Below are positions 1 through 64,000 of a stretch of 64,000 nucleotides of DNA, one piece after another. The notes beneath the pieces were generated by a model that was given only the letters and a program-made list of their open reading frames with translations, did not search any database and was not told the origin of the DNA. The number at the start of each line of letters is the position of its first letter. Positions within the stretch are counted from its first letter, which is position 1. Source of the stretch: a candidate division FCPU426 bacterium (GTDB lineage: Bacteria; Oederibacteriota; Muellerivitia; Muellerivitales; Muellerivitaceae); assembly GCA_027452205.1 (NCBI GenBank), contig DAIDGV010000012.1, positions 1-64,000 on the forward strand, given 5' to 3'. Position numbers and translations under genes: made by a program.

Positions 1-95
1 GTGCTCCAACCCAGTATTTCGCCATGTCCAGAGCATGCCATAACTTCTTGCCTGCGGGCCGACAAAATCTCTCGGCCCTCCGGGCAGCCATTCAT

Positions 96-123
96 CCCCA
101 GGCTTAAAAGCCTGGGGTTTTCT
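96..123 (+). terminator. Rho-independent terminator
   Basis: A 9-bp perfect stem (CCCCAGGCT with AGCCTGGGG) and a four-base loop are followed by TTTT on the plus strand. It probably ends a transcript that enters from left of the window. Positions 1-95 hold no convincing gene; only an imperfect GC-rich inverted repeat is visible at about 52-88. Confidence 0.7.
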
Positions 124-136
124 GGCAAGTTTTATA

Positions 137-164
137 AAAAGCGGCCCCACCCGGGGCCGCTTTT
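137..164 (-). terminator. Terminator of the GT39 gene cluster
   Basis: Twelve-base arms AAAAGCGGCCCC and GGGGCCGCTTTT surround an ACCC loop. Read on the minus strand the hairpin follows the stop codon at 194 and runs into TTTTTATAAAA, so it should end the long minus-strand glycosyltransferase transcript. The T tract on the other side could make it work in both directions. Confidence 0.8.
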
Positions 165-193
165 CGTTTCTTAAAACATCCTTCTTTGTCCGC

Positions 194-3025
194 TTAAGGC
201 ACTATTCCGTAAGCCGAGTTCGGGATCACTTCTGATGTGCCATCCGGCTTCGTCCAATAGAGTGCGAAATAAGGGAAACTCAGGTCCGGGTTCACGCAAT
301 AGACGTCGATCTTATGCGGCCCCGCTTTCAAATAACCGTTCCCTTCCCGGGTGCGGCCCACCGGCATCAGGTTCTTCCCGTCAATGGTCAAGCCCGTCGC
401 GGCCCTGGATTGGATATAGAACCGGTAGCTCCCCGTTTGGTCCGCATTCAAAATGCCTGTCCAATGGATGGAATAGATCGAACCCGTGGGAAATTCGTTT
501 CCGTCGGTAAAATCCAGGATCGGATCCCAGCGGACCTCGCCAGGCTTTTCTTTATCCCACAGACCGTCCCGGTAATAGCTTCCTTTTAAAGCTCGGAAGG
601 GCGGCAAGCTGTTAAAAGCCCCCGCCTCCACATTCGTCGCCAGGACCGAGGAACGCCGCGTAGCGATGGTCAGGACCGGTTTTTGACCGGAGGCCACGGA
701 AATTTGGATCCTCACCGGATAATAGCCCTTTTCCAAATGCTGGGCGACAGCGGCGGAGGCCAAACGCCCGCCGATCCACATCGTCGGATGGACATTCCCA
801 CCTAAGACCCAACGGTAATCATCGGTGTGATCGATGAAGAGATTACCCGTCAAGGTGGCCTTGTAAGGACCCGTCGGCAATCCCGCCGGGAAGGTATCGA
901 TCTGCGCCTCTTTGACTCCGTTCACCGGACGGTCAAAGACCGCCTTCAGACCCAGCACTTTGCGCAATTGATCCGCCGGGACCTTCAGGAAATAGACCGC
1001 CTTATGCCCATCTGGATCGAGCAAGCTCTCATCTACCGCTCCTGGATAATAACTCTTGAGCATCTCTGCCACCGCGGGGCGGTCCTCTTCCACCGCGAAA
1101 TAAACACCGCGATTCGGATCGCCCGAGTGGGAAATGATAGCCTCCGGGAAGTTCAACGCCTCAAGCTTGTCCAGGTCCTTGTAACCTAAAAAGTTGATGG
1201 TGTGATAACCCATATAAGGCGGGGCGACCAAGTAATCATAGGCGCTTCCATAACGGGCCATGCGGCGGCCAACTTCGGTCTCCCGGGCGGCGTATTCGTG
1301 CCAACTGCTCACGCTTTTACCCTGTTTGTTGAAATAAACATCCCAGTTCTGGGAGAGCATGAAAAAGGCGACAGGGGCCAACAACACCAAAAAGACCCAC
1401 TCCGCTTTGGAACCGATGAATTTGAGCACCCGCGCCCAGATAACAGCGACAGGCGTGGCGATCAGGAAGGCCATGAAAGGAGTGGTCGCCAACATCCGGT
1501 TGGCATGGGCGGCGTCGATGGTCAAAAGACAAAGCAAACTGGTGACGAAAAAACCCGTGACCGCGTAGAAATATTTCCGGCGTTTGATATGAGCGATGCC
1601 GTAACCCAACCCCAGGACGAAGAGCGCTGCCGAGATGTCGTCCAGCATTTGGAAATCCTGCAGGTTATGGCGGGCGTTCGGGTCACCCTTGCGTCCGAAC
1701 ATCAAGGAAGTGCGCAAGGCCCCTTCCCAGAAAGGTCTCATGCTGTGCTGTTTGGAAACCTCGGTAAAGATGGAGACTTGGGATTCCCGGTCTCCGAAAT
1801 TCTTGTGTACGACCATGTCGGTCAGGATGGGCGACGTAACGATCACCGCCACGCCCAGGAAAAAGAGGATGTTCTTCCAGTTCTTGAGGATCCGCTTCCG
1901 GTCCGCGCAAAATTCATAAGCCGTATAGACCACCAAAAGCACCGGCATGATCTTGAAGCCCTGATAGGTATAGAAACCCAGGCCAAAAAGCACGCCCGCC
2001 GTCACGAAGGCCCAGCGTTTGGCGTTATTGAGGCCGTAAAGCAAGAAGGCCAGGGTCGCGAACATATAAAGAGGCACTTGAATTGTCGGAAATTGATTGC
2101 GGCTGAAGATGATATGCCAGCGCATGACCGCCAATATGAACAAGGTGGCAAGGGCCATCCGGGGCCCGGCCAATTGGCGGAAGGTCCAATAGATCAAGGG
2201 TAGGCCCAACATGGCCAGGAAGACATAAAAAGTGCGCAGGGCCATCTCGTTCTCGCCGAAGAACTTGAACCAGATCGCCACCTGGTAAAGGGTCATGGCA
2301 TAGGCCATCAAGAAAATTTCAGAGATATAAAAAGGGTGATAACCGGATTCGTGCAGGATCCGCCGGGCCGAATAACCCACGAACCCTTGGTCGATGAAAA
2401 GCCCCTGGGGCATGGAACCGATGTGGTAGAGACGTAAGAAAGCGGCCAGCGCCAGGATAAGACCCAAAGCGATCATTTCTGTCTGGAACGAAAGGTTCAG
2501 GTTCTTGAGGCCTTCCCGGAACCAAGGCCAACAACCGACCACAAAAACCACCGCCGCCGCCAGGTACAACCAAGCCCCCGGTGCCAAGGTCGAGTCGTTC
2601 CAAGCCTGACGGAAAAGGGCCTGCCCGATACCGATCAAGATCAGGGACAAAAGAATTCCGGCCAAATAGAAACCGTATTTCGGTTTGAAAGGTTCCAATT
2701 TCCAGGCCGCCGGGGAAGTGGGAAGTTTAAGCCGGGATATTGGGGGGAGTTTCAGGCCAACTTTCGGCATTTTTCCACCCATCTTCATTTCGGGCATTGC
2801 GGGCAAATCCGGCAACGCGATCACGTCGCCCTTGAAATAGATCAAGCCGCCAAAGAAAACCCCCGCGAAGGAAAGGACCAACCCGACCGCGGTATTAGAA
2901 GTGAAAAAAACGAACTGACCGACCAGAAAAAGGGCGCAACCTAAGAAAAAGAGAGCAGTGAACAGGACCTTTTGTTTGGCCGGATCCAGCTTCATGGATT
3001 TTTTGCTTCTTTTCGTTTTCGGCAT
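194..3025 (-). CDS. GT39-like polytopic glycosyltransferase with C-terminal PA14-like domain
   Basis: 943 residues. A basic cytoplasmic leader (KTKRSKK) is followed by about a dozen hydrophobic helices typical of the PMT/ArnT (GT39) superfamily, which moves sugars from polyprenyl-phosphate carriers on the outer face of the inner membrane. The first periplasmic loop reads LFIDQGF, keeping the conserved Asp but with Gln where GT39 enzymes usually have Glu. After the membrane part comes a soluble segment ending near YFLKVPADQL, a motif seen in the three neighbours. The last 130 residues resemble a PA14 beta-sandwich (GSYRFYIQSRAATGLTIDGK). The start is the ATG at 3025, which has AAGAGG five bases upstream; a GTG 27 bases earlier has no such site. 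It is last of four similar genes and is followed by a strong terminator. The acceptor is unknown. Confidence 0.8.
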   Translation of the reverse strand: MPKTKRSKKSMKLDPAKQKVLFTALFFLGCALFLVGQFVFFTSNTAVGLVLSFAGVFFGGLIYFKGDVIALPDLPAMPEMKMGGKMPKVGLKLPPISRLKLPTSPAAWKLEPFKPKYGFYLAGILLSLILIGIGQALFRQAWNDSTLAPGAWLYLAAAVVFVVGCWPWFREGLKNLNLSFQTEMIALGLILALAAFLRLYHIGSMPQGLFIDQGFVGYSARRILHESGYHPFYISEIFLMAYAMTLYQVAIWFKFFGENEMALRTFYVFLAMLGLPLIYWTFRQLAGPRMALATLFILAVMRWHIIFSRNQFPTIQVPLYMFATLAFLLYGLNNAKRWAFVTAGVLFGLGFYTYQGFKIMPVLLVVYTAYEFCADRKRILKNWKNILFFLGVAVIVTSPILTDMVVHKNFGDRESQVSIFTEVSKQHSMRPFWEGALRTSLMFGRKGDPNARHNLQDFQMLDDISAALFVLGLGYGIAHIKRRKYFYAVTGFFVTSLLCLLTIDAAHANRMLATTPFMAFLIATPVAVIWARVLKFIGSKAEWVFLVLLAPVAFFMLSQNWDVYFNKQGKSVSSWHEYAARETEVGRRMARYGSAYDYLVAPPYMGYHTINFLGYKDLDKLEALNFPEAIISHSGDPNRGVYFAVEEDRPAVAEMLKSYYPGAVDESLLDPDGHKAVYFLKVPADQLRKVLGLKAVFDRPVNGVKEAQIDTFPAGLPTGPYKATLTGNLFIDHTDDYRWVLGGNVHPTMWIGGRLASAAVAQHLEKGYYPVRIQISVASGQKPVLTIATRRSSVLATNVEAGAFNSLPPFRALKGSYYRDGLWDKEKPGEVRWDPILDFTDGNEFPTGSIYSIHWTGILNADQTGSYRFYIQSRAATGLTIDGKNLMPVGRTREGNGYLKAGPHKIDVYCVNPDLSFPYFALYWTKPDGTSEVIPNSAYGIVP

Positions 3026-3067
3026 GAGGCCTCTTTTCTCGATTGATCCCACTTGTCCGACCGGACG

Positions 3068-5092
3068 TTAAGGCAAAGCGGTCAGGAGTTTCTTCCCTTT
3101 TTGGGCGGCGTTGATCTCGGCCATCGGGATATTGACCGTATAGAGGAAATGGTCGCCCCAAGGGGTGTCATAAGTCGTCCAAACCGCCTTGGGATAGTAG
3201 CGGTCCATCAACTTGCGCTGCTCGGGGCTGATACGCCAAGGCGAGAAGACTAGGATCACGTCCTTGCTGACCTTGTAACGGATCGGAAGGTCTTTGGCCA
3301 AGTCCAATCCCATAAGATTCGGGATCTGGTCCCGGAGAATGAAATTGACCACATTCGACGTGGCGTCCGAATCGACCATGATGTGATGGCCTGGTTCGAC
3401 CTTCGCGATGATCTCGGCGATCCGGATGTGGCTCAAACCGTGGTCACCCCAGGTGCCCGCTTGATAGGCGAACTTGCTCAAGAAGACAGGCTCGTTCAAG
3501 GCCAAGGGTCCCGCGATCGCGATCACCGTTACAATCCCAGCCCAACCCCAGCCTCTCGGATTGATCTTCCGGTAAGACCTCAAGAACCAATCGAAACCCC
3601 AAGCCGCCGGAAAGAACAGGAAAGGGATCACAACGGACAAACGGACCAACTGGATATAGGCCAGGTCCGTGGGCCAGCCCAGACGGGCCAAGGCATTGGC
3701 TGAAAGACCTATGAAGATACCCGGGATGAGAACCCAGGCCAGGGGTTTGCGGATATTGACGATAAAAACCCCGAAACCCATCAGTGCGAAGAAACCTGTC
3801 ACCGCGTCCATGAAGGTCATTCCCGGGACGACGAACCGGAAATCAACGCTGGAATTAGATGTCCACAAGGTGACCAAGGTCCAGAGGTAGGATTTGACCA
3901 AGAAGAAATAGCTGCCGCTGTGACGATATTCCTGGGCGATCCAACCCGGCTGCACCCGGCCCCAAACTTCCCCAGGGCTAATGAAAGCATAAATGATGAA
4001 GGGCCCCACCAACCACAGGAACGCGCAAAAGAACATCGCCAGTGATTTCCAATAGGTCTTGAGGAACGCCCAGCCTCGAATAAGGGTATAAGCGGCAAGC
4101 ATCATTCCCAACATCACGGGCACACCCCGTCCCGCCACGTAATTCATCACACAGCTGGCGGCAAAAAGACCGGCCCAGCAAAAATGGACCTTGCGCCCCG
4201 AGCGGAACCCCTTTTCAATGAAATAAAAGGCGCCGATCTCTTCCAGGGCCAAGATCGCGTTGTGAAAGGGCGACAAACTAAAGAAATAAAACCACCAGGA
4301 CATGGCCAACCAGAAAGCGCCCATCAGGGCGGCCAGGGGGCTCAACCACAACCGGGTCCATTTATAAAAGAAGTAGATAGCGCCCAGGGAGGCCAGGGCC
4401 GACCCCAACCGGGCTACCCAGACATAGGCCCCAAAGATCCTGAAAAGGAACACATACCAGTAATAAGGCAACATGGGCGTGCCGCCCCAACCTGTCACGA
4501 AGGGACTGGTGTGGTTGACCGAAGCCGCCAGGGTGTCGGTCAGATTATTGCCCTCGTCGTTCTGCAGGCCCGTGTCGTAACTGTTAAGGAAAGCGAACCG
4601 AATAGCGGCAGCCACGATCATCATCACCCAGAACCACAGTTCCTCGTTGATCTCAAAAGAAGGGCCTCTTTCGTTTTCACCGCCAGACTTCAGGTTGAAC
4701 CAGATGATGCAAGCAACCACCAGGGAGCAAAAGATCGAGGCCCAAACGAAATTGCTGCCATAAAAAGCGTAGACCGCCAAAGCGGTGAATACCATGACCA
4801 GGAATAGCGGGGCCCCCTGGACCGGGGTCTTACCCGACGGCTTCTTCCCTTTCAGCTTCAAGACAGGCTTCGGTTCGGGCCATTCCATGACCGGGCTAGT
4901 CTCTGGAAAAGCCAGATAGATCAATACCCCGGCGATGGCCAAAAGCGGTAGGCCCACCGAGTATTCGCAGGGATAAGTCACCAACTTGTGCCCGCCGATA
5001 TAGACCAAGGCCAGGCCTACCATCACTTGGAAAACCGGCAGCCAATTCGCCTGGACTTTTTTCTTCACTTGGGTCTTCTTTGTCTTTGCCAT
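3068..5092 (-). CDS. GT39-like polytopic glycosyltransferase
   Basis: 674 residues. It has a Lys-rich leader (MAKTKKTQVKKKVQ), a long hydrophobic section with about 12 membrane segments, and a short periplasmic tail. The first loop carries NDEGNNL, the canonical Asp-Glu pair of the PMT/ArnT superfamily, so this is the most conventional member of the array. The tail contains FLYTVNIPMAEI, matching the YTV-x-IP motif of its neighbours, but the protein stops there and lacks a terminal PA14-like domain. Only 42 bases separate it from the next gene, so co-transcription is likely. GT39 members transfer mannose, aminoarabinose or similar sugars from lipid phosphates; the sugar here cannot be read from the sequence. 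Confidence 0.8.
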   Translation of the reverse strand: MAKTKKTQVKKKVQANWLPVFQVMVGLALVYIGGHKLVTYPCEYSVGLPLLAIAGVLIYLAFPETSPVMEWPEPKPVLKLKGKKPSGKTPVQGAPLFLVMVFTALAVYAFYGSNFVWASIFCSLVVACIIWFNLKSGGENERGPSFEINEELWFWVMMIVAAAIRFAFLNSYDTGLQNDEGNNLTDTLAASVNHTSPFVTGWGGTPMLPYYWYVFLFRIFGAYVWVARLGSALASLGAIYFFYKWTRLWLSPLAALMGAFWLAMSWWFYFFSLSPFHNAILALEEIGAFYFIEKGFRSGRKVHFCWAGLFAASCVMNYVAGRGVPVMLGMMLAAYTLIRGWAFLKTYWKSLAMFFCAFLWLVGPFIIYAFISPGEVWGRVQPGWIAQEYRHSGSYFFLVKSYLWTLVTLWTSNSSVDFRFVVPGMTFMDAVTGFFALMGFGVFIVNIRKPLAWVLIPGIFIGLSANALARLGWPTDLAYIQLVRLSVVIPFLFFPAAWGFDWFLRSYRKINPRGWGWAGIVTVIAIAGPLALNEPVFLSKFAYQAGTWGDHGLSHIRIAEIIAKVEPGHHIMVDSDATSNVVNFILRDQIPNLMGLDLAKDLPIRYKVSKDVILVFSPWRISPEQRKLMDRYYPKAVWTTYDTPWGDHFLYTVNIPMAEINAAQKGKKLLTALP

Positions 5093-5108
5093 GGATCGCT
5101 CGCGTGGA

Positions 5109-7592
5109 TTATTTCTTCGCCGATACCGCCGACGCGGCAGGAACCAACGCCGTGTTCAAAACATAATCTTCCAAGGAAACCGCTCGGGGCATCCCGGGGC
5201 CCTGGATCATCACCGGCGCGATACCCTGGCTGACATTGCAGGCATTGGCCACTTCAACATGGTGCAGCCCGGCCGTCAGGTGGATCGTCGCCTTCCCGCC
5301 GGGATGGCGGTCATAGCGCTGCACGTCGAAGACCTTCTTGCCGTCCAAGAAAAATTGATAAGTGTTGGACGTGCTCAGGGTGAAAACATAATCCCCGTCG
5401 GCGGGCACCTGGAAATCCCCTTCAACACGTTGGCAACCGTTGGTGACATCGTTCTCCTTGAAAGTGACCGGTTCATTCCAACGGGTCACTCGGTCCTCGA
5501 ACCGGATAAAGCCTCGGGCCAGGCCAAAAGCCCCATAGTAGCGGCGCTGCCAGGTCGAGGGCGCCACATAGCGGACATGGAAGAAAGCCTTGGGGTCTTT
5601 GGGTATTTTTTCAAATGGGATTTCCATGCAATAGGCGAAATCCTCGCCTTGAGGGTTGGAGAAATAGATCTTGGTCTTTTGCCAGGGGATACCCGGGAAT
5701 TCTTTTTCCATGACCTGCTGCATCTTGGTGTCCCTGGCATAGACAAAGACCGCCAGGTCCTTACACTTTTCGCCTTCCGCCAGATCGATGCTGTTGGTCT
5801 CATCTTGCAGGGCCCGATAGACCTGCCTTTGGTCGCACAGAAGATCCTGGCAGATCGTCCAGAAAGAGTCGTTGTTGTAATAGACCAAATAGACCCGGTG
5901 GGTCGGAAGTTCTTCCTGGACCAAATTATCCAGCAAGGGGTTGGGTCCGGGCAAGGCCATCCATTTTTGATAGAGATCGAAGTTGACCGACAATTGCCAA
6001 AGACCACAGGCCAGCACGACTGCCGCGAAGGTGGCATTGACCCACTTGGTGTTCTTTACTTGGAAAGCGGCAACCCAAAGGCGGTTCAAGCCCCAGGCCC
6101 CAGCGAGGAAAAGGGTCACATCGCTTGTCAAATAGCGCAGCGGATAGGGCGCGTTGGACAATATTCCCGGCACCCAGCCAACGAAGAAAAGAAGGATCAC
6201 GTAGATCTTTTCCAAGCTCGGACGCGCGATGAAATAGGAAAAACCCAGGACGGCCAAGGCGGTCTCGAAGAAGCAGTACATCGAGTCCCCGGAGCTTGGG
6301 AAACACATCGGGAACCCGCGAGGCCCAAAGAAAAGCGGTATCAGGTCCCTCAGGTTCAACAACAAACTATTGAGCGATTGATTGGCGCTTGAATAGAACA
6401 AGGAGCTGATAACGGAAATGGCGGCGACGTGGTTGGCGTAATCCGGCGACAGATACAACGGCAAAAGGATCAGTCGAATGACTACCGCGGCGACCGCCCA
6501 TTTATAGAGTTTACTAAAGCCTTTTTTGTGCTCGACCCGGTAACCTTCGTAAAAACCGTAAATGGCTAGCAGGATGCAAACAGCGCCCACAACCGGATGG
6601 GCCAAGACCTTGACCCAAACATGGTCCGCGCCAATGAACCCGTTTTTATAAAGGAACAAAAATGCCCAACTGAGCAAAAGCCCAGGGCCTAGGATGAGCC
6701 GGTAAGGTTCGAAGTGTTTTTCTTTTTTGTCCGCGAAGACCCAAAGCCAGACCAACCCCAGGATGGCAGGCATCCAGGGACGCATCGGGACATAGGTATA
6801 GGCCCCGAACCCTAAGGCAATACCCCATTCCACCGCGTGTTTCATATCGGTTTTTTTGAGGAAGCGCAGGGTGAACAACAGGGCCACCGCCCCGCCGATG
6901 ACACAGGTATCCGCGCCGACCTGGTCCTTGGTGGTCTCGATCATCAACTTGGAAATGGTTCCGATGCCCATCATCAAAAGACCCATCCGGCGGCCAGCGA
7001 CCTCTTTACCTAAAAGGTAAAAGACCCAGATAGCGGCCAGATCGATCAAGGCATTGCTGATCTGCATGATGCCCAGGCCCGTCATGGAGGGCCAGAAATG
7101 CCATAACATAGCGGTAAAGTAAGGGAATAGGGGCTCGCGTTGGCCTTGCGGAAAAAGGAGTGGACGCCATTGGAAATCAACCAAAGCCCGGATGTCTGAG
7201 GTGTGCACATAGTGATCGGCCCAAACGCTGCTGCCCACGTGGAAAATATCGAACAGCCTTAAATAGGCCGCCAGGGCGATGAAGACCCAGAAAATGGCTC
7301 GGGCCGTCCAAGGTGAGATGTCATTTTGGCTTTGATTCGTTTCCGGCACTTGTTTCCACATATAAACAAGGGCGGCAAACCCGGCCAATAGGAAAGGGAT
7401 CACGAAAGAAGGATAGAGGGGCGAGGATTTGAGGCCAGGGATCATGATAGAGAAGTTGGGCAGGGACAATAAAGCCACCCAAACTACCGCCCAGGCACCC
7501 AAAAGCATCAGGAATACATTGAATTTGATATCCTGGTTGGACTTTTTACCCTTCACCGCCGCGCGGGGTGACTTCGCCGTGCTTTTCGCCAT
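5109..7592 (-). CDS. GT39-like membrane glycosyltransferase with periplasmic carbohydrate-binding-like tail
   Basis: 827 residues: a basic leader, about 12 membrane helices, a periplasmic alpha/beta segment (FAYCMEIPFEKI) and a terminal sandwich domain with GDYVFTLSTS and FFLDGKKVFD, which resembles PA14/GLEYA-type sugar-binding folds. The first loop reads VWADHYV, so the usual Glu after the Asp is His. The start is the ATG at 7592, placed after AATGAGGACCTC; an ATG 15 bases upstream would overlap that ribosome-binding site. It is closest in layout to the gene at 7748-10159, which suggests duplication within the array. The exact donor and acceptor are unknown. Confidence 0.78.
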   Translation of the reverse strand: MAKSTAKSPRAAVKGKKSNQDIKFNVFLMLLGAWAVVWVALLSLPNFSIMIPGLKSSPLYPSFVIPFLLAGFAALVYMWKQVPETNQSQNDISPWTARAIFWVFIALAAYLRLFDIFHVGSSVWADHYVHTSDIRALVDFQWRPLLFPQGQREPLFPYFTAMLWHFWPSMTGLGIMQISNALIDLAAIWVFYLLGKEVAGRRMGLLMMGIGTISKLMIETTKDQVGADTCVIGGAVALLFTLRFLKKTDMKHAVEWGIALGFGAYTYVPMRPWMPAILGLVWLWVFADKKEKHFEPYRLILGPGLLLSWAFLFLYKNGFIGADHVWVKVLAHPVVGAVCILLAIYGFYEGYRVEHKKGFSKLYKWAVAAVVIRLILLPLYLSPDYANHVAAISVISSLFYSSANQSLNSLLLNLRDLIPLFFGPRGFPMCFPSSGDSMYCFFETALAVLGFSYFIARPSLEKIYVILLFFVGWVPGILSNAPYPLRYLTSDVTLFLAGAWGLNRLWVAAFQVKNTKWVNATFAAVVLACGLWQLSVNFDLYQKWMALPGPNPLLDNLVQEELPTHRVYLVYYNNDSFWTICQDLLCDQRQVYRALQDETNSIDLAEGEKCKDLAVFVYARDTKMQQVMEKEFPGIPWQKTKIYFSNPQGEDFAYCMEIPFEKIPKDPKAFFHVRYVAPSTWQRRYYGAFGLARGFIRFEDRVTRWNEPVTFKENDVTNGCQRVEGDFQVPADGDYVFTLSTSNTYQFFLDGKKVFDVQRYDRHPGGKATIHLTAGLHHVEVANACNVSQGIAPVMIQGPGMPRAVSLEDYVLNTALVPAASAVSAKK

Positions 7593-7747
7593 GAGGTCCT
7601 CATTCACTTTCTACGCAAAAGTGCGTAACAACTGATAAAAACCAGGATTTTGAATGGCTCGATATTAGTCTTACCACCCAGTAACGGTCAATTGTAAATC
7701 GGCCATTTCAGGGTCTTTTGGCGCTCTTTTCAGCGTCCAGACGGGCT

Positions 7748-10159
7748 TTAAGAGCCCAAGTCTACCAAGTAATTGGAACTTTTGTTCTCGATCTTCAACG
7801 CGGGGACACCGGTCATATAGCCGGCGATATGGACTTGATGAACGCCCTTCTTCAGGGATAACCGTGCGGTCTCAAAACCTTTGGAACCCGGGAAGATCGT
7901 GAATATCTCTTTACCGTCGACCATCAATTGGGCCGAATCGCCCGAGCGCAGGGTGAAAGTGTAATCACCATCTTCCGGGGCGATCCAATTCTTTTCCATC
8001 GAGATGGGCGACCCACCTTGGGAAGACAGGAAAGGATTCAAGGTCAACGAAGCGTCCTCGTGGTCGATCACACCCTCGCGCATGCACATACGGCTGATGT
8101 AAGTACGTCGGATCCAGGCGTTCGGGTCCGCGGCGACATAGTAGAACAGCTTCCCCGGCCGATCAGGGATCTCGTCCGTGGGGATCTGGACGGTGTAGAG
8201 GAAAGGCGTCTCGTTATGTGACTTTTGGTAATACTGCCAGGTCGGTTCCCAGGTCGACAATGGGAACTCTTTCTTCAATTCGGCCACCAGGGGTTTCATC
8301 AGGGGTGAAACGAGAACGACTACATTAGGCTTGGCTTCGCCCCGACGAACCGGGATGGGATTGACCGGCTGGAAAAGATAGACCGGATCCACATCGTGAA
8401 GGACCGATTGGGTATTGGTATCAAAGAATTGGTTCGGATGGGGCACGTTATCGGGGATACGCACCAAATAAACATGGGCCGTGGGAGAGAACCGGTCCGC
8501 CTGGCGGCCAACAGCGACATCGTCATTCCAAACTTCCCACCACCATTTGTCATAGACCCGAACATAGCTAGTCTGTAATTCCCAGCCCCAGAACACCAAA
8601 AGTCCCAGGACCAGCGCTATCACCGGCCAAGTTCCCCGGCCTTTGATGCGGGTGAAATTCTCAACGACCAGGCTCATGACCAGTGCGGCCAAAAGAAGCA
8701 AAGGCACCGAAGCGGCCAAAAGTTTTGCCGCGTGTAGGTCTGTCGTCAGTAAATAAGGCACCAAGGCCACCAGGGTGAGGGCCACCAGGAAGGTCTTCCA
8801 AGGTGTAGGCCGGACCAAAGCGTAAAGGAGACCCATGGCCACCCAAATGGCCGCATGGAACTCGAAGAAGCAATCGTTCAAGACTGTCATGTCCGACCGG
8901 CCCCGGCCCATATAGAACAAGGAACTGAAGGTCTGCCCCACCCAGACCGACATATTGTGGATGAACTCGGAGGAGAACCAACCCGCCAAGGATTTAGGCA
9001 ACAAACTTTGGCCAGAGATACGGGCGGCGGATTCGGGATGCAGCGCGATGGGATGGCTCAAGATGCCGACCAAAAGCAGGCCCATTCCCCAAGCCAGCAG
9101 CCATTTGGCCTTGGCCGCAGCCTTTTGGTTATAGGCCCAAATGAACAATCCCGCGAAAGCGCATTGCCACAGGAACCAGAGGGTCAGGGACGAAGCCCAG
9201 ATCTTGGAGATAAGATTCTGATAAAAGACCCCCAACATACTGTCGCAGTAAAAAGCGAAATAAAGGACAAAGAGGACCCAGCAAACGGCTTTGATCCAAC
9301 CCGGGGCTTTTTGGCTTTCTTTATCCCGCAGGACCCAGATGAGGGTCAGCAGGACCAGGAAGGGGATCAAGACCCTCACGATGGTATAGGTATAGAGTGA
9401 CGCCGCCAAAAAGGCGCCCCAGACCAGGAAATGTTTCAGGTTCTTTTTTTGGAAAAGTTTCACTTGGCCGAGCAGCATCAGGCTGACACCAAAGGTGGCG
9501 GTAGTCACGCGCATCCCGGAAAGGTCCAGAAGGATCAGGGGTTTGCTGGCCGCGCCCAGTGCCGCGAAGAGAACACCGGTCAGGCGCTTCCCTGTCCATT
9601 CCCTTCCAACTCGGTAAAAAAGCCAGATCGTCACCAGATTGATCAAGTTGGATGTCAGGCGTTGAGCCAAGAGCGCTTTGAACGCCGGGAAGCACCACCA
9701 GATCGCCGCGGCCACCCAGGAGTAGAAGGGTTCCCGGCCCCCCCCCGGGAAAATGATATGAAAAACGTGCTTGTCGATCATGTCGCGCACATCGGCGATC
9801 TCGGTCCCTGGATCCGCCCAATAGCCCGAGTAAGCCTCGTCCGCGCGGAACATCCGGATATAAGCGGCCACTGCAAGGATGACGAAGAGTAAAGAATAAG
9901 CGACCCGTTTGGAAAGGTCCGCCGCCACGGGTTCGGTGGGCACTCGGTAAAGACCGTAAGCGACCCAGACCAACCCCAACACCAACAGGAAACCCCACAA
10001 GGTCGGATTTTGAATGGCGAGGGGCGAGCCCATCCAAGAAAAGTTCGGTTCCTGGATCATCATGAGCCCGAGGAAAAGAATGCCACCGAGAAGAATGAAA
10101 AGATCCCGCGGGTTCCATCCGATCGGCTGTTTTTTTGTTTTGGATACTTTCTTTTTCAA
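7748..10159 (-). CDS. GT39-like membrane glycosyltransferase with periplasmic tail
   Basis: 803 residues that begin with TTG after CCAGGTG; no in-frame ATG lies nearby upstream. Leader KKKVSKTKKQ, then about 12 hydrophobic helices, then a soluble region with FLYTVQIPTDEI and a final beta-sandwich-like domain (GDYTFTLRSGD, LMVDGKEIF). The first loop reads YWADPGTEIAD: the Asp is kept, and the next acidic residue comes three positions later than in canonical GT39 enzymes. It is the first of the four GT39-like genes on the transcript and follows the NHL gene by 36 bases. It probably acts at the outer face of the inner membrane on polyprenyl-linked sugar. Confidence 0.77.
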   Translation of the reverse strand: MKKKVSKTKKQPIGWNPRDLFILLGGILFLGLMMIQEPNFSWMGSPLAIQNPTLWGFLLVLGLVWVAYGLYRVPTEPVAADLSKRVAYSLLFVILAVAAYIRMFRADEAYSGYWADPGTEIADVRDMIDKHVFHIIFPGGGREPFYSWVAAAIWWCFPAFKALLAQRLTSNLINLVTIWLFYRVGREWTGKRLTGVLFAALGAASKPLILLDLSGMRVTTATFGVSLMLLGQVKLFQKKNLKHFLVWGAFLAASLYTYTIVRVLIPFLVLLTLIWVLRDKESQKAPGWIKAVCWVLFVLYFAFYCDSMLGVFYQNLISKIWASSLTLWFLWQCAFAGLFIWAYNQKAAAKAKWLLAWGMGLLLVGILSHPIALHPESAARISGQSLLPKSLAGWFSSEFIHNMSVWVGQTFSSLFYMGRGRSDMTVLNDCFFEFHAAIWVAMGLLYALVRPTPWKTFLVALTLVALVPYLLTTDLHAAKLLAASVPLLLLAALVMSLVVENFTRIKGRGTWPVIALVLGLLVFWGWELQTSYVRVYDKWWWEVWNDDVAVGRQADRFSPTAHVYLVRIPDNVPHPNQFFDTNTQSVLHDVDPVYLFQPVNPIPVRRGEAKPNVVVLVSPLMKPLVAELKKEFPLSTWEPTWQYYQKSHNETPFLYTVQIPTDEIPDRPGKLFYYVAADPNAWIRRTYISRMCMREGVIDHEDASLTLNPFLSSQGGSPISMEKNWIAPEDGDYTFTLRSGDSAQLMVDGKEIFTIFPGSKGFETARLSLKKGVHQVHIAGYMTGVPALKIENKSSNYLVDLGS

Positions 10160-10195
10160 AGCCGCACCTGGGTCATCAAAATAAGAACGGAATAA

Positions 10196-11185
10196 TTACT
10201 TTTGATCGAATACCGGCAAATGATAGAGATAGACCGAATCCCCGCTGGCGATCAACAGAAGATCATCTTGGGTGATAGCTAAATATTTGTTGTTCTTGAA
10301 AGGCTCCGGGGTGCCGCTTTGGTCGATGATGCTTCCCAGTAAATGCCCTTGGGGATCGTACACCCTTACTTGGCCGTCATCCGCCTTGACCCCCGCGTAA
10401 ACCCGTCCCTCGTGATCCACCGCCACCGCTTGGGCTTGGCCGTTCAATTTGCTGAAACGCACCTTGTCACCGTGGGCGTCCAGCCACTGGATGCGGTCAT
10501 TATCCGTATCGGCCACAAAGTAGTTCCCTTTTTGGTCGGTCACGACCGCCAGGGGCCCTTGCATGTTCTTGTCGTCGGTCCCTTTGGAGCCCCAAGTCGC
10601 CATGATCTCGCCCTTGGGGCTGACAAAGACCACCCGATGACTGCCCGTGTCCGCCACTATGAAATTAGTCCCATCAAAAGCCAGGCCCCGGGGACCAAAA
10701 AACCCCGACTTGCTCAGGTCGATATTCGCGATCATCTTTCCCTTGAGATCGAACCCCTTAATGGCATTGTTCCAGGCATCCATCACATAGATATTATTCT
10801 TGCCGTCGGTCGTGATTCCTGAAGGTTCATGGAACTGGTCGGCCTTTTGGCCGGGCTTTCCCCAAGCGCGGATAAAATCCCCCTTGCGGTCAAAAAGAAG
10901 GATCCGGTTATTCTGGTTGTCCGCCACCGCGATCTTATCGTTGTCCAGATCCACCGCACCCCAAGGCACAAAAGGACCGACACCTTTGACCTGCGAATCC
11001 AGTTTCAATATCATCGAGGCTTTCAGCTTCGGGGTTTCTTTATTGAGGCTTTGCAGGTATTCCCAAACGCCGCCCAAGACGACCACCAGCAAAAGCACCC
11101 GGGCGATGATCTGATTGGCTTTTTGGGAGGATGTTCCCAAGGTTTTCTTGTGGTTTTTAACGGTTTTTTTCTTTTTCAGGGCCAT
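10196..11185 (-). CDS. Membrane-anchored NHL-repeat beta-propeller protein
   Basis: 329 residues. A Lys-rich cytoplasmic tail (MALKKKKTVKNHKK) precedes one transmembrane anchor at about 26-45. The rest is a periplasmic six-bladed NHL-type propeller: repeats with ADNQNNRILLFD, MDAWNNAIKGFD, ADTGSHRVVFV and ADTDNDRIQWLD recur every 40-45 residues. Such propellers bind proteins, RNA or glycans; here the outward topology and the position directly before four GT39-like genes suggest a scaffold or acceptor-recognition role in the glycosylation island (inference). The ribosome-binding site GGAGGATGGC is strong. The basic tail resembles those of the four following transferases. Confidence 0.75.
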   Translation of the reverse strand: MALKKKKTVKNHKKTLGTSSQKANQIIARVLLLVVVLGGVWEYLQSLNKETPKLKASMILKLDSQVKGVGPFVPWGAVDLDNDKIAVADNQNNRILLFDRKGDFIRAWGKPGQKADQFHEPSGITTDGKNNIYVMDAWNNAIKGFDLKGKMIANIDLSKSGFFGPRGLAFDGTNFIVADTGSHRVVFVSPKGEIMATWGSKGTDDKNMQGPLAVVTDQKGNYFVADTDNDRIQWLDAHGDKVRFSKLNGQAQAVAVDHEGRVYAGVKADDGQVRVYDPQGHLLGSIIDQSGTPEPFKNNKYLAITQDDLLLIASGDSVYLYHLPVFDQK

Positions 11186-11237
11186 GCCATCCTCCAGGAG
11201 TTGAACGGATCAAGAACCGCCGGGACCGGCGGACCGA

Positions 11238-12308
11238 TCAAGCCTTGTTCAAAAAGGCCTTTTTCCGCGCGCTAGCATACAGCAGCAGTCCGTTGACCAC
11301 AAAAACTTTCTCCAGCACAAAACCGTTGCGTTCCAAAGCTTCCCTCAAGCGCTTCTTGGTGAAATGATGGATGTGACCACAGCGGTACTTGTGATAAAGA
11401 CTTCCGCGAATATAACCCATGTACAAACAATTCAAATTGAACAAGATGAAAAAAGGACCCATGAAAAAATCGTAGGGCACCGTGATCAGGAAAGTTCCCT
11501 TGTCCTTCAGGATACGGGAAACCTCCTGCAGCACTTCGGCTTGGTCGAACACATGTTCCAGCACCTCGGACATCAACACAATGTCCAGGCTTTTGGTCTT
11601 AAGGCCGGTCTTGGCCAGGTCGGAACAAACCTTGAAATCCTTGATCCGCTTGTGTTTCTTCGCCCAACCCAGCATCTTTTTGTTGATGTCGATACCGATG
11701 ATGGGCAGTTGATGGATGTTCCAAAGGCAATTACCACACCCCAGGTCCGCCATCTTCATGCCTTTTTTGAAGTGTTCCATGACGAACTTGGTCAATCGTT
11801 CGTAACGGGACCGGTGATACCAAGCGCGGAACTTGCTCACTTTCGTTTCGTCGGTGTGGTCCTCGTAATAACTTTCGTTCATCTCTTTATATTCAACCTC
11901 AGCGATCTTGGCCGAGCTAAATGTAGCGATACGGTTGAGCAATGCGTTTGACAAGGCCAGGATGGTCAAACAGGCCAGCAGGCTGTTCAAAAGGGGCCAA
12001 TTGTTCTGCAGGAAGAACCACAGCATGGCCGCGCTGCCCACCGACACCCAAAAGCTCATGAAAAGATGTATCGGGAAAGAAGTTCGCATCCGCATTTCCT
12101 TGTTCACATAGACCACGTAGTAATACACATAGTGGAAGGCTTGGTTCAGGAAAGTGCCGATGAAGAAGGCCACCAATGGATTGACCCCGAACTTTTGGGT
12201 CAAAAGCAGGGTCACGCCCAGATTAAGGAAAGCCCCAATGAAACCGCCCAATAGGAAGATAAGGACGGCAGGATGTCTCCAACGGTGGATAATAACGTGC
12301 TCGGTCAT
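11238..12308 (-). CDS. GtrA-like membrane domain fused to SAM-dependent methyltransferase
   Basis: 356 residues with two modules. Residues about 10-135 form four membrane helices of the GtrA/DPMS type (LLGGFIGAFLNLGVTLLL), a family thought to help move or present polyprenyl-phosphate sugars. Residues about 160-356 are a class I methyltransferase with the SAM motif ADLGCGN and an EVLEHV motif. The start is the ATG at 12308, preceded by TGAGGAAATC and overlapping the 3' end region of the upstream methyltransferase gene by a few bases, which indicates translational coupling. The fusion implies methylation of a lipid-linked sugar or of the lipid carrier at the cytoplasmic face (inference). Confidence 0.75.
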   Translation of the reverse strand: MTEHVIIHRWRHPAVLIFLLGGFIGAFLNLGVTLLLTQKFGVNPLVAFFIGTFLNQAFHYVYYYVVYVNKEMRMRTSFPIHLFMSFWVSVGSAAMLWFFLQNNWPLLNSLLACLTILALSNALLNRIATFSSAKIAEVEYKEMNESYYEDHTDETKVSKFRAWYHRSRYERLTKFVMEHFKKGMKMADLGCGNCLWNIHQLPIIGIDINKKMLGWAKKHKRIKDFKVCSDLAKTGLKTKSLDIVLMSEVLEHVFDQAEVLQEVSRILKDKGTFLITVPYDFFMGPFFILFNLNCLYMGYIRGSLYHKYRCGHIHHFTKKRLREALERNGFVLEKVFVVNGLLLYASARKKAFLNKA

Positions 12309-12315
12309 GATTTCC

Positions 12316-13119
12316 TCAGGCCTTGGCTTTACGGGCAACGATGAAATAACAAGCGCCTGGCTTTCCATTGGCGTTCAAGGCCTTGTGCAACCAACGGCTG
12401 GCAAACCACTTGACCGGTCCCCGGGGACCGATGACCCATCGGTCGAACAGGACCTTCAGGAGCTTGGATGGAAAAGCCAGGATCATCCAGCGCTCATAGG
12501 TATGGAAAGTCTTTAAAGGAATAATGTATTCAGCCTTCTCCATTTTCAACCCGGCCTTTTCCAGCCGTTTTTTCCAGGTAGCTGCGTCATCGACATGGTA
12601 ATGCTTGAAAACACGGTTCAGGTTGCGAACGTACCAGTCGCCCAGGAAACCCAATCCGACCGCTTTCAGGACTCCCGCGAAGAAGGTATCCCGGCTGTAG
12701 CACTCGCTGGGGACTGTGATCATCAGGCGTCCGTTCTTTTTCAGGACCCGATGGATCTCTTTCAGCGCTTGGTCGATGGGCGGAATATGCTCCAGCACGC
12801 AGTTGCTCACGACCGTGTTAAAGGAATTGCTCTTAAAGGGGATCTTTGTGGCACTGGCCACCACAGCTTTTTTATAACTGTTGCTTTGGATCGCCAGTTT
12901 CACCTCACCTGGATCCAAGTCGATGCCCGCCTCGAGCTTTTGCTCAAAGGCCACCCGGGCCAAAAAGCCGTCACCACAGCCCACATCCAGGACCGGATGG
13001 GATAGTTTTTCCAGGGAATAACGGTGACATTCCAAGGACCGCCAGAAGGCCATCGCGATAGGGGTTTTATCCAAATAGTGATCGAAGAAATAGTCCCTGC
13101 TACGAGCCTTGCTTTTCAA
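12316..13119 (-). CDS. Class I SAM-dependent methyltransferase
   Basis: 267 residues with a Methyltransf_11-type fold: LDVGCGDGFLAR for SAM binding, IDLDPGE at the second strand, and SNCVLEHIPPIDQAL in the post-I region. The C-terminal third holds basic and hydrophobic stretches (KWFASRWLHKAL) that may sit on the membrane. Translation appears to start at TTG 13119, eleven bases after AGGAG. It heads the long minus-strand cluster and faces the divergent transketolase genes across a 215-bp gap. Likely substrate is a sugar or lipid-linked intermediate of the island; this is inferred from context only. Confidence 0.75.
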   Translation of the reverse strand: MKSKARSRDYFFDHYLDKTPIAMAFWRSLECHRYSLEKLSHPVLDVGCGDGFLARVAFEQKLEAGIDLDPGEVKLAIQSNSYKKAVVASATKIPFKSNSFNTVVSNCVLEHIPPIDQALKEIHRVLKKNGRLMITVPSECYSRDTFFAGVLKAVGLGFLGDWYVRNLNRVFKHYHVDDAATWKKRLEKAGLKMEKAEYIIPLKTFHTYERWMILAFPSKLLKVLFDRWVIGPRGPVKWFASRWLHKALNANGKPGACYFIVARKAKA

Positions 13120-13334
13120 GCGGCGCTCCTGGGAAAAAAGGATGAAGTAAGTTCAAAATATAACTGATTTTTTCAAAAAAACCCGTTTTTTCTAAGCCGG
13201 CAGCCGGAACTCCAAAACATAACATTCGCTTATTCTAAGTGCCCACCCTTCTTGGAGCGGACATGTTAAAGTGCTTAAATTAGGCCAAAAGTAGTATGAT
13301 TACCCACCCGAATAACCTTTGCGAGAACCATAGT
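13120..13334. other. Divergent intergenic region of the glycan island
   Basis: This 215-bp AT-rich gap separates the minus-strand methyltransferase cluster from the plus-strand transketolase genes and must hold both promoters. It contains A/T runs (13165-13195), but I could not identify a well-spaced -35/-10 pair with confidence. Confidence 0.4.
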
Positions 13335-14105
13335 ATGTCCTTCGAAAAGACCCTTCTCCAATCCAGAAAACGGCTATTGCAGATGCACTTCGAAAGTGGT
13401 GTCGGCCATATTGGCGGAAACCTCTCTTGCCTCGATATTCTCATGGTCCTGCACCATCAAGTTCTGGGCCCCCAGGATCAATTCATTCTCTCCAAGGGCC
13501 ATTCGGCAGGCGCCCTCTATATAACCCTTTGGTCCATGGGCAAGTTAAAGGACGAGGATCTCAAACTTTTTCATAAAGAACCGACCAAATTGAGCGGGCA
13601 TCCCGCCCCCCGGTGGCGGGAAGAGATCATTTTTGCCACAGGCAGTTTGGGTCACGGGTTTTCCCTGGCTGCCGGGCTAGCCCTGGCAAAAAAACTGAAG
13701 AAACAAGCGGGACAGGTCTTCTGTCTCACCTCCGATGGCGAATGGCAAGAAGGGTCGAACTGGGAAGCCCTGATCTTTGTGATGCATCAAAAGCTGGCCC
13801 CCCTGACCCTGATCGTCGATGCCAATGGCCTCCAAGGCTTTGGAAGCACAAAAGAAGTGGCTAGCATGGATAACTTGATCGATAAGTTCCGGTCTTTCGG
13901 GATAAAGGTCCAAGAAGTGAATGGTCACGACCTTACCGCTTTGAAAAGCGTCCTTTCCGAGCCCACTTCCGAACCCAGGGCCATCATCGCCCATACAACC
14001 AAAGGCAAGGGCGTTCCTTTCATGGAGAACAAGATGGAATGGCATTATCTGCCCCTGAAAGAAGACCAATATCAGGAAGCCTTGAAAGGTTTGGAAAGAC
14101 CATGA
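13335..14105 (+). CDS. Transketolase-like protein, N-terminal (TPP-binding) subunit
   Basis: 256 residues covering only the thiamine-diphosphate domain of transketolase. The sequence has SKGHSAGALY, HPAPRW and GSLGHGFSLAAG, followed by TSDGEWQEGSNWEA and VDANGLQGFG, where transketolases bind TPP and a divalent metal; the first Gly of the usual GDG is Ser here. Its partner follows with an ATGA overlap, giving a two-subunit enzyme that would transfer C2 ketol units. Such split transketolases occur both in central metabolism and in sugar-modification clusters; the epimerase downstream favours the latter. Start is taken at the ATG 13335 (MSFEKTLL); an ATG at 13296 is possible but adds 13 non-conserved residues. 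Confidence 0.82.
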   Translation: MSFEKTLLQSRKRLLQMHFESGVGHIGGNLSCLDILMVLHHQVLGPQDQFILSKGHSAGALYITLWSMGKLKDEDLKLFHKEPTKLSGHPAPRWREEIIFATGSLGHGFSLAAGLALAKKLKKQAGQVFCLTSDGEWQEGSNWEALIFVMHQKLAPLTLIVDANGLQGFGSTKEVASMDNLIDKFRSFGIKVQEVNGHDLTALKSVLSEPTSEPRAIIAHTTKGKGVPFMENKMEWHYLPLKEDQYQEALKGLERP

Positions 14106-15007
14106 GGAACGCCTTTTGCGAAACCCTAGTCCACTATTCCAAAGATCCTAACTTCGTCTTTTTGACTGGGGATCTGGGCTTTATGGCCTTGGAACCCCTC
14201 CAGAAAGCCGCCGGGGATCGTTTTATCAACGCAGGTATTTCGGAGCAGAACATGATCTCGGTCGCGGCGGGATTAGCCTCACAGGGCTTATTCCCCTGGG
14301 CCTATAGCATCGCACCCTTCATCTATGCCCGCCCCTTGGAACAAGTGCGTAACGACGTCTGCCTTCACGACCTTCCCGTCAAATTAGTGGGTAATGGCGG
14401 CGGTTATGCCTACGGCGTCATGGGTGGCAGCCATCACGCCATCGACGATTACGGCATCCTCTTGAGCCTTTTGAACATGTCGGTCTTCGTGCCAGCTTTC
14501 AGCGCGGATGTGGCGCCTATTATCGAGAAACTTTTGAAATTTCCCCATCCCGCCTATCTGCGCTTGGGCCGGGACGAAAAGCCCAAGGGCATGACCCTTC
14601 CCGCTTACGCGCCCTGGCGCAAACTTTTGGATGGCCAAGGTCCTGTCATGATCATTGTCGGTCCCTTGGCGGGCGGTATTTTGTCGGGATTACAAAGTGA
14701 AGCCGGATCAACCCGGCCTTCGGTTTGGGTCGTGAGTGAACTGCCCATCCTGGCCAAAGGCCTTCCCGAGGAATTCTCGAGGGACTTGGAGCGGACAGGC
14801 CATCTGATCGTCGTCGAGGAACACGTGGCCCATGGCGGCGCCGGCGAAATGCTAAGCAGGGTGCTATTAATGTCCGGTAAAGCTCCCCGGAAATTCGACC
14901 ATTATTGCGCCAAAGGTTACCTTTCGGGCTATTATGGTTCCCAAAACTTCCATCGGAAGGAATCGGGCCTTACTGTCGAGCTCATCCTTAAAGACCTGAA
15001 AAAATGA
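14102..15007 (+). CDS. Transketolase-like protein, C-terminal (pyrimidine-binding) subunit
   Basis: 301 residues matching the second and third domains of transketolase. FINAGISEQNMISVAAGLA holds the conserved Glu that activates the TPP aminopyrimidine ring, and GGGYAYGVMGGSHHAIDD lies where substrate-loop residues occur. The start ATG overlaps the stop of the upstream subunit (ATGA), and its own stop overlaps the next start in the same way, so the three proteins should be made in step. An upstream ATG at 14039 would overlap the first subunit by 67 bases and is not favoured. Confidence 0.82.
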   Translation: MRNAFCETLVHYSKDPNFVFLTGDLGFMALEPLQKAAGDRFINAGISEQNMISVAAGLASQGLFPWAYSIAPFIYARPLEQVRNDVCLHDLPVKLVGNGGGYAYGVMGGSHHAIDDYGILLSLLNMSVFVPAFSADVAPIIEKLLKFPHPAYLRLGRDEKPKGMTLPAYAPWRKLLDGQGPVMIIVGPLAGGILSGLQSEAGSTRPSVWVVSELPILAKGLPEEFSRDLERTGHLIVVEEHVAHGGAGEMLSRVLLMSGKAPRKFDHYCAKGYLSGYYGSQNFHRKESGLTVELILKDLKK

Positions 15008-16965
15008 TACCTATCGAGGAAAAGATCAAAAAACTCCAAGGACCCATCTTGGTCCTGGGCGCCAGCGGTTTTCTCGGTGCCAATCTGCTCCGTTACTTGC
15101 TCAAGCACCGACAAGATGTCTTCGGGACCATTTTTCACGCTCCTGCCTGGCGCCTAGAGGACGTACCGAACGATCACATCCTCCAAGCCGACCTTTTGGT
15201 CGATTCGAACCTCGACTATATCCTCCAACACACCCAGGCCAAGACCATCTTCAACTGCGTAGCTTACGGCGCCTATTCTTTCGAGGTGGACAGTTCCCTC
15301 ATCTATAAGACCAATTTCAACATGACCGAGCAGATCCTCAAGCGACTGGCCCAAAAAGAGATCGCTTATTACGTTCATTCCGGAAGCTCTTCCGAATACG
15401 GCGACCGGGCTTCTGGCCCCGCTGAATCGGATCTTCCCGAGCCCAACAGCGACTATGCCGTTTCCAAGGTGGCTACCGCCAATTTGATCCACTTTTACGG
15501 CCGGAAAAAAGGTCTGGCTTGCGCGAATCTGCGGTTCTACTCCATCTACGGACCGATGGAAGATTCATCCCGATTGGTCCCGAACATCGTCAAAGAAGGC
15601 TTGCAAGGCCACTATCCCGCTTTGGTCGACCCGAACATTTCCCGCGACTTCGTTTACGTGGACGATGTTTGCGAGGCTTTCGTCGACACGGCCCTCTATC
15701 TGCATCCTTCGAATTATGGTGACTCGTTCAACATTGGTAGTGGCAAAAAAACGACCATCCGGGACCTGGTCACCGTCGCTCAGGAAATCTTCGGGATCAA
15801 GGAACAACCCAAATTCAATTCCATGCCGGAACGAAAATGGGACCTACAGGATTGGTTCGCTAATACAAAAAAAACAAAGAACACTTTGACCTGGGAAGCC
15901 AGGACCTCGTTAAAAACCGGGCTTCAAACCACCATCGAGTGGTACCGCGGCCTTCCCGACAAAGAGAAATACGACAGATTCTCCAAAAAATACGAACTGG
16001 ATTCCAAGCACAGCGTTTCCGCCGTCATCGCCTGTTACAAGGACAATCAAGCCATTCCGATCATGTATCAGCGTCTGAAAGACACTTTCGAAAAGCTCAA
16101 GATCGATTACGAGATCATCTTCGTGAACGACAATAGCCCGGACGATAGCGAACAGGTCATTTTGGAGCTCACTCAAAGAGACCGCCGGGTCATCGGCATT
16201 TCCCACTCGCGCAATTTCGGTTCCCAAGCGGCTTTCCGCAGCGGTATGGAATTATCAACCAAGAACAGCTGCGTTCTTTTGGATGGCGACCTGCAGGATC
16301 CACCCGAGATCATCGAGCAATTCGTGGCCAAATGGCAGGAAGGGTATGAGGTCATTTATGGCCGTCGGGTCAAGCGGGAAGCGCCCTGGTACATGCAGAT
16401 CGCCTATAAGCTTTTCTACCGCATTTTTGATTACTTCTCTTATTTGTCCATTCCCCACGACGCGGGCGACTTTTCCTTGATCGACCGCCGGGTGGTGAAC
16501 GCCATTTTGACGTTCCCCGAGCGCGACTTTTTCCTGCGTGGAGTGCGGGCCTATGTGGGCTTTAAACAAGTAGGCGTGGATTACGTCCGTCCAGACCGCC
16601 TTTTTGGCCGCACGACCAACAATCTCTTCAAGAACATCGACTGGGCCAAAAAGGGCATCCTGTCCTACAGCTATACTCCCCTTTCGGTGGTGAGCTTCGC
16701 CGGGATAGTGTTGTTCGTCCTTAGCGCTGCCCTGGCGGTTTACCAGGTGCTTTGGCGCATCTTCGCTCCTGATTCTTCTCCCAAAGGCGTCACGACGGTC
16801 CTTTTGGCGATCCTATTCTTTGGTTCCATCAACCTTTTCGCCCTGTCCATCATCGGCGAATATATCGCGAAGATCTTTGAAGAGGTCAAACAACGGCCTC
16901 ACTTCGTCCGTAAGAACATCATCAAGAGCGGCGAGATCCGCCGCGCTCAAGAAGACGGTCGCTGA
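15004..16965 (+). CDS. NAD-dependent sugar epimerase/dehydratase fused to GT2 glycosyltransferase
   Basis: 653 residues. The first 310 form an extended short-chain dehydrogenase: GASGFLGANLL binds NAD, SGSSSEYG supplies the Ser, and YAVSK is the catalytic Tyr-Lys pair. From about residue 335 a GT2 domain starts (SAVIACYKDN) with DDNSPD-like (NDNSPDDSE), DGDLQDPPE and two C-terminal membrane helices, the DPM1/GtrB layout that loads sugar onto undecaprenyl phosphate. One chain would therefore modify a nucleotide sugar and pass it to the lipid carrier. Translational coupling to the split transketolase suggests both act on the same unusual sugar. Function of each half is solid; the actual sugar is unknown. 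Confidence 0.82.
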   Translation: MIPIEEKIKKLQGPILVLGASGFLGANLLRYLLKHRQDVFGTIFHAPAWRLEDVPNDHILQADLLVDSNLDYILQHTQAKTIFNCVAYGAYSFEVDSSLIYKTNFNMTEQILKRLAQKEIAYYVHSGSSSEYGDRASGPAESDLPEPNSDYAVSKVATANLIHFYGRKKGLACANLRFYSIYGPMEDSSRLVPNIVKEGLQGHYPALVDPNISRDFVYVDDVCEAFVDTALYLHPSNYGDSFNIGSGKKTTIRDLVTVAQEIFGIKEQPKFNSMPERKWDLQDWFANTKKTKNTLTWEARTSLKTGLQTTIEWYRGLPDKEKYDRFSKKYELDSKHSVSAVIACYKDNQAIPIMYQRLKDTFEKLKIDYEIIFVNDNSPDDSEQVILELTQRDRRVIGISHSRNFGSQAAFRSGMELSTKNSCVLLDGDLQDPPEIIEQFVAKWQEGYEVIYGRRVKREAPWYMQIAYKLFYRIFDYFSYLSIPHDAGDFSLIDRRVVNAILTFPERDFFLRGVRAYVGFKQVGVDYVRPDRLFGRTTNNLFKNIDWAKKGILSYSYTPLSVVSFAGIVLFVLSAALAVYQVLWRIFAPDSSPKGVTTVLLAILFFGSINLFALSIIGEYIAKIFEEVKQRPHFVRKNIIKSGEIRRAQEDGR

Positions 16966-16991
16966 TCAATCTTTCCGCGAAAAGGAAGACC

Positions 16992-17903
16992 ATGAAAAAG
17001 CAAAAATGGGTGAAAAGGGCTTGTCCTATTTGTTCGTCCAAGGTCCAAACCAAGGTTTTCGCCGAGGCTAATTACGATTTCGACAAACTGGACAGCTACG
17101 CTTTCGCCTCACGCAAGATCCCCGAAACCATGCATTATCGGTTGATCCTTTGCCCCAACTGCGACCTGGTCTACGCGAACCCTTTGCCGGACCTAAAAAA
17201 CCTTGCCGAGCATTATCACGAGGCCGCTTTTGACAGTTCAGAGGAAGCCCATTGTGCCGCCCGCACTTATGCCGGGCCCTTGAAGGCCATTTCGCGGAAT
17301 ATTCCGGACATGAAGGGCGCCTTGGATATCGGCACCGGCGACGGAGCTTTTTTGGAGGAATTGCTCGAATACGGATTTTCCAACGTCAAAGGCGTGGAAC
17401 CTTCCACCGCCCCCATCAAGGCCGCCTTGCCCAATATCCGTCCTTTGATCCAAAAAGGCTTATTCGAGGCCAAGCGGTTCAAAAAGAACAGCCTCAGTCT
17501 CGTTTCCTGTTTCCAGACATTTGAGCACCTTTACGAGCCGCTCATCATCTGCAAGGGCGCTTACAGTTTGCTGAAAAAAGGCGGGGCATTCTATATCGTC
17601 AGCCACAACCGTTCTTCCCTGGTCAACCGGCTTTTAGGAAAGAAAAGCCCGATCATGGATATCGAGCACTTGCAGCTCTTCTCACCCAAAAGTGCGAAGG
17701 CCATGATGATCAAGGCGGGTTTCAAGGATGTGACCGTGAGGTCTTTGGTGAACGTCTATCCACTCCACTATTGCGTGAAGCTCTTTCCCATTCCTAAAAA
17801 ACTGAAATTGATCTTGATCCCTGTTTTAAAGACCATCAAGCTGGGCTATCTGCCCATTCCCATGCCGGTCGGGAATATGGCGGTCGTTGGTTATAAGAAA
17901 TAA
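16992..17903 (+). CDS. Zinc-ribbon class I SAM-dependent methyltransferase
   Basis: 303 residues. Two CxxC pairs near the N-terminus (CPICSS and CPNCDL) look like a small zinc-binding knuckle, an arrangement found in sugar C-methyltransferases. LDIGTGDGAFLEELL binds SAM and SCFQTFEHLYEP matches the acceptor region of Methyltransf_23 proteins. It lies 26 bases after the epimerase-GT2 fusion and probably belongs to the same transcript, so it may methylate the sugar made there. Only 11 bases separate its stop from that of the convergent mannose-synthase gene. Confidence 0.77.
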   Translation: MKKQKWVKRACPICSSKVQTKVFAEANYDFDKLDSYAFASRKIPETMHYRLILCPNCDLVYANPLPDLKNLAEHYHEAAFDSSEEAHCAARTYAGPLKAISRNIPDMKGALDIGTGDGAFLEELLEYGFSNVKGVEPSTAPIKAALPNIRPLIQKGLFEAKRFKKNSLSLVSCFQTFEHLYEPLIICKGAYSLLKKGGAFYIVSHNRSSLVNRLLGKKSPIMDIEHLQLFSPKSAKAMMIKAGFKDVTVRSLVNVYPLHYCVKLFPIPKKLKLILIPVLKTIKLGYLPIPMPVGNMAVVGYKK

Positions 17904-17914
17904 GTTCCAAAAAC

Positions 17915-18634
17915 TTAGGCGACGGGGTTTGGCCCCAAGCGAAGGACCAGGGCCCGGGCCAGGTACTTGAGCAGGGTGGTCAGTTGGAGCTTGGACTCGC
18001 CCTTCGTGCGATCAACAAAAACAATAGGTGTTTCTTGGATGCGCAGCTTCGCCCGGTAGCAACGGTAGAGGATCTCGGAAACGGTAAAAGGATCCCGAGC
18101 CGTTAAGGTCTTGGCCTTAATGCGGGCCAAAGCGTCCTTGGAGTAAGCCCTGAACCCGGAGGTGGGGTCATCCGCTTTGAGACCCAGAACCAGTTTCAGA
18201 TAGTTCTTAGCGAAATTACTCGTCATCTGCCGGTAAAAAGGACGGTCAATATCCTTGCCTCCGGGCATGTAGCGGCTGCCCAGGACCACGTCCGCCTTCC
18301 CCATCACGATGGGTTTGATGAGCGCAGGGATATATTTAGGCTGGTGCGACAGGTCCGCGTCCATCTCCACCACCACGTCCGCGCCCATTTGCAGGGCTTT
18401 CAGGAAACCATCCCGGCCCGCCCAACCCCGGCCCTTGATAGCGCGGTCGCGCAAGAGTAGATGAAGCTTTTTATCCTTCTTTTTCAACTGGCGGACCAAT
18501 TCATAAGTTTTATCCGGTGAGGAATCGTCCACCACCAACACCAGGGCCGCGGGGACACTTTTGTGGATCAGTTTGACCAACTGCGCGATGTTCGCGCTTT
18601 CGTTATAAGTGGGCACCACGATGACGGTTTTCAT
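17915..18634 (-). CDS. Polyprenol-monophosphomannose synthase-like GT2
   Basis: 239 residues of the DPM1 type without membrane helices. VVPTYNESANI opens the GT-A fold, VVDDSSPD and EMDADLSHQP provide the nucleotide- and metal-binding acidic residues, and LGSRYMPGG and DPTSGFRAY are hallmark motifs of dolichol/polyprenol-phosphate mannose synthases. It should make polyprenyl-phosphate mannose (or a related hexose) at the cytoplasmic face, the donor type used by GT39 enzymes such as those at 0.2-10.2 kb. The start ATG 18634 has AAGGA upstream; a longer frame to 18775 would overlap the preceding gene by more than 100 bases and is not conserved. Confidence 0.85.
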   Translation of the reverse strand: MKTVIVVPTYNESANIAQLVKLIHKSVPAALVLVVDDSSPDKTYELVRQLKKKDKKLHLLLRDRAIKGRGWAGRDGFLKALQMGADVVVEMDADLSHQPKYIPALIKPIVMGKADVVLGSRYMPGGKDIDRPFYRQMTSNFAKNYLKLVLGLKADDPTSGFRAYSKDALARIKAKTLTARDPFTVSEILYRCYRAKLRIQETPIVFVDRTKGESKLQLTTLLKYLARALVLRLGPNPVA

Positions 18635-18663
18635 TCGATTTTCCTTCAATGGGATGAACGGCT

Positions 18664-19791
18664 TCAGGGCGCCAGTTTGAGCTGTCTTTCGACAGCCGCC
18701 AGCATATCCTTCTCTTTCAGGTTCTCCATGCAGGAAATCTTGGCCGTGCATTGGTTCTGGTAATAGCATTCGCAAGGATGGATGGGCAGTACCTTCTCGC
18801 CCCGGCCATAAACATCGATCTCAGCGTCCGAGGTAGGCCCGAAGTAAGCGACCATCCGTTTTTTCAAGGCAATGGCCACATGTAGGGCCAGGGTATCCCC
18901 GGTCACCAGCACATCACAAAGATCGACCAAGGAAACGAATTGCCGCATCGTGTTCTCGGTTCCCGTGGGGATGCAAAGGCCTTTGGATTGTTTGGCCAGT
19001 ACCGGCATCAATTGACGTTCTTCGGGCCCGCCATAAAGGAGAATTCCAACTTTGGGATACTTCTTACGAATGGCCTTAGCCAGCCACAAAAAGCCGTCCA
19101 GACGCCAGCGTTTCATGGGCCAGCGGCCGCCGGAACCGATATTGAACCCGACGATCTTCTTGAACCGGCTCAATTTGTTCTTCTTGGCCCAGTCCCGAGC
19201 CCATTGCTTTTCTTTATCGGTCAGGACCAGTTGGGGTTCCTCCCCGGTGTATTTCATCTGACCTAATTGGAACAAGTGATCCTGGTAGGTGCGGCGGTTG
19301 GCCCGCTTGACCGAATCCATGATGCCCATTTGGAACCATTCCTCATCCTTGGCTTCCAAAGGAACAACTACCCCTTCGGGCGAAAGGGCAAAACCCTTTT
19401 TGATCGTCGAATTGGCCATGTGGAGGATAGCTGCGGCCTTACGGCTCATGTCAAAGTTATAGGCCTCGTGGAATTGGGTTGCGCCCAGGAAACCGCTGAG
19501 GGCCGGGTCGGACCCCAGCAACATGTCGATATAGGGATTTTTCTCCAAAAGGGGCTTGGAGCCGTTTTCGGTGACCCACCAAACGGAACATCCCGGATTG
19601 CTCTTGTGGAAAGCGGGCAAAATAGCCGTCGAACGCAGCACATCCCCGGCGGCGTCCAATTTAATGATCAGGATGCGCTTTTTGACCGGTTCATAGCGGG
19701 GACAATCTTGGCAGACCACCCCTTCTTTCTTGTGGGGAGCGCAAGGTTTCTCACCGGTAAAGTGACGGCAATCAGCACGGAAAAAGAGCAT
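18664..19791 (-). CDS. GT9 (heptosyltransferase-like) glycosyltransferase with cysteine-rich ends
   Basis: 375 residues. The GT-B fold begins with ILIIKLDAAGDVLRSTAILP, as in ADP-heptose:LPS heptosyltransferases; GFNIGSGGRWPMK and VTGDTLALHVAIAL lie in the C-terminal nucleotide-sugar half. Unlike standard heptosyltransferases it has an N-terminal extension with Cys at 8, 17, 27 and 30 and further Cys in CECYYQNQC near the C-terminus, suggesting metal or Fe-S binding. AAGGAA precedes the ATG. It lies 29 bases upstream of the mannose-synthase gene and is probably co-transcribed. Confidence 0.78.
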   Translation of the reverse strand: MLFFRADCRHFTGEKPCAPHKKEGVVCQDCPRYEPVKKRILIIKLDAAGDVLRSTAILPAFHKSNPGCSVWWVTENGSKPLLEKNPYIDMLLGSDPALSGFLGATQFHEAYNFDMSRKAAAILHMANSTIKKGFALSPEGVVVPLEAKDEEWFQMGIMDSVKRANRRTYQDHLFQLGQMKYTGEEPQLVLTDKEKQWARDWAKKNKLSRFKKIVGFNIGSGGRWPMKRWRLDGFLWLAKAIRKKYPKVGILLYGGPEERQLMPVLAKQSKGLCIPTGTENTMRQFVSLVDLCDVLVTGDTLALHVAIALKKRMVAYFGPTSDAEIDVYGRGEKVLPIHPCECYYQNQCTAKISCMENLKEKDMLAAVERQLKLAP

Positions 19792-19902
19792 AAAGTTCCT
19801 TTATTGATCGATCCTACAAAACCCGTGGTTGGGAACCCGTTAATTATAAGAGAGGCCTCGGTCAAATGACCCCTAAATTTCAATAAATCGGACCTAAAAC
19901 AA

Positions 19903-19932
19903 AAAAGGCCCGCCCCGAAGGACAGGCCTTTC
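19903..19932 (-). terminator. Terminator of the outer-membrane protein gene
   Basis: Minus-strand AAAGGCCTGTCC and GGGCGGGCCTTTTTT form a stem over a TTCG-containing loop with a T run, about 20 bases after the stop at 19951. The stem is imperfect at its top. Confidence 0.7.
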
Positions 19933-19950
19933 GAACAATGGATCTTTGGC

Positions 19951-21432
19951 TTAAAAGACCAACTTCAACTGACCGTAGTGGTTATAGGATTCGGTGACCG
20001 GATCGATACCATAGGAGTAATCCAGGCCCAGGAAGCCCAATTGTATCCCGGCACCACCCACGAAGTTACCCACATCCAAACCGCCCCGGAGGTAAATGAT
20101 CCCCGCTAGGTTGAGGGAACCGCCCATCTTGAAGTGAGCGAAAAGATCTTGGTCGTAATAGAGCGAGGTGGTGGAAAAAACATCATCCAGATCGGCGTTC
20201 AGCACGAATTCGCTGATGGGATGCCAAGACAAACCGATATTCGTGACCGTCGGCGCCGGGTCGGTGATGACACCGTACATGATGTCCCCAAGGGTCGTGC
20301 TGTTCGAAGTGGTCGCCGATTGCTTGATCAGGTCCTGGAAGGAAATACCTAGGCTCAAGTCCCTTTCAAAAGCGTACAACAAGCCCAGATCCACACCCCA
20401 ACGGGTGGTCGGTTGTTCCAGATCGTTCGAGAAATTATTCACATCATTATTGTTGGTATTTGTCGAAACGGTCAGGCTGGACCAAGCGAAATAGCGACGG
20501 ATGACTTTGCCATTGAGACCAATGGTTAGGGGAAAATCCTCCAAAGGATCGAAAGCGACGGTCGCCATGGCCACCGTGTCGCTGTAAGCCAACGCATTAG
20601 CATAAGCGATATTCTTCAAGAGGTTATTGACAATGGTGTTTTGCATCGTTGTCTGAGCCCCTGAAGTAAGGGTCACACCTTGGGCTGCCAGGTCCACACC
20701 GATCTGGGAAACACCTTGCGAAACGCTCAAGGTACCATTTTTCAGGTTCGCGATATCGGTGGCGACCGCGCCGGTTTGATTCGCTGTCGGAACGACCGAG
20801 TTAATACCCGCTTGGATCGCCGAACCAAAGGCAGCCGTGACCGCCGAACCCGCGCCGGAGGTATAAGGAAGTGGGATCTTGGTCAATTGGTCAAGAAGGG
20901 CACCCGGCTTGATCTCCGCCACCCCATGGGCGGTTTCATAAACTTCCACACCAAAGTTGTTCGTGAATTTGACCGCCAGATTATCGCTGGCTCCGAACTC
21001 GATCGAGTGATTCATGAGATTAGTGGTCAGATCATCCAAGGTCTTCAAGTTCGGTGTTACCAATGAACTATTGTTGGACAAGATCCCTTGCACAAAATCC
21101 GTGGCGTTGAAGTCGATGCCGTTGTTAGCGATATTCTGGACATAATTAGCCGTGGTGATATCGTCATTGGAAATATGCAGTCCCAATTGTAAAAGTTCCA
21201 AGGTGCCGGGCGCGCGACCCATAAGGGCCGGATTATAAGAAGTGGCGTTGAACTGGGTTCCATCGGCCATGACCGCGTTACCCATGCCGGTACCGACAAT
21301 GCTCACTTGTTGGGGCGGGAGAATGGGGGCACTCGTGCTGTCTAAAGCTCCTAAAGCATGGGCTTGGGCAGTGACCAAGGAAAAGAAAGCGGCCACCAAA
21401 AAAGCGAAAAACCCAGGGTTAAATGTTTTCAT
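19951..21432 (-). CDS. Putative outer-membrane beta-barrel protein (TraF_2-like)
   Basis: 493 residues with a clear signal peptide (hydrophobic FFAFLVAAFFSLVTA, cleavage after AQAHA). The mature part starts with a Gly/Asn-rich segment (GMGNAVMADGTQFNATSYNPALMG) seen in TraF_2 and related barrel proteins, then an Asn/Thr/Ala-rich middle, and ends in alternating hydrophobic strands finishing in LKLVF, a typical barrel-insertion terminus. Function is unknown; family resemblance suggests an outer-membrane porin or assembly factor, not necessarily conjugation. The start at 21432 follows AAAGG; the frame runs further upstream without a signal-like sequence. Confidence 0.6.
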   Translation of the reverse strand: MKTFNPGFFAFLVAAFFSLVTAQAHALGALDSTSAPILPPQQVSIVGTGMGNAVMADGTQFNATSYNPALMGRAPGTLELLQLGLHISNDDITTANYVQNIANNGIDFNATDFVQGILSNNSSLVTPNLKTLDDLTTNLMNHSIEFGASDNLAVKFTNNFGVEVYETAHGVAEIKPGALLDQLTKIPLPYTSGAGSAVTAAFGSAIQAGINSVVPTANQTGAVATDIANLKNGTLSVSQGVSQIGVDLAAQGVTLTSGAQTTMQNTIVNNLLKNIAYANALAYSDTVAMATVAFDPLEDFPLTIGLNGKVIRRYFAWSSLTVSTNTNNNDVNNFSNDLEQPTTRWGVDLGLLYAFERDLSLGISFQDLIKQSATTSNSTTLGDIMYGVITDPAPTVTNIGLSWHPISEFVLNADLDDVFSTTSLYYDQDLFAHFKMGGSLNLAGIIYLRGGLDVGNFVGGAGIQLGFLGLDYSYGIDPVTESYNHYGQLKLVF

Positions 21433-21463
21433 TGCTAATAACCTTTCGCGACGAGATGGAGAT

Positions 21464-22141
21464 TTAAGACTGATTGTTTTTGATCGATGCCAAAATTCTA
21501 TCCCCTTCGGCATCATCTATCACCCTAAAAATGGGGTCTTCCAGGCTGGCGTAATAAACATCCGTATTTTGAATATCGAACCAGAGACCGTGTAACATCA
21601 ATTTTTCACCCAGAATGGCCTGGGACACTTGGGGATAGCTCTTCAAATGCTCCATTTGCAAGAGAACGTTCTGTTTCGAGACCGCGTTCACTTCTTCGGG
21701 CAGGGCCAGGTCGTTTTTCTTCGACCTTACCCTTTCGAGGGCTTCTTCCCCATGTCGCAACCAGGACCGTAGATAGGGCATCGGGAGCTTTTCCTTGCCC
21801 AGGCATAGAGCCTTCATGGCCCCGCAATCCGAGTGGCCGCAAATGATGATGTGGCGGACCTTCAATTGGGTCAGGGCGAATTCCATGGCTGCCACCTCAC
21901 TCTCGTCGGTCAAGACGCCGTCCCGGGAGGTGGCTGGCGTCACCAGGTTACCCACGTTACGCACCACGAAAAGATCCCCAGGTTCGGTGGAAGCGAACAC
22001 GTTCACCGCCACACGACTGTCCGAACAAGCGATGAAAAGCACGTCGGGGCTTTGTCCCAGGGCCAGTTGGGCGAAGGTGCCCTTCACTTGGTCCCGGCGG
22101 TTCTTATGGAAGTCCATCATGCCTTGGATCAGCTTGATCAT
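21464..22141 (-). CDS. Beta-class carbonic anhydrase
   Basis: 225 residues. It converts CO2 and water to bicarbonate with a zinc ion held by Cys39 (ACSDSR), His103 and Cys106 (GHSDCGAM); Asp41 and Arg43 form the usual catalytic pair. FVVRNVGNLV is also diagnostic of the family. No signal peptide, so it is cytoplasmic. It sits 31 bases upstream of the outer-membrane barrel gene on the same strand; the hairpin after ptsI lies upstream and makes a separate transcript likely. Confidence 0.93.
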   Translation of the reverse strand: MIKLIQGMMDFHKNRRDQVKGTFAQLALGQSPDVLFIACSDSRVAVNVFASTEPGDLFVVRNVGNLVTPATSRDGVLTDESEVAAMEFALTQLKVRHIIICGHSDCGAMKALCLGKEKLPMPYLRSWLRHGEEALERVRSKKNDLALPEEVNAVSKQNVLLQMEHLKSYPQVSQAILGEKLMLHGLWFDIQNTDVYYASLEDPIFRVIDDAEGDRILASIKNNQS

Positions 22142-22183
22142 GGTTTACCCCTATTTGAGATTTTGGCAGTCTTAGCGGATCGT

Positions 22184-22222
22184 TAAAAAAAGAATTTTCA
22201 GCATCCTGTTAGAACAGGATCG
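22184..22222 (-). terminator. Hairpin overlapping the ptsI stop codon
   Basis: ATCCTGT and ACAGGAT at 22203-22220 form a perfect 7-bp stem whose loop holds part of the ptsI TAA codon; a seven-T tract follows some 13 bases downstream on the minus strand. It is a plausible but loosely spaced terminator for the PTS transcript. Confidence 0.5.
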
Positions 22223-23960
22223 ACCGAAGCTCGGCCGGCACACCGTCGCGGATGATATCGAAGACCTCGTCGGATGTTCTGACCTTCAAGGCCGCTGCCG
22301 CGATCTCCTTGGCCTTGGCCAGGGGTATCATGCGGATGACCTTTTTCACCTCAGGAATGACCGAGATGCTGGTCGAGAGCTCGTCCAATCCCATCCCCAG
22401 GAGCAGCGGAACATATTGCGGGTCACCCGCCATCTCGCCGCACATCCCCACCCACTTGCCGGCCTTATGGGCCGCGTCGATGGTCATTTGGATCAGCCGC
22501 AGGATCGCCGGGTTCAGGGGATCATAAAGATAAGCCACCGACTCGTTGACCCGGTCGACCGCCATCGAATACTGGATGAGGTCGTTGGTGCCGATGGAAA
22601 GGAAGTCCACTTCCTGGATGAGGATATCCGACATCACCGCCGCGGAAGGGATCTCGATCATCACGCCTACTTCCACGCCCGCCCGGAACACTTGCCCCTC
22701 TTTTTTGAGCTCTTCCACGCATTCTTGAAGCAAAGCCTTGGACTCCATCACCTCGCTCAGGGTGGAAATCATCGGGAACATGATCTTGATAGGGCCATGG
22801 GCCGCGGCCCGCAAAATAGCCCGTAGTTGGATCTTGAACATATCGGGCTGCTTCAAGCACAGACGGATGGCGCGCAGGCCTAAGAAGGGATTCCGTTCCT
22901 CGGCCATATTCATGTGGGACAGGAACTTGTCCCCGCCCAGGTCCAGGGTGCGGATGATGGCGGGATTGATCCCTGTCTTGGTGGCCAGTTCCTTATAGGA
23001 ATTGAATTGTTCTTCCTCGCTCGGGCTTTCGACCCGGTTCATATAGAGGAATTCGGTACGGTAAAGGCCGATACCCTCGGCGCCGTGGCGTTCCATTTCG
23101 TCCAATTCCTGGGGGATCTCGATATTGGCCGCCAGGGTCACCCGGTGCCCGTCCGGCGTGACCGCGGGCAGGGTCTTGAAGGCTTCCAGGCTTTTTTGGA
23201 AAGCGGCGTAATTCTCTTTGAGGCGGCGGTATTGGTCCACCAATTGGGCCGAGGGATTGACCAGCACCAGGCCTTTATTGCCGTCCACGATCAAAAGGTC
23301 CCCATCCCGGATCTCAGCCGTTGCGTTCTGAAGGCCCACCACCGCCGGCAGGCCCAGGGACCGGGCCACGATGGCCACATGGGACGTCTTGCCGCCCACA
23401 TCGGTACAGAAAGCCTTAATGACGTCCGTCGAGAGCGTGACCGTATCCGAGGGGGACAGGTCATTGGCGATGAGGATGACTTCCCGGCCCAGCTTTTTAA
23501 GATCTTCCTTTTCGCCCTTCCCCATCAGGTTTCGCAGCACCCGGTTGCCCACATCCTGGATGTCCCCGCCCCTTTCGCGGAAATACTCGTCGTCCAGGGA
23601 GGCCATGATGGTCTTGAACTTACCCAGGGCCTCGTGCAGCACATATTCAGCGTTCAACAATTGGGCCGAGATGGTCTGGGCCACCTCCTCGGTGAACAGG
23701 GGGTCGTCGAGCAACACTTGGTGGGCGCCAAAAATGCTGGCGTGGTCGTCGCCGATCTTTTGCTTGGCCCGGCCTTGCAGTTCCACGATCTGACGGCGGG
23801 TCTTGACCAGCGCCTCTTCATAGCGCTTGAGTTCAGCCGGTACTTCCTCGGGGCGCAGCTCTCGGCGCAAGGACGTCATGCCTTGGGACCTATAAAGATA
23901 AGCGGGGCCTATCTCGATCCCGCCCGAAGCGGGGACCCCGTGGAACATTTTCTCGGACAA
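22209..23960 (-). CDS. ptsI: PTS enzyme I (phosphoenolpyruvate-protein phosphotransferase)
   Basis: 583 residues, usual length. EI takes phosphate from PEP and gives it to HPr. The phosphorylated His is 194 in GGKTSHVAIVAR; GLYRTEFLYM and RTLDLGGDKF belong to the PEP-binding barrel and CGEMAGDP carries the active-site Cys. Translation seems to start at TTG 23960 after GGAG. It is the last gene of the minus-strand PTS run, 27 bases after HPr. All catalytic residues are present, so the phosphorelay should be active. Confidence 0.95.
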   Translation of the reverse strand: MSEKMFHGVPASGGIEIGPAYLYRSQGMTSLRRELRPEEVPAELKRYEEALVKTRRQIVELQGRAKQKIGDDHASIFGAHQVLLDDPLFTEEVAQTISAQLLNAEYVLHEALGKFKTIMASLDDEYFRERGGDIQDVGNRVLRNLMGKGEKEDLKKLGREVILIANDLSPSDTVTLSTDVIKAFCTDVGGKTSHVAIVARSLGLPAVVGLQNATAEIRDGDLLIVDGNKGLVLVNPSAQLVDQYRRLKENYAAFQKSLEAFKTLPAVTPDGHRVTLAANIEIPQELDEMERHGAEGIGLYRTEFLYMNRVESPSEEEQFNSYKELATKTGINPAIIRTLDLGGDKFLSHMNMAEERNPFLGLRAIRLCLKQPDMFKIQLRAILRAAAHGPIKIMFPMISTLSEVMESKALLQECVEELKKEGQVFRAGVEVGVMIEIPSAAVMSDILIQEVDFLSIGTNDLIQYSMAVDRVNESVAYLYDPLNPAILRLIQMTIDAAHKAGKWVGMCGEMAGDPQYVPLLLGMGLDELSTSISVIPEVKKVIRMIPLAKAKEIAAAALKVRTSDEVFDIIRDGVPAELRSILF

Positions 23961-23987
23961 ATGAAGCTCCTTAATGGGCCCGGAGGC

Positions 23988-24260
23988 CTATTCCTTTTCG
24001 CCGAACCTGTTCTCGAACAACTGTTTCAGAGCGGCCACGGCTTCCTTGGCATCCGCTCCATCACACTCGAACTCCAGTTCGGTGCCCTTGGCCGCCGCCA
24101 GTGTCATCAGCCCCATCAGGCTTTTGGCGTTCACGTTCTGTACGCCGTGATGGATCATGACTTGGCTCTTGAACTTATTGGCCACCTTCACCAGCTCCGC
24201 GGCGGCCCTCAAGTGGAGGCCCAGCTTGTTGACGATCAAGAGTTTTTCGGTGACTTTCAT
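23988..24260 (-). CDS. ptsH: Phosphocarrier protein HPr
   Basis: 90 residues. His16 in NKLGLHLRAA is the site phosphorylated by enzyme I; most HPr proteins read GLHARPA here, so both Ala17 and Pro are replaced. Ser47 in NAKSLMGLM matches the regulatory serine targeted by HPr kinase, and that kinase gene lies at 30.3-31.3 kb. HPr should feed phosphate to the IIA proteins of this cluster and report carbon status. The gene follows the IID gene by only 9 bases. Confidence 0.93.
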   Translation of the reverse strand: MKVTEKLLIVNKLGLHLRAAAELVKVANKFKSQVMIHHGVQNVNAKSLMGLMTLAAAKGTELEFECDGADAKEAVAALKQLFENRFGEKE

Positions 24261-24269
24261 AGACTCCCC

Positions 24270-25157
24270 TTATTTTGTTTTCAACAACGCCGAAGCCGCG
24301 ATCGGATCGGGTTTAAGCGACCCCAAATGCCCCATCTGGGGCGGCGCGCTCAGATCCGGCCAGAAGGCCAGCATCAAGGCGAACAACACCACCGCGTAGA
24401 ACAATTGGCTCGGGCTTATCTTGCGGTGCAACGCGAACGTGAAAAGTCCCACGATCGCCGTGAAGAACGTCAACTTCAACACGAAAAGTCCCATCTCTTT
24501 TTCCAGCTCCGACAGGTTGACGAAAACGATCAGAACGCCCAAAAGCACGATCGAGGCCAGTTTCAAGCCCCGAATGGCCTCTTGGAATCCGTATTGGCGC
24601 AGCGACAGCACCACCTGATCACTTTTACGATATCCCTGGATGAAGCCGGTCAATCGCACGCCCACATGGGCCACGTTGTAAACGATGAGGAAGAGCAGGG
24701 GCACCACCCAATATTGGCCCTTTACCTGGAAAGCGCTGGAAAGCACCAGCGTCACCGCCAAAAGCCCGCAGTAAGGACGCACGGTGGCCCAAAAAAGGTT
24801 ATCCCCCATCGCCGCGATGGGGCCCATCATGCCCACCTTCAAGGCGCTGATCTCTTCTTCCTTCTGCTTTTGCTTAGGTTTTGGCAACTGCTGCTTTTCC
24901 TCTTCCATACGCAACACCGCGCCCAGGACGAAGGAAGCCATATAGGGATGGGTATTGAAATATTCCAAGTGCCGGGACAAGGCCTGGGACCTTTCTTCCT
25001 GGGTCGGATGCAACTTTTTGATGGCCGGAAGCAGCACAAAGGCCACGCCATAACTGAGGTATCTCTCGAAGTTCCAGACCGTTTGAAGGAAGAAGGAACG
25101 GACGAAAGCGAACACTAGGTCCTTGCGGTTCAAGGAAACGGGTTTATCTTCAGGCAT
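24270..25157 (-). CDS. PTS mannose/sorbose-family IID component
   Basis: 295 residues. The N-terminal half (SYGVAFVLLPAIKKL, then MGPIAAMGDNLFWATVRP) matches the IID subunit that with IIC forms the membrane channel of mannose-family PTS transporters; several hydrophobic helices occupy the second half. GGGAGAAAA precedes the ATG, which overlaps the IIC gene by 8 bases. IID subunits bring the IIAB phosphoryl domains to the channel. The sugar carried cannot be told from the sequence. Confidence 0.9.
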   Translation of the reverse strand: MPEDKPVSLNRKDLVFAFVRSFFLQTVWNFERYLSYGVAFVLLPAIKKLHPTQEERSQALSRHLEYFNTHPYMASFVLGAVLRMEEEKQQLPKPKQKQKEEEISALKVGMMGPIAAMGDNLFWATVRPYCGLLAVTLVLSSAFQVKGQYWVVPLLFLIVYNVAHVGVRLTGFIQGYRKSDQVVLSLRQYGFQEAIRGLKLASIVLLGVLIVFVNLSELEKEMGLFVLKLTFFTAIVGLFTFALHRKISPSQLFYAVVLFALMLAFWPDLSAPPQMGHLGSLKPDPIAASALLKTK

Positions 25158-25932
25158 TTTTCTCCCCCTTTCCGATGAAGAACAAGGCCAGGGCGAATCC
25201 GGCGCAAAGGGCCAACGAGACCAAATAGACGTCTTGTAAGTGATAGAAGATGGCCAGGCCCATGATCGTGACGATCGAAAGGATCAGGTAAATGATGGTT
25301 TTCTTTTCCACCAAAAGATCGATGACCGCCGAGCAGCCCAAGGCCAAGAGCAGCCAATGGGCGTAATAAAGCCCCTCAATGACACGGCCATTCAGGATGG
25401 TAGTGAATAAAAGGAAAAGACCGGAAGTGAAGTGCACCATGGTCAAACCGATGGCTGCCACCAGGAACCCCTTTACGAAAAGCTCCAATGTGACCATCCA
25501 ATTGATCCAGGCAAAGGTCTTGAAGTGGCCGCCCATGGCCATGCGCTGGGCCAAGTGGACCCAACGGACGTTGAATTTGCTCACGAAGATATCGACCTCC
25601 GTACTCAAGGCCGCCAAGGGGATCGTCACCCCTAGGGCAAAGGTCATCACCGCTTCCGGGGGATAATTGCCACCTAAAAGCTCGCAGGTAAAGGCGACCG
25701 ACACGCCCGAAAGGACCATGAGGTCCATGGGCAAGTGAGCGCCCACGGGCAGGTCGCCTATCCAGATCAGTTCGATCAAAGCACCCATTTCCAGGCCCAC
25801 TTCGGGATGGCCCAGGAGCCAGCCCACCAAGGGCCCCACTACGATGGGACGGCAGACCATGAACTGGCCCACCGCGGCCACATCCAGGCTGAGGAAACCC
25901 AATAAGATGGAAATACCGAACCAATGCGGCAT
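25150..25932 (-). CDS. PTS mannose/sorbose-family IIC component
   Basis: 260 residues, full length, with about seven hydrophobic helices. FMVCRPIVVGPLVGWLLG and GALIELIWIGDLPVGAHLP are typical of the substrate-binding IIC subunit of mannose-family transporters. The ATG at 25932 overlaps the stop codon of the GH57 gene by one base (TGATG), and its own 3' end overlaps IID, so IIC depends on translation of the glucanotransferase upstream. Confidence 0.9.
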   Translation of the reverse strand: MPHWFGISILLGFLSLDVAAVGQFMVCRPIVVGPLVGWLLGHPEVGLEMGALIELIWIGDLPVGAHLPMDLMVLSGVSVAFTCELLGGNYPPEAVMTFALGVTIPLAALSTEVDIFVSKFNVRWVHLAQRMAMGGHFKTFAWINWMVTLELFVKGFLVAAIGLTMVHFTSGLFLLFTTILNGRVIEGLYYAHWLLLALGCSAVIDLLVEKKTIIYLILSIVTIMGLAIFYHLQDVYLVSLALCAGFALALFFIGKGEKNA

Positions 25933-28097
25933 CAAGACCCCTTTTTCTCTTTTAAGCGCAACGACAACGGCGCCTCAAAAGCGCCTTCCGGCGGCAACAC
26001 CACTTGCCAGCCCCAGAGCAAACAGGACCCTTGATAGACCCGTTCAAAACCACCCTCGGATTGGGAAATGGTCTCGACCGGATAACGCCAGAAGTAAGCC
26101 GGCTTATCGGTTTGAAAGACCGCTTCCAATTGTAACCAACCGTCCCGCATGCCCGCTTCGGTCACGTTCAGTTCGGCGCCCGCGCTATTCAGGCGTGTTT
26201 CCTTTACGTTCCGGTCCTTGATGAAGTAATTTCGGTCCGAAGCGTCGCCCGCCAGCATCGTCAGGTTCCACTCGCTCATGAAGAGGAACCGCAATTCTTT
26301 GGAGCTGAGATTCTTGAGTTGATAAAGGACCTTCAGGTCGAAGTCATTCGGGTCCAGGGACAAGCGTTTGGTCAACTGGACCGGCGCTCCATCCACCAAC
26401 CCCGGATGGTTCAGGATCATCTGCAAGGGCTGGCCCTTCCGCTTGGGTTCTTCCAATTTGTGTTGGAAGACCGCTTGATGGAAATCGCCCAGTTCCTTGT
26501 ATTGACCATGCAACAGATTTTCCACGGTCGTTTCCAACGGCAGGAAACGTTCGACCATGCTGGCGCGGCTTTCGGGGTCATAGAACAATTTATTCTCGAG
26601 GCCCGGTTCTTTGGTCCGCACCATGTCATGGATGCTGGCCACGCCCGTTCCACCGGCCTTCCCTTCCCGAAGGGCCTTGAGTTTTTCATGATAGGGTTCT
26701 TTGCGGCGGGTCAGCGTGTCCGTCAGGTTAATGGGATGTTTCAGGTAATCGAGCTCGATCAGACTGCCGCCCCGGGCCGGGGCTATGATCGCGTGATAAG
26801 CGCCACCGTCAATGACGATCTCTTTGCGCCCATCCTTATCGAAATCCATCTCGGTCACTTCCAGGTCGCCGTCCGGGTTCAGGATCAAATCCGCCAGCTT
26901 TTCCGCCTCGATGAATTGACGGTACATGGCGAAACGCAAGTGGTTCAAATAAAGGCCGCCGAAGACCCCGTGCCAATAGGGGCAGTTGCACTCGCCCCGG
27001 TAAAGGGCTTGGGTGGCCTGTTCGAGAACGGCTTTTTGTTTGGGGGTCGATCTCTTTTCCAGCTTGAGCCGGGCCTTTTCGACCTTGTTCGAGACCCACA
27101 AAAGCTTCTTGTGGAGATGGTTGCTCTCGGAGTATTTCGCGAAGAAATTGCGCCAGAACCCGCCCTTGAGATAGCGGTCATAACGGTGCATCTCGCCCTT
27201 GGCCTGCAGTTCGTGGCGGATGTTGTCGTAATCCTGCGCGGCGGCGGTCGGCAGGGACCACTCGCCCATCTCGGTATAGGAACCCGTCGGCAGGTTCACG
27301 ATGCCCTGGGAAGGGTATATCTTTTTGTATTCGGCGAAAGTGGTGGTATTGATCCAGTCCGCGTTCTGTTCCAAGGCTGTAAAGAACCGTTCCAGCCAAC
27401 CTTCCTCATAGACCCACTTGTAAGTGTCCGGCCAGCCGCCGAACTTCTCACCGTCATCCATCAGCACCACGCAGCGGTCTCCCGCCTCGGTAGCGACAAA
27501 ACGCAGGTATTCAATGGTCTCTTCCACCGCTTGGAAAGGGACCAAGTAGCGCATTTTTTCGGAGATGGGGAATACCGCGCAGGTCTCGCCCTGTTCTTCC
27601 ATCAAGTAATAACCAAAAGTTTGTTCTTCGGAAAAACCTGCGGCCTTCAGGTGAGCGTCGTCGATGACCACATATTCGACCCCGGCATCGGCCAAGGCTT
27701 TGGTCAAATGAGGTTCCCAGACCCGTTCCGCTAGCCACATGCCCTTGGCTTCCACCTTGAACTTCTTCTTGAGATAGTCGGTCAACATGCGGATCTGGCC
27801 GATCTTGTCCCGGTCCGGCAGCACCGCCAGGATCGCCTCGTACATGGCGCCGGTGAAGAATTCGATCTGTCCTTTGCGGGACATCTCGCCCATACGTTTG
27901 AAATAATCCGGGCGGTTCTCTTCCAGCCACTCCAAGAGGGGACCAGTCACATGGAAGGTGCATTTCACTTTGGGATGTTTTTCCAGGATGCGCAGGAAAG
28001 GCTCGTAGGACTTTTCATACAAAGCCTCGAAGACCTGGCCGAAATTCCCGACCGGCTGGTGATTGTGCACACCGAAAATGAAATTGATCTTTTTCAC
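25932..28097 (-). CDS. GH57 family 4-alpha-glucanotransferase/alpha-amylase
   Basis: 721 residues, the length of two-domain GH57 enzymes. FGVHNHQPVGN opens the (beta/alpha)7 barrel; WLAERVWEP holds the nucleophile (about Glu124) and VLMDDGEKFGGWPD the acid/base Asp (about 214). The C-terminal 300 residues form the DUF1925/DUF1926 beta-sandwiches. These cytoplasmic enzymes cut or rearrange alpha-1,4-glucans such as glycogen or maltodextrin. There is no signal peptide. It lies between IIB (7 bases upstream) and IIC (1-base overlap), an unusual place that ties glucan processing to PTS expression. Confidence 0.9.
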   Translation of the reverse strand: MKKINFIFGVHNHQPVGNFGQVFEALYEKSYEPFLRILEKHPKVKCTFHVTGPLLEWLEENRPDYFKRMGEMSRKGQIEFFTGAMYEAILAVLPDRDKIGQIRMLTDYLKKKFKVEAKGMWLAERVWEPHLTKALADAGVEYVVIDDAHLKAAGFSEEQTFGYYLMEEQGETCAVFPISEKMRYLVPFQAVEETIEYLRFVATEAGDRCVVLMDDGEKFGGWPDTYKWVYEEGWLERFFTALEQNADWINTTTFAEYKKIYPSQGIVNLPTGSYTEMGEWSLPTAAAQDYDNIRHELQAKGEMHRYDRYLKGGFWRNFFAKYSESNHLHKKLLWVSNKVEKARLKLEKRSTPKQKAVLEQATQALYRGECNCPYWHGVFGGLYLNHLRFAMYRQFIEAEKLADLILNPDGDLEVTEMDFDKDGRKEIVIDGGAYHAIIAPARGGSLIELDYLKHPINLTDTLTRRKEPYHEKLKALREGKAGGTGVASIHDMVRTKEPGLENKLFYDPESRASMVERFLPLETTVENLLHGQYKELGDFHQAVFQHKLEEPKRKGQPLQMILNHPGLVDGAPVQLTKRLSLDPNDFDLKVLYQLKNLSSKELRFLFMSEWNLTMLAGDASDRNYFIKDRNVKETRLNSAGAELNVTEAGMRDGWLQLEAVFQTDKPAYFWRYPVETISQSEGGFERVYQGSCLLWGWQVVLPPEGAFEAPLSLRLKEKKGS

Positions 28098-28104
28098 GGC
28101 CGCC

Positions 28105-28587
28105 TCAGTTCTTGATCTCGGGAAGCACCTTGTCCAGGGACTCTTTGAGGTCGCCCGGCACCGCCCTGGATTCCAGTTCCACTCCGCGTTGGCGAAGCGC
28201 CTTGAAAGCTTTCATGTCGTCCGAATTCACGCAGATCGTCTTGCTCATCTGTGTCTTGCCGTCGCAAAAATGCATCCCGCCCACGTTCACCGCCATTACC
28301 ATACCTCCCGCCGCGGCGAAGGTCTCCACATCCATGGGGTTCGAGAAAAGGACCAGCGTGCGGTCCTGGGAAGCGTCCTTGGCCGCCTCGACGGCCTCGG
28401 CCACGGTGTAGAAATCGACCTTGAGTCCGGCGGGCACGGCCATTTCCATCAAAGTACGGCGCATATTGTTCTTGGCGATCTCGTCATTGACCACCACCAA
28501 GCGCTCGATGCTCAGGGCCTTGACCCAGCCCACTACCACTTGGCCGTGGATCAATCGGTCGTCGATGCGGATAAGTTGAATGTTCAT
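28105..28587 (-). CDS. PTS mannose/sorbose-family IIB component
   Basis: 160 residues. RIDDRLIHGQVVVGW contains His14, the residue that receives phosphate from IIA in mannose-type IIB proteins; the 160-residue length is standard for a free-standing IIB. It is cytoplasmic and works with the IIC-IID channel. It follows IIA by 19 bases. Confidence 0.92.
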   Translation of the reverse strand: MNIQLIRIDDRLIHGQVVVGWVKALSIERLVVVNDEIAKNNMRRTLMEMAVPAGLKVDFYTVAEAVEAAKDASQDRTLVLFSNPMDVETFAAAGGMVMAVNVGGMHFCDGKTQMSKTICVNSDDMKAFKALRQRGVELESRAVPGDLKESLDKVLPEIKN

Positions 28588-28606
28588 GTTGCCTTCCCTA
28601 TTCGGA

Positions 28607-29008
28607 CTACTTACGAAGCAACTCCACCGATGTCAACACGCCTTCACGGGCCACCTTTTGGGTCTCCAAAGCCAGCGCTTCCAGGTCCTTCTCGTCCTGG
28701 CTGGTAGCCACCTTGATCAGCATGGGCAGGTTGACCCCGGTCACGATCTGCAGTTTGTGGGTCTGGGCGGTCAAGAGCGACACGTTAAAGGGCGTGCCCC
28801 CGACCATATCCACCAGCACCAAGGCGCCGTGGTTCTTGGGATCGACCTTCTTCAGGGTGGCCTCTAATTTTTCTTTGAAGGTTTCCATGGATTCGGAAGG
28901 ATGTAAGGCCAGGGCTTGAACGCCCTCGTTTTCCCCCAAGATCATCCGCAATGTCCCGACCAGTTCCTTGCCGAAATCACCATGTGTCGCCACGACGATG
29001 CCGAACAT
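28607..29008 (-). CDS. PTS mannose-family IIA component
   Basis: 133 residues. GIVVATHGDFGKEL carries His9, the phosphorylation site accepting from HPr; LVDMVGGTPFN is the second hallmark of the ManX-type fold. The ATG at 29008 is preceded by GGAGG; a TTG codon 12 bases earlier overlaps that site. It opens the IIA-IIB-GH57-IIC-IID-HPr-EI gene run. Confidence 0.92.
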   Translation of the reverse strand: MFGIVVATHGDFGKELVGTLRMILGENEGVQALALHPSESMETFKEKLEATLKKVDPKNHGALVLVDMVGGTPFNVSLLTAQTHKLQIVTGVNLPMLIKVATSQDEKDLEALALETQKVAREGVLTSVELLRK

Positions 29009-29028
29009 ATCCGCCTCCAAAATTTAAA

Positions 29029-29053
29029 AAAGTGGGCCTCGCCCCTTTTTCAA
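29029..29053 (-). terminator. Weak hairpin after the YvcK gene
   Basis: A short stem of GGGGC and GCCC around GAG is followed by CACTTTTTT on the minus strand, just after the stop at 29062. The short stem makes it a weak or leaky terminator, so partial read-through into the PTS genes is possible. Confidence 0.35.
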
Positions 29054-29061
29054 GGTTTATA

Positions 29062-30330
29062 TCAGATGACCAACAGGCGGATGATGGCCCGCCCCAGCTT
29101 ATCCGAGCTATGCCGGACATAATTCTCGTGATTGAGCAGGTTCGCCCGCAGCAGCTTGACGCCCAATTCAGAGACCGCCTTTTCGTCCAACACCACCGGT
29201 TCCTGGTGGTACATTTCGTAACGGTGCAGCAAGTTGGAAGAGACCTTTTCCTTGTTGGCGATCACGTAATGGATAAAGTTCGGGCCGGTGTGTTTGAGGA
29301 TCGCGTTCACGTGGTCCGACACCGTGAACCCGTCGGTCTCGCCGGGCTGGGTCATGACGTTGCATACATAGATCTTCACTGCCCGGGACAGGGCGATGGT
29401 CTCGGCCACCTGGGGGATGAGCAGGTTGGGAATAACGCTGGTATAGAGGCTGCCCGGCCCCATCACGATAGCGTCCGCTTCCAGGATGGCCTTGAGCACT
29501 TCCCGGTTGGGCTTGATGCCCTTTTCTTTCAGGGACACATGGTCGATCGGCGCTTTGGACTTGGAAATATTGGATTCGCCCACCACCACCTTGCCGTTCT
29601 TGAGCTTGGCTTGCAGGGTCATGTTCTCGAAGGTGACCGGCATGACGGTCCCCCGGGTGGAAAGCACCCGGCTGGATTCTTCCACTGCCCGGGCAAAATC
29701 CCCGGTGATCTCTTTCATGACGGTGATGAAAAGGTTGCCGAAGCTGTGGCCGTTCAAGTCCCCATGACCCTTGAAGCGGTATTGGAAAAGGTCGTTGAGC
29801 AGGGTCTCCTGGTCCGACAAGGCCACGATACAGTTACGGATATCGCCCGGGGGCGGCGTGCCGAAGTCATTGCGCAAACGGCCCGAGGACCCGCCGTCGT
29901 CGGCCACGGTCACCACCGCGGTCAAGTTGCTGGTGTATTGTTTCAAGCTGTGCAGCACATTGGGCATGCCCGTCCCGCCGCCGACGACCACGATACGCGG
30001 CCCGCGTTTCAGGCGGTTGCGCTGGTAAACCACATCCAGGAATTCTTTCTCCCGGGCAGGCGCGTAGACCGTCAGGACGGAGAAAAGGAGCCGGCGAATA
30101 CCCAGGATAAAACCCCAGACCGCCAGCACCATGAACAGGAAGTCGATGAATTTAAGCCGTTTGAGATGTTCTTCGATCTCCACGATGATCTCGGGACGGA
30201 CGTGGATACCCTGCACATGGGCGCTCATGAGCCCGGAGAAGCCCACGATGAACACCACGATGGCCAGACCGATCAGGAAGAACCAACGCTTGAGCCGCAT
30301 ACCGGGATAAAGCCACCGCCAGCTTTGCAT
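29062..30330 (-). CDS. YvcK/CofD-like gluconeogenesis factor with N-terminal membrane anchor
   Basis: 422 residues. From about residue 115 the sequence matches YvcK proteins (VVGGGTGMPNVLHSLK, TVADDGGSSGRLR, GPGSLYTSVIPNLL), which share the CofD fold, bind UDP-sugars and influence central carbon flow and cell-wall supply. The first 110 residues are not part of the soluble family: two hydrophobic helices at about 15-37 and 62-82 surround a charged loop. The ATG overlaps the hprK stop (TAATG). In many bacteria this slot between hprK and the PTS genes is occupied by rapZ; here YvcK replaces it. Confidence 0.85.
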   Translation of the reverse strand: MQSWRWLYPGMRLKRWFFLIGLAIVVFIVGFSGLMSAHVQGIHVRPEIIVEIEEHLKRLKFIDFLFMVLAVWGFILGIRRLLFSVLTVYAPAREKEFLDVVYQRNRLKRGPRIVVVGGGTGMPNVLHSLKQYTSNLTAVVTVADDGGSSGRLRNDFGTPPPGDIRNCIVALSDQETLLNDLFQYRFKGHGDLNGHSFGNLFITVMKEITGDFARAVEESSRVLSTRGTVMPVTFENMTLQAKLKNGKVVVGESNISKSKAPIDHVSLKEKGIKPNREVLKAILEADAIVMGPGSLYTSVIPNLLIPQVAETIALSRAVKIYVCNVMTQPGETDGFTVSDHVNAILKHTGPNFIHYVIANKEKVSSNLLHRYEMYHQEPVVLDEKAVSELGVKLLRANLLNHENYVRHSSDKLGRAIIRLLVI

Positions 30331-31304
30331 TAGGAATGGCCTTTCGCGCGGTGGGCCGGGTGCCGACTGGATTCCTCGGCCATGATGCGTCCCACCCGGT
30401 CCGCGAATTCCTGGGCGGTGAAATAACCCATCTTCATGGACCGGTGGTTCATGGCCGCCACCTCGATGATCACCGCCAGGTTCCGGCCCGGACGGACCGG
30501 GATGACGAAAGCGGGCAATTCCACGTCGAAGATCTTGTAAGTGGCGGGCGCCAGCCCCAGCCGGTCATATTCTTTCTTGTCGTTCCACTCTTCCAGCCGC
30601 ACCACCAGTTCGATGCGTTTTTTGTCGCGGATGGCGCCGACGCCGAACAGGTTCTCGATGTTGATGATCCCCAGGCCGCGGATCTCCATGTGGTGCTTGA
30701 TGATCTCGGATCTCGACCCCATCACGATCCGGTTGGCCAGGCGCTTCATGTAGACCAGGTCGTCCGCCACCAAGCGGTGTCCCCGCTCGACCAGGTCCAG
30801 CGCGCACTCGCTCTTGCCGATGCCTGACTGACCCAGGATGAGGATCCCCACGCCGTAAATATCCATGAGCGTGCCATGCTGGGTGCTTTCCGGCGCGAAC
30901 TCTTCTTCCAGGTAAACGGAGATCTCGGAGATGAACTTGGTCGTCGGGGTGGGCGTGATGAAAACGGGCACTTTGTATTTCTTAGCGGCGGCCAAAAGGT
31001 CCGCCGGGGTCTTCATCTTGTGGGTCACTACCACGCAAGGAAGGTTCTTGTTGGAAAAGATGATCTGGAGCACTTTGTGGCGTTGGGCGGGCTTGAGGGT
31101 CTCCAGGTAATGGACCTCGGTCTTGCCCACGATCTGCAACCGGTGAAAGGGGAACCATTTCAGGTAACCGGTCAGTCCCATGCCCATACGGTTGATATCG
31201 ACGCCCGTGATGAAACGGTCCTTCATCTCCATTTCCAAAAGCGGGGTCAGGTGAAGACGTTCCTTGGCCTGCTGAAAGAGCGACTCCACGGAAATTTTTT
31301 TCAT
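30330..31304 (-). CDS. hprK: HPr kinase/phosphorylase
   Basis: 324 residues. It phosphorylates the regulatory Ser of HPr with ATP or pyrophosphate and reverses the reaction with phosphate. GQSGIGKS at 158-165 is the P-loop, HGTLMDIYGVG precedes it, and MEIRGLGIINI at about 206-216 is the family signature. The N-terminal domain (DRFITGVDINRMGMGLTGY) is standard. A GAGGAG site lies before the ATG. With HPr Ser47 intact, this implies Firmicutes-like or Geobacter-like control of PTS activity in a diderm. Confidence 0.94.
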   Translation of the reverse strand: MKKISVESLFQQAKERLHLTPLLEMEMKDRFITGVDINRMGMGLTGYLKWFPFHRLQIVGKTEVHYLETLKPAQRHKVLQIIFSNKNLPCVVVTHKMKTPADLLAAAKKYKVPVFITPTPTTKFISEISVYLEEEFAPESTQHGTLMDIYGVGILILGQSGIGKSECALDLVERGHRLVADDLVYMKRLANRIVMGSRSEIIKHHMEIRGLGIINIENLFGVGAIRDKKRIELVVRLEEWNDKKEYDRLGLAPATYKIFDVELPAFVIPVRPGRNLAVIIEVAAMNHRSMKMGYFTAQEFADRVGRIMAEESSRHPAHRAKGHS

Positions 31305-31335
31305 GGGCTCCTCGGGTCTTTCGGCCGGAAAGGTC

Positions 31336-31800
31336 TTAGTGCTTGAGCTTCTCTTCTTCTTGGATGATCTTGATCACTTCTTCGGGGCTTTGGGCTGCCA
31401 GGAGCGACTTGCGGAAGTACTTGTCCTTGAGCAGGCTGGAGATGCGGGCCAAGGCCTTCAGGTGGGCTCCCGCCGCGCCTTCCGGGGCGACCAAGAGGAA
31501 GAAGATGTTCACCGGTTCGCCGTCCAGGGAGTCGAAAGTGACCCCGTCGACGGAAACACCAAAGGCCGCCGCCAGGTCCGACACCGTGTCCGACTTGCCG
31601 TGGGGGATCGCGATCCCCTGGCCGATGCCCGTGGAACCCAATTCTTCCCGTTCCATCAGGGTTTGGATCATCTTCTTTTTGTCCTTCACTTTGCCCGATT
31701 TGAAAAGCACGTCCACCAATTCCTTGACGGCGTCTTTCTTGTTCTTGGACTCCATGGACAACTTGATGCAATCAACGGATAAAAAATCAAGGATCTGCAT
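31336..31800 (-). CDS. ptsN: PTS IIA-like nitrogen-regulatory protein (PtsN type)
   Basis: 154 residues of the fructose/mannitol IIA fold. GIAIPHGKSD contains the His that takes phosphate from HPr or NPr; the N-terminus ILDFLSVDCIKLSM matches PtsN (IIA-Ntr) and the protein has no IIB or IIC fusion, consistent with a regulator instead of a transporter. It lies between hpf and hprK, the same neighbourhood as ptsN beside rpoN in proteobacteria. GGGAGGAACT precedes the ATG. Confidence 0.9.
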   Translation of the reverse strand: MQILDFLSVDCIKLSMESKNKKDAVKELVDVLFKSGKVKDKKKMIQTLMEREELGSTGIGQGIAIPHGKSDTVSDLAAAFGVSVDGVTFDSLDGEPVNIFFLLVAPEGAAGAHLKALARISSLLKDKYFRKSLLAAQSPEEVIKIIQEEEKLKH

Positions 31801-31835
31801 AGTTCCTCCCGGTATTGAACGGTCTAAAGTGGTTC

Positions 31836-32369
31836 TCAGTACTCCGGCTCGATGAGCCCGATATGGTTGTCTTTGCGTTTGTAAACAACGCTCGTGCAGT
31901 CGTCCTCGGCGTTATAGAACACCAGGAACTCGTCCTTGGAGGAAGTCAGCTGCATGGCGGCCTCTTCCACGGTCATGGGCTTCACGGCGTGCTTTTTGCT
32001 TTTGATCACCTTGAACTCGTCCGACTCGTCCCGGTGCGGGATCAGGCTATGGCTGACCGAGGCCGCCCGGCGGTTCTCGGCGCGGTGGCCGGAGAGCTTT
32101 TCCTTCTTCTTTTTGGCCTGGCCTTCCAAACGGGCCAAGGCCGCATCGATGGATTGATACATGTCCCGGGAGATGGCTTTAGCGCTCAATTTCAGCCCTT
32201 TGGCCACCAGGGTCACTTCGCAGGTATGGACGCTTTTCTCGAAATTCAGGATGACATGGGCCTCGTTGATCTTGCCCAAATAGCGCTCCACCCGCTCGAT
32301 CTTCTCTTCCACATGGTCTTTAAGGCCTTCGGTGAGCTTCTCGTGGCGGCTGGTGATATGGACTTTCAT
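31836..32369 (-). CDS. hpf: Ribosome hibernation-promoting factor, long form
   Basis: 177 residues. The N-terminal 95 form the ribosome-binding domain (MKVHITSRHEKLTEGLKDHVEEK); after a charged linker the last 55 residues (HAVKPMTVEEAAMQL, then FYNAEDDCTSVVYKRKDNHIGLIEP) form the dimerisation domain found only in long HPF. Long HPF alone can pair 70S ribosomes into 100S dimers in starved cells. AGGAAAAAACC precedes the ATG. Its place between rpoN and ptsN is conserved in many diderms. Confidence 0.93.
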   Translation of the reverse strand: MKVHITSRHEKLTEGLKDHVEEKIERVERYLGKINEAHVILNFEKSVHTCEVTLVAKGLKLSAKAISRDMYQSIDAALARLEGQAKKKKEKLSGHRAENRRAASVSHSLIPHRDESDEFKVIKSKKHAVKPMTVEEAAMQLTSSKDEFLVFYNAEDDCTSVVYKRKDNHIGLIEPEY

Positions 32370-32733
32370 GGTTTTTTCCTATTCGGGTGGTTTTACGAGG
32401 CCCTTCGAAGGGGGTCTGAAGGACGGAATCTTCGAAAAGTGGCTCATTTTAACATTGGGTCAGGGGAAGTCAATGAACGGCGCCCTATTCCAGAAAGGTT
32501 TTTTGATGGAATTTTCAGGCGTTTATCATGATTTGAAAGCTCTGATCTAACCTAAGAGACGGTAACAAATTTTCTTTTCTACAACCGCCGATAAAATTAG
32601 AAAAATGCCGATAAAGCCCATAAACTGGGAAACATAACGTTTTATCGGCATCCATCTGCGTTGATCGGCGGCAAAAGATCCACTTTTGCCCGGGAAAGTT
32701 ATTTTTGATATCCGTTCTTTATCAAGGCATCAC
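32370..32733. other. rpoN-hpf intergenic region
   Basis: 364 bases without a gene. It holds a type C palindromic element at 32585-32671 and AT-rich sequence on both sides. Since hpf is 364 bases from rpoN, a separate hpf promoter is likely here, but I could not pick one out. Confidence 0.5.
32585..32671. repeat. Palindromic element, type C
   Basis: The ends are CCGCCGATAAAA and TGATCGGCGG, with internal ATGCCGATAAA and TTTATCGGCAT arms pairing as well, so the 87 bases can fold into one long imperfect hairpin. Related copies lie at 34404-34472, 41805-41893 and 58323-58360. Confidence 0.75.
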
Positions 32734-34245
32734 TCACAGTTTTCGGCGCTGGGAAGCGGAGGGAATCTTCAACTCTTCCCGGTACTTCGCGATCGTGCGC
32801 CGGGCGATGTTGAGGCCTTTGTCGGTCAGGGCCTGCATGATCTTTTGGTCCGAAAGGGGTTTTTGAGGGGGTTCCTGGTCGATCATTTCCTTGATGGTCT
32901 CCTTGACCGATGAGGAGGAAACATCCATGCCGTCTGAGGATTCCAACCCGCTGGTGAAGAAATACTTCAGTTCGAACAGGCCCCGGGGGGTCTGAACATA
33001 CTTATGGGTCGTGACCCGGCTGATAGTGGACTCGTGCATGCCGATCATGTCCGCCACTTGCTTGAGTGTCAGGGGCTTCAAGGCACTCACGCCCTGTTCG
33101 AGGAACTCCTGCTGGATCCGGAAAATGGCTTCGGTCACCCGAAAGATGGTCTTGCGGCGCTGCTCGATGTTCTTGATGAGCCATAGGGCGGCTTGGATCT
33201 TGGCGTCGAGGAATTTCTTAGTCTCTTTGGCGTCGACGGCCTTTTTGTCCTTCAGCATCCGCCGGTAGTAAGGCGATATCCTCAACCGGGGCACGGGCTC
33301 GTCGTTGAGCACCACCACATACTCCCCCTCGATCTTCCGCACGCTCACGTCGGGCACCACATACTTGGTATCCACCGTCTCGAAAGAGCGGCCCGGCTTG
33401 GGTTCCAGGTTGGCGATAAAAGCCAGCACCTCCCGCAATTGATCCTCGTCGCAACCGAGGCCTTTGAGGATGACCGGATAGCGGCGCTTTTCCATGTCCT
33501 CGAAATGGTGATAGACCACCTGATAGGCCCGCTGAGCCACCGGGCCATTGCAATGTTCCAACTGAAGCAAGAGGCATTCCCGAAGGTCCCGCGCCCCCAC
33601 CCCGATCGGGTCCAACCCTTGGATGAGCCCCAGGACCCTTTCGGCCTCGGCCAAGGTCACCCCCTGCAATTTGGCGATGTCTTCCAGTTTTCCGCTCAGA
33701 TAGCCGTTGTCATCCAGGTTACCGATGATCTCCCGGCCTAGGGCGACCTCTTGCTCGTTCTTGGCCACCATGTGGAATTGCCATTCCAAATGTTCCGCTA
33801 GGCTGGGCGCCCGGGTGATGGAAGCCTCGACGAAATCGCGCTTTTCTTGCTCGTCGTTGGAACTTTGGCTGCCGCCCCATTCACCGCCGCCCTCCCCGTA
33901 CTCTTCCGCCTCTTGGTAATGGTCCCAGGTCTCTTCTTTGAACTTGTCCCCGTCCTGGATGCGTTCGACTAGGTCAGTGTCATGGCGCTCGCGGGCTTTT
34001 TCAAAGGCGGGATCCGGCGCGGCCTCTTCGGTCTCAGCGTCGGTATTGTTCGCTTCGGGGGAATTTTTATCGGCGGCGGTGGTCTCCTCATCCTCTTCCA
34101 GGACGGGATTCTCGACCATTTCCTTTTCCACCCAATCCTTCAGTTCCATCGTAGACATTTGAAGGATCTTCATGGCCTGCTGCAGCATGGGCGTCATGAT
34201 CATGCGCTGCTGCATCTTTTGGTTCATGCCGAATTGCTGACGCAT
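32734..34245 (-). CDS. rpoN: RNA polymerase sigma-54 factor
   Basis: 503 residues. The Gln/Met-rich region I (QQRMIMTPMLQQAMKILQMS) contacts activators; an acidic region II (about 55-130) follows; region III has HESTISRVTTHKYVQTPRG for core and -12 DNA contacts, and ARRTIAKYREEL near the C-terminus is the RpoN box for the -24 element. Sigma-54 promoters need an AAA+ activator; none is encoded in this window. The ATG at 34245 has GAAGGG upstream; a GTG 24 bases earlier is less likely. The gene heads the rpoN-hpf-ptsN-hprK set. Confidence 0.95.
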   Translation of the reverse strand: MRQQFGMNQKMQQRMIMTPMLQQAMKILQMSTMELKDWVEKEMVENPVLEEDEETTAADKNSPEANNTDAETEEAAPDPAFEKARERHDTDLVERIQDGDKFKEETWDHYQEAEEYGEGGGEWGGSQSSNDEQEKRDFVEASITRAPSLAEHLEWQFHMVAKNEQEVALGREIIGNLDDNGYLSGKLEDIAKLQGVTLAEAERVLGLIQGLDPIGVGARDLRECLLLQLEHCNGPVAQRAYQVVYHHFEDMEKRRYPVILKGLGCDEDQLREVLAFIANLEPKPGRSFETVDTKYVVPDVSVRKIEGEYVVVLNDEPVPRLRISPYYRRMLKDKKAVDAKETKKFLDAKIQAALWLIKNIEQRRKTIFRVTEAIFRIQQEFLEQGVSALKPLTLKQVADMIGMHESTISRVTTHKYVQTPRGLFELKYFFTSGLESSDGMDVSSSSVKETIKEMIDQEPPQKPLSDQKIMQALTDKGLNIARRTIAKYREELKIPSASQRRKL

Positions 34246-34546
34246 AGTACCCTTCAGGGTGGGATCCACGAACTAGGCCTATTATAACCCTTTCAGCAAG
34301 ATTCAAGCCAAAGCACTGTCATTTCTAAGGAACAATAGTTTCCCAAAATGATCGGGCCACAGATGCAGGGGATTCAGGGGATAAGGACAAGACTTCAAAG
34401 CGACCGCCGATCAAACCGGATAATCGCCGATACATCTGAATTACTTTATTTCCCATCGGCGTTCATCTGCGGCTAAATAGGTTTTTTTATTTTTTATCCC
34501 CTGCATCTGTGGCAAATCGCCGTTCGATTTGCTTTGGCCTAGCGGT
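34246..34546. other. Intergenic region upstream of rpoN
   Basis: About 300 bases between the divergent-looking ends of rpoN (start) and the amidohydrolase gene (stop). It contains the composite palindrome at 34360-34514 and, next to rpoN, the probable rpoN promoter region at 34250-34355. Confidence 0.5.
34360..34514. repeat. Palindromic element, type A, with a type C element inside
   Basis: The outer arms are CCACAGATGCAGGGGATTC-AGGGGATAA at the left and TTATCCCCTGCATCTGTGG at the right. The interior, 34404-34472, is a separate CCGCCGAT...ATCGGCG palindrome of the type C family. Type A copies occur at 39915-40074 and 42674-42774. Confidence 0.75.
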
Positions 34547-35776
34547 TCAGCTCTCGTGCCAACCCTTCTTGAACTCGGTCCTCTCCCATTGGTCGATCCA
34601 ATATTCCAGGTCGAAGGGCATCGGGTATTCCATGGGTCCCGCGGGATAAGCCTTACCGTTCTTGAAGACCGTTTTGAGGGTCGAGAAGTTGTTCGTATCT
34701 TTCAAAGGGTCCTGCTCATAGATCGCCAGGTCCGCGAACTTGCCCTTTTCCAGGGTCCCCAATTGGTCCGCCATGCCCAGCACTTCCGCCGCGTCCCGGG
34801 TGGATAGCCGCAGGCATTGTTGGGGCGTCAACCCGGTCGATTGCATGTCTTCCCACTCTTTCATCGAGACGCCGAAGGGCATATTGGGGTTGCCGGCGTC
34901 GGTGCCGTAAACCACCTGACCGCCCAAACTGAGGAACCGCTCCAGGTTGTGGCGGCATTTCACGTGGCCTTCCTTGAACCCGTGATGGCAGAAATTGCCG
35001 AAGGGATGGTCGTCCTTGCGCTGCCATTCCTTGGCCCAACCCGCGTGGGCCTGGATGGTGGGGATGATCTTGATCTTTTTTTGGACCGCCTCTTTCCACA
35101 GGTCGTCGGGAACGTCCCGGGCGGGCATATGGGCCACCTCATCAATGCCAAACTTCACGCACATCTCGAAGTCGCGGGAATCGGTGATATGGGCGGTCAC
35201 TCTTTTGCCCAACTCATGGGCAGCGGTAATGATGCCCTCAACCTCCGCTTCGGAAAGGCAGGGCCCCAGTTCGTGTTCCAACCCCAGTTTGATCAGGTCC
35301 ACCCCCATGCCCGCCAGCTGGCGCACTTTTTCCTGGGCTTGATAGCGGCCTTGCACCCGCTCCGCGGCCTGGGGTCCCCAGACATTTTCCGGATAACCCT
35401 TGGCGCAGGTCAGGATGGGACCCGCCAGATAGATCCGAGGGGAGGCGATCAACCCGGACCTTTCCCGGTTTCGCCAGGCCAGGCCCTCGAACACATCCGA
35501 AGCCAGGTCCCGGATACTGGTCACGCCATTTTGGAGGAAACTGTAAAGACAGGCCTCGTTGACCAGGCCATGCACATGCAGGTCGATGAACCCCGGCACA
35601 ACGAATAGCCCCTCGCCTTCGATGACTTCCATAGCCTTATATTCGGGAACGGAACTGGAGGGCCCGATATAGGCGATCTTGCCGTTATCCAGAAGCAGGG
35701 TATGGTCCACCAAGGGGCCGTTGGACACAGCGTCGTAAACGATGGCCTTTTCGATGGCCGTTTGGACTTTCAACAT
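34547..35776 (-). CDS. Metal-dependent amidohydrolase
   Basis: 409 residues of the imidazolonepropionase/prolidase-like amidohydrolase group. VPGFIDLHVHG gives the HxH metal ligands, LGLEHELGPCLSE and TAHITDSRDF supply further His/acid residues, and YGTDAGNP contains the Asp of strand 8. The N- and C-terminal strands form the small composite sandwich. No signal peptide is visible, so it is cytoplasmic. Substrate is unknown: these enzymes hydrolyse cyclic amides, dipeptides or related bonds. The ribosome-binding site is weak. Confidence 0.8.
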   Translation of the reverse strand: MLKVQTAIEKAIVYDAVSNGPLVDHTLLLDNGKIAYIGPSSSVPEYKAMEVIEGEGLFVVPGFIDLHVHGLVNEACLYSFLQNGVTSIRDLASDVFEGLAWRNRERSGLIASPRIYLAGPILTCAKGYPENVWGPQAAERVQGRYQAQEKVRQLAGMGVDLIKLGLEHELGPCLSEAEVEGIITAAHELGKRVTAHITDSRDFEMCVKFGIDEVAHMPARDVPDDLWKEAVQKKIKIIPTIQAHAGWAKEWQRKDDHPFGNFCHHGFKEGHVKCRHNLERFLSLGGQVVYGTDAGNPNMPFGVSMKEWEDMQSTGLTPQQCLRLSTRDAAEVLGMADQLGTLEKGKFADLAIYEQDPLKDTNNFSTLKTVFKNGKAYPAGPMEYPMPFDLEYWIDQWERTEFKKGWHES

Positions 35777-35813
35777 GGAACACCCATTTTAAAAAAATTG
35801 AACCCCTTAAGGT

Positions 35814-35885
35814 AACCACAGATACACACAGATAAACACAGATTTTTTCTTTTCTATCTATGTTCATCCGTGTTCATCTGTGGTT
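35814..35885. repeat. Palindromic element, type B
   Basis: AACCACAGATACACACAGAT at the left pairs imperfectly with ATCCGTGTTCATCTGTGGTT at the right over a T/C-rich loop. It is built from near-repeats of ACACAGATAA. Type B copies also occur at 36872, 44298, 55263, 55402 and inside 39915-40074. Confidence 0.75.
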
Positions 35886-35898
35886 TCAGGGTCTGTGG

Positions 35899-36744
35899 TC
35901 ATTGAAAAATTTGGTTCAACACCCAAGCCAGCCGCACCCCCGCCGCTTCCAACCGGCGGTCCACCACTTGGCGCAGGGTATCGTTGTAATAAGCCTCGGG
36001 CAGGTCTTGTCCCCAACGGCGGCTTTTGGGGATGGTCCCTTCGTGCAGGTCGGCGTAGATGGCGTCCCGGGCGATCCCGTAACTTTCAAAGGCCCAATCC
36101 TTGGGGCCGCCCTTTTGCCAATCGGCGGCTTGTTGCTCCGTAAAACTATTTTCCAACCGCGCGGCCAACGCCCGAGGTTTTTCTTTGGTACGGATCTCCA
36201 GCAGATTGTCCCAAAAGCTATGCAGGTTCACCCAGGTATAGCGACCCACGCCATTGTCCATCGGATAATAACGGAACCATTTATCGTTACCGCCCCGGTC
36301 ATTATCCTCGGCACAATGCAGGGGCTGGTGGATATCGCCCACGAAATGGACCAGGAATTTGAGCGCTTCCCTTTTGTCGGCGCGGGAAGCGTTGGAGTCC
36401 CGCAAAACCGCCTCATCCTTTTCGATCTGGTCCACTACACATTGATGGCCCCGGCAGGCGTCCTGAAGGCTGTAACGGCTTTGGTCCTGTCGAACGTTCA
36501 CTTGGATGTAATGCCAAGGCGCGGTCTCTTTGCGGTCGGTGTGGGCCACCTGGTCCGCCCAGGTGCAGACCGAAACCAAATTCTGCCCGGGCCCCAGCAA
36601 TCGCCTGACGGCCATTCGGGCCGCCGGGGTCAATCGGTCCTGGGCGATATAAGCGATGGTCTTATGTCCCACACCTCCCCAGGCCCTCACCCAAGACGGA
36701 TACAGAAGCAGGACACAAAAAAATAAAAGGGTTCGATAACGCAC
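35899..36744 (-). CDS. Secreted S1/P1-type nuclease
   Basis: 281 residues. A signal peptide (LLFFCVLLLYPSWVRA) would be cut before Trp22, giving a mature N-terminus WGGVGHK; in S1/P1 nucleases this Trp and its His neighbours bind the trinuclear zinc site. Other ligands appear in CTWADQVAHT, HFVGDIHQPLHC and NLHSFWDN. These enzymes cut single-stranded DNA and RNA and remove 3'-phosphates, probably in the periplasm or outside the cell to scavenge nucleotides. GTG start at 36744 with GAGG upstream; the frame reaches 36897 but that part is repeat-derived. Confidence 0.88.
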   Translation of the reverse strand: MRYRTLLFFCVLLLYPSWVRAWGGVGHKTIAYIAQDRLTPAARMAVRRLLGPGQNLVSVCTWADQVAHTDRKETAPWHYIQVNVRQDQSRYSLQDACRGHQCVVDQIEKDEAVLRDSNASRADKREALKFLVHFVGDIHQPLHCAEDNDRGGNDKWFRYYPMDNGVGRYTWVNLHSFWDNLLEIRTKEKPRALAARLENSFTEQQAADWQKGGPKDWAFESYGIARDAIYADLHEGTIPKSRRWGQDLPEAYYNDTLRQVVDRRLEAAGVRLAWVLNQIFQ

Positions 36745-36802
36745 GAAAGCCTCAAGGGATGGATTTGGCCTGGATTCTACAACCCCGCCCGGAAGAGGAC
36801 AT

Positions 36803-36829
36803 AAAAAAAGGGCCCGGAATATCCGAGCC
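36803..36829 (-). terminator. Terminator after the alcohol dehydrogenase gene
   Basis: Minus-strand GGGCTCGGATATTCCGGGCCC, with a stem of about nine pairs, runs straight into seven T residues. It lies between the dehydrogenase stop (36966) and the nuclease start (36744). Confidence 0.75.
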
Positions 36830-36871
36830 CCTAACCGCCGAAACCAAGAATTTTCAACAAAGTCGGTTTGT

Positions 36872-36942
36872 AACCACAGATACACACAGATGAACACTGA
36901 TCCTTCTTTGTTCGAAAGTCTTATCCGTGTTGATCCGTGGTT
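36872..36942. repeat. Palindromic element, type B
   Basis: AACCACAGATACACACAGAT at the left and TTATCCGTGTTGATCCGTGG at the right pair imperfectly. It sits between the dehydrogenase gene and its terminator. Confidence 0.7.
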
Positions 36943-36965
36943 CCCTGAGCCGTTTTATTAAGGTT

Positions 36966-38015
36966 CTATTTCAACGAAGCCATGTCGATGACGAAACGGT
37001 ATTTCACGTCGCCCTTGATCATGCGCTCATAAGCCTCATTGATCTTTTGCATGGGGATCACTTCCACATCGGAGGTGATGTTGTGCTTCCCGCAGAAATC
37101 GAGCATCTCCTGGGTTTCCTTCACGCCGCCGATCAGCGACCCCGAATAGCTCTTGCGCCCGAAGATGAGGTTGAAAGTGGCCACCGGAAGGGGTTCCGAC
37201 GGAGCGCCTACCTGCACCAACGACCCATTGCGCTTCAGCAGCCCCAAATAGGAGTTCACGTCCAGGGGCGCCGAAACCGTATTGAGGATGAAATTGAACT
37301 TGCCCATGTTCTGTTGGAAAGTCTCAGGCTTCTTGGTGTTCAAGAAATGTTTCGCGCCCAACCGCAAGGCGTCATCCTTCTTGCTGTCCGAAGTACTCAA
37401 GACCGTCACTTCCGCGCCCATGGCCGCGGCCAATTTGACGCCCATATGGCCCAAGCCGCCCAAACCGACCACCGCGACCTGATCCCCCGCCTTCACCTTC
37501 CAATGGCGCAGCGGTGAATAGGTGGTGATACCGGCGCACAAAAGCGGCGCGGCCTTGTCCAGGGGCAGGTTGGCGGGCATCTTCAACACGAACTTCTCGT
37601 CCACCACGACCTTCGTCGAATAACCGCCATAGGTCTGGCTCTTTCCGTCCTGGTCCAGGCTGTTATAGGTAAAGCGGCAGCCCTTCATGCAGAACTGCTC
37701 TTCCCCGTCCTTGCAATTTTCGCATTCGCCGCAGGAATCGACCATACAGCCCACGCCCACCGGGTCGCCCACCTTGAACTTTTTCACCGAAGCGCCCACC
37801 GAGATCACCTTCCCGGCCAGTTCATGACCTGGGACCACCGGATAGGTCGTGCCATGCCATTCATTGCGGGCGGTGTGGATGTCCGAGTGGCAGACACCGC
37901 AGTAAAGGATGTCCATGACCACGTCATGGGGACCCGGGTCCCGGCGTTGGATGTCCATTGGGCCCAAAGGGCTGGTCGCGGCGGCAGCGGCGAAGGCTTT
38001 CACGGTGGTCGGCAT
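36966..38015 (-). CDS. Zinc-dependent NADP-alcohol dehydrogenase (cinnamyl/YahK type)
   Basis: 349 residues of the medium-chain dehydrogenase family. Catalytic zinc ligands are Cys39 (CGVCHSD) and His64 (PGHELAG); a structural zinc is held by the four Cys of CGECENCKDGEEQFC. GLGGLGHMGVK is the nucleotide-binding turn. Close relatives such as E. coli YahK reduce a broad range of aldehydes with NADPH. GGGGAGACCTT precedes the ATG. It stands alone between the inositol-phosphate synthase and nuclease genes and has its own terminator. Confidence 0.9.
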   Translation of the reverse strand: MPTTVKAFAAAAATSPLGPMDIQRRDPGPHDVVMDILYCGVCHSDIHTARNEWHGTTYPVVPGHELAGKVISVGASVKKFKVGDPVGVGCMVDSCGECENCKDGEEQFCMKGCRFTYNSLDQDGKSQTYGGYSTKVVVDEKFVLKMPANLPLDKAAPLLCAGITTYSPLRHWKVKAGDQVAVVGLGGLGHMGVKLAAAMGAEVTVLSTSDSKKDDALRLGAKHFLNTKKPETFQQNMGKFNFILNTVSAPLDVNSYLGLLKRNGSLVQVGAPSEPLPVATFNLIFGRKSYSGSLIGGVKETQEMLDFCGKHNITSDVEVIPMQKINEAYERMIKGDVKYRFVIDMASLK

Positions 38016-38134
38016 AAGGTCTCCCCCTCAAAAAAATGAATGCGGGAAAACCATAGGACCCAAAACCTGAAATAGCAATGTCGTTACAGAAAAGTAATCA
38101 AGGGAGGGAAAACAGTGAACCCAAGCAAAAGACG

Positions 38135-39235
38135 TCAGACCGCCTTAACGGGACTGCCAGCCTTTTGATATTTCTCGATGAACTGTTCGACCATCTCATG
38201 GGCCTCGGAGTCCGAATACTGCACCGCCGGGGTCTTCATGAAATAAGCCGAAGGACCTTCCAGTTGGCCGCCCACTTTGGAATCCAAGGCCAGCTTGCAG
38301 CAGCGGATGGCGTCGATACCCACCCCCGCGCTGTTGGGCGAATCCCACACTTCCAGTTTCAACTCGATGGTCACCGGAACATCGCCGAACTCGCGGCCTT
38401 CCAGACGGATATGGGCCCACTTGCGGTCATTGAGCCAAGGCACATAGTCCGAGGGACCGATATAGATGTTCGCGGGTTCGATCGGATGGGACAACTGGCT
38501 GACCACCGCCCCGGTCTTGGAGATCTTCTTGGATTCCAGTCGCTCGCGTTCGAGCATGTTCTTGAAATCCATATTGCCGCCGAAGTTCAGCTGGGACGTG
38601 CGGTCCAAGGTGACCCCGCGGTCGGAAAAGAGCTTCGCGAGCACCCGGTGGGTGATGGTCGCGCCCACTTGGGCCTTGATGTCGTCGCCCACGATGGGCA
38701 AGCCCGCTTGTTCGAACTTTTTCGCCCAGGCCGGGTTGGAGGCGATGAAGACCGGCATGCAATTGACCACGCCGACCCCCGCCTTGATGGCCTCGTTCAT
38801 GTAGAACTTGGTGGCTTCCTCGCTGCCCACGGGCAGATAGTTGATGAGAACGTCGGTCTTGGTCTCTTTGAGGATCTTCGCCACATCCACCGGAGCCTCA
38901 GAGGACTCGGTGATGGTCTCGCGGTAATACTTGCCCAAGCCGTCGTAGGTGTGCCCCCGATAAACCTTCACGCCCAGGGCCGGCACATCGCAGAACTTGA
39001 TGGTGTTGTTGATGGGGACGAAGATGGCCTCGCCCAGGTCCTTGCCCACCTTATTGCTGTCCACGTCGAAAGCGCAGGAGAATTCGATATCGCCCACGTG
39101 GTATTGGCCCAAGCGCGCGTGCATCAGCCCGGGGACGAATTGGTCCTCCTTGGCGTTACGGTAATAGCGTACACCTTGTACAAGGGACGAGGCGCAGCAG
39201 CCCACCCCCACGACAGCCACACGGATCTTCGACAT
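38135..39235 (-). CDS. ino1: myo-Inositol-1-phosphate synthase
   Basis: 366 residues, the length of the short bacterial form. [16 protein letters not shown] binds [39 protein letters not shown] and [15 protein letters not shown] match MIPS motifs, the last with the catalytic Lys. The enzyme turns glucose 6-phosphate into L-myo-inositol 1-phosphate, the first step to phosphatidylinositol. A CDP-alcohol phosphatidyltransferase ends upstream 32 bases away, so both are probably one transcript. GGGAGG precedes the ATG. Confidence 0.92.
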
Positions 39236-39267
39236 TCAGGAACCTCCCGGCAAATTGAGCAGCTTGG

Positions 39268-39888
39268 TCACATTTTCTTTTTGGGGGCCTCGGACCATAC
39301 CCTGTGAATTCTTTGTAAAACGGTAATGAACGACAATAATCCCACAAGTCCCAAGAAAAAGGTCGGTTGGGCGGTGAAAAAACCAACCGCCAAAAGGATC
39401 ACCCGTCCCGGCCGGGGCAATATCCCGACCTCACAATCGATCCCCAAACCTTCCGCCCGGGCCCGCGTGTAAGACACCATGAAGGACAAGATACAGACGC
39501 TAAAGGCCAGTAAAAGGTTCCACGGTTCCTGGTGATTTTCATAATACAGCAGAAAACCGGCGAAAACGATGGCTTCGGATACCCGGTCTAAGCTCGAGTC
39601 AAAGAAGGCCCCAAAGCGCCCGCTCAAGGCCCCGTTGCGGGCCAGGGAACCATCCAGGATATCGAAGAATCCGGCGAAGAGTAGCCAGCAACCCGCCGCG
39701 AACCAACGTTCATAGAACATCGAGACCGGCACCATCACCGTGACCAGGGCTCCCGTCAGGGTCACCAAGTTGGGATGGATGTGGAGAAAAAGCAAAAGAC
39801 GGCAGAGGGGTTTGAGGCCGCTATCGATCCATTTTTTGAGACGGGCGAGAAATAAGACCGGGGATGGAATAGGACGACTCCTCGACAC
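39268..39888 (-). CDS. CDP-alcohol phosphatidyltransferase, probably phosphatidylinositol-phosphate synthase
   Basis: About 206 residues with five or six membrane helices. DGSLAR, then G and DSSLD complete the family signature DGx2ARx8Gx3Dx3D, which binds two metals and CDP-diacylglycerol. The acceptor could be glycerol phosphate, but linkage to inositol-1-phosphate synthase favours inositol phosphate, as in actinobacterial PgsA1 (inference). The start is unsure: GTG 39888 (SRSRPIPSP) and TTG 39906 are both without a clear ribosome-binding site, and the upstream type A repeat begins only 9 bases beyond. Confidence 0.8.
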   Translation of the reverse strand: MSRSRPIPSPVLFLARLKKWIDSGLKPLCRLLLFLHIHPNLVTLTGALVTVMVPVSMFYERWFAAGCWLLFAGFFDILDGSLARNGALSGRFGAFFDSSLDRVSEAIVFAGFLLYYENHQEPWNLLLAFSVCILSFMVSYTRARAEGLGIDCEVGILPRPGRVILLAVGFFTAQPTFFLGLVGLLSFITVLQRIHRVWSEAPKKKM

Positions 39889-39914
39889 AAAGATCAAAAC
39901 AAGCAAAACAATTT

Positions 39915-40074
39915 AGCCACAGATGCAGGGGATTCCGGGGATAAACATATATCGAGCGTAATCACAGATAGAGACAGACACATAAAGACTAACTCGATTT
40001 TTTAGTTACTTCTTCACACATCGGTGTTTATCTATGATTTTAATTCTTCGGGTTTTATCTCCTGCATCTGTGGC
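39915..40074. repeat. Palindromic element, type A, with a type B-like element inside
   Basis: Outer arms are GCCACAGATGCAGGGGATTC at the left and TCTCCTGCATCTGTGGC at the right. The interior at about 39960-40040 is an AATCACAGATAGAGACAGAC...GTGTTTATCTATGATT palindrome resembling type B. It fills nearly all the space between the phosphatidyltransferase and lptB genes. Confidence 0.72.
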
Positions 40075-40098
40075 GAAAACAGCCTTAAGCCGTTCTTA

Positions 40099-40836
40099 TT
40101 ATTTAAGAGAAAACCGCTCGCCCAAATAAATTTGACGGGCTTTTTTGTTGGACGCCAGCTTATGGGCCGTACCCGACAAAAGGATCTTTCCTTCGAACAT
40201 GATATAGGCCCGGTCCACGATGGACAGGGTCTCCCGCACGTTATGATCGGTGATGAGGATGCCGATCCCTTTTTTCTTGAGGTACTTGATGATGACCTGT
40301 ATATCCTGCACCGCGATCGGGTCGATCCCCACGAAGGGTTCGTCCAGCAGGATGAATTTAGGATCCACGACCAAAGCCCGGGCGATCTCCACCCGGCGCC
40401 GCTCCCCGCCGGAGAGCGTATAGGCTTTCTGTTTGGCCAAACGGGTCACCTTGAGCTCGTCCAACAGGAAATCCATTTTCTTTTTGCGATCCAGGGGTGA
40501 CAGGGGCATCAGTTCGAGGATGGCCATCAGGTTCTCTTCCACCGTCAGCTTACGGAAGATGGAAGCTTCTTGGGGCAGGTAAGCGATACCCAACCGGGCC
40601 CTTTTATACATGGGCATTTGGGTGATGTCGTGCTGGGTCGTGCCGTCTTGGTAGAAGACCTGGCCCTCGTTGGGGGCGATGAAGCCGGTGGTCATATAGA
40701 AGGTGGTCGTTTTGCCGGCGCCATTGGGGCCCAAAAGGCCGACCACTTCGCCTTGGCTCACCTCGATGGAAACATGGTCCACGACCTTTTTCTTGCCGTA
40801 GAGCTTCACCAGGTTGTCGGTCCGCAGCCATTTCAT
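40099..40836 (-). CDS. lptB: LPS export ABC transporter ATPase LptB
   Basis: 245 residues. LLGPNGAGKTT is the P-loop, LSGGERRRVEIARAL the signature, and FILLDEPFVGID the Walker B box; YLPQEASIFRKL is the Q-loop region typical of LptB. It powers extraction of LPS from the inner membrane through LptFG (not in this window) toward the LptC-LptA bridge. It lies 28 bases after lptA. Confidence 0.95.
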   Translation of the reverse strand: MKWLRTDNLVKLYGKKKVVDHVSIEVSQGEVVGLLGPNGAGKTTTFYMTTGFIAPNEGQVFYQDGTTQHDITQMPMYKRARLGIAYLPQEASIFRKLTVEENLMAILELMPLSPLDRKKKMDFLLDELKVTRLAKQKAYTLSGGERRRVEIARALVVDPKFILLDEPFVGIDPIAVQDIQVIIKYLKKKGIGILITDHNVRETLSIVDRAYIMFEGKILLSGTAHKLASNKKARQIYLGERFSLK

Positions 40837-40864
40837 AGGTTCTTAGCGTCCTTCGATCATGTTC

Positions 40865-41767
40865 TTACTTGCCCGGAGGCATATAGACCGGCAAAGGCCC
40901 ACTGGGTCCCGCTCCGGCTTTCGGGGCCGGCGCCGGAACGCTAGCCACCGTCGGGATCGCCGTCGGCGCCTCGGTCGGGGCCGATGGAACGGCCGTCGTT
41001 TTCGCTCCCGCCGTTTGGCTCGTCCCTGTCGCCACCGGGGTCTTGGTCCCAGTGATGCCCGATTTGCTCTTCACCGTCAAAGGCGCGCCGCTGGGATTGA
41101 ACAAAGCGTCCGCCATCCCCTCGGCGAAAAAGCTCTTTCCCTCGCCCAGGTTCGTCGTGATCCGGCGGGCTGAAATTTGCGCATTGGAAGTATAAACCTT
41201 GGGGTCATTCTCGAGGACTAATTTATTCTCGTTAGCCAAAAAGGTGGCCTTTTGCGCTTCGGCGTCGCTGCTGGCCTGGCTGATCTTGACGTTCTGGTTC
41301 ACCACCACCGTTTTCTTGATGGAATCCAGTTCCATCTGGCGGCCCAGGATGGTCACCGGCTTTCCCGCGCCGTCGACGCTGGTCAGGATGGGATGGTCAT
41401 GGGCGGTCATGGTCTCCATCAGGTCCTGGTATTCCAGGTTGCCGCAGGTCAGGGTCACCGCTTGGGACTTGTCGACCACCTTCACATGGCCCTTGGCGGT
41501 GGCGGCGTTGTTCTGGGAAAAAGCCCGGATCTCGTCGGCGGTCAGTACCACCGTGCCGTGCAGGGCCTTCACCTTGCCTTTGAAAAGGGTCAGGCCGTTC
41601 AGCTTATCGAAAATGAGTTGGGACGAGTTGATACTGACCGGTTTTTTGGGGCTCACCTGCGTCCGTGGATCGGGATTACTGGCCCGGGAAAGGAGATAGC
41701 CCGCGAAAAAGGCCGTCACAAAGCTGAAAAACAGAAAGAGATATCTGAACTTTTTGGCAAAAAACAT
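40865..41767 (-). CDS. lptA: LPS transport periplasmic protein LptA-like (OstA domain)
   Basis: 300 residues. An uncleaved-looking N-terminal helix (FLFFSFVTAFFAGYLLS) leads into a beta-jellyroll domain of the LptA/OstA type (FDKLNGLTLFKGKVKALHG, LTADEIRAF, AKGHVKVV). Two such repeats fill residues 45-220. The final 75 residues are rich in Pro, Ala, Thr and Gly (VASVPAPAPKAGAGP) and are absent from standard LptA. It should carry LPS across the periplasm between LptC and the outer membrane. The ATG 41767 follows GGAAAG; the frame reaches 41791 from TTG. Confidence 0.82.
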   Translation of the reverse strand: MFFAKKFRYLFLFFSFVTAFFAGYLLSRASNPDPRTQVSPKKPVSINSSQLIFDKLNGLTLFKGKVKALHGTVVLTADEIRAFSQNNAATAKGHVKVVDKSQAVTLTCGNLEYQDLMETMTAHDHPILTSVDGAGKPVTILGRQMELDSIKKTVVVNQNVKISQASSDAEAQKATFLANENKLVLENDPKVYTSNAQISARRITTNLGEGKSFFAEGMADALFNPSGAPLTVKSKSGITGTKTPVATGTSQTAGAKTTAVPSAPTEAPTAIPTVASVPAPAPKAGAGPSGPLPVYMPPGK

Positions 41768-41804
41768 AGATAAAACTTTCCTTAACAGCAATTATAAAAA
41801 TTTT

Positions 41805-41893
41805 ACCGCCGATCACATCGGATGAACGCCGGTAAAATCGATTCTGTCGTGATCCTTTGACACTATCGGCGTCCATCGGTCTTTATCGGCGGT
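41805..41893. repeat. Palindromic element, type C
   Basis: ACCGCCGATCACATCGGATG at the left and CATCGGTCTTTATCGGCGGT at the right form a long imperfect hairpin. It separates lptC from lptA. Confidence 0.72.
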
Positions 41894-41930
41894 TCCAATT
41901 CAATCCTTAGCGATGAATCCTTAAATCCAT

Positions 41931-42593
41931 TTAAAAAGGTTTGGGTTTTTGGAAATCGGTGATGTCATTGACGTCCCTTACCTTCGAATGCACGTCGCGG
42001 GTGAAGTGGATATTGTTCAGTTCGGTGTCCGCCACCATGCCAACCGCGTTGATCTCATCGGAACCCTTGAATACATGCACCGGTTCGTCGGTCTTGATCT
42101 GATCGGTATCCGGGTTCCAATCCAGCTTGTTTGTCTCCAGTTTGGACCCATTCTCCACGATCAACTCCACATGGCCCTGGGCCTGGGTGGCGTTGGTCTC
42201 GGTGTTGATGATGGCTTTGTCCGAGGTGAGGGTGGAGACCAGCTTGTCCTTTTTATAGTACTGGGCATAGACATTGTCCGAATAAGCCAGCTTTTGGGTC
42301 TGGTAAAGCCGCGCTTTGTCGGAGTAAAGCTCCCACCTTTTCACGCCCCTCACGGTGGAGATCAGGTGGAACTTCTCGATGATGGCGTCGGGCGAATCCT
42401 CGCTTTGGGCCACCGTTTCGGGGGCGTTGGTCTCGGCGGGCTTTTTGACCCGCAAAAAGAAGAAGGCCACACAAGCCACCACCAGCAGGCTTAACACGAT
42501 GAAAAAACGGCCCATGTTCTCCCGCGAAGGGGCCAAAAGGATGACCGACTCATCGACCCGGGGAACATCTTGGTTTTTTTGTTTTTTCTTCAT
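41931..42593 (-). CDS. lptC: LPS export protein LptC
   Basis: 220 residues. One membrane anchor (FFIVLSLLVVACVAFFFL, residues about 32-49) is followed by a jellyroll: GVKRWELYSDKARLY is the classic LptC motif, then SDKAIINTETNATQAQGHV and FTRDVHSKVRD. LptC joins LptB2FG to LptA in the periplasm. The start is ATG 42593; an in-frame ATG at 42638 with GGGTG before it cannot be excluded. Confidence 0.87.
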   Translation of the reverse strand: MKKKQKNQDVPRVDESVILLAPSRENMGRFFIVLSLLVVACVAFFFLRVKKPAETNAPETVAQSEDSPDAIIEKFHLISTVRGVKRWELYSDKARLYQTQKLAYSDNVYAQYYKKDKLVSTLTSDKAIINTETNATQAQGHVELIVENGSKLETNKLDWNPDTDQIKTDEPVHVFKGSDEINAVGMVADTELNNIHFTRDVHSKVRDVNDITDFQKPKPF

Positions 42594-42673
42594 GTGGTAT
42601 TCATACTTTCGACAACTGAAGGATTCGCCTTCAAACATCACCCAAATTTCAAACAGCAACAACAAACCCATTT

Positions 42674-42774
42674 AGCCACAGATACAGGGGATTCAGGGGA
42701 TAAGTCGACAATTCATAATTCAAAATTAATAATTCAGAATTAAGGTTCCTTATGTATCCCCTGCATCTGTGGCA
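42674..42774. repeat. Palindromic element, type A, with AATTC repeats in the loop
   Basis: Arms GCCACAGATACAGGGGATTC and ATCCCCTGCATCTGTGGC are the same as in the two other type A copies. The loop (42710-42745) consists of repeated ATAATTC/AAATTAATAATTC units. It lies between the acyltransferase and lptC genes. Confidence 0.75.
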
Positions 42775-42793
42775 AAAATTGCCTTTCGTCTGT

Positions 42794-43699
42794 TTAAACC
42801 TTCTCCCCCGGCGGGCGTGTCTTCCATCTCTCATGCATCCACATCCACTGGTCCGGATAAGCCTTCACGTAAGACTCAACGACCTCAGTATAACGCCGGA
42901 CCGTTTCCAACACGTCCTTTTCGGCGTCGCCGGTATGGGGCACTTCGATCTCCCGTTCCACATGCAGTTCAAATTGGCCGTCGGTTCCGCGCACCACAAA
43001 GGCCGGCACCAGGGCCGCCCCGGTCTTGTAGGCGATACGGGCCATGCCCGACTGGGTCCAGGCGGGCTTTCCAAAGAAAGGGACAAAGACCCCGTCCTTC
43101 CCCGTATCCTGGTCCACCAACGCGAAAACCGTCTTGTTTCCCTTCAGGGCTTCCAAAATGCCCCTCAGCGCTAGGCCCCTTTTGATCATGGCCACTTTTA
43201 GTTTTTCCGACCTCATCCAGGTCACCAATCGGTCGAATCGGGGGTCATAAAGATTTTGCGCCACCCCGGCTATCGGCGTCTTAGCGCCGACGCAGCTTAA
43301 AAGTTCCCAATTACCAAGGTGGCCGGAAAAAAGGATAACACCCTTATCTTTCGCCAAGGCCTTTTCCAAGTTTTCATAGCCATTCACGCGGACGACTTTC
43401 GCGAGGATCGCCTCGCGTTCCATGGGCACCCAGCGGGCGACCTCGAAAAGGTTCCAACCCAAACGGATCCAGACATTCTCGCCGAACTTTTCGGCCTGGG
43501 CCCAGGTCATCTGGTTGGGAAAGGCGGTGCGGATATTGCGGACGGTCTTTTCGCGTTCTTTTTTGGCCAGTCGAAAGACCAGCAGGCCGAAGGTGCGGCC
43601 CAGGGGGCCCATCCAGGAATAGGGTAAAAGACCCAAGATGCCGATCAGGATATTGGCGGTGTAATAAATGACGTGATGTTTGAATTTGGGTTCAACCAT
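42794..43699 (-). CDS. LpxL/HtrB-type lipid A acyltransferase
   Basis: 301 residues. An N-terminal membrane helix is followed by ILFSGHLGNWELLS, whose His-x4-Glu is the acyltransferase catalytic pair, then MIKRGLALRGILEALK and GVFVPFFGKPAWTQSGMARIA, all typical of lipid A late acyltransferases. It would add a secondary acyl chain to Kdo-lipid A at the inner-membrane cytoplasmic face. It starts 8 bases after the kdsC gene ends and precedes lptC, as in some delta-proteobacterial LPS operons. Confidence 0.87.
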   Translation of the reverse strand: MVEPKFKHHVIYYTANILIGILGLLPYSWMGPLGRTFGLLVFRLAKKEREKTVRNIRTAFPNQMTWAQAEKFGENVWIRLGWNLFEVARWVPMEREAILAKVVRVNGYENLEKALAKDKGVILFSGHLGNWELLSCVGAKTPIAGVAQNLYDPRFDRLVTWMRSEKLKVAMIKRGLALRGILEALKGNKTVFALVDQDTGKDGVFVPFFGKPAWTQSGMARIAYKTGAALVPAFVVRGTDGQFELHVEREIEVPHTGDAEKDVLETVRRYTEVVESYVKAYPDQWMWMHERWKTRPPGEKV

Positions 43700-43707
43700 A
43701 CCGTGCC

Positions 43708-44256
43708 TCAGGTGAAAACGTCGTTGCTGGTCTCACATTGTTCCTGGTTGATCCGGTGGAACTTCGCCACCGCTTTCCCCCATTTTCCCTGAGCCTTGAG
43801 GATCTTTTCCACCACTTCCCGAAAAGCGCCGTCGCCCGCCCCGGCTTTGGTCACATAATCGGCCAATTCCTTCACTTCGGCCCGGCCATAAGGCACGGTC
43901 GCGGCAAAACCCACTTCTTTTAAAAGGGGGATATCGATGATGTCGTCGCCGATAAAGGCCACTTCCGAAAGTTTCAGGTCCAGCTTGGCGCAAAGTTTTT
44001 CGGCGGTCTTCACCTTGTCCAACTTTCCTTGGAACAGGTGGGGCACTTTCAAATGCTGCGCCCGCAAGGTGACCGGTTTGGAGACCCGGCCCGACAGCCA
44101 GCCCACCGGCAGATCGCCGCAGGCAGCCAAGCGGTGGCCGATGCCGTCCTGGATATCGAACTGCACCAGTTCGTCGTTGACCCCTAAATAGACCTTCCCG
44201 TTGGTCAGTACGCCGTCCACATCGGTTAATAAGAGGCGGATATCTTTAAGACCCAT
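43708..44256 (-). CDS. kdsC: 3-Deoxy-manno-octulosonate-8-phosphate phosphatase KdsC
   Basis: 182 residues of the C0-type HAD family. LLTDVDGVLTNGKVYLG holds the nucleophile and acid Asp pair (DVD); VAFIGDDIIDIPLLKEVG has the metal-binding acids. It removes phosphate from Kdo-8-phosphate to give Kdo. The next upstream gene is kdsD, 238 bases away across type B repeats; the next downstream gene encodes the lipid A acyltransferase. Confidence 0.93.
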   Translation of the reverse strand: MGLKDIRLLLTDVDGVLTNGKVYLGVNDELVQFDIQDGIGHRLAACGDLPVGWLSGRVSKPVTLRAQHLKVPHLFQGKLDKVKTAEKLCAKLDLKLSEVAFIGDDIIDIPLLKEVGFAATVPYGRAEVKELADYVTKAGAGDGAFREVVEKILKAQGKWGKAVAKFHRINQEQCETSNDVFT

Positions 44257-44297
44257 AACTTGTTCCTTATAAAAAATTGAGACTCAAATCTATTTGT

Positions 44298-44485
44298 AAC
44301 CACGGATGAACACAGATAAACACTGATGGATTCGTAGGCAAAGATCAGGTTTTTCCTGATCCGTCATCTGTGTTCACCCGTGTGTATCTGTGGTTCCCTT
44401 GCCTTTACAACTATCGACGGTTTCGCCTTCACAGATCATTTCGCCTTAAATCCGCATCTGTGTTCATCCGTGTGTATCTGTGGTT
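44298..44485. repeat. Tandem type B palindromic elements
   Basis: A first copy spans 44298-44395 (AACCACGGATGAACACAGAT ... GTGTGTATCTGTGGTT). A second, less complete copy ends at 44485 with the same right arm, CATCCGTGTGTATCTGTGG. The elements fill the kdsD-kdsC gap and suggest repeated insertion or tandem growth. Confidence 0.7.
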
Positions 44486-44494
44486 CCCTTACCT

Positions 44495-45460
44495 TTACCC
44501 GATCTGGATCTGCCCGCGGCCCAGCAGGTCATGCAAGTGCACCAACCCCACCGGCCGCTTTTGCCCATCAACGACGATCAATTGATAAATGGTCTTCTCT
44601 TCCATCATTTGCAAAGCATGGGCCAGGGACATCTCGGCGGAAATAGTGGTGGGCTTGGGGGTCTTCAAATTATCGGCGTTCCATTTGCGGATGTCGGGGT
44701 TCTTCAACATCGCCCGGCGCAAGTCACCGTCCACGATGATGCCTTTGAGCTTCGCGCCATCAATGACCAAGGCACAACCGGTCTTTTTCGCGTTGATCTC
44801 TTTGACAATGGTTTGGAAAGAAGCGGCAGATTTTACTTTCGGAATGTCCGAACCCTTACGCATGATCGCGCCGACCTTCATTTGCAAGCGGCGGCCCAGT
44901 TCCCCGCCCGGGTGAAAGAGCGCGAAATCTTTTTCGGTGAATCCATTTTCTTCCAGCAAGGCGATCGCCAAAGCGTCGCCCAAACCCAAGGCCGCGGTGG
45001 TGCTGGCGGTCGGGGAAAGGTTCAGGGGGCAGGCTTCTTTGCTGACGCCCGCGTCGATGGTCACATCGGCCAATTTGGCCAAGGTGGAATGAAGGTTCCC
45101 GGTCACCAGGATGATCTTGCATCCCATGCGCTTCAGGTGGGGCAGCAGGCTTTTCAGTTCGTCGGTCTCGCCGCTATTGGACAAGGCCAAAATAATATCG
45201 CCCTTCGTCACCCGGCCCATGTCGCCATGCAAGGCCTCGGCGGGGCTGAGGAAAAGAGAGGGGGTGCCGGTGGAAGACAGCGTGGCGCTGATCTTGTGGC
45301 CGATCAGACCCGACTTGCCCATGCCGGTCACCACCACCCGGCCTTGGCTTTTGAGGATCAGTTTCACCGCTTGTTCGAAAGACTTGCCGATCTTGCGGGA
45401 CAGTTGGGAAAGGCCTTCAGCCTCGATCTTAAGGACTCGTTTAGCAGTAGAGATGCTCAT
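44495..45460 (-). CDS. kdsD: Arabinose-5-phosphate isomerase KdsD/KpsF
   Basis: 321 residues: an N-terminal SIS sugar-isomerase domain (VVTGMGKSGLIGHKISATL, LHGDMGRV, LALSNSGETDEL) and two CBS domains (from about residue 200 and about 265, IMRKGSDIPKV and TISAEMSLAHALQ). It converts ribulose 5-phosphate to arabinose 5-phosphate for Kdo synthesis. All SIS key residues are present. It begins the minus-strand LPS operon. Confidence 0.93.
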   Translation of the reverse strand: MSISTAKRVLKIEAEGLSQLSRKIGKSFEQAVKLILKSQGRVVVTGMGKSGLIGHKISATLSSTGTPSLFLSPAEALHGDMGRVTKGDIILALSNSGETDELKSLLPHLKRMGCKIILVTGNLHSTLAKLADVTIDAGVSKEACPLNLSPTASTTAALGLGDALAIALLEENGFTEKDFALFHPGGELGRRLQMKVGAIMRKGSDIPKVKSAASFQTIVKEINAKKTGCALVIDGAKLKGIIVDGDLRRAMLKNPDIRKWNADNLKTPKPTTISAEMSLAHALQMMEEKTIYQLIVVDGQKRPVGLVHLHDLLGRGQIQIG

Positions 45461-45504
45461 TCTTTATCCTTCAGTATTTTTCAACTTCAACCATCTTTTA
45501 GCTT

Positions 45505-45574
45505 TGATAAAGACTGATGAAATCTGATTCGACCAAAAATTCCTTTTCTTTATCAGACTCCATCAATACTTATC
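45505..45574. repeat. Palindromic element, separate family
   Basis: GATAAAGACTGATGAAATCTGA pairs with TCAGACTCCATCAATACTTATC over a 26-base loop. The sequence differs from types A, B and C but has the same style and intergenic placement between the zinc-ribbon gene and kdsD. Confidence 0.6.
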
Positions 45575-45594
45575 ATTGCTATATAGCCGTCGTT

Positions 45595-46326
45595 TTAGTC
45601 CTTCAAATAGAGGTAACGGCCGCAAGCGCAACGCTCGATGTCCAGTTTTTTACGGATCTGATTCAAAGTCTGAGGGGCCACATTCATATTACACCCCCCG
45701 CAAACCCCGTCTGCGTCCACTGGGGCGACGGCTATCTTTTTTCCAGCTTTTCGCAGGCTTTCATAGACCCTCAAATGTTCTTCTTCCAGCTTAGGGGCCT
45801 GCTTTTTACGGTCTTCCACTTTATCAGCGTGAGCCTTGTCACAATCAGCGATCTTAGCATTCAACTCGGCCTTGCCCGCCTCGGTCTTTTTTTCTTGGTC
45901 CGCCAGGGCTTGGGTCAGCACCTGCACCTTGGCCTTTTGGTCGTCATCGCTCATCATCAACTCGAGGATCTTCTCTTCCGCCGCCGCTTTATCCGCCTTA
46001 GCCTTGTCCAGTTCATGGCCCAAAGCAGCGGCTTGCTCGCCGCTCTTCACATCGTTCTGCTGAAGGGTATATTTCTTGATCTTGTTATCGAGGGTGCCCA
46101 CTTCCAGCTCGAGGACACGGCGGGTTTTGGACAGTTCCTCTTGGGTCTTCTTAGCCGCAGCCAATTCGTTCTTGGCGATAGAAACCAAGGCGTTCAGGGC
46201 TTCAATATCCCGCAAAAAGTTCTTTTTAAGCTTATCCAGCTCATCCATGCCCGAATCAATGTGTTGTAACTCGATGAGTTCTTTTAAAGCTTCGGCCATT
46301 TCCACAGGCAACCTCTTACGATCCAT
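45595..46326 (-). CDS. Coiled-coil zinc-ribbon protein (DUF164/CdsZ-like)
   Basis: About 243 residues. Residues 20-180 form a long coiled coil (LDKLKKNFLRDIEALNALV, KAKVQVLTQALADQEKKTE) and the C-terminus is a zinc ribbon with CGGCNM and CACGRY. Members of this family are common in diderms and bind proteins or nucleic acid through the ribbon; exact role is not established. Start is unsure: ATG 46326, GTG 46305 (AAGAGG spaced well) and ATG 46299 are options. It lies just upstream of kdsD, separated by a palindromic element. Confidence 0.8.
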   Translation of the reverse strand: MDRKRLPVEMAEALKELIELQHIDSGMDELDKLKKNFLRDIEALNALVSIAKNELAAAKKTQEELSKTRRVLELEVGTLDNKIKKYTLQQNDVKSGEQAAALGHELDKAKADKAAAEEKILELMMSDDDQKAKVQVLTQALADQEKKTEAGKAELNAKIADCDKAHADKVEDRKKQAPKLEEEHLRVYESLRKAGKKIAVAPVDADGVCGGCNMNVAPQTLNQIRKKLDIERCACGRYLYLKD

Positions 46327-46400
46327 CTGGTTCAACGAAGTGGGAGTTTAACACGCGCCAAAGGACCCAACCAAGCCCATTACAAAATGGTGTTTATAGC

Positions 46401-46458
46401 CGTCATTGCGAGGAATGTCCCCCGAATAGGGGGACGCTTATGACGCGACAACCTCAGT
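46401..46458. repeat. CATTGCGAGG-type REP element
   Basis: GTCATTGCGAGGAATG, then GTCCCCC-GAATA-GGGGGAC hairpin and TTATGACGCGACAACCTCAG. This follows the widespread REP-like repeat with the pattern CATTGCGAGGAATG...TGACGAAGCGACCTC, found once more at 56350-56487. Confidence 0.75.
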
Positions 46459-46547
46459 TTAAATATGCCTTTTCCCAATGAGATAAAGACTTGATAAAAC
46501 GTCTATGTATATCGAGACTATGGGTCACTTCAGCGAAAGAGGAACCC

Positions 46548-47027
46548 ATGAACGAAGCCGCCAAGAAAAAGCTTTTGCAGATGATCCCCCACGCGCTTTA
46601 TGTGCTGACCGCCGAAACCGATGGCAAAGTGGCCGCCGCTACGGTTAGCTGGGTGACCCAAACTTCTTTCAAACCACCCCTCATCGCCTTGGGGGTCAAG
46701 GTCGACACCCACACCTTTGCCGTTTTGAATTTATCCCGGACGTTTGTTTTGAACTATTTGGGAGACAACCAGAAGGACATCGCCCAGAAGTTCTTCAAGC
46801 ATGTCGAACCCGAAGGGAACACCTTAGCCGGCGAGACTTTCGAACTCAGCCCGCAATTGAAGTTACCCGTCTTCCCGAACATGGCTGGCTATTTAGAATG
46901 CAAGGTGCTTGAAGTGGCCGCCCACGGAGACCACGCCACGGTCGTGGCTGAAGTGTTGGAGGCCGAGTTGGGTTCTGCGGACGGACCGCTGAAGTTGGAA
47001 TCGACGGGCTGGAGTTACGGAGGATAA
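46548..47027 (+). CDS. Flavin reductase-like domain protein
   Basis: 159 residues of the FMN-binding split-barrel family. HALYVLTAETDGKVAAATVSW and VNL-like LIALGVKVDTHTFAVLNLS are its hallmarks; such proteins reduce FMN with NAD(P)H or store flavin for partner monooxygenases. ATG 46548 has AAAGAGGAACCC upstream; an earlier ATG at 46491 adds residues not typical of the family. No partner gene is adjacent. Confidence 0.82.
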   Translation: MNEAAKKKLLQMIPHALYVLTAETDGKVAAATVSWVTQTSFKPPLIALGVKVDTHTFAVLNLSRTFVLNYLGDNQKDIAQKFFKHVEPEGNTLAGETFELSPQLKLPVFPNMAGYLECKVLEVAAHGDHATVVAEVLEAELGSADGPLKLESTGWSYGG

Positions 47028-47092
47028 GTTTCAACCAGAAAAACATCCACCTAGATATGTTTTTAAATCAACCTGCAGAAAGTACCAAAACC

Positions 47093-48010
47093 ATGAAAAC
47101 AACTCTTAGAAAACAATGTTTAACGCTTTGTTTTTTCTTTCTTTCCAATTATTCATTTTCTCAAACCGCGACATCAACAGTGACTCTTCCAAAAACCGAG
47201 CCTCATATTTTTAATAGCAAAAATAATTACGACGACGCTTTTCTAAAAGACTGTAGAAAACAGTTAAAAGACGAGAATGTAGATTCCAAGCTCGAACCAT
47301 ATGAGTTCTTTTGCAACTTACATTTAGGGCATGGCTTTTCATTGATGACTGTCGTTCAAAACAGTGTCGACAACGAAAACACAATTTCCGATTTTTATCT
47401 CTTCACAAAAACAAATAACGGAAACAAAAAACAAAAATTTTATGAAACAAATTCAGGTCGCAACCCTGTAATTGTTCCAGAGATTATTTCATTTCCAAAA
47501 AACGAAACCAGTCTAATTTGGATAGGTGATGATGGAGGCGGTTTGCCAAGTCACGCTCACATTTTCGGAATAGTGGATGGACAAATAAAAGAGATTTTAA
47601 ACTACATACATGAAGCTCATCGACTTCAAGCTGGCACCGATCTCAAAACATACCTGGTCGTTTCGAATAAAATGAATTTGTGCGTCGTGAATCAAATTTA
47701 TAACTACACAGAAGACGACACGACTTGGTCAGACCCATCTTTTATTTTCAAAAAAGATTCTTACAAATGGGACTCTATAAAAAATAAGTATGTTCAGGAA
47801 AAAAACGGAGAACAACTATCATTCGCAGACCTAATACTTATCTTGGGAGATAACGAAAAATTTTTAAGCGATTACGACATCAACGCCTACAGAACCGATC
47901 CCGATAACTTGGAAGAGTTGAATGACTATATAAAAAAATGTTCTGACACTGAGAAAATCACAAAAATAAGAAACTATTTGAATTCTTTAAAAAATAACAG
48001 TTCAACTTAA
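47093..48010 (+). CDS. Secreted hypothetical protein, AT-rich (probable foreign gene)
   Basis: 305 residues with a signal peptide (CLTLCFFFLSNYSFSQ). I recognise no family. The mature part is rich in Asn, Lys, Asp and Ile and contains IWIGDDGGGLPSHAHIFG and SDYDINAYRTDPDN. The base composition is far more AT-rich than its neighbours (many AAA, AAT, ATA codons), and the ribosome-binding site is weak, which suggests recent acquisition. It is followed by a terminator of the 50479/52285 type. Confidence 0.6.
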   Translation: MKTTLRKQCLTLCFFFLSNYSFSQTATSTVTLPKTEPHIFNSKNNYDDAFLKDCRKQLKDENVDSKLEPYEFFCNLHLGHGFSLMTVVQNSVDNENTISDFYLFTKTNNGNKKQKFYETNSGRNPVIVPEIISFPKNETSLIWIGDDGGGLPSHAHIFGIVDGQIKEILNYIHEAHRLQAGTDLKTYLVVSNKMNLCVVNQIYNYTEDDTTWSDPSFIFKKDSYKWDSIKNKYVQEKNGEQLSFADLILILGDNEKFLSDYDINAYRTDPDNLEELNDYIKKCSDTEKITKIRNYLNSLKNNSST

Positions 48011-48014
48011 AAAT

Positions 48015-48048
48015 AAAAAGTCGGCCCCCTTTCGAGAACCGGCTTTTA
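48015..48048. terminator. Terminator-like hairpin (AGAACCGGC family)
   Basis: GTCGG and CCGGC arms around CCCCCTTTCGAGAA, with A's before and TTTTAT after. The loop sequence is the same as in the terminators at 50479 and 52285. It could serve both the AT-rich gene and HflX, but may be a remnant of a duplicated cassette. Confidence 0.55.
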
Positions 48049-48117
48049 TAATACCAGCGAAACTTGCTGTGGCGAATGGGTCATTGCCATCGTCATTGCG
48101 ATGGGATTATAGGGGCC

Positions 48118-49437
48118 CTACTTCATCCTTTTACTCAAGCGCTCAAGGTCGATCGGACGCGAGCGAACCAGCAATAGAACGCCTTGTTCGGTAAAGCTCT
48201 CCTTCAAGATCTTCATATTCAAACGCATTTCTGCGATGACACCTTGAGCTTTATAGGGAACGAGGATCTCCTTTTCGATCATGTCTTTCTCGAAAAAATG
48301 AACAATGCGTTCACTGACGACCCGCATATCCTCGGGACTACGGGTCGAGGTTAAAACCGCGTCGGGGTACTCCGCACTGAGAACCTGCTTCTGAAATTCG
48401 CTCAAGCAGTCGGCCTTATTGAGGATCAGAAGATAGGGCGTTTTGTCGGCGCCAATATCACCCAAAACTTTTCGAACCACCGCGAGCTGGGAACGAAAGT
48501 TGCGGTCAGCGGCATCCACCACGTAAAGCAGCAGGGATGCGCCGCGGGCCTCATCCAGCGTGGAGCGGAAAGACGCCACCAGGTCGTGGGGAAGCTTGTG
48601 GATAAACCCGACCGTATCGGTGATCAGGATCCTCGGCTGGGTCTCGGGTTGCAAGGCGCGTACCGTCGTATCCAGGGTCGCGAAGAGCTTGTCCTCCACC
48701 AGGACGTCGCTGCCGGTCAGCGCCCGCATGAGGGATGATTTTCCGGCATTCGTGTAGCCCACCAGCGCGACACCGAGCAGTTCGGCGCGTTTCATCCGGC
48801 GATGTTCTTCTTCTCTTTGAACCGCTTCCAACTCTTGCCTCAGTTCCGCCAGGCGGTCGCGGACCTTGCGCTTCTCCGTCTCAATGATGGTTTCCCCGGT
48901 CCCTCGGCCAGACTGGTGTCCCTTTCCCACCCCCGTATCCCTGAGACGGGGTGCCTGATAGGTTTGGCGCGCCATATCGACCTGGAGTCGCGCGGCCCGG
49001 GTCTTCGCGTGCCGGTTGAATATCTCGATGATCACCCCGGTCCGATCGAGCACCGGAACTCCCACAGCTGTTTCGACGTTCCGGATCTGGGACGGGCTTA
49101 GATCACAGTCAAAAATGACCACCGTCGCCAGTCCTTCAGGGGTCACGGCAGGGACTTGCGGCTGTTGTGCCTCTACCGAGTTCCCCTTTACCTTATCTCG
49201 GAAACTCTTTCCGACCGTGAGTTGGGCTATCTCCATCAATTTTCCCTCACCGACCACAGCGACCCCGGATGTGTTGGGTTGCCGCTGGGACATAGTCCCG
49301 GTCACTTCGTAACCCAAGGTCGTCACCAGCCGTTCGAGCTCGGTCATTGATTCCAGCGCTTCGGTATCGGTCACCTTGGGCGTTCTGACCGAAAACAGGA
49401 GTGCTTTGGGATGCGTGTTTGTCTGCGGGGATTCCAT
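48118..49437 (-). CDS. hflX: GTPase HflX
   Basis: 439 residues. The N-terminal glycine-rich region (ARQTYQAPRLRDTGVGKGHQSGRGTGE) and coiled coil are specific to HflX; GYTNAGKSS is G1, DTVGFIHKLPHDLV is G3 and NKADCLSE G4. HflX binds the 50S subunit and splits stalled ribosomes after heat or antibiotic stress. The ATG 49437 has only a weak upstream match to a ribosome-binding site. It stands alone in the accessory zone. Confidence 0.93.
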   Translation of the reverse strand: MESPQTNTHPKALLFSVRTPKVTDTEALESMTELERLVTTLGYEVTGTMSQRQPNTSGVAVVGEGKLMEIAQLTVGKSFRDKVKGNSVEAQQPQVPAVTPEGLATVVIFDCDLSPSQIRNVETAVGVPVLDRTGVIIEIFNRHAKTRAARLQVDMARQTYQAPRLRDTGVGKGHQSGRGTGETIIETEKRKVRDRLAELRQELEAVQREEEHRRMKRAELLGVALVGYTNAGKSSLMRALTGSDVLVEDKLFATLDTTVRALQPETQPRILITDTVGFIHKLPHDLVASFRSTLDEARGASLLLYVVDAADRNFRSQLAVVRKVLGDIGADKTPYLLILNKADCLSEFQKQVLSAEYPDAVLTSTRSPEDMRVVSERIVHFFEKDMIEKEILVPYKAQGVIAEMRLNMKILKESFTEQGVLLLVRSRPIDLERLSKRMK

Positions 49438-49589
49438 TTGCGCCTCAATTGAATTCTGTCAGCTTTATTTATTTACTCAGATTACACAGCTGGCAAAGTT
49501 GCCTTATCGTTATTAAAAATCGGGGTCAGGCTACCATTATCCATTTCACTTTATCCACGAAGGGTCCCCATCGCGGCCAACCAAAAGAC

Positions 49590-50141
49590 TCACTTGTTTT
49601 CATACCGCAGGAGAACTTTGCCCGAACCAAAAACCGTGCTATCGATGAACTTCAGGGGAAGGTTCTGGGTCAAGGACTGGAACATGGCTTTTCCTTTTCC
49701 AAGGACGACCGGGCCAAAATAGAACCTGTATTCATCGATCAGGCCCAACTGAATGAAGGTGGACGCGATCTCTCCGCCGCCGACCACCATATACTTGCCC
49801 GGCCCTTTTTTCAGCTCATTCACTTCTGCCGCGATGTTATCCCGGATCAACCGGTCATTGGGCGGGACGGTCTTCAACGTCCTGGAAAAAACCACATTAG
49901 GCTTTTGATTCCAAACCTTGGCGTACTCAACTTCCGCCGGACCCCAATTTGGGTCCGCCTTTTTCCAATAGCACATCGTTTCATACAGCTTGCGCCCGTA
50001 CAGGTGAACTTCGACCTCTTTCTCGAACTCGATGAAATGGCGGAACACATCGTCAGCAGGAACGGTAAAGTCGATCTTTCCGTTGATGTCCTGATAATAC
50101 CCGTCCAAGGAAATGTTCAATCCGTAAACGATTTTTCGCAT
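49590..50141 (-). CDS. Dihydrofolate reductase-like protein (RibD C-terminal family)
   Basis: 183 residues. KIVYGLNISLDGYY, LYGRKLYETM and VVGGGEIASTFIQLGLIDEY match YyaP/YwjB-type proteins related to the reductase domain of RibD and to DHFR. These bind NADPH, but their substrate is unknown. It lies 17 bases after the 92-residue gene; both may share a transcript. Confidence 0.85.
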   Translation of the reverse strand: MRKIVYGLNISLDGYYQDINGKIDFTVPADDVFRHFIEFEKEVEVHLYGRKLYETMCYWKKADPNWGPAEVEYAKVWNQKPNVVFSRTLKTVPPNDRLIRDNIAAEVNELKKGPGKYMVVGGGEIASTFIQLGLIDEYRFYFGPVVLGKGKAMFQSLTQNLPLKFIDSTVFGSGKVLLRYENK

Positions 50142-50158
50142 TCGATCTCCCTTCGGTC

Positions 50159-50437
50159 TTATTCCAGTTTCAAAAGGTGTTCGTTCTTTAAAAATCGGTT
50201 CACAAGTTCTTCGACCATCGATTTGTCCTTATGGGTCAAGATCAAGGAATTACCATCAGAGGCCAAAGAAACGATCTCATCGACCATTTGATCCCGCACT
50301 TCAGTGTCCTCGATCTTTTGATCAGGGCTCAGCTTTTGTAAATGATCGAACCATTTTTCATAAAGAACGAGGCCGTCCTTCGCGAGCACATCTCCCGCGA
50401 AACGACTGATGCCTTTATTCCTGTCGGACATGCCCAT
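50159..50437 (-). CDS. Hypothetical small protein
   Basis: 92 residues, soluble, acidic and mainly helical by composition (GDVLAKDGLVLYEKWFDHLQKLS, MVDEIVSLASDGNSLILTHKDKSMVEELVNRFLKN). No family recognised. AGGAAAAA precedes ATG 50437. It is the first of a likely two-gene unit with the DHFR-like gene. Confidence 0.55.
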   Translation of the reverse strand: MGMSDRNKGISRFAGDVLAKDGLVLYEKWFDHLQKLSPDQKIEDTEVRDQMVDEIVSLASDGNSLILTHKDKSMVEELVNRFLKNEHLLKLE

Positions 50438-50472
50438 TTTTTCCTCGCGGACGGTTCAAAAGTTTAAAAACA

Positions 50473-50507
50473 AAAAAAGCCGGTTCCCTTTCGAGAACCG
50501 GCTTTGA
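50473..50507 (-). terminator. Terminator after broken copy C
   Basis: GCCGGTTC and GAACCGGC give a perfect 8-bp stem around CCTTTCGA; on the minus strand it is followed by TTTTTTTG. It lies 15 bases past the stop of the gene fragment at 50522. Confidence 0.8.
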
Positions 50508-50521
50508 TGATACCAAACCCG

Positions 50522-50624
50522 TTATTTCAGTTTGGTTAAAAGGTCCATTTCGGCTGGATTGGCCTTGGACTTCACCTCAAAACCCACCAACTTGCGGGCG
50601 TCCTTTTCAGCGGTCAGGGTGTAT
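50522..50624 (-). pseudogene. C-terminal fragment of the 191-residue family (copy C)
   Basis: The minus strand reads YTLTAEKDARKLVGF, then EVKSKANPAEMDLLTKLK and a stop, close to the C-terminus of the intact protein at 52328-52903. Homology ends sharply after the codon for Tyr at about 50622; nothing of the first 150 residues remains. It keeps its terminator. The vapC gene starts beyond the break. Confidence 0.8.
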
Positions 50625-50656
50625 TTATCGGGCCCTGAAGGTCGACCCAAATGCCA

Positions 50657-51055
50657 TTATCCAGTTTCAACCAATTTGAGCGGAATATGCCGGGAAATGG
50701 CCCTGAAATCCCGGTCCATGGTCAAAAGAGAGGCTCCGTATTCGATACAGCCTTGGGCGATCAGGCAATCCGTAACTCCCCGGACCGTCACGCCCTTTTT
50801 GCGCAAACCCCGGTATAGGGCCGCCGCCTTAACATGAACTTCGGCAGACAACTCCAACAGGTCCAAACGGCTGAAAATGACCCGGACCTTGTTAAAGTCG
50901 GCATCACTTTTAAAACCAGCCAAGACTTCCAGGGCGATGACCGGGAACAGGACCGGTTCTTCGTCCTCTTCCAAGAGTCGGACCAGGGTTTCGGTTTGGG
51001 GGTGTTGATCCCCGTTGAAATAGGCGATCCAGACCGAAGAATCGATGATCTTCAC
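50657..51055 (-). CDS. vapC: PIN-domain toxin VapC
   Basis: 132 residues. Acidic catalytic residues Asp5 (IIDSSVWI), Glu43 (IALEVL), Asp96 (GVTDCLIA) and Asp114 (LTMDRDF) form the Mg-binding site of a PIN RNase. VapC toxins cut tRNA or rRNA when not bound by VapB. Its ATG overlaps the vapB stop (ATGA), the usual toxin-antitoxin layout. Confidence 0.9.
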   Translation of the reverse strand: MKIIDSSVWIAYFNGDQHPQTETLVRLLEEDEEPVLFPVIALEVLAGFKSDADFNKVRVIFSRLDLLELSAEVHVKAAALYRGLRKKGVTVRGVTDCLIAQGCIEYGASLLTMDRDFRAISRHIPLKLVETG

Positions 51056-51255
51056 GAACGGTTCTTCCGCATCGAGTTCAGGTCACCTTCCCAGTTCAAC
51101 TTGCCCTTCAATTTCAGTAGGGCCTTCACCGCGTCCCCCTGGTGGACCAACCGTTCCAACGCGATCTGCACCACTTGGCGTTTGGATCTCGCCCCCGTAA
51201 TGCGGATGGCCTTTTGGATCAGGTCCTCATTCAAAACAATGTTCGTCCGCGACAT
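51052..51255 (-). CDS. vapB: Antitoxin VapB (ribbon-helix-helix type)
   Basis: 67 residues. MSRTNIVLNEDLIQKAI is a ribbon-helix-helix strand and helix, followed by ARSKRQVVQIALERLV; the C-terminal half (LKGKLNWEGDLNSMRK) would wrap the VapC toxin. It should also repress its own promoter. AAGGAGGGAGCTT before the ATG is an excellent ribosome-binding site. Confidence 0.88.
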   Translation of the reverse strand: MSRTNIVLNEDLIQKAIRITGARSKRQVVQIALERLVHQGDAVKALLKLKGKLNWEGDLNSMRKNRS

Positions 51256-51270
51256 AAGCTCCCTCCTTTT

Positions 51271-51303
51271 TGATACACCATTTTATCACTTAAATGTGTA
51301 TTC
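51271..51303 (-). promoter_or_regulatory. Candidate vapBC promoter and operator
   Basis: An inverted repeat ATACAC (51273-51278) and GTGTAT (51296-51301) brackets TAAAAT on the minus strand, a possible -10 box, 25 bases upstream of the vapB ribosome-binding site. Such repeats are typical binding sites for ribbon-helix-helix antitoxins. A -35 box is not clear. Confidence 0.4.
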
Positions 51304-51312
51304 AATTCAACT

Positions 51313-51345
51313 CAAAAAAAGGGCGGCCCAAGGGCCGCCTTTGAA
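51313..51345 (-). terminator. Terminator after broken copy B
   Basis: GGCGGCCC and GGGCCGCC form an 8-bp stem with a short loop and a run of seven T on the minus strand; it follows the gene fragment ending at 51363 and separates it from vapBC. Confidence 0.8.
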
Positions 51346-51362
51346 CGAAACAAGAACCGGAC

Positions 51363-51665
51363 TTAATTCAGCTTAGCGACTAGGTCCGCCGAGGCGGGAT
51401 TTGCCTTGGCCTTCACCTCAAAACCCACCAACTTGCGGGCGTCCTTTTCAGCGGTCAGGGTGTAGTTCCCCGCGCCATAGAGGTTGTCCAACAAGGGTTT
51501 CAGGTTCTTTTCGAATTCCGCTTGGGAAGCCGCGCCGCCCGGGGCCGAGGCCCGGTCGTTGAGCGCCACATACAAATGGCCAGTGACGAACTTGAGCTTG
51601 CCCGCGAATTCCTTCTCTTGTTCCAAGAAAGAAGCGGCCTGAAGGGCCCGGCGGAAAGCCGTCTC
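51363..51665 (-). pseudogene. C-terminal half of the 191-residue family (copy B)
   Basis: About 100 residues (TAFRRALQAASFLEQEKEF ... VAKLN) nearly identical to residues 93-191 of the intact protein at 52328-52903. Upstream of the homology the frame meets TAA with no ATG between, so the first 92 codons are gone. A TTG inside the conserved part could start an 87-residue product but lacks a ribosome-binding site. It lies directly after the LysM lipoprotein gene. Confidence 0.8.
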
Positions 51666-51703
51666 ACCCTTCCCTAATCGTTCGATCGAAAGGGTTTATT
51701 CTG

Positions 51704-52129
51704 TCAAAAATAATCCAAAGGAAGCTTGGATACTGGCTTGTCGTGGGGCACGTATTTGGGCGTTTCTGCCGCGAGCTTTTTGGCCCGCTGTTTCTCATCC
51801 CCGGTCACGCTCTTGTCCACCGACAAATTTTGTCGGGGATAAATCAAGTCCGGGTCTTGAACATGGTCCCGGTTGGCCTTGAAAAGCAGCGGCCACATGA
51901 AGGCGTCCCCATAAACCTGGGATTTGGCCGCGATGTTCCACAGGCAGTCGCCCTTTTGCACCAGGTAGTTTTCCATCGTAGGCTTGGTTTCGGAAACTTT
52001 GATCGCTGAAGGCGTCGGTTCCGCGGGAATCTCGGTTTTCGCGACCTGTTTATTCGTACCGCAACCGCTCATCAAAATGCCGGCCGCGCACACCATTAAA
52101 GCCGTTGAGATTCTTTCATTCCGTTTCAT
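51704..52129 (-). CDS. LysM-domain lipoprotein
   Basis: 141 residues. The signal peptide ends in a lipobox (LMSGC, Cys about 23), so it is a lipoprotein. YLVQKGDCLWNIAAKSQVYGD is a LysM motif for peptidoglycan binding, extended by the DPDLIYPRQNLSV part found in many Gram-negative LysM proteins. The C-terminal tail is basic and Pro-rich. Probably attached to the outer membrane and binding the cell wall. Confidence 0.82.
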   Translation of the reverse strand: MKRNERISTALMVCAAGILMSGCGTNKQVAKTEIPAEPTPSAIKVSETKPTMENYLVQKGDCLWNIAAKSQVYGDAFMWPLLFKANRDHVQDPDLIYPRQNLSVDKSVTGDEKQRAKKLAAETPKYVPHDKPVSKLPLDYF

Positions 52130-52280
52130 GTCTTTTCCTTTACAAATTCAGTCCCTCAACTTAAGCCTGATTCAACTTTACGAAAAGGAAGGCGGAGAAA
52201 GATATGACCTGCGTCACCTTTTACGTTCCATGAACCTAATGGCCAAAGGGCGCTTTTTGCGGTCCATCGCCCCAAAACAA

Positions 52281-52316
52281 AAAAGGCCGGCTCCCTTTCG
52301 AGAACCGGCCTTTATA
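52281..52316 (-). terminator. Terminator after the intact copy
   Basis: GGCCGG and CCGGCC arms with the shared loop CTCCCTTTCGAGAA and a T run on the minus strand; 12 bases beyond the stop of the 191-residue protein. It should end the nitrite/sulfite reductase transcript. Confidence 0.8.
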
Positions 52317-52327
52317 CTACCGACCTT

Positions 52328-52903
52328 TTAATTCAGCTTCGAGACCAAAGATGTGGATTCCGGGTTACTTTTCGCCTTCACCTCAAAACCCACCAATTTG
52401 CGGGCGTCCTTTTCGGCGGCCAGGGTGTAGTTCCCTGCGCCATAGAGGTTGTCCAACAAAGGTTTCAGGTTCTTTTCGAATTCCGCTTGGGAAGCCGCGC
52501 CGCCCGGGGCCGAGGCCCGGTCATTGAGGGACACATACAAATGCCCGGTAGCGAACTTCAGCTTGCCCGTGAATTCCTTTTCTTGTTCCAGGAAAGAAGC
52601 GGCTTGGAGCGCCCGGCGGAAAGCCGTCTTCACATAGGCTTCATTGCTGGCGTTGGGCACGCGCTTTTGGGTGTAAAGAAAGCCGCGTTTGCCTTCGGTC
52701 TCATCCACGCTGTAATTGGCCTGGTCGCAGATGATCAGAACGCCCGGGCCTTGATAGACATGGGTGTATTCGGTCACGTCGACCATCAAGCCTTCCAGCT
52801 TGTCCTCTTGGATCCAGCGGTGGAAGACCGGAATGAAGTCGTGAAGGGGAATGTCGCTGCCCTTCTCGGCGAAGAATTTAACGTTCAGCTTGTGTAAGTC
52901 CAT
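52328..52903 (-). CDS. Conserved hypothetical protein linked to nitrite/sulfite reductase
   Basis: 191 residues, soluble, no signal peptide. No domain name known to me fits. The sequence opens with MDLHKLNVKFFAEKG and includes FHRWIQEDKLEGLMVDVTEY and VYQGPGVLIICDQANYSVDE, suggesting an alpha/beta fold; the second half is Ala- and Lys-rich. It follows the siroheme reductase by 11 bases and shares its transcript. Two truncated copies lie downstream. Perhaps it helps assemble or regulate the reductase (inference from position only). Confidence 0.65.
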   Translation of the reverse strand: MDLHKLNVKFFAEKGSDIPLHDFIPVFHRWIQEDKLEGLMVDVTEYTHVYQGPGVLIICDQANYSVDETEGKRGFLYTQKRVPNASNEAYVKTAFRRALQAASFLEQEKEFTGKLKFATGHLYVSLNDRASAPGGAASQAEFEKNLKPLLDNLYGAGNYTLAAEKDARKLVGFEVKAKSNPESTSLVSKLN

Positions 52904-52914
52904 TTCGGTTTCCT

Positions 52915-55176
52915 TTACTTACCCAGCGGAACGGTAGGGTCCGCGTTGGTGATGTAGCTGTGCACCGCTTCCAAATAAAGCTGGGCTTCTTCCACCCGGC
53001 GGTGGGCTTCATCCGGGTTGGGGTTGGCCAGCTTATTGTCGTGCGCCTTGAACAAGAAGGCGGCGAATTGGGTGTTGTTGACGTGCTTCACGAAAACACC
53101 CGAATCGAAGAAGGTCTTCTTGAATTCGGCCACGGTCATGTCCGGCACACCGACATATTCGCGGTTGTGGGTACGGATGACCGCTTCGGCGGAAAAGACC
53201 ATGGAGTCATAGGCCAGATCAACGGCGGCCTTCAGGTCCTTGGCGTCGAGCTTCAACTGGGCCTCGAACACCTTGGATTCGGCGGCGGTCAAGGAGAACT
53301 CAGCCGGAGCCACCACTTCACCGGCGCATTCGCCTTTGCCGATATCCTTGATGGTGTATTCGCGCGGGTCACCCCAGTCGCTGAAGAGGCCCGGCTCGGC
53401 GGCGTGGTCCGGAATGACGGTGAGGTCTTGCAGCATTTCCTTGATGGATACTTTGCCGACGCGGTTAATGAAAGCCTGGAAGGTCTCGCCCTTCTGGTGT
53501 TCTTTCGTGTACTTGTCGGTCAACCGCTTAAGGGCTTCGGGAATACGCTTGGAAGGAACGGCGGCCACGGCCATGCCGTAGGTGGCGCCATTGTGTTTCC
53601 ATTCCCCGCCGATGACCACTTGGAAGTGGGGGATGGCATAAGAACCGGACTTACGGGAAACCCCGTAGAAACCGATGTCCGCCATGGGATGCTGTCCGCA
53701 AGAGTTGGGGCAGCCGCTGACCTTTACCTTGAGGTTCTGCACTTCTTCGGGAAGGGATTCGATCTGCTTGTCCAATTCGCGGGACAATTCACGGGCCAAC
53801 CCTCGGGAAGCGGAGATACCCAATTTACAGGTGTCCGTGCCCGGGCAGGAAGTGATGTCCGAAATGGTGTCGGCGTTGGCTTCGTTCAAGCCGATCTTGC
53901 CCAGGGCTTGATAGAAGTTGTAAAGCTCGGAGTTGGGGATCCAACGGAAGACCAGGTTCTGCTCGACGGTGGTGCGCACCGTGTCTTTCACGAAAGTGCG
54001 GGACAGGTCCGCCAAACCGCGCAATTGAACGGCGGTCAGGTCGCCCAGGGGCACCTTGACGTTGACGGCGCTATAACCCGGCTGCACTTGCGGGCGGAGA
54101 TTGGTCTTCTTCCAGCGCAGGAATTCTTTCGGGTAGGACCCCTCTTTGAGCTCGCCCGCGGCCTTAGCGGCGGTTTCGTTCTCTTTTAAATAGTCTTGGA
54201 TCAGGCTGGTCCAGCGGGGGTCATGCGGAAGGATTTTGCGTTCTTCCACGACAAGCTTGCGGAACTCGTCGATACCCAGCTTGGCCACCAGGAACTTGAT
54301 GCGGGCCATGCCGCGGATCTTCTTTTCGCCGAGGCGGCCATAAACACGGGCCACCGCTTGGGTGATCGGAAGCATTTCATCGACCGGATGGTTCTCGAAC
54401 AAAAGTTTGGCGTTATAGGGCACCGGGCCCAGGCCGCCGCCGACGTAAACGTCGAAGGCCGGGGTGGGTTTGCCATTGATCACAGCGGTCTTGGCGATGA
54501 AACCCATGTCGTGCATGTTGACCAGGCCGCAGGCCTCGTCCACACAGCCCGAAAAGGCGATCTTGAACTTACGGCCAAAATCTTGGGCGTCCGGATGGCC
54601 CAGCATGAACTTGAAGATGGCCTTGGAATAGGGGGTCACATCGAAAGAAGCGGTGTTACAAACCCCGGCATAGGGACAAGCCGTCACGTTACGCACGCTA
54701 TTACCGCAGGCCTCACGGGTGGTGATACCCACCGCGGCCAAACGGCGCATGATGTTGGGGGTGTCTTCCACATGGATAAAGTGAAGTTGGAAATCTTGGC
54801 GGGTCGTGATGTGGCCGATACCATCGGAGTACTCTTCGGCCAATTCGGCCATCACATCCAACTGGTCGGCGGTGATACCGCCCCAGGGGAACTTGATGCG
54901 CTGCATACCGGGGGCGTCCCAATGGGTGTCCGGGCCCTTCCAGGTGCCGTCGTTGGGGAATTTCAGGTGGCGGATCTGTTTGCCGTCGTTGCGGTGACCG
55001 TTGTCATAGCGCTGGCCGTAAGCGCCGCGGCGCAGACGGGTTTCGGCGAAAATACGGGGTTCGACCTTGCCTTGCTTGTTCAGTTCGATCTTGGCTTCGA
55101 ATTCATCGACTTCCTCCGCCCAATCCTTGGGCATCTTGTTCTTGAGGCGGTCTTTCCAGATCTGGCTTTCGCTCAT
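52915..55176 (-). CDS. Siroheme-dependent nitrite/sulfite reductase
   Basis: 753 residues. Two ferredoxin-like halves and two siroheme/4Fe-4S domains; the cluster-binding cysteines lie in SCPGTDTCKLG and SGCPNSCGQH (CX5C and CX3C). ITTRQDFQLHFIHVED and RTTVEQNLVFRW are substrate-channel motifs with siroheme-binding Arg. A C-terminal extension of about 130 residues (residues 620-753, helix-rich: AEAVIRTHNREY) is longer than in simple ferredoxin-type enzymes. It reduces nitrite to ammonia or sulfite to sulfide by six electrons; sequence alone does not separate the two. ATG 55176 follows AAAGGTAGTGCC. Confidence 0.9.
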   Translation of the reverse strand: MSESQIWKDRLKNKMPKDWAEEVDEFEAKIELNKQGKVEPRIFAETRLRRGAYGQRYDNGHRNDGKQIRHLKFPNDGTWKGPDTHWDAPGMQRIKFPWGGITADQLDVMAELAEEYSDGIGHITTRQDFQLHFIHVEDTPNIMRRLAAVGITTREACGNSVRNVTACPYAGVCNTASFDVTPYSKAIFKFMLGHPDAQDFGRKFKIAFSGCVDEACGLVNMHDMGFIAKTAVINGKPTPAFDVYVGGGLGPVPYNAKLLFENHPVDEMLPITQAVARVYGRLGEKKIRGMARIKFLVAKLGIDEFRKLVVEERKILPHDPRWTSLIQDYLKENETAAKAAGELKEGSYPKEFLRWKKTNLRPQVQPGYSAVNVKVPLGDLTAVQLRGLADLSRTFVKDTVRTTVEQNLVFRWIPNSELYNFYQALGKIGLNEANADTISDITSCPGTDTCKLGISASRGLARELSRELDKQIESLPEEVQNLKVKVSGCPNSCGQHPMADIGFYGVSRKSGSYAIPHFQVVIGGEWKHNGATYGMAVAAVPSKRIPEALKRLTDKYTKEHQKGETFQAFINRVGKVSIKEMLQDLTVIPDHAAEPGLFSDWGDPREYTIKDIGKGECAGEVVAPAEFSLTAAESKVFEAQLKLDAKDLKAAVDLAYDSMVFSAEAVIRTHNREYVGVPDMTVAEFKKTFFDSGVFVKHVNNTQFAAFLFKAHDNKLANPNPDEAHRRVEEAQLYLEAVHSYITNADPTVPLGK

Positions 55177-55262
55177 GGCACTACCTTTCGTTAAAAACAC
55201 AGGGAAATGGACAATCTTTTTACACTTGGCCCCGGTCAAAATCAATGCAGAAAGACCATGGG

Positions 55263-55354
55263 AACCACAGATAAACACGGATACACACCGATAAACCATT
55301 GGATTTATGTGCCGGATACTCAACATCAGTGTTCATCTGTGTACATCTGTGGTT
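55263..55354. repeat. Palindromic element, type B
   Basis: Left arm AACCACAGATAAACACGGAT, right arm GTTCATCTGTGTACATCTGT. It is followed 47 bases later by a near-identical left arm at 55402. Confidence 0.75.
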
Positions 55355-55401
55355 ACAAATGACTTTGGTCTTTAAAAAGACATATGCATAAAGCTTATGG
55401 G

Positions 55402-55479
55402 AACCACGGATAAACACGGATACACACCGATAAATCATTGGATTTCAACATCCGTGTCTATCTGTGTTCATCTGTGGTT
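55402..55479. repeat. Palindromic element, type B
   Basis: Left arm AACCACGGATAAACACGGAT, with TACACACCGATAAATCATTGG next as in the 55263 copy; right arm CTATCTGTGTTCATCTGTGG. The shared left halves show the pair arose by duplication. Confidence 0.75.
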
Positions 55480-55489
55480 GCGGATGCCT

Positions 55490-56329
55490 TTAGCTATCAA
55501 AAGAGGTCTTGAGGGACTTCTCGGTCCAGGCGGCCATGTCCTGCTGGACGCTTTCGATCTTTCGTTTGAACCCGTCATGGGCGATCTTGCCCAGGGGCAG
55601 GCGCAGGGGCGGATGGTCCGAATGGACCGCTTCGATAATGACCTGGGCGGCCTTGACCGGGTCTCCGTCCTGCTTGCCGTCCCTTTCGGGAAAGGCTTTC
55701 ATCCATTCGCCTACCGGGGTGAGCTCGTAAGCGTCGATATGCTTGGCCGCGCGCTTGAGCGAGTAACCCGCGAAGCCGGTGCGGAAGGGACCGGGTTCGA
55801 CCAAGAGGACCTTCACGTTGAAGGGGATCATTTCCGCCGCGAGGGCCTCGCTCATGCCTTCGATGGCGAATTTGCTGGCGTTATAAAGCCCGAACCCGCC
55901 GGTGGCCCGGAAACCGGACACCGAGGACATTTGGACGATGTGCCCGGACTTTTGTTGGCGCAGGATCGGCAGGGTTTCTTGCAGAACGTTCCAAACCCCG
56001 AAGAAGTTGGCTTCCATTACTTCTTTCGCTTCGGCGGTGGTGATCTCCTCCACCGTACCCATGAAACCGAACCCGGCGTTATTGACCACCACGTCGATGC
56101 GGCCATAGTGGTGCAAGGCCGCCCGCACCGCTTCGTTGATCTGGGTCTTGTTCGTCACATCCATCAGCACCCCCAAGGCCTTATCGCCCCAGCGCTGGTT
56201 GAAAGCCTCGACCTGGGCCGGTTGGCGCAGGGTGCCGACCACCCTTTCACCTGCTTTCACCAATTCTTCGACCAGGCATTTGCCGAACCCGTTGGAGACC
56301 CCGGTGATGAACCAAATTTTTCGTTCCAT
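55490..56329 (-). CDS. Short-chain dehydrogenase/reductase
   Basis: 279 residues. TGVSNGFGKCLVEEL binds NAD(P); NNAGFGF, SSVSG and YNASK give the catalytic Ser-Tyr-Lys set. The sequence is of the oxidoreductase group with broad carbonyl substrates (similar to YbbO-like SDRs). ATG 56329 follows GGGGGATCT. No gene close by suggests a substrate. Confidence 0.87.
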   Translation of the reverse strand: MERKIWFITGVSNGFGKCLVEELVKAGERVVGTLRQPAQVEAFNQRWGDKALGVLMDVTNKTQINEAVRAALHHYGRIDVVVNNAGFGFMGTVEEITTAEAKEVMEANFFGVWNVLQETLPILRQQKSGHIVQMSSVSGFRATGGFGLYNASKFAIEGMSEALAAEMIPFNVKVLLVEPGPFRTGFAGYSLKRAAKHIDAYELTPVGEWMKAFPERDGKQDGDPVKAAQVIIEAVHSDHPPLRLPLGKIAHDGFKRKIESVQQDMAAWTEKSLKTSFDS

Positions 56330-56349
56330 AGATCCCCCAAAACATTTTG

Positions 56350-56487
56350 TCATCGCGAGGAATGCCCGCTGAATAAGCGGGCGTTCATGACGAAGCGACC
56401 TCAGTCTAATAAGCCGTTTACCCCAAACAGCAAACCACCCACGAACCGAAATTGCTTCGCCGCCTAATTCGCGGCTCGCAACGACGG
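56350..56487. repeat. Pair of CATTGCGAGG-type REP units
   Basis: Left unit TCATCGCGAGGAATGCCCGC with a GCCCGCTGAATAAGCGGGC hairpin and ACGAAGCGACCTCAGTC; right unit in inverse order, AATTGCTTCGCCGCC...GCTCGCAACGACG. The arrangement is a typical inverted REP pair and lies between the rhomboid and SDR genes. Confidence 0.75.
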
Positions 56488-56488
56488 C

Positions 56489-57439
56489 CTAAGAAACACT
56501 GCCCGCGTAAAAGACCAATCCGACCGTGCCGACCAGCAAGACAACCCCAATGATGGTCTCGACCCAATAAAAGAAAGACCGGTTGCCCTGCCCCCAATGG
56601 GGCTTATAAAAGAACCCGAACAGGGCCCCGCTGGCGAAACCGACGATATGCGCGGCATTGTCCGCGTGGATAACAAACCCGAAGAGGACGGTATAGATCG
56701 TCCATTTCACCATTTGATTACGGATGTTGATGCCCATATAGGTGCCGTCCCGGTGGCCCCAGCCCGCCGCCGCGCCCATGAGGCCCATGATGGCGCCCGA
56801 TGCGCCGATAGCCAGGATGTTCATGGCCATCTCGCTGCCGATATTGCCCAAGATGCCCGTGACCATGAAGATGAAAAGCATCCGGCCCCGGCCGAAGACC
56901 TGCTCGATGATGGGCCCGATCTGCATGAGGGCGAAAAGGTTGAAGAAGATATGGACCAGCCCCGCGTGGATCAGGATGGCGGTGGCGATGCGCCAGGGTT
57001 GGCCTTCCTGGGAAAGTTGCCGGGCATGGGCGCCGAAGTGGAGCAAGGTATCCGTATTGAAACCCATCAGGCCGTCCAATCCTTGGTAGGCCACCATGCG
57101 GAGAAAAATAAGACCCATGACCAACGACAAGAACGAGCTGACCGATTGGATCTGGGGCAGGCCGATGCCGACCCGCTTGAGCACTTCGAGCCAATGGGGC
57201 AAAAGCACCTTGCCGCAATTCAGGCAGGTCTTGCGGGAACCGTCCTGAAGGGTGCCGCAAAAGGAGCAAACTTTATTCCGGTATTGAACCTCTTCCGCGG
57301 TGTTCGCGGCCCTTTGACGGGAATGATTCCAGGATTCTTTCCATTGCATCAACTTCCACCGGACACGGACCGGATTCATACCCAGGGCGCCCGCCAGACG
57401 GGTTACCCCTTCGATCCAATCCCATTTCGATTCAGACAT
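56489..57439 (-). CDS. Rhomboid family intramembrane serine protease with zinc ribbon
   Basis: 316 residues. A cytoplasmic N-terminal part holds two CxxC pairs (Cys58/61 in CSFCGT and Cys72/75 in CLNCGK), a zinc ribbon. Six helices follow: HxxxN at 163-167 (HIFFN), catalytic Ser214 in IGASGAIMG and His264 in AAHIVGFASG. It should cut substrate proteins within the membrane. The gene's start overlaps the end of the hemerythrin-like gene by 8 bases. Confidence 0.92.
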   Translation of the reverse strand: MSESKWDWIEGVTRLAGALGMNPVRVRWKLMQWKESWNHSRQRAANTAEEVQYRNKVCSFCGTLQDGSRKTCLNCGKVLLPHWLEVLKRVGIGLPQIQSVSSFLSLVMGLIFLRMVAYQGLDGLMGFNTDTLLHFGAHARQLSQEGQPWRIATAILIHAGLVHIFFNLFALMQIGPIIEQVFGRGRMLFIFMVTGILGNIGSEMAMNILAIGASGAIMGLMGAAAGWGHRDGTYMGINIRNQMVKWTIYTVLFGFVIHADNAAHIVGFASGALFGFFYKPHWGQGNRSFFYWVETIIGVVLLVGTVGLVFYAGSVS

Positions 57440-57878
57440 GACAATCCTTTGGTTTCTCAGGATGGACTAGCATATCCCCGGCGGTCTTGCGGGTGTACTC
57501 GTCAAAAGCCCGCTCAAGCCGGGGAAAAACAAGGTCCTCTTCGAACCGCACATGGGCGGTCAATAGCTCGGCGAATTGGCGCAGGCTTTCCACGTCGCCC
57601 TGGGCCGCCAGTTTTTCCAAGAGGCGGTGTTCCCTGCGTAAACGGATGGGTTCGGGTTCGCCCGGGCCCACTTTGGACTCGAAAAGGGTGAGAAGACGTT
57701 CCTCATCCCAAAAATGCTGGGTCAACTCTTCGGCGAAAAGGTCCCCCACGAGTTGTTTGAGCTCCGCCGCCCGTTCGGGCGTCGCGCCCGAGGTCAGGCT
57801 TTCCCGGATGATCTTGGCCATCATCAAGGCCCGGTGATGGGATTGGGACAGGGGCCAAAGGAATTTTTCACGTTTCAT
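57432..57878 (-). CDS. Hemerythrin-like HHE cation-binding protein
   Basis: 148 residues forming four helices with His/Glu iron ligands: LSQSHHRALMMAK, LTQHFWDEERLL, REHRLLEKLA and HVRFEEDLVFP. Such proteins bind a di-iron centre and sense or scavenge oxygen or nitric oxide. A role in protecting against reactive nitrogen near the siroheme reductase is possible. It is co-transcribed with the rhomboid gene (8-base overlap). Confidence 0.85.
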   Translation of the reverse strand: MKREKFLWPLSQSHHRALMMAKIIRESLTSGATPERAAELKQLVGDLFAEELTQHFWDEERLLTLFESKVGPGEPEPIRLRREHRLLEKLAAQGDVESLRQFAELLTAHVRFEEDLVFPRLERAFDEYTRKTAGDMLVHPEKPKDCHV

Positions 57879-57922
57879 AAGGCGCTCATTCTAACGGTTC
57901 GGGAGGACAAAACCCAGGGAGG

Positions 57923-58270
57923 TTATCGCCGGCCCTGAAGGTAGATTTTCAAGACCTGCGCGTTGTTATGGACTGGGTCTTTGGCGGCGAACAAAAGGGT
58001 AAGGGTTCCCTTTTTTGAGGCTTGGACCAGGGGCAAAAGGGCCTGCCGGTTCGCTTTCAGTTCCTGGCGGTACTTTTTCTGGAACTGGGGCCATTTGTCC
58101 GGGTCATGGGCGAACCACTTGCGCAGGGCCTCGCTGGGCGCCGCTTCCTTGACCCATCCGGTCAGTTTCAATTTGGACCGGGAAAGACCCCGGGGCCATA
58201 ACCGGTCGACCAGGAACCGCCGGCCATCCCGGGCTGAAATGGGGTCGTAAGCCCTTTTGACTTGGATCAT
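57923..58270 (-). CDS. DUF488 family protein
   Basis: 115 residues, the length of the short bacterial DUF488 form. KRAYDPISARDGRRFLVDRLWPRGLSR is the family signature, and APSEALRKWFAHDPDKWPQF follows. Function is unknown; relatives occur beside stress and redox genes. GGGGAGCAT lies just before its ATG. Confidence 0.87.
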   Translation of the reverse strand: MIQVKRAYDPISARDGRRFLVDRLWPRGLSRSKLKLTGWVKEAAPSEALRKWFAHDPDKWPQFQKKYRQELKANRQALLPLVQASKKGTLTLLFAAKDPVHNNAQVLKIYLQGRR

Positions 58271-58322
58271 ATGCTCCCCTTTTTCACATCATCGGCACCC
58301 GGGGAGATCATTTTCAAGCCCG

Positions 58323-58360
58323 CGCCGATACACCTGAATCATCTATTCCATATCGGCGGC
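58323..58360. repeat. Short type C palindrome
   Basis: CGCCGATACACCTGAATCAT and ATTCCATATCGGCGG. The 270-base gap 58271-58540 otherwise shows no gene; the divergent promoters of DUF488 and PPK2 must lie here. Confidence 0.6.
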
Positions 58361-58540
58361 TAAAAGATTCGGTTTCGAAGCGGTCATGATCAACATTCAT
58401 TCGTAGCCATGATCTGCTGGTCTTAAGTTAAGTCCCTATTTCCAGGCATTTGTAACATTTTCGTTAAGACTTTCCCCTTCATCTTCGACAGCTATCTTTT
58501 TGGATATAGTGACCTTCATTCCCCGAATATTGGAGCGGTC

Positions 58541-59476
58541 ATGATCAATAAGAACTTCGTGAACAAATTCATCGTCAAGCCGGGTAAGACCCTGAAATTC
58601 AACGACCTGAACCCAGATTGGGCTTCCCATAAGGATCTTCTGGACCGGTTCGGCGAGGAGCGGGTGAAGAAGATCGCCAAGAAGATCCTTTCCCGCAATT
58701 TGGACGACCTGACCGAGGCCCAGAACCTGCTTTGGGCCAGCGACAGCTATGGCGTTCTGATCATCCTGCAGGCTATGGACGCCGCGGGCAAGGACGGCAT
58801 CATCCGCCACGTCATGTCGGGCCTGAACCCCCAGGGTTGCATGGTGCACAATTTCAAGCGCCCCACCCCGGACGAATTGGACCACAACTTCCTCTGGCGC
58901 TACATGCGGGCCCTGCCCCAACGAGGCCGCATCGGGATCTTCAACCGTTCTTATTATGAGGACGTCCTGGCCGTGAAGGTGCACCCGGAATTCTTGGACC
59001 ATCAAAAACTGCCGCCGGGTATTCGCGGCGAGAACCTGTGGAAACACCGCTATAGCGACATCAACCATTTCGAGAAACATCTGACCCGCAACGGCATCGT
59101 GGTGCTGAAGTTCTACCTGCATATTTCCAAGGAAGAGCAGCGCCGCCGCTTGCTGGACCGCCTGAACAACCCGGCCAAGCACTGGAAATTTTCCGCCAAT
59201 GACCTGCCCGAACGGGCCTTCTGGGACGATTACATGAACGCTTATGAGGACGCGATCGCCGCCACCAGCACCGAATGGGCGCCCTGGTATGTGATCCCCG
59301 CCAACCATAAATGGGCTTCCCGGACGCTGATCGCGGATATCGTGACCAACGCGATCTGTAATCTAGGCCTGGAGTTCCCCAAATTAACGCCCGAGCGCAA
59401 ACGGAGCCTGGAATTGGCCCGCGTTCAATTGGAACGTGAGGGCGCGGCAGACCGGGACAAGGAACAGACCGCATGA
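58541..59476 (+). CDS. Polyphosphate kinase 2 (class III-like)
   Basis: 311 residues. ILQAMDAAGKDGIIRHV is the P-loop; NPQGCMVHNFKRPT and FNRSYYEDVL the polyphosphate and lid regions; LKFYLHISKEEQRRRL and APWYVIPANHKW near the end. Sequence and length fit the Meiothermus-type PPK2 that uses polyphosphate to raise AMP and ADP to ATP. Cytoplasmic. It is a single gene with its own promoter, divergent from DUF488. GGAGCGGTC precedes the ATG. Confidence 0.92.
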   Translation: MINKNFVNKFIVKPGKTLKFNDLNPDWASHKDLLDRFGEERVKKIAKKILSRNLDDLTEAQNLLWASDSYGVLIILQAMDAAGKDGIIRHVMSGLNPQGCMVHNFKRPTPDELDHNFLWRYMRALPQRGRIGIFNRSYYEDVLAVKVHPEFLDHQKLPPGIRGENLWKHRYSDINHFEKHLTRNGIVVLKFYLHISKEEQRRRLLDRLNNPAKHWKFSANDLPERAFWDDYMNAYEDAIAATSTEWAPWYVIPANHKWASRTLIADIVTNAICNLGLEFPKLTPERKRSLELARVQLEREGAADRDKEQTA

Positions 59477-59489
59477 CCGGTCCCTTCGT

Positions 59490-60524
59490 TCATCCCCGGT
59501 GCCCCTTCCAATAGGACCGGATCCGGTCCAGGAATAAGACCGTCGCTACCAAGATCGGCATAAGGTAATAGACCGAGCGAAAGATCAGCACCGACACAAG
59601 GGTTTTCTCGAAACCGAACCCCATCAGTTTATAGGTCACCGCGAGGGCCGATTCGCTGACCCCCAACCCCGCCGGGACCGGGCTCACGTTCGATGTAAGG
59701 AACACGACCAAGAAGCCGATCAATAGAACACCCGCCGGAAGGTCCATCCCCGCGGCATGGAACGAGAAATAAAAGGCCAAAGCCATGAAACCCCAGTTCG
59801 ACAAGATCAAACCCAGGGTCAAAAGTAAATAAGGCCAACCGGCCTTCAATAAGGCAAGGGTCCTTTCGATTTCCCCCAGGGCCGCCAGAATGGGTTTCAA
59901 GGAGACCCGGCGGCGGGAGAAGCGAACGCGCAACCGATAAATGCCTAACAGCGCGCCGCGAAGTACACGGTCCCGGAAGGACCGGCTGATGAAGACCAAA
60001 AGTAGGACGGCCATCACGAGGAAAAGCCCGCCCACGAAGACAGAGATGGCTTCCTCCTTGGGGCCGCCGGTGAATTCCGGATGGCCTTTTAAATAGTAGA
60101 ACCCGCCGGCACAAGCCCCCGCCAGGACCAGATTGAAGAGGGTGTTCTGGACCAGTGAAAGCGACACCGTGACCATATAAGGCACCTTCTCTTCCTTCAG
60201 GAAAAAAGAACGGATAGCGATGCTGGACATCCCTCCCGATGAGATGACGAAATTCATGGTGTCGGCGATGAAGGTGATCGGAAAGAACCTTGCCCAAGGG
60301 ACCCGGTAACGGGTTGTCCGAAAAATGGAATACAAGGATGCCCCCGAGGACGTGAAAGCCAGGGCGGTGGCTAGCAGGACTCCTAACAAGGGAATGAAAG
60401 ATAAGTGGGACACGACAGCCCGAAACTGGGAAAAGTCTCCCCAGAGGGAAACGAATAGGATAAGAACTGCGAATCCGGCTAGAAAAAGACCCAAGACCCA
60501 AAAAACTCGAGAGGAACGTCCCAT
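59490..60524 (-). CDS. Lysylphosphatidylglycerol synthase TM-like (UPF0104) membrane protein
   Basis: 344 residues with about eight helices. FVISSGGMSSIAIRSFFLKEE and SNVSPVPAGLGVSESALAVTY match the LPG_synthase_TM (UPF0104) family, which includes AglD and the flippase part of MprF. Members flip or modify lipids and polyprenyl-linked sugars. ATG 60524 follows AAAGGTGATC; the frame to 60596 is longer but unsupported. It could take part in the glycan assembly suggested at 0-19 kb, but nothing proves this. Confidence 0.8.
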   Translation of the reverse strand: MGRSSRVFWVLGLFLAGFAVLILFVSLWGDFSQFRAVVSHLSFIPLLGVLLATALAFTSSGASLYSIFRTTRYRVPWARFFPITFIADTMNFVISSGGMSSIAIRSFFLKEEKVPYMVTVSLSLVQNTLFNLVLAGACAGGFYYLKGHPEFTGGPKEEAISVFVGGLFLVMAVLLLVFISRSFRDRVLRGALLGIYRLRVRFSRRRVSLKPILAALGEIERTLALLKAGWPYLLLTLGLILSNWGFMALAFYFSFHAAGMDLPAGVLLIGFLVVFLTSNVSPVPAGLGVSESALAVTYKLMGFGFEKTLVSVLIFRSVYYLMPILVATVLFLDRIRSYWKGHRG

Positions 60525-60744
60525 GATCACCTTTCTTGAGCGATCAGACCGCGAGTACCCTTGGATACCCGACAACCTGAAGGAAAACCCGCTCAATGTA
60601 AGGCCGATCCAAATCCAACAACATGATATTTCTTATATTACTGTTCGAAACCGCTCGATCGAGCCTTGACCCCTCTGAGGGGACGATTGGATCACTAAGA
60701 CCAGAATTTTTATGTTCAAAAGGAATCAGGCGTCTAGAAACAGT

Positions 60745-61914
60745 TTAGCGGCCCACCATGGCGATGGAGTCAAGGCAAGCCGTGGTCAAATGGTAGGACG
60801 TCGTGACCGGCATGTCGGAACGGTTTGGTTTTAGGTCCTCGTTCAAGGCTTCGTTCCACCCCTTAGGGCTCAGGTAGGACTTCACGAACATCTGAAGCTG
60901 TTCATCCAGAAGCCGCAGGTGTTCTTCTTTCTTTTCAAGGTTCCAACGGCAAGCGATGGCGCGGATCGATTCGGTCGTGGGCCAAATACGCTTAGTGGCC
61001 TGGATCACCGCCCCGGTCGTGTCGTTGATGTCATAAACACCCCCCCGGGCCTTGTCGATGCCATGGGCCGCGCCCCAGTCGAACATGCGGTCCACCACCG
61101 GCGCGTAGGTTTGGTTGTAGGCCCGTTTGGACCCGCCCCGGATGAGCCAATACCACTCGAATTGATGACCCGCCTCGACCCATTGCCCCTTGTCCGCGCG
61201 GGGTTTGGCTTGGACGTCGAAGAATTCCCGCAGGAGACCCAATTTTTCGTCGTAAAGGGACTGGGCCATGAGGCCCGCGATCTTGTCCTCGAAACCGATC
61301 GTAGCCTCGTTCGGCGCGGCGGCATTGAGGACTTGGAGCGCCTCCAGCAAATGCATATGCGGGTTCTGGTCAAGGTCCTGGGTCAGGGGTTTCCAGTTCA
61401 TATCGGTCTGGGTGACATAACCGCCGAAGGGATGACGCATGCGCTCGTCGATGGTCATCATGGTCTGGCGGGCGGTGGCGATCGCCTCGGGCTTGCCGAA
61501 GACCTTACCATAATGGGACAAAGCGAAAATGACGAACGCGGTGCTGTAAAGATCGTGGTTCAGGTCGCTGGGTTTTCCTTCGGTCGAGACCTTGGTGGCC
61601 CAACCCTCCGAGGTCCTGTTCCAATAACGGCTCATTAAATACTCGTAGATGCGGTGGGCCATTTGGGCGCAAGCGGCTTGATTCCAACGCTGGGACCATT
61701 CGGAAAAAACGAAGAGCTGGCGTGTGGTGGCGGTCAGGCGCTTATAACCCAGGTCCTGATGTTCCCCATTAGGGCCGAGTCTTTCGGGAAAGCCGCCGTA
61801 TTTCTCGTCCCAGCCCTTTTCCAGCCACAGGGGCAGGATGACTCCTGTCAATTGCTTCTCGAACCGGTCCAGGTTCGCCCGGACATCCGCTAGGGTCTGC
61901 GTTTTGTCTTTCAT
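60745..61914 (-). CDS. AGE family epimerase/isomerase
   Basis: 389 residues forming an (alpha/alpha)6 barrel of the N-acylglucosamine 2-epimerase superfamily. The conserved regions are YGGFPERLG, RQLFVFSEWS, HPFGGYV, HLLEALQVL and GHQFEWYWLIR, which carry the catalytic His residues. The family includes mannose isomerase, cellobiose 2-epimerase and GlcNAc 2-epimerase; the exact sugar cannot be assigned. Cytoplasmic. It follows the DapL gene by 22 bases. Confidence 0.88.
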   Translation of the reverse strand: MKDKTQTLADVRANLDRFEKQLTGVILPLWLEKGWDEKYGGFPERLGPNGEHQDLGYKRLTATTRQLFVFSEWSQRWNQAACAQMAHRIYEYLMSRYWNRTSEGWATKVSTEGKPSDLNHDLYSTAFVIFALSHYGKVFGKPEAIATARQTMMTIDERMRHPFGGYVTQTDMNWKPLTQDLDQNPHMHLLEALQVLNAAAPNEATIGFEDKIAGLMAQSLYDEKLGLLREFFDVQAKPRADKGQWVEAGHQFEWYWLIRGGSKRAYNQTYAPVVDRMFDWGAAHGIDKARGGVYDINDTTGAVIQATKRIWPTTESIRAIACRWNLEKKEEHLRLLDEQLQMFVKSYLSPKGWNEALNEDLKPNRSDMPVTTSYHLTTACLDSIAMVGR

Positions 61915-61936
61915 CGGTTCCTTGGTGCCCTTTCGG

Positions 61937-63166
61937 TCAGAACTTCAGGTTGAGTTTCTTTAGACGGTCCTTCATCTCAGCGACAACCCGCTTTTCATCG
62001 GCTTCGTCTTTGGCCTCGAAAGTGACTGAAAAGCGGACGTAGCTGCCCGCGTCGTCCCAGGGAACGGTGGAAATAAGGCAGGACTCGATCAGGAATTCGG
62101 AGAATTCGGTCGCGTTCTTGAAGGTACGGCTGCCCGCGCCCTTGGGCGACTTGGTATAGCAAAAGAAACTGCCCTGGGGTTTATTGATGTCGAAGCCGAC
62201 TTCCCGCAAGGCGGCGATGAGCAGGTCGAACCGGCGGGAATACTTGGCGCTGGTCTTTTCGGTGATCTCCGGGTGGTTCAGGGCATAGACCGCAGCCTTT
62301 TGGATGGCGCGGAATTGGCCCGAGTCCGTGTTGTCCTTGACGGTGGCGAAGGCCTTCACCGCGTGGGCCTCGCCCGCGATGAAACCGATGCGCCAGCCGG
62401 TCATGTTGAAGGCCTTGGAAAGTGAATGCACCTCGACGCCCACTTCCATGGCGCCTTCGACCGAAAGAAAGCTCAGGGGTTTATAACCATCGTAGGTCAG
62501 GGCCGCGTAAGGGGCATCGTGGACGACGATGATGCCGTTCTGACGGGCGAATTCGACGGTCTTCTTGAAGAAATCGACCGTGGCCACCGCGCCCGTGGGA
62601 TTGTTGGGGTAGTTGATATAGAGCATCTTGGCGCGCTTAAGCACGTCCGCCGGGATGGTCGAATAATCCGGAAAAAAGGAATTGGATTCCAGAAGGGGCA
62701 GGTTATGGACCTCGCCGCCGAGATACTTGGTATAGGTCGCGGTCACTGGATAACCGGGAACAGTGGTCAACAGAACCTCACCCGGATTCACGAAACAGAT
62801 CGGCAGCATGGCCAGGACCGGCTTGGAGCCGATGCCGTGGCAAATATTCTCCGCCGGGTTGAGACCTTTCACGCCGTACACCTTTTCCATGTAACGGGCC
62901 GCGGCTTCCTGGAATTCGGGGATGCCGTTGTCGGCGTACCAGCGGTTCTCGGGCTTGCCGGCCTCTTCGGCCAATTTGGCGACCACGCCCGGGTCCGCCG
63001 CCCAGTCTGGTTCGCCTACGCCCATGTCGATCAACTCCACATTAGGATTCGCCGCCCGGGCCCGGGCCTTGGCTCGCTTGATGATCTCGAATTTATAGAT
63101 GGTGGTGGATTTGCCGAATTGCTTGCCGCCGAGCCTTTCGGCGATCTTATCCTCGAAGTAAGACAT
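61937..63166 (-). CDS. dapL: LL-diaminopimelate aminotransferase
   Basis: 409 residues, the standard DapL length. ELIDMGVGEPDWAADPGVV is diagnostic; YINYPNNPTGAV and HSLSKAFNMTGWRIGFIAG hold the PLP-binding Asn and Lys. It makes LL-diaminopimelate from tetrahydrodipicolinate in one step for lysine and cell wall, bypassing the succinylase or acetylase routes. ATG 63166 is preceded by GGGAGAAAGTC; the longer frame runs into the tRNA and is wrong. Confidence 0.93.
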   Translation of the reverse strand: MSYFEDKIAERLGGKQFGKSTTIYKFEIIKRAKARARAANPNVELIDMGVGEPDWAADPGVVAKLAEEAGKPENRWYADNGIPEFQEAAARYMEKVYGVKGLNPAENICHGIGSKPVLAMLPICFVNPGEVLLTTVPGYPVTATYTKYLGGEVHNLPLLESNSFFPDYSTIPADVLKRAKMLYINYPNNPTGAVATVDFFKKTVEFARQNGIIVVHDAPYAALTYDGYKPLSFLSVEGAMEVGVEVHSLSKAFNMTGWRIGFIAGEAHAVKAFATVKDNTDSGQFRAIQKAAVYALNHPEITEKTSAKYSRRFDLLIAALREVGFDINKPQGSFFCYTKSPKGAGSRTFKNATEFSEFLIESCLISTVPWDDAGSYVRFSVTFEAKDEADEKRVVAEMKDRLKKLNLKF

Positions 63167-63199
63167 GACTTTCTCCCTTTTGTGTTCGCGGGCCCTTGT

Positions 63200-63275
63200 T
63201 GGTGGGGCATCTCGGATTCGAACCGAGGACCAAGGCATTATGAGTGCCCTGCTCTAACCGCTGAGCTAATGCCCC
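63200..63275 (-). tRNA. tRNA with CAU anticodon, probably tRNA-Ile2
   Basis: Minus-strand cloverleaf: acceptor GGGGCAT/ATGCCCC, D-arm AGCTCAGCGGTTAGAGC, anticodon loop CTCATAA (CAU at 63240-63242), T-arm CTCGGTTCGAATCCGAG, discriminator A and an encoded CCA. The D-arm, and TTGGTC after the anticodon stem, resemble E. coli ileX/ileY more than elongator tRNA-Met, so lysidine modification and AUA reading are likely. Elongator Met cannot be excluded. Confidence 0.93.
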
Positions 63276-63434
63276 TCGTCCCGCGACCGACTTTGTCTTA
63301 GGGCATGCAGGATATACGAAAGGGCTGCTTGGGCGGAACCGGTATTTTAACGGCTGTTAGCCTGAGGGGGTCGCGAAAAGCCTTCGTTTGTGGGCTTCGC
63401 TAGCAAAGGCTTGGAAAGGATCAGCGGAAGAAGG

Positions 63435-63806
63435 TTAATCTTTGAGATAACCGGCGACGACCTGGGGCAGTTCGCGGGTGTCGATGGGTTTACTTAAATA
63501 TCCATCGCAGCCGGCTTCTAGGAGCTTTTTTTCCTCGCCGGTCTCGACGCAAGCGGTGATCATCAGGATACGGGCCTTGGCGCCTTTCGCGGTCCCCCGG
63601 ATCTGTTTGACCATAGCGAGGCCACCCTGGTAGGAAACGTTGATATCGACAAGGATCAACCGGGGCGTCATTTGTTCCACGCTCTCAAGGACCTGTGCCG
63701 GATCGGAAACGATGCGGACCTGGTAACCGGCGGCGCGTAAAAGTACGCTTAAAAGCTTGGCATGGATGAGATTCTCGTCCACCACCAGCAAAGATTCACC
63801 CGCCAT
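63435..63806 (-). CDS. Single-domain response regulator (CheY-like receiver)
   Basis: 123 residues. Asp54 in LILVDINVS is the phosphoacceptor, Asp10 and Glu11 the acidic pair, ITACVE carries the switch Thr and LSKPID the Lys. There is no output domain, so it acts by protein contact, like CheY or Spo0F. No histidine kinase lies nearby. ATG 63806 is chosen; TTG 63851 upstream lacks conserved sequence. Confidence 0.87.
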   Translation of the reverse strand: MAGESLLVVDENLIHAKLLSVLLRAAGYQVRIVSDPAQVLESVEQMTPRLILVDINVSYQGGLAMVKQIRGTAKGAKARILMITACVETGEEKKLLEAGCDGYLSKPIDTRELPQVVAGYLKD

Positions 63807-64000
63807 GTTCTTTTCGCTTTCACACGTTTTCAGGCCAACATCTGGCGTCAATTTGGCAAATTTAGACGTTTTACTTGATATAAATAGGGCACTGGGTTTT
63901 AGACCGACCGATATCGTAAAATCGAAAGATGATTAACACATCATTTGTTAACGAATGGTTTATGGACTAATTCTAAGGGCGGCCTCTTAATGGTTGCAAT
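63807..64000. other. Right end of the window
   Basis: 194 bases without a gene. AT-rich sequence upstream of the response regulator (63860-63960) contains its probable promoter and a TTAAC-rich stretch (GATTAACACATCATTTGTTAAC, an imperfect inverted repeat). No gene is seen entering from the right. Confidence 0.4.

Follow-up and report, generated by a model that had tools for sequence, protein, structure and literature searches.

A putative GH57 4-alpha-glucanotransferase encoded within a mannose-family PTS operon in bacteria of several phyla

Gene content and organization of the locus

The window analysed here, a stretch of 64,000 nucleotides from a candidate division FCPU426 bacterium, contains a run of minus-strand genes (34269-21464) in the order rpoN-hpf-ptsN-hprK-yvcK-IIA-IIB-GH57-IIC-IID-HPr-EI-carbonic anhydrase, with the gene identities in the operon assigned through Pfam/NCBIfam profile matches. 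The open reading frame of rpoN (sigma-54, 32734-34269) heads a conserved neighbourhood and is found in this position in most loci of the window's phylum; it is followed by those of hpf (hibernation promoting factor, 31836-32369) and ptsN (IIA-Ntr, 31336-31800), both also covered by the comparison of neighbours within the phylum. The next genes are hprK, coding for HPr kinase/phosphorylase (30330-31304; TIGR00679, 374 bits; Walker A motif GQSGIGKSE), and yvcK, the product of which is CofD-like and UDP-GlcNAc-binding (29062-30330; TIGR01826, 385 bits). All four domains of the mannose (man) family of PTS permeases are then encoded, namely IIA (28607-29008; PF03610, with the active-site THG motif), IIB (28105-28587; PF03830, with the RIDDRLIH motif), IIC (25150-25932; PF03609, matching the E. 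coli ManY structures 7dyr/6k1h) and IID (24270-25157; PF03613 over residues 9-211, with a diverged C-terminal third, and matching man-PTS IID structures with E-values down to 2e-38). The GH57 gene (25932-28097), which has a GTG start and codes for 721 aa, lies between IIB and IIC. The permease genes are followed by those of HPr (23988-24260; PF00381), with its His15 and Ser46 motifs (NKLGLHLRAAA and AKSLMGLMT), and Enzyme I (EI, 22209-23960; TIGR01417, 657 bits), with the active site GGKTSHVAIVAR. The THG and RIDDRLIH motifs supply the phosphorylatable His of IIA and IIB. As the motifs of IIA, IIB, HPr, EI and HprK are all intact, the phosphorelay looks functional. The last gene (21464-22141; PF00484) codes for a beta-type carbonic anhydrase, assigned at the family level only; such a gene was observed 3' of EI in the window and in one other locus (L040), and not in the other families.

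The window coordinates confirm the location of GH57 between IIB and IIC given in a preliminary description of this DNA, with 7 bases after IIB and an overlap of 1 base with IIC (TGATG); IIC and IID overlap by 8 bases. The gene order was thus as described, but the operon is bigger than proposed, with hpf-ptsN-hprK-yvcK upstream and HPr-EI downstream. Gaps from hpf to EI range from -8 to +53 bases (-1 to +53 in the upstream hpf-ptsN-hprK-yvcK part), and the 364 bases between rpoN and hpf are the sole long gap in the run. This gap includes a sigma-70-like site 5' of hpf (32473-32446), although the count of such sites is at chance level. Motif scans of the operon gave no sigma-54, sigma-70 or terminator-like sites above chance, and an Rfam scan of it returned no riboswitch or other element.

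In a genome-wide search, the man-type IIC at this locus was the only one in the genome, and no PTS_EIIC domain was found there, which indicates that the locus represents the core PTS. The presence of ptsN in the rpoN-hpf neighbourhood is a feature of PTS-Ntr systems. An N-terminal GAF domain of the EI-Ntr type was not found, the EI (583 aa) carrying only three PEP-utilizer domains, and the best model for this protein is the general PTS_I family. Neither of the traits looked for as marks of a substrate-specific PTS operon (own regulator, sugar-catabolic enzymes) was found in the locus.

The GH57 protein consists of a catalytic domain (PF03065) and the middle and C-terminal AmyA-gluTrfs domains (PF09094 and PF09095), and matches the 4-alpha-glucanotransferase of T. 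litoralis (1k1w) with an E-value of 6e-152 over 692 residues. The catalytic residues E124 and D215 (nucleophile Glu and acid Asp) are invariant in all 93 homologues compared. Amylase-type GH57 members have the same domain architecture. The three domains, the match to 1k1w and both catalytic residues bear out the earlier gene call, and the protein is, judging from its sequence, a T. litoralis-type 4-alpha-glucanotransferase with that putative activity. While the T. litoralis enzyme (1k1w/1k1x/1k1y) shares these domains and catalytic residues, it has no PTS context, unlike the one encoded in the window. The catalytic domain begins at residue 7, leaving no room for a signal peptide.

Distribution of the linkage

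The window's phylum is FCPU426/Firestonebacteria-like and includes candidate division FCPU426 (L072 = G002) and Firestonebacteria (L109 = G021). The enzyme was detected over the 1e-60 threshold in 19 of the 45 genomes searched and as a fragment in one more (G005), and in all 20 of these it is encoded at the PTS locus, with no copy elsewhere. EII genes are present in 18 of the 20 loci and absent from 2. Five families (f1, f2, f4, f10 and f12) have the order YvcK-IIA-IIB-GH57-IIC-IID-HPr-EI. The EII-free loci of f5 read YvcK-GH57-HPr-EI (L035) and YvcK-two ORFs-GH57-NHL protein-HPr-EI (L034). In f3, f6, f7, f8, f9, f11 and f13 the operon lacks GH57, and IIB adjoins IIC wherever both were seen; about half of the phylum has the same PTS operon, mostly together with glycogen synthase, without the enzyme. 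Some variation was observed within these families. In one f7 locus (L054, genome G013) no GG.TSH active-site motif could be recognised in EI, although the other PTS genes are in place, and the relay there is possibly degenerate or divergent. In G027, two copies of GH57-IIC-IID in identical order are found on contigs C84 and C74, reflecting either duplication or strain mixture. HPr-domain matches number two to eight per genome in f1, the family of the window (G000-G007), mostly three or more, and one or two in most other families. No plasmid-borne copies of GH57 were found.

For a survey across phyla, named species genomes were scanned with the GH57 alignment and the best 80 loci were considered. 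The IIA-IIB-GH57-IIC-IID order was found in Elusimicrobiota, in Krumholzibacteriota and in two further metagenome-assembled genomes. The Krumholzibacteriota loci (L133 and L151) read HprK-IIA-IIB-GH57-IIC-IID-HPr-EI, and those of the two further genomes (L137 and L142) PtsN-HprK-RapZ-IIA-IIB-GH57-IIC-IID-HPr. Two Elusimicrobia loci (L121 and L135) are also linked in this set, while UBP4 (L080) has IIA-IIB-GH57. In Hydrogenedentota (L099 and L129, and where readable L091, L116 and L119) the arrangement is HPF-HprK-GH57-HPr-EI, with EII absent; in L089 of the same group, HprK is located three genes upstream of GH57 and the contig ends after the latter. Three Zixibacteria-like loci are linked with an MlaD-family gene interposed, directly 5' of GH57 and 3' of HprK or IIB (L115:4795-5688, L127:974-1867 and L128:5108-6001). 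In L133, a phosphoglucose isomerase gene was seen to follow the PTS-GH57 run. Many phyla carry the same type of GH57 apart from any PTS gene, according to the same scan.

A search of Elusimicrobiota found the enzyme in 43 of 80 genomes, and each of the 40 loci read is a PTS operon, in most cases IIA-IIB-GH57-IIC-IID-HPr-EI, the genes lying a few bases apart. The tight spacing noted in the preliminary description applies to the window and is common in Elusimicrobiota, but gaps reach about 170 bases elsewhere in the window's phylum. An insertion in a single genome is ruled out by the 20 genomes of the phylum with GH57 at the PTS locus, besides the other phyla, and chance adjacency by the same 20 of 20 together with the 40 of 40 in Elusimicrobiota.

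The linkage is also present in genomes lacking a permease. Neither man-type IIC nor PTS_EIIC was detected genome-wide in six Hydrogenedentota-type, two f5 and two Zixibacteria-like genomes, or in Elusimicrobia G051, and in these GH57 adjoins HprK and/or HPr-EI. In 8 of the 40 Elusimicrobiota loci, GH57-HPr-EI is found without IIC/IID in place, G051 being the one among them covered by the genome-wide search. The genome of L121, which is devoid of IIC, has DUF4912-branching enzyme-IIA-4-alpha-glucanotransferase-HPr-EI.

Glycogen genes and evolutionary history

One or two GH57 branching enzymes are encoded in the PTS run of ten further loci (all eight of L182-L189, L193 and L219), with DUF4912 in several. 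Their identity is based on PF03065 and BE_C where checked, the latter domain being present in all four Pfam-checked proteins. As branching enzymes are alpha-glucan storage genes, what the loci have in common is a phosphorelay with an alpha-glucan enzyme rather than a permease with an enzyme. In six Elusimicrobiota loci (L182, L184, L185, L188, L189 and L219) the branching enzyme gene is located just 5' of that of the 4-alpha-glucanotransferase, and L182, L185 and L189 have a second one farther upstream, near DUF4912. Outside the PTS locus, contig C22 of G000, the genome of the window, carries a cluster (L047:2318-5784) of genes for a DUF4912-like protein, a GH57 branching enzyme and, following these two, a ROK kinase.

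Of 50 genomes, both GH57-bearing and GH57-free, 45 gave a glycogen synthase (GT5) match above the cut-off; being near-universal, this synthase is uninformative as a predictor of GH57. All tested genomes of the GH57-bearing families f1, f2, f4 and f12 have a classical glycogen phosphorylase (over 800 bits); the GH57-free families have no classical one, only another phosphorylase type of about 860 aa scoring about 60-110 bits. Families f5 and f10 have GH57 and no classical phosphorylase. Almost all genomes tested have ROK sugar kinases, which gives no support to the idea that the PTS is required for glucose phosphorylation through a lack of kinases.

In GH57 trees, the linked proteins are found in several places, with 6-7 changes by parsimony, and a constraint placing them in one clade was rejected (p-AU 0.0012). 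A single-clade ancestral origin is thereby ruled out by a test which is blind to the difference between repeated gain and loss, and the linkage was gained or kept repeatedly. The EI sequences of f1, f2, f4 and f12 group with those of Elusimicrobiota (support 86), which is compatible with an old linkage common to these families and Elusimicrobiota. The EI of f10 groups with those of the GH57-free families.

Possible roles of the linked enzyme and relation to known systems

The occurrence of GH57 beside HPr-EI in the absence of a permease speaks against the import of a glucan-derived sugar and argues that the general PTS is coupled to the turnover of internal alpha-glucan (glycogen). The earlier suggestion that the system moves such a sugar is for this reason disfavoured, also considering the lack of room for a signal peptide, while its alternative, a putative PTS control of glycogen turnover, is the best fit to the comparative evidence; the notion that PTS and glycogen turnover are linked is upheld. 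With moderate confidence, we read the locus as the core PTS operon, and the only one, in these bacteria, and GH57 as the cytosolic 4-alpha-glucanotransferase of an intracellular glycogen/maltodextrin pool, made together with the core PTS in such a way that turnover of the pool would track the cell's PEP/HPr state. This coupling could be achieved through shared transcription and translation alone or, more speculatively and by analogy, through binding of HPr, man-type IIA or IIB to the alpha-glucan enzyme. Where IIC/IID exist, glucose probably enters as glucose-6-phosphate, and its influx would set the phosphorylation state.

A stronger form of this reading, which we consider tentatively and as rather doubtful, is that HPr, IIA or IIB directly controls GH57, or a complex of GH57 and branching enzyme, via phosphorylation-dependent binding, the general PTS in Elusimicrobiota and allied phyla being primarily a switch of glycogen turnover and sugar transport having been lost in some lineages. 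A comparison of GH57 sequences gave no convincing residue signature to set linked apart from unlinked ones, so the enzyme shows no sign of a dedicated site for PTS docking or phosphorylation. The GH57-free relatives, with their PTS operon and mostly glycogen synthase, indicate that the link is not obligatory.

4-alpha-glucanotransferases exchange free glucose, and the man-type PTS could import glucose, or recapture that set free within the cell by the enzyme, and phosphorylate it, both acting on one glucose pool. That GH57 is in many genomes flanked directly by IIB and IIC, at short distances, would suit such a pairing, as would the interpretation of the man-type PTS of Endomicrobiaceae (Elusimicrobiota) as a system for glucose uptake capable of replacing glucokinase (PMC11257099). 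However, GH57 lies beside HPr-EI in genomes without a permease, and the near-universal ROK kinases, one of which is encoded next to the branching enzyme in G000, mean that the PTS is not needed for released glucose; we find this explanation unlikely. It is similarly improbable that GH57 merely sits among stationary-phase and energy genes for the sake of a shared promoter and is functionally unconnected to the PTS proteins. The starvation-related hpf and rpoN among the neighbours, the intact PTS operon of GH57-free relatives and the missing residue signature are in line with such an arrangement, but the linkage recurs in at least six phyla with a single clade rejected, and in the window's phylum and Elusimicrobiota GH57 is always found by IIB/IIC or HPr-EI and not elsewhere in the cluster.

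Uptake of a starch- or glycogen-derived sugar for GH57, as in levanase or pneumococcal bgaC/GAG PTS operons, is very improbable, as this is the sole PTS operon and encodes EI, HPr, HprK and PtsN, which are general proteins, the locus contains neither a regulator of its own nor genes for a secreted amylase or a 6-phospho-glycosidase, and GH57 has no signal peptide and is kept where the permease is absent. PTS import also yields 6-phosphosugars, which to our knowledge 4-alpha-glucanotransferases do not use. What favours it is that glycosidases are known from man-type PTS operons, S. pneumoniae having bgaC with SP0061-64 (SP0060-66) and SP0322 with SP0321-25 (PMC3302838). These loci resemble the present one in having a glycoside hydrolase-family gene within a man-type PTS operon, and the earlier view of mannose PTS operons as normally confined to PTS genes plus a regulator was in consequence too strong. 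They are, however, substrate-specific operons with catabolic genes, while here the operon is that of core EI/HPr and the enzyme persists without the permease.

Other known systems share parts of this arrangement. In the rpoN-hpf-ptsN-rapZ-ptsO operon of the proteobacterial PTS-Ntr (PMC13104625), rpoN, hpf and ptsN head the cluster in the same order, but the run continues here with hprK, yvcK and the genes of a complete man-type EII, of HPr and of an ordinary EI devoid of a GAF domain. Brucella has a permease-less PTS of regulatory type with hprK, man-type IIA, NPr and EI-Ntr, of which IIA-Man binds SucA (PMC2937029); a man-type IIA, an HPr-like protein, EI and HprK thus also occur there without permease and with a metabolic enzyme as partner. 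That partner is 2-oxoglutarate dehydrogenase and is encoded outside the operon, and most members of the present group keep a full permease. The regulation of glycogen phosphorylase by HPr in E. coli (reviewed in PMC11046441 and cited in PMC5320558) likewise ties a general PTS phosphocarrier to glycogen turnover; that system has GlgP as its target and unlinked genes, whereas the putative partner here is a 4-alpha-glucanotransferase, joined in some cases by a branching enzyme, encoded in the PTS operon.

No description of the locus was found in the open-access literature on GH57 with PTS or HPr, or on Elusimicrobia with PTS and glycogen. Glycosidases in man-type PTS operons, the rpoN-hpf-ptsN head and PTS control of glycogen in E. 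coli were already known; a core PTS operon that incorporates an alpha-glucan enzyme, conserved across several phyla and kept without the permease, is new as far as the searchable literature goes. Most work on how the PTS controls glycogen concerns enteric bacteria, the partners there being unlinked. A linkage spanning several phyla and outliving the transporter would offer a handle on the coupling of carbon uptake and storage in poorly cultured phyla, and it provides a hypothesis for the function of HPr/EI/HprK sets without permease, which is a long-standing puzzle. As Elusimicrobiota include cultured members, the coupling of PTS and glycogen should be testable there.
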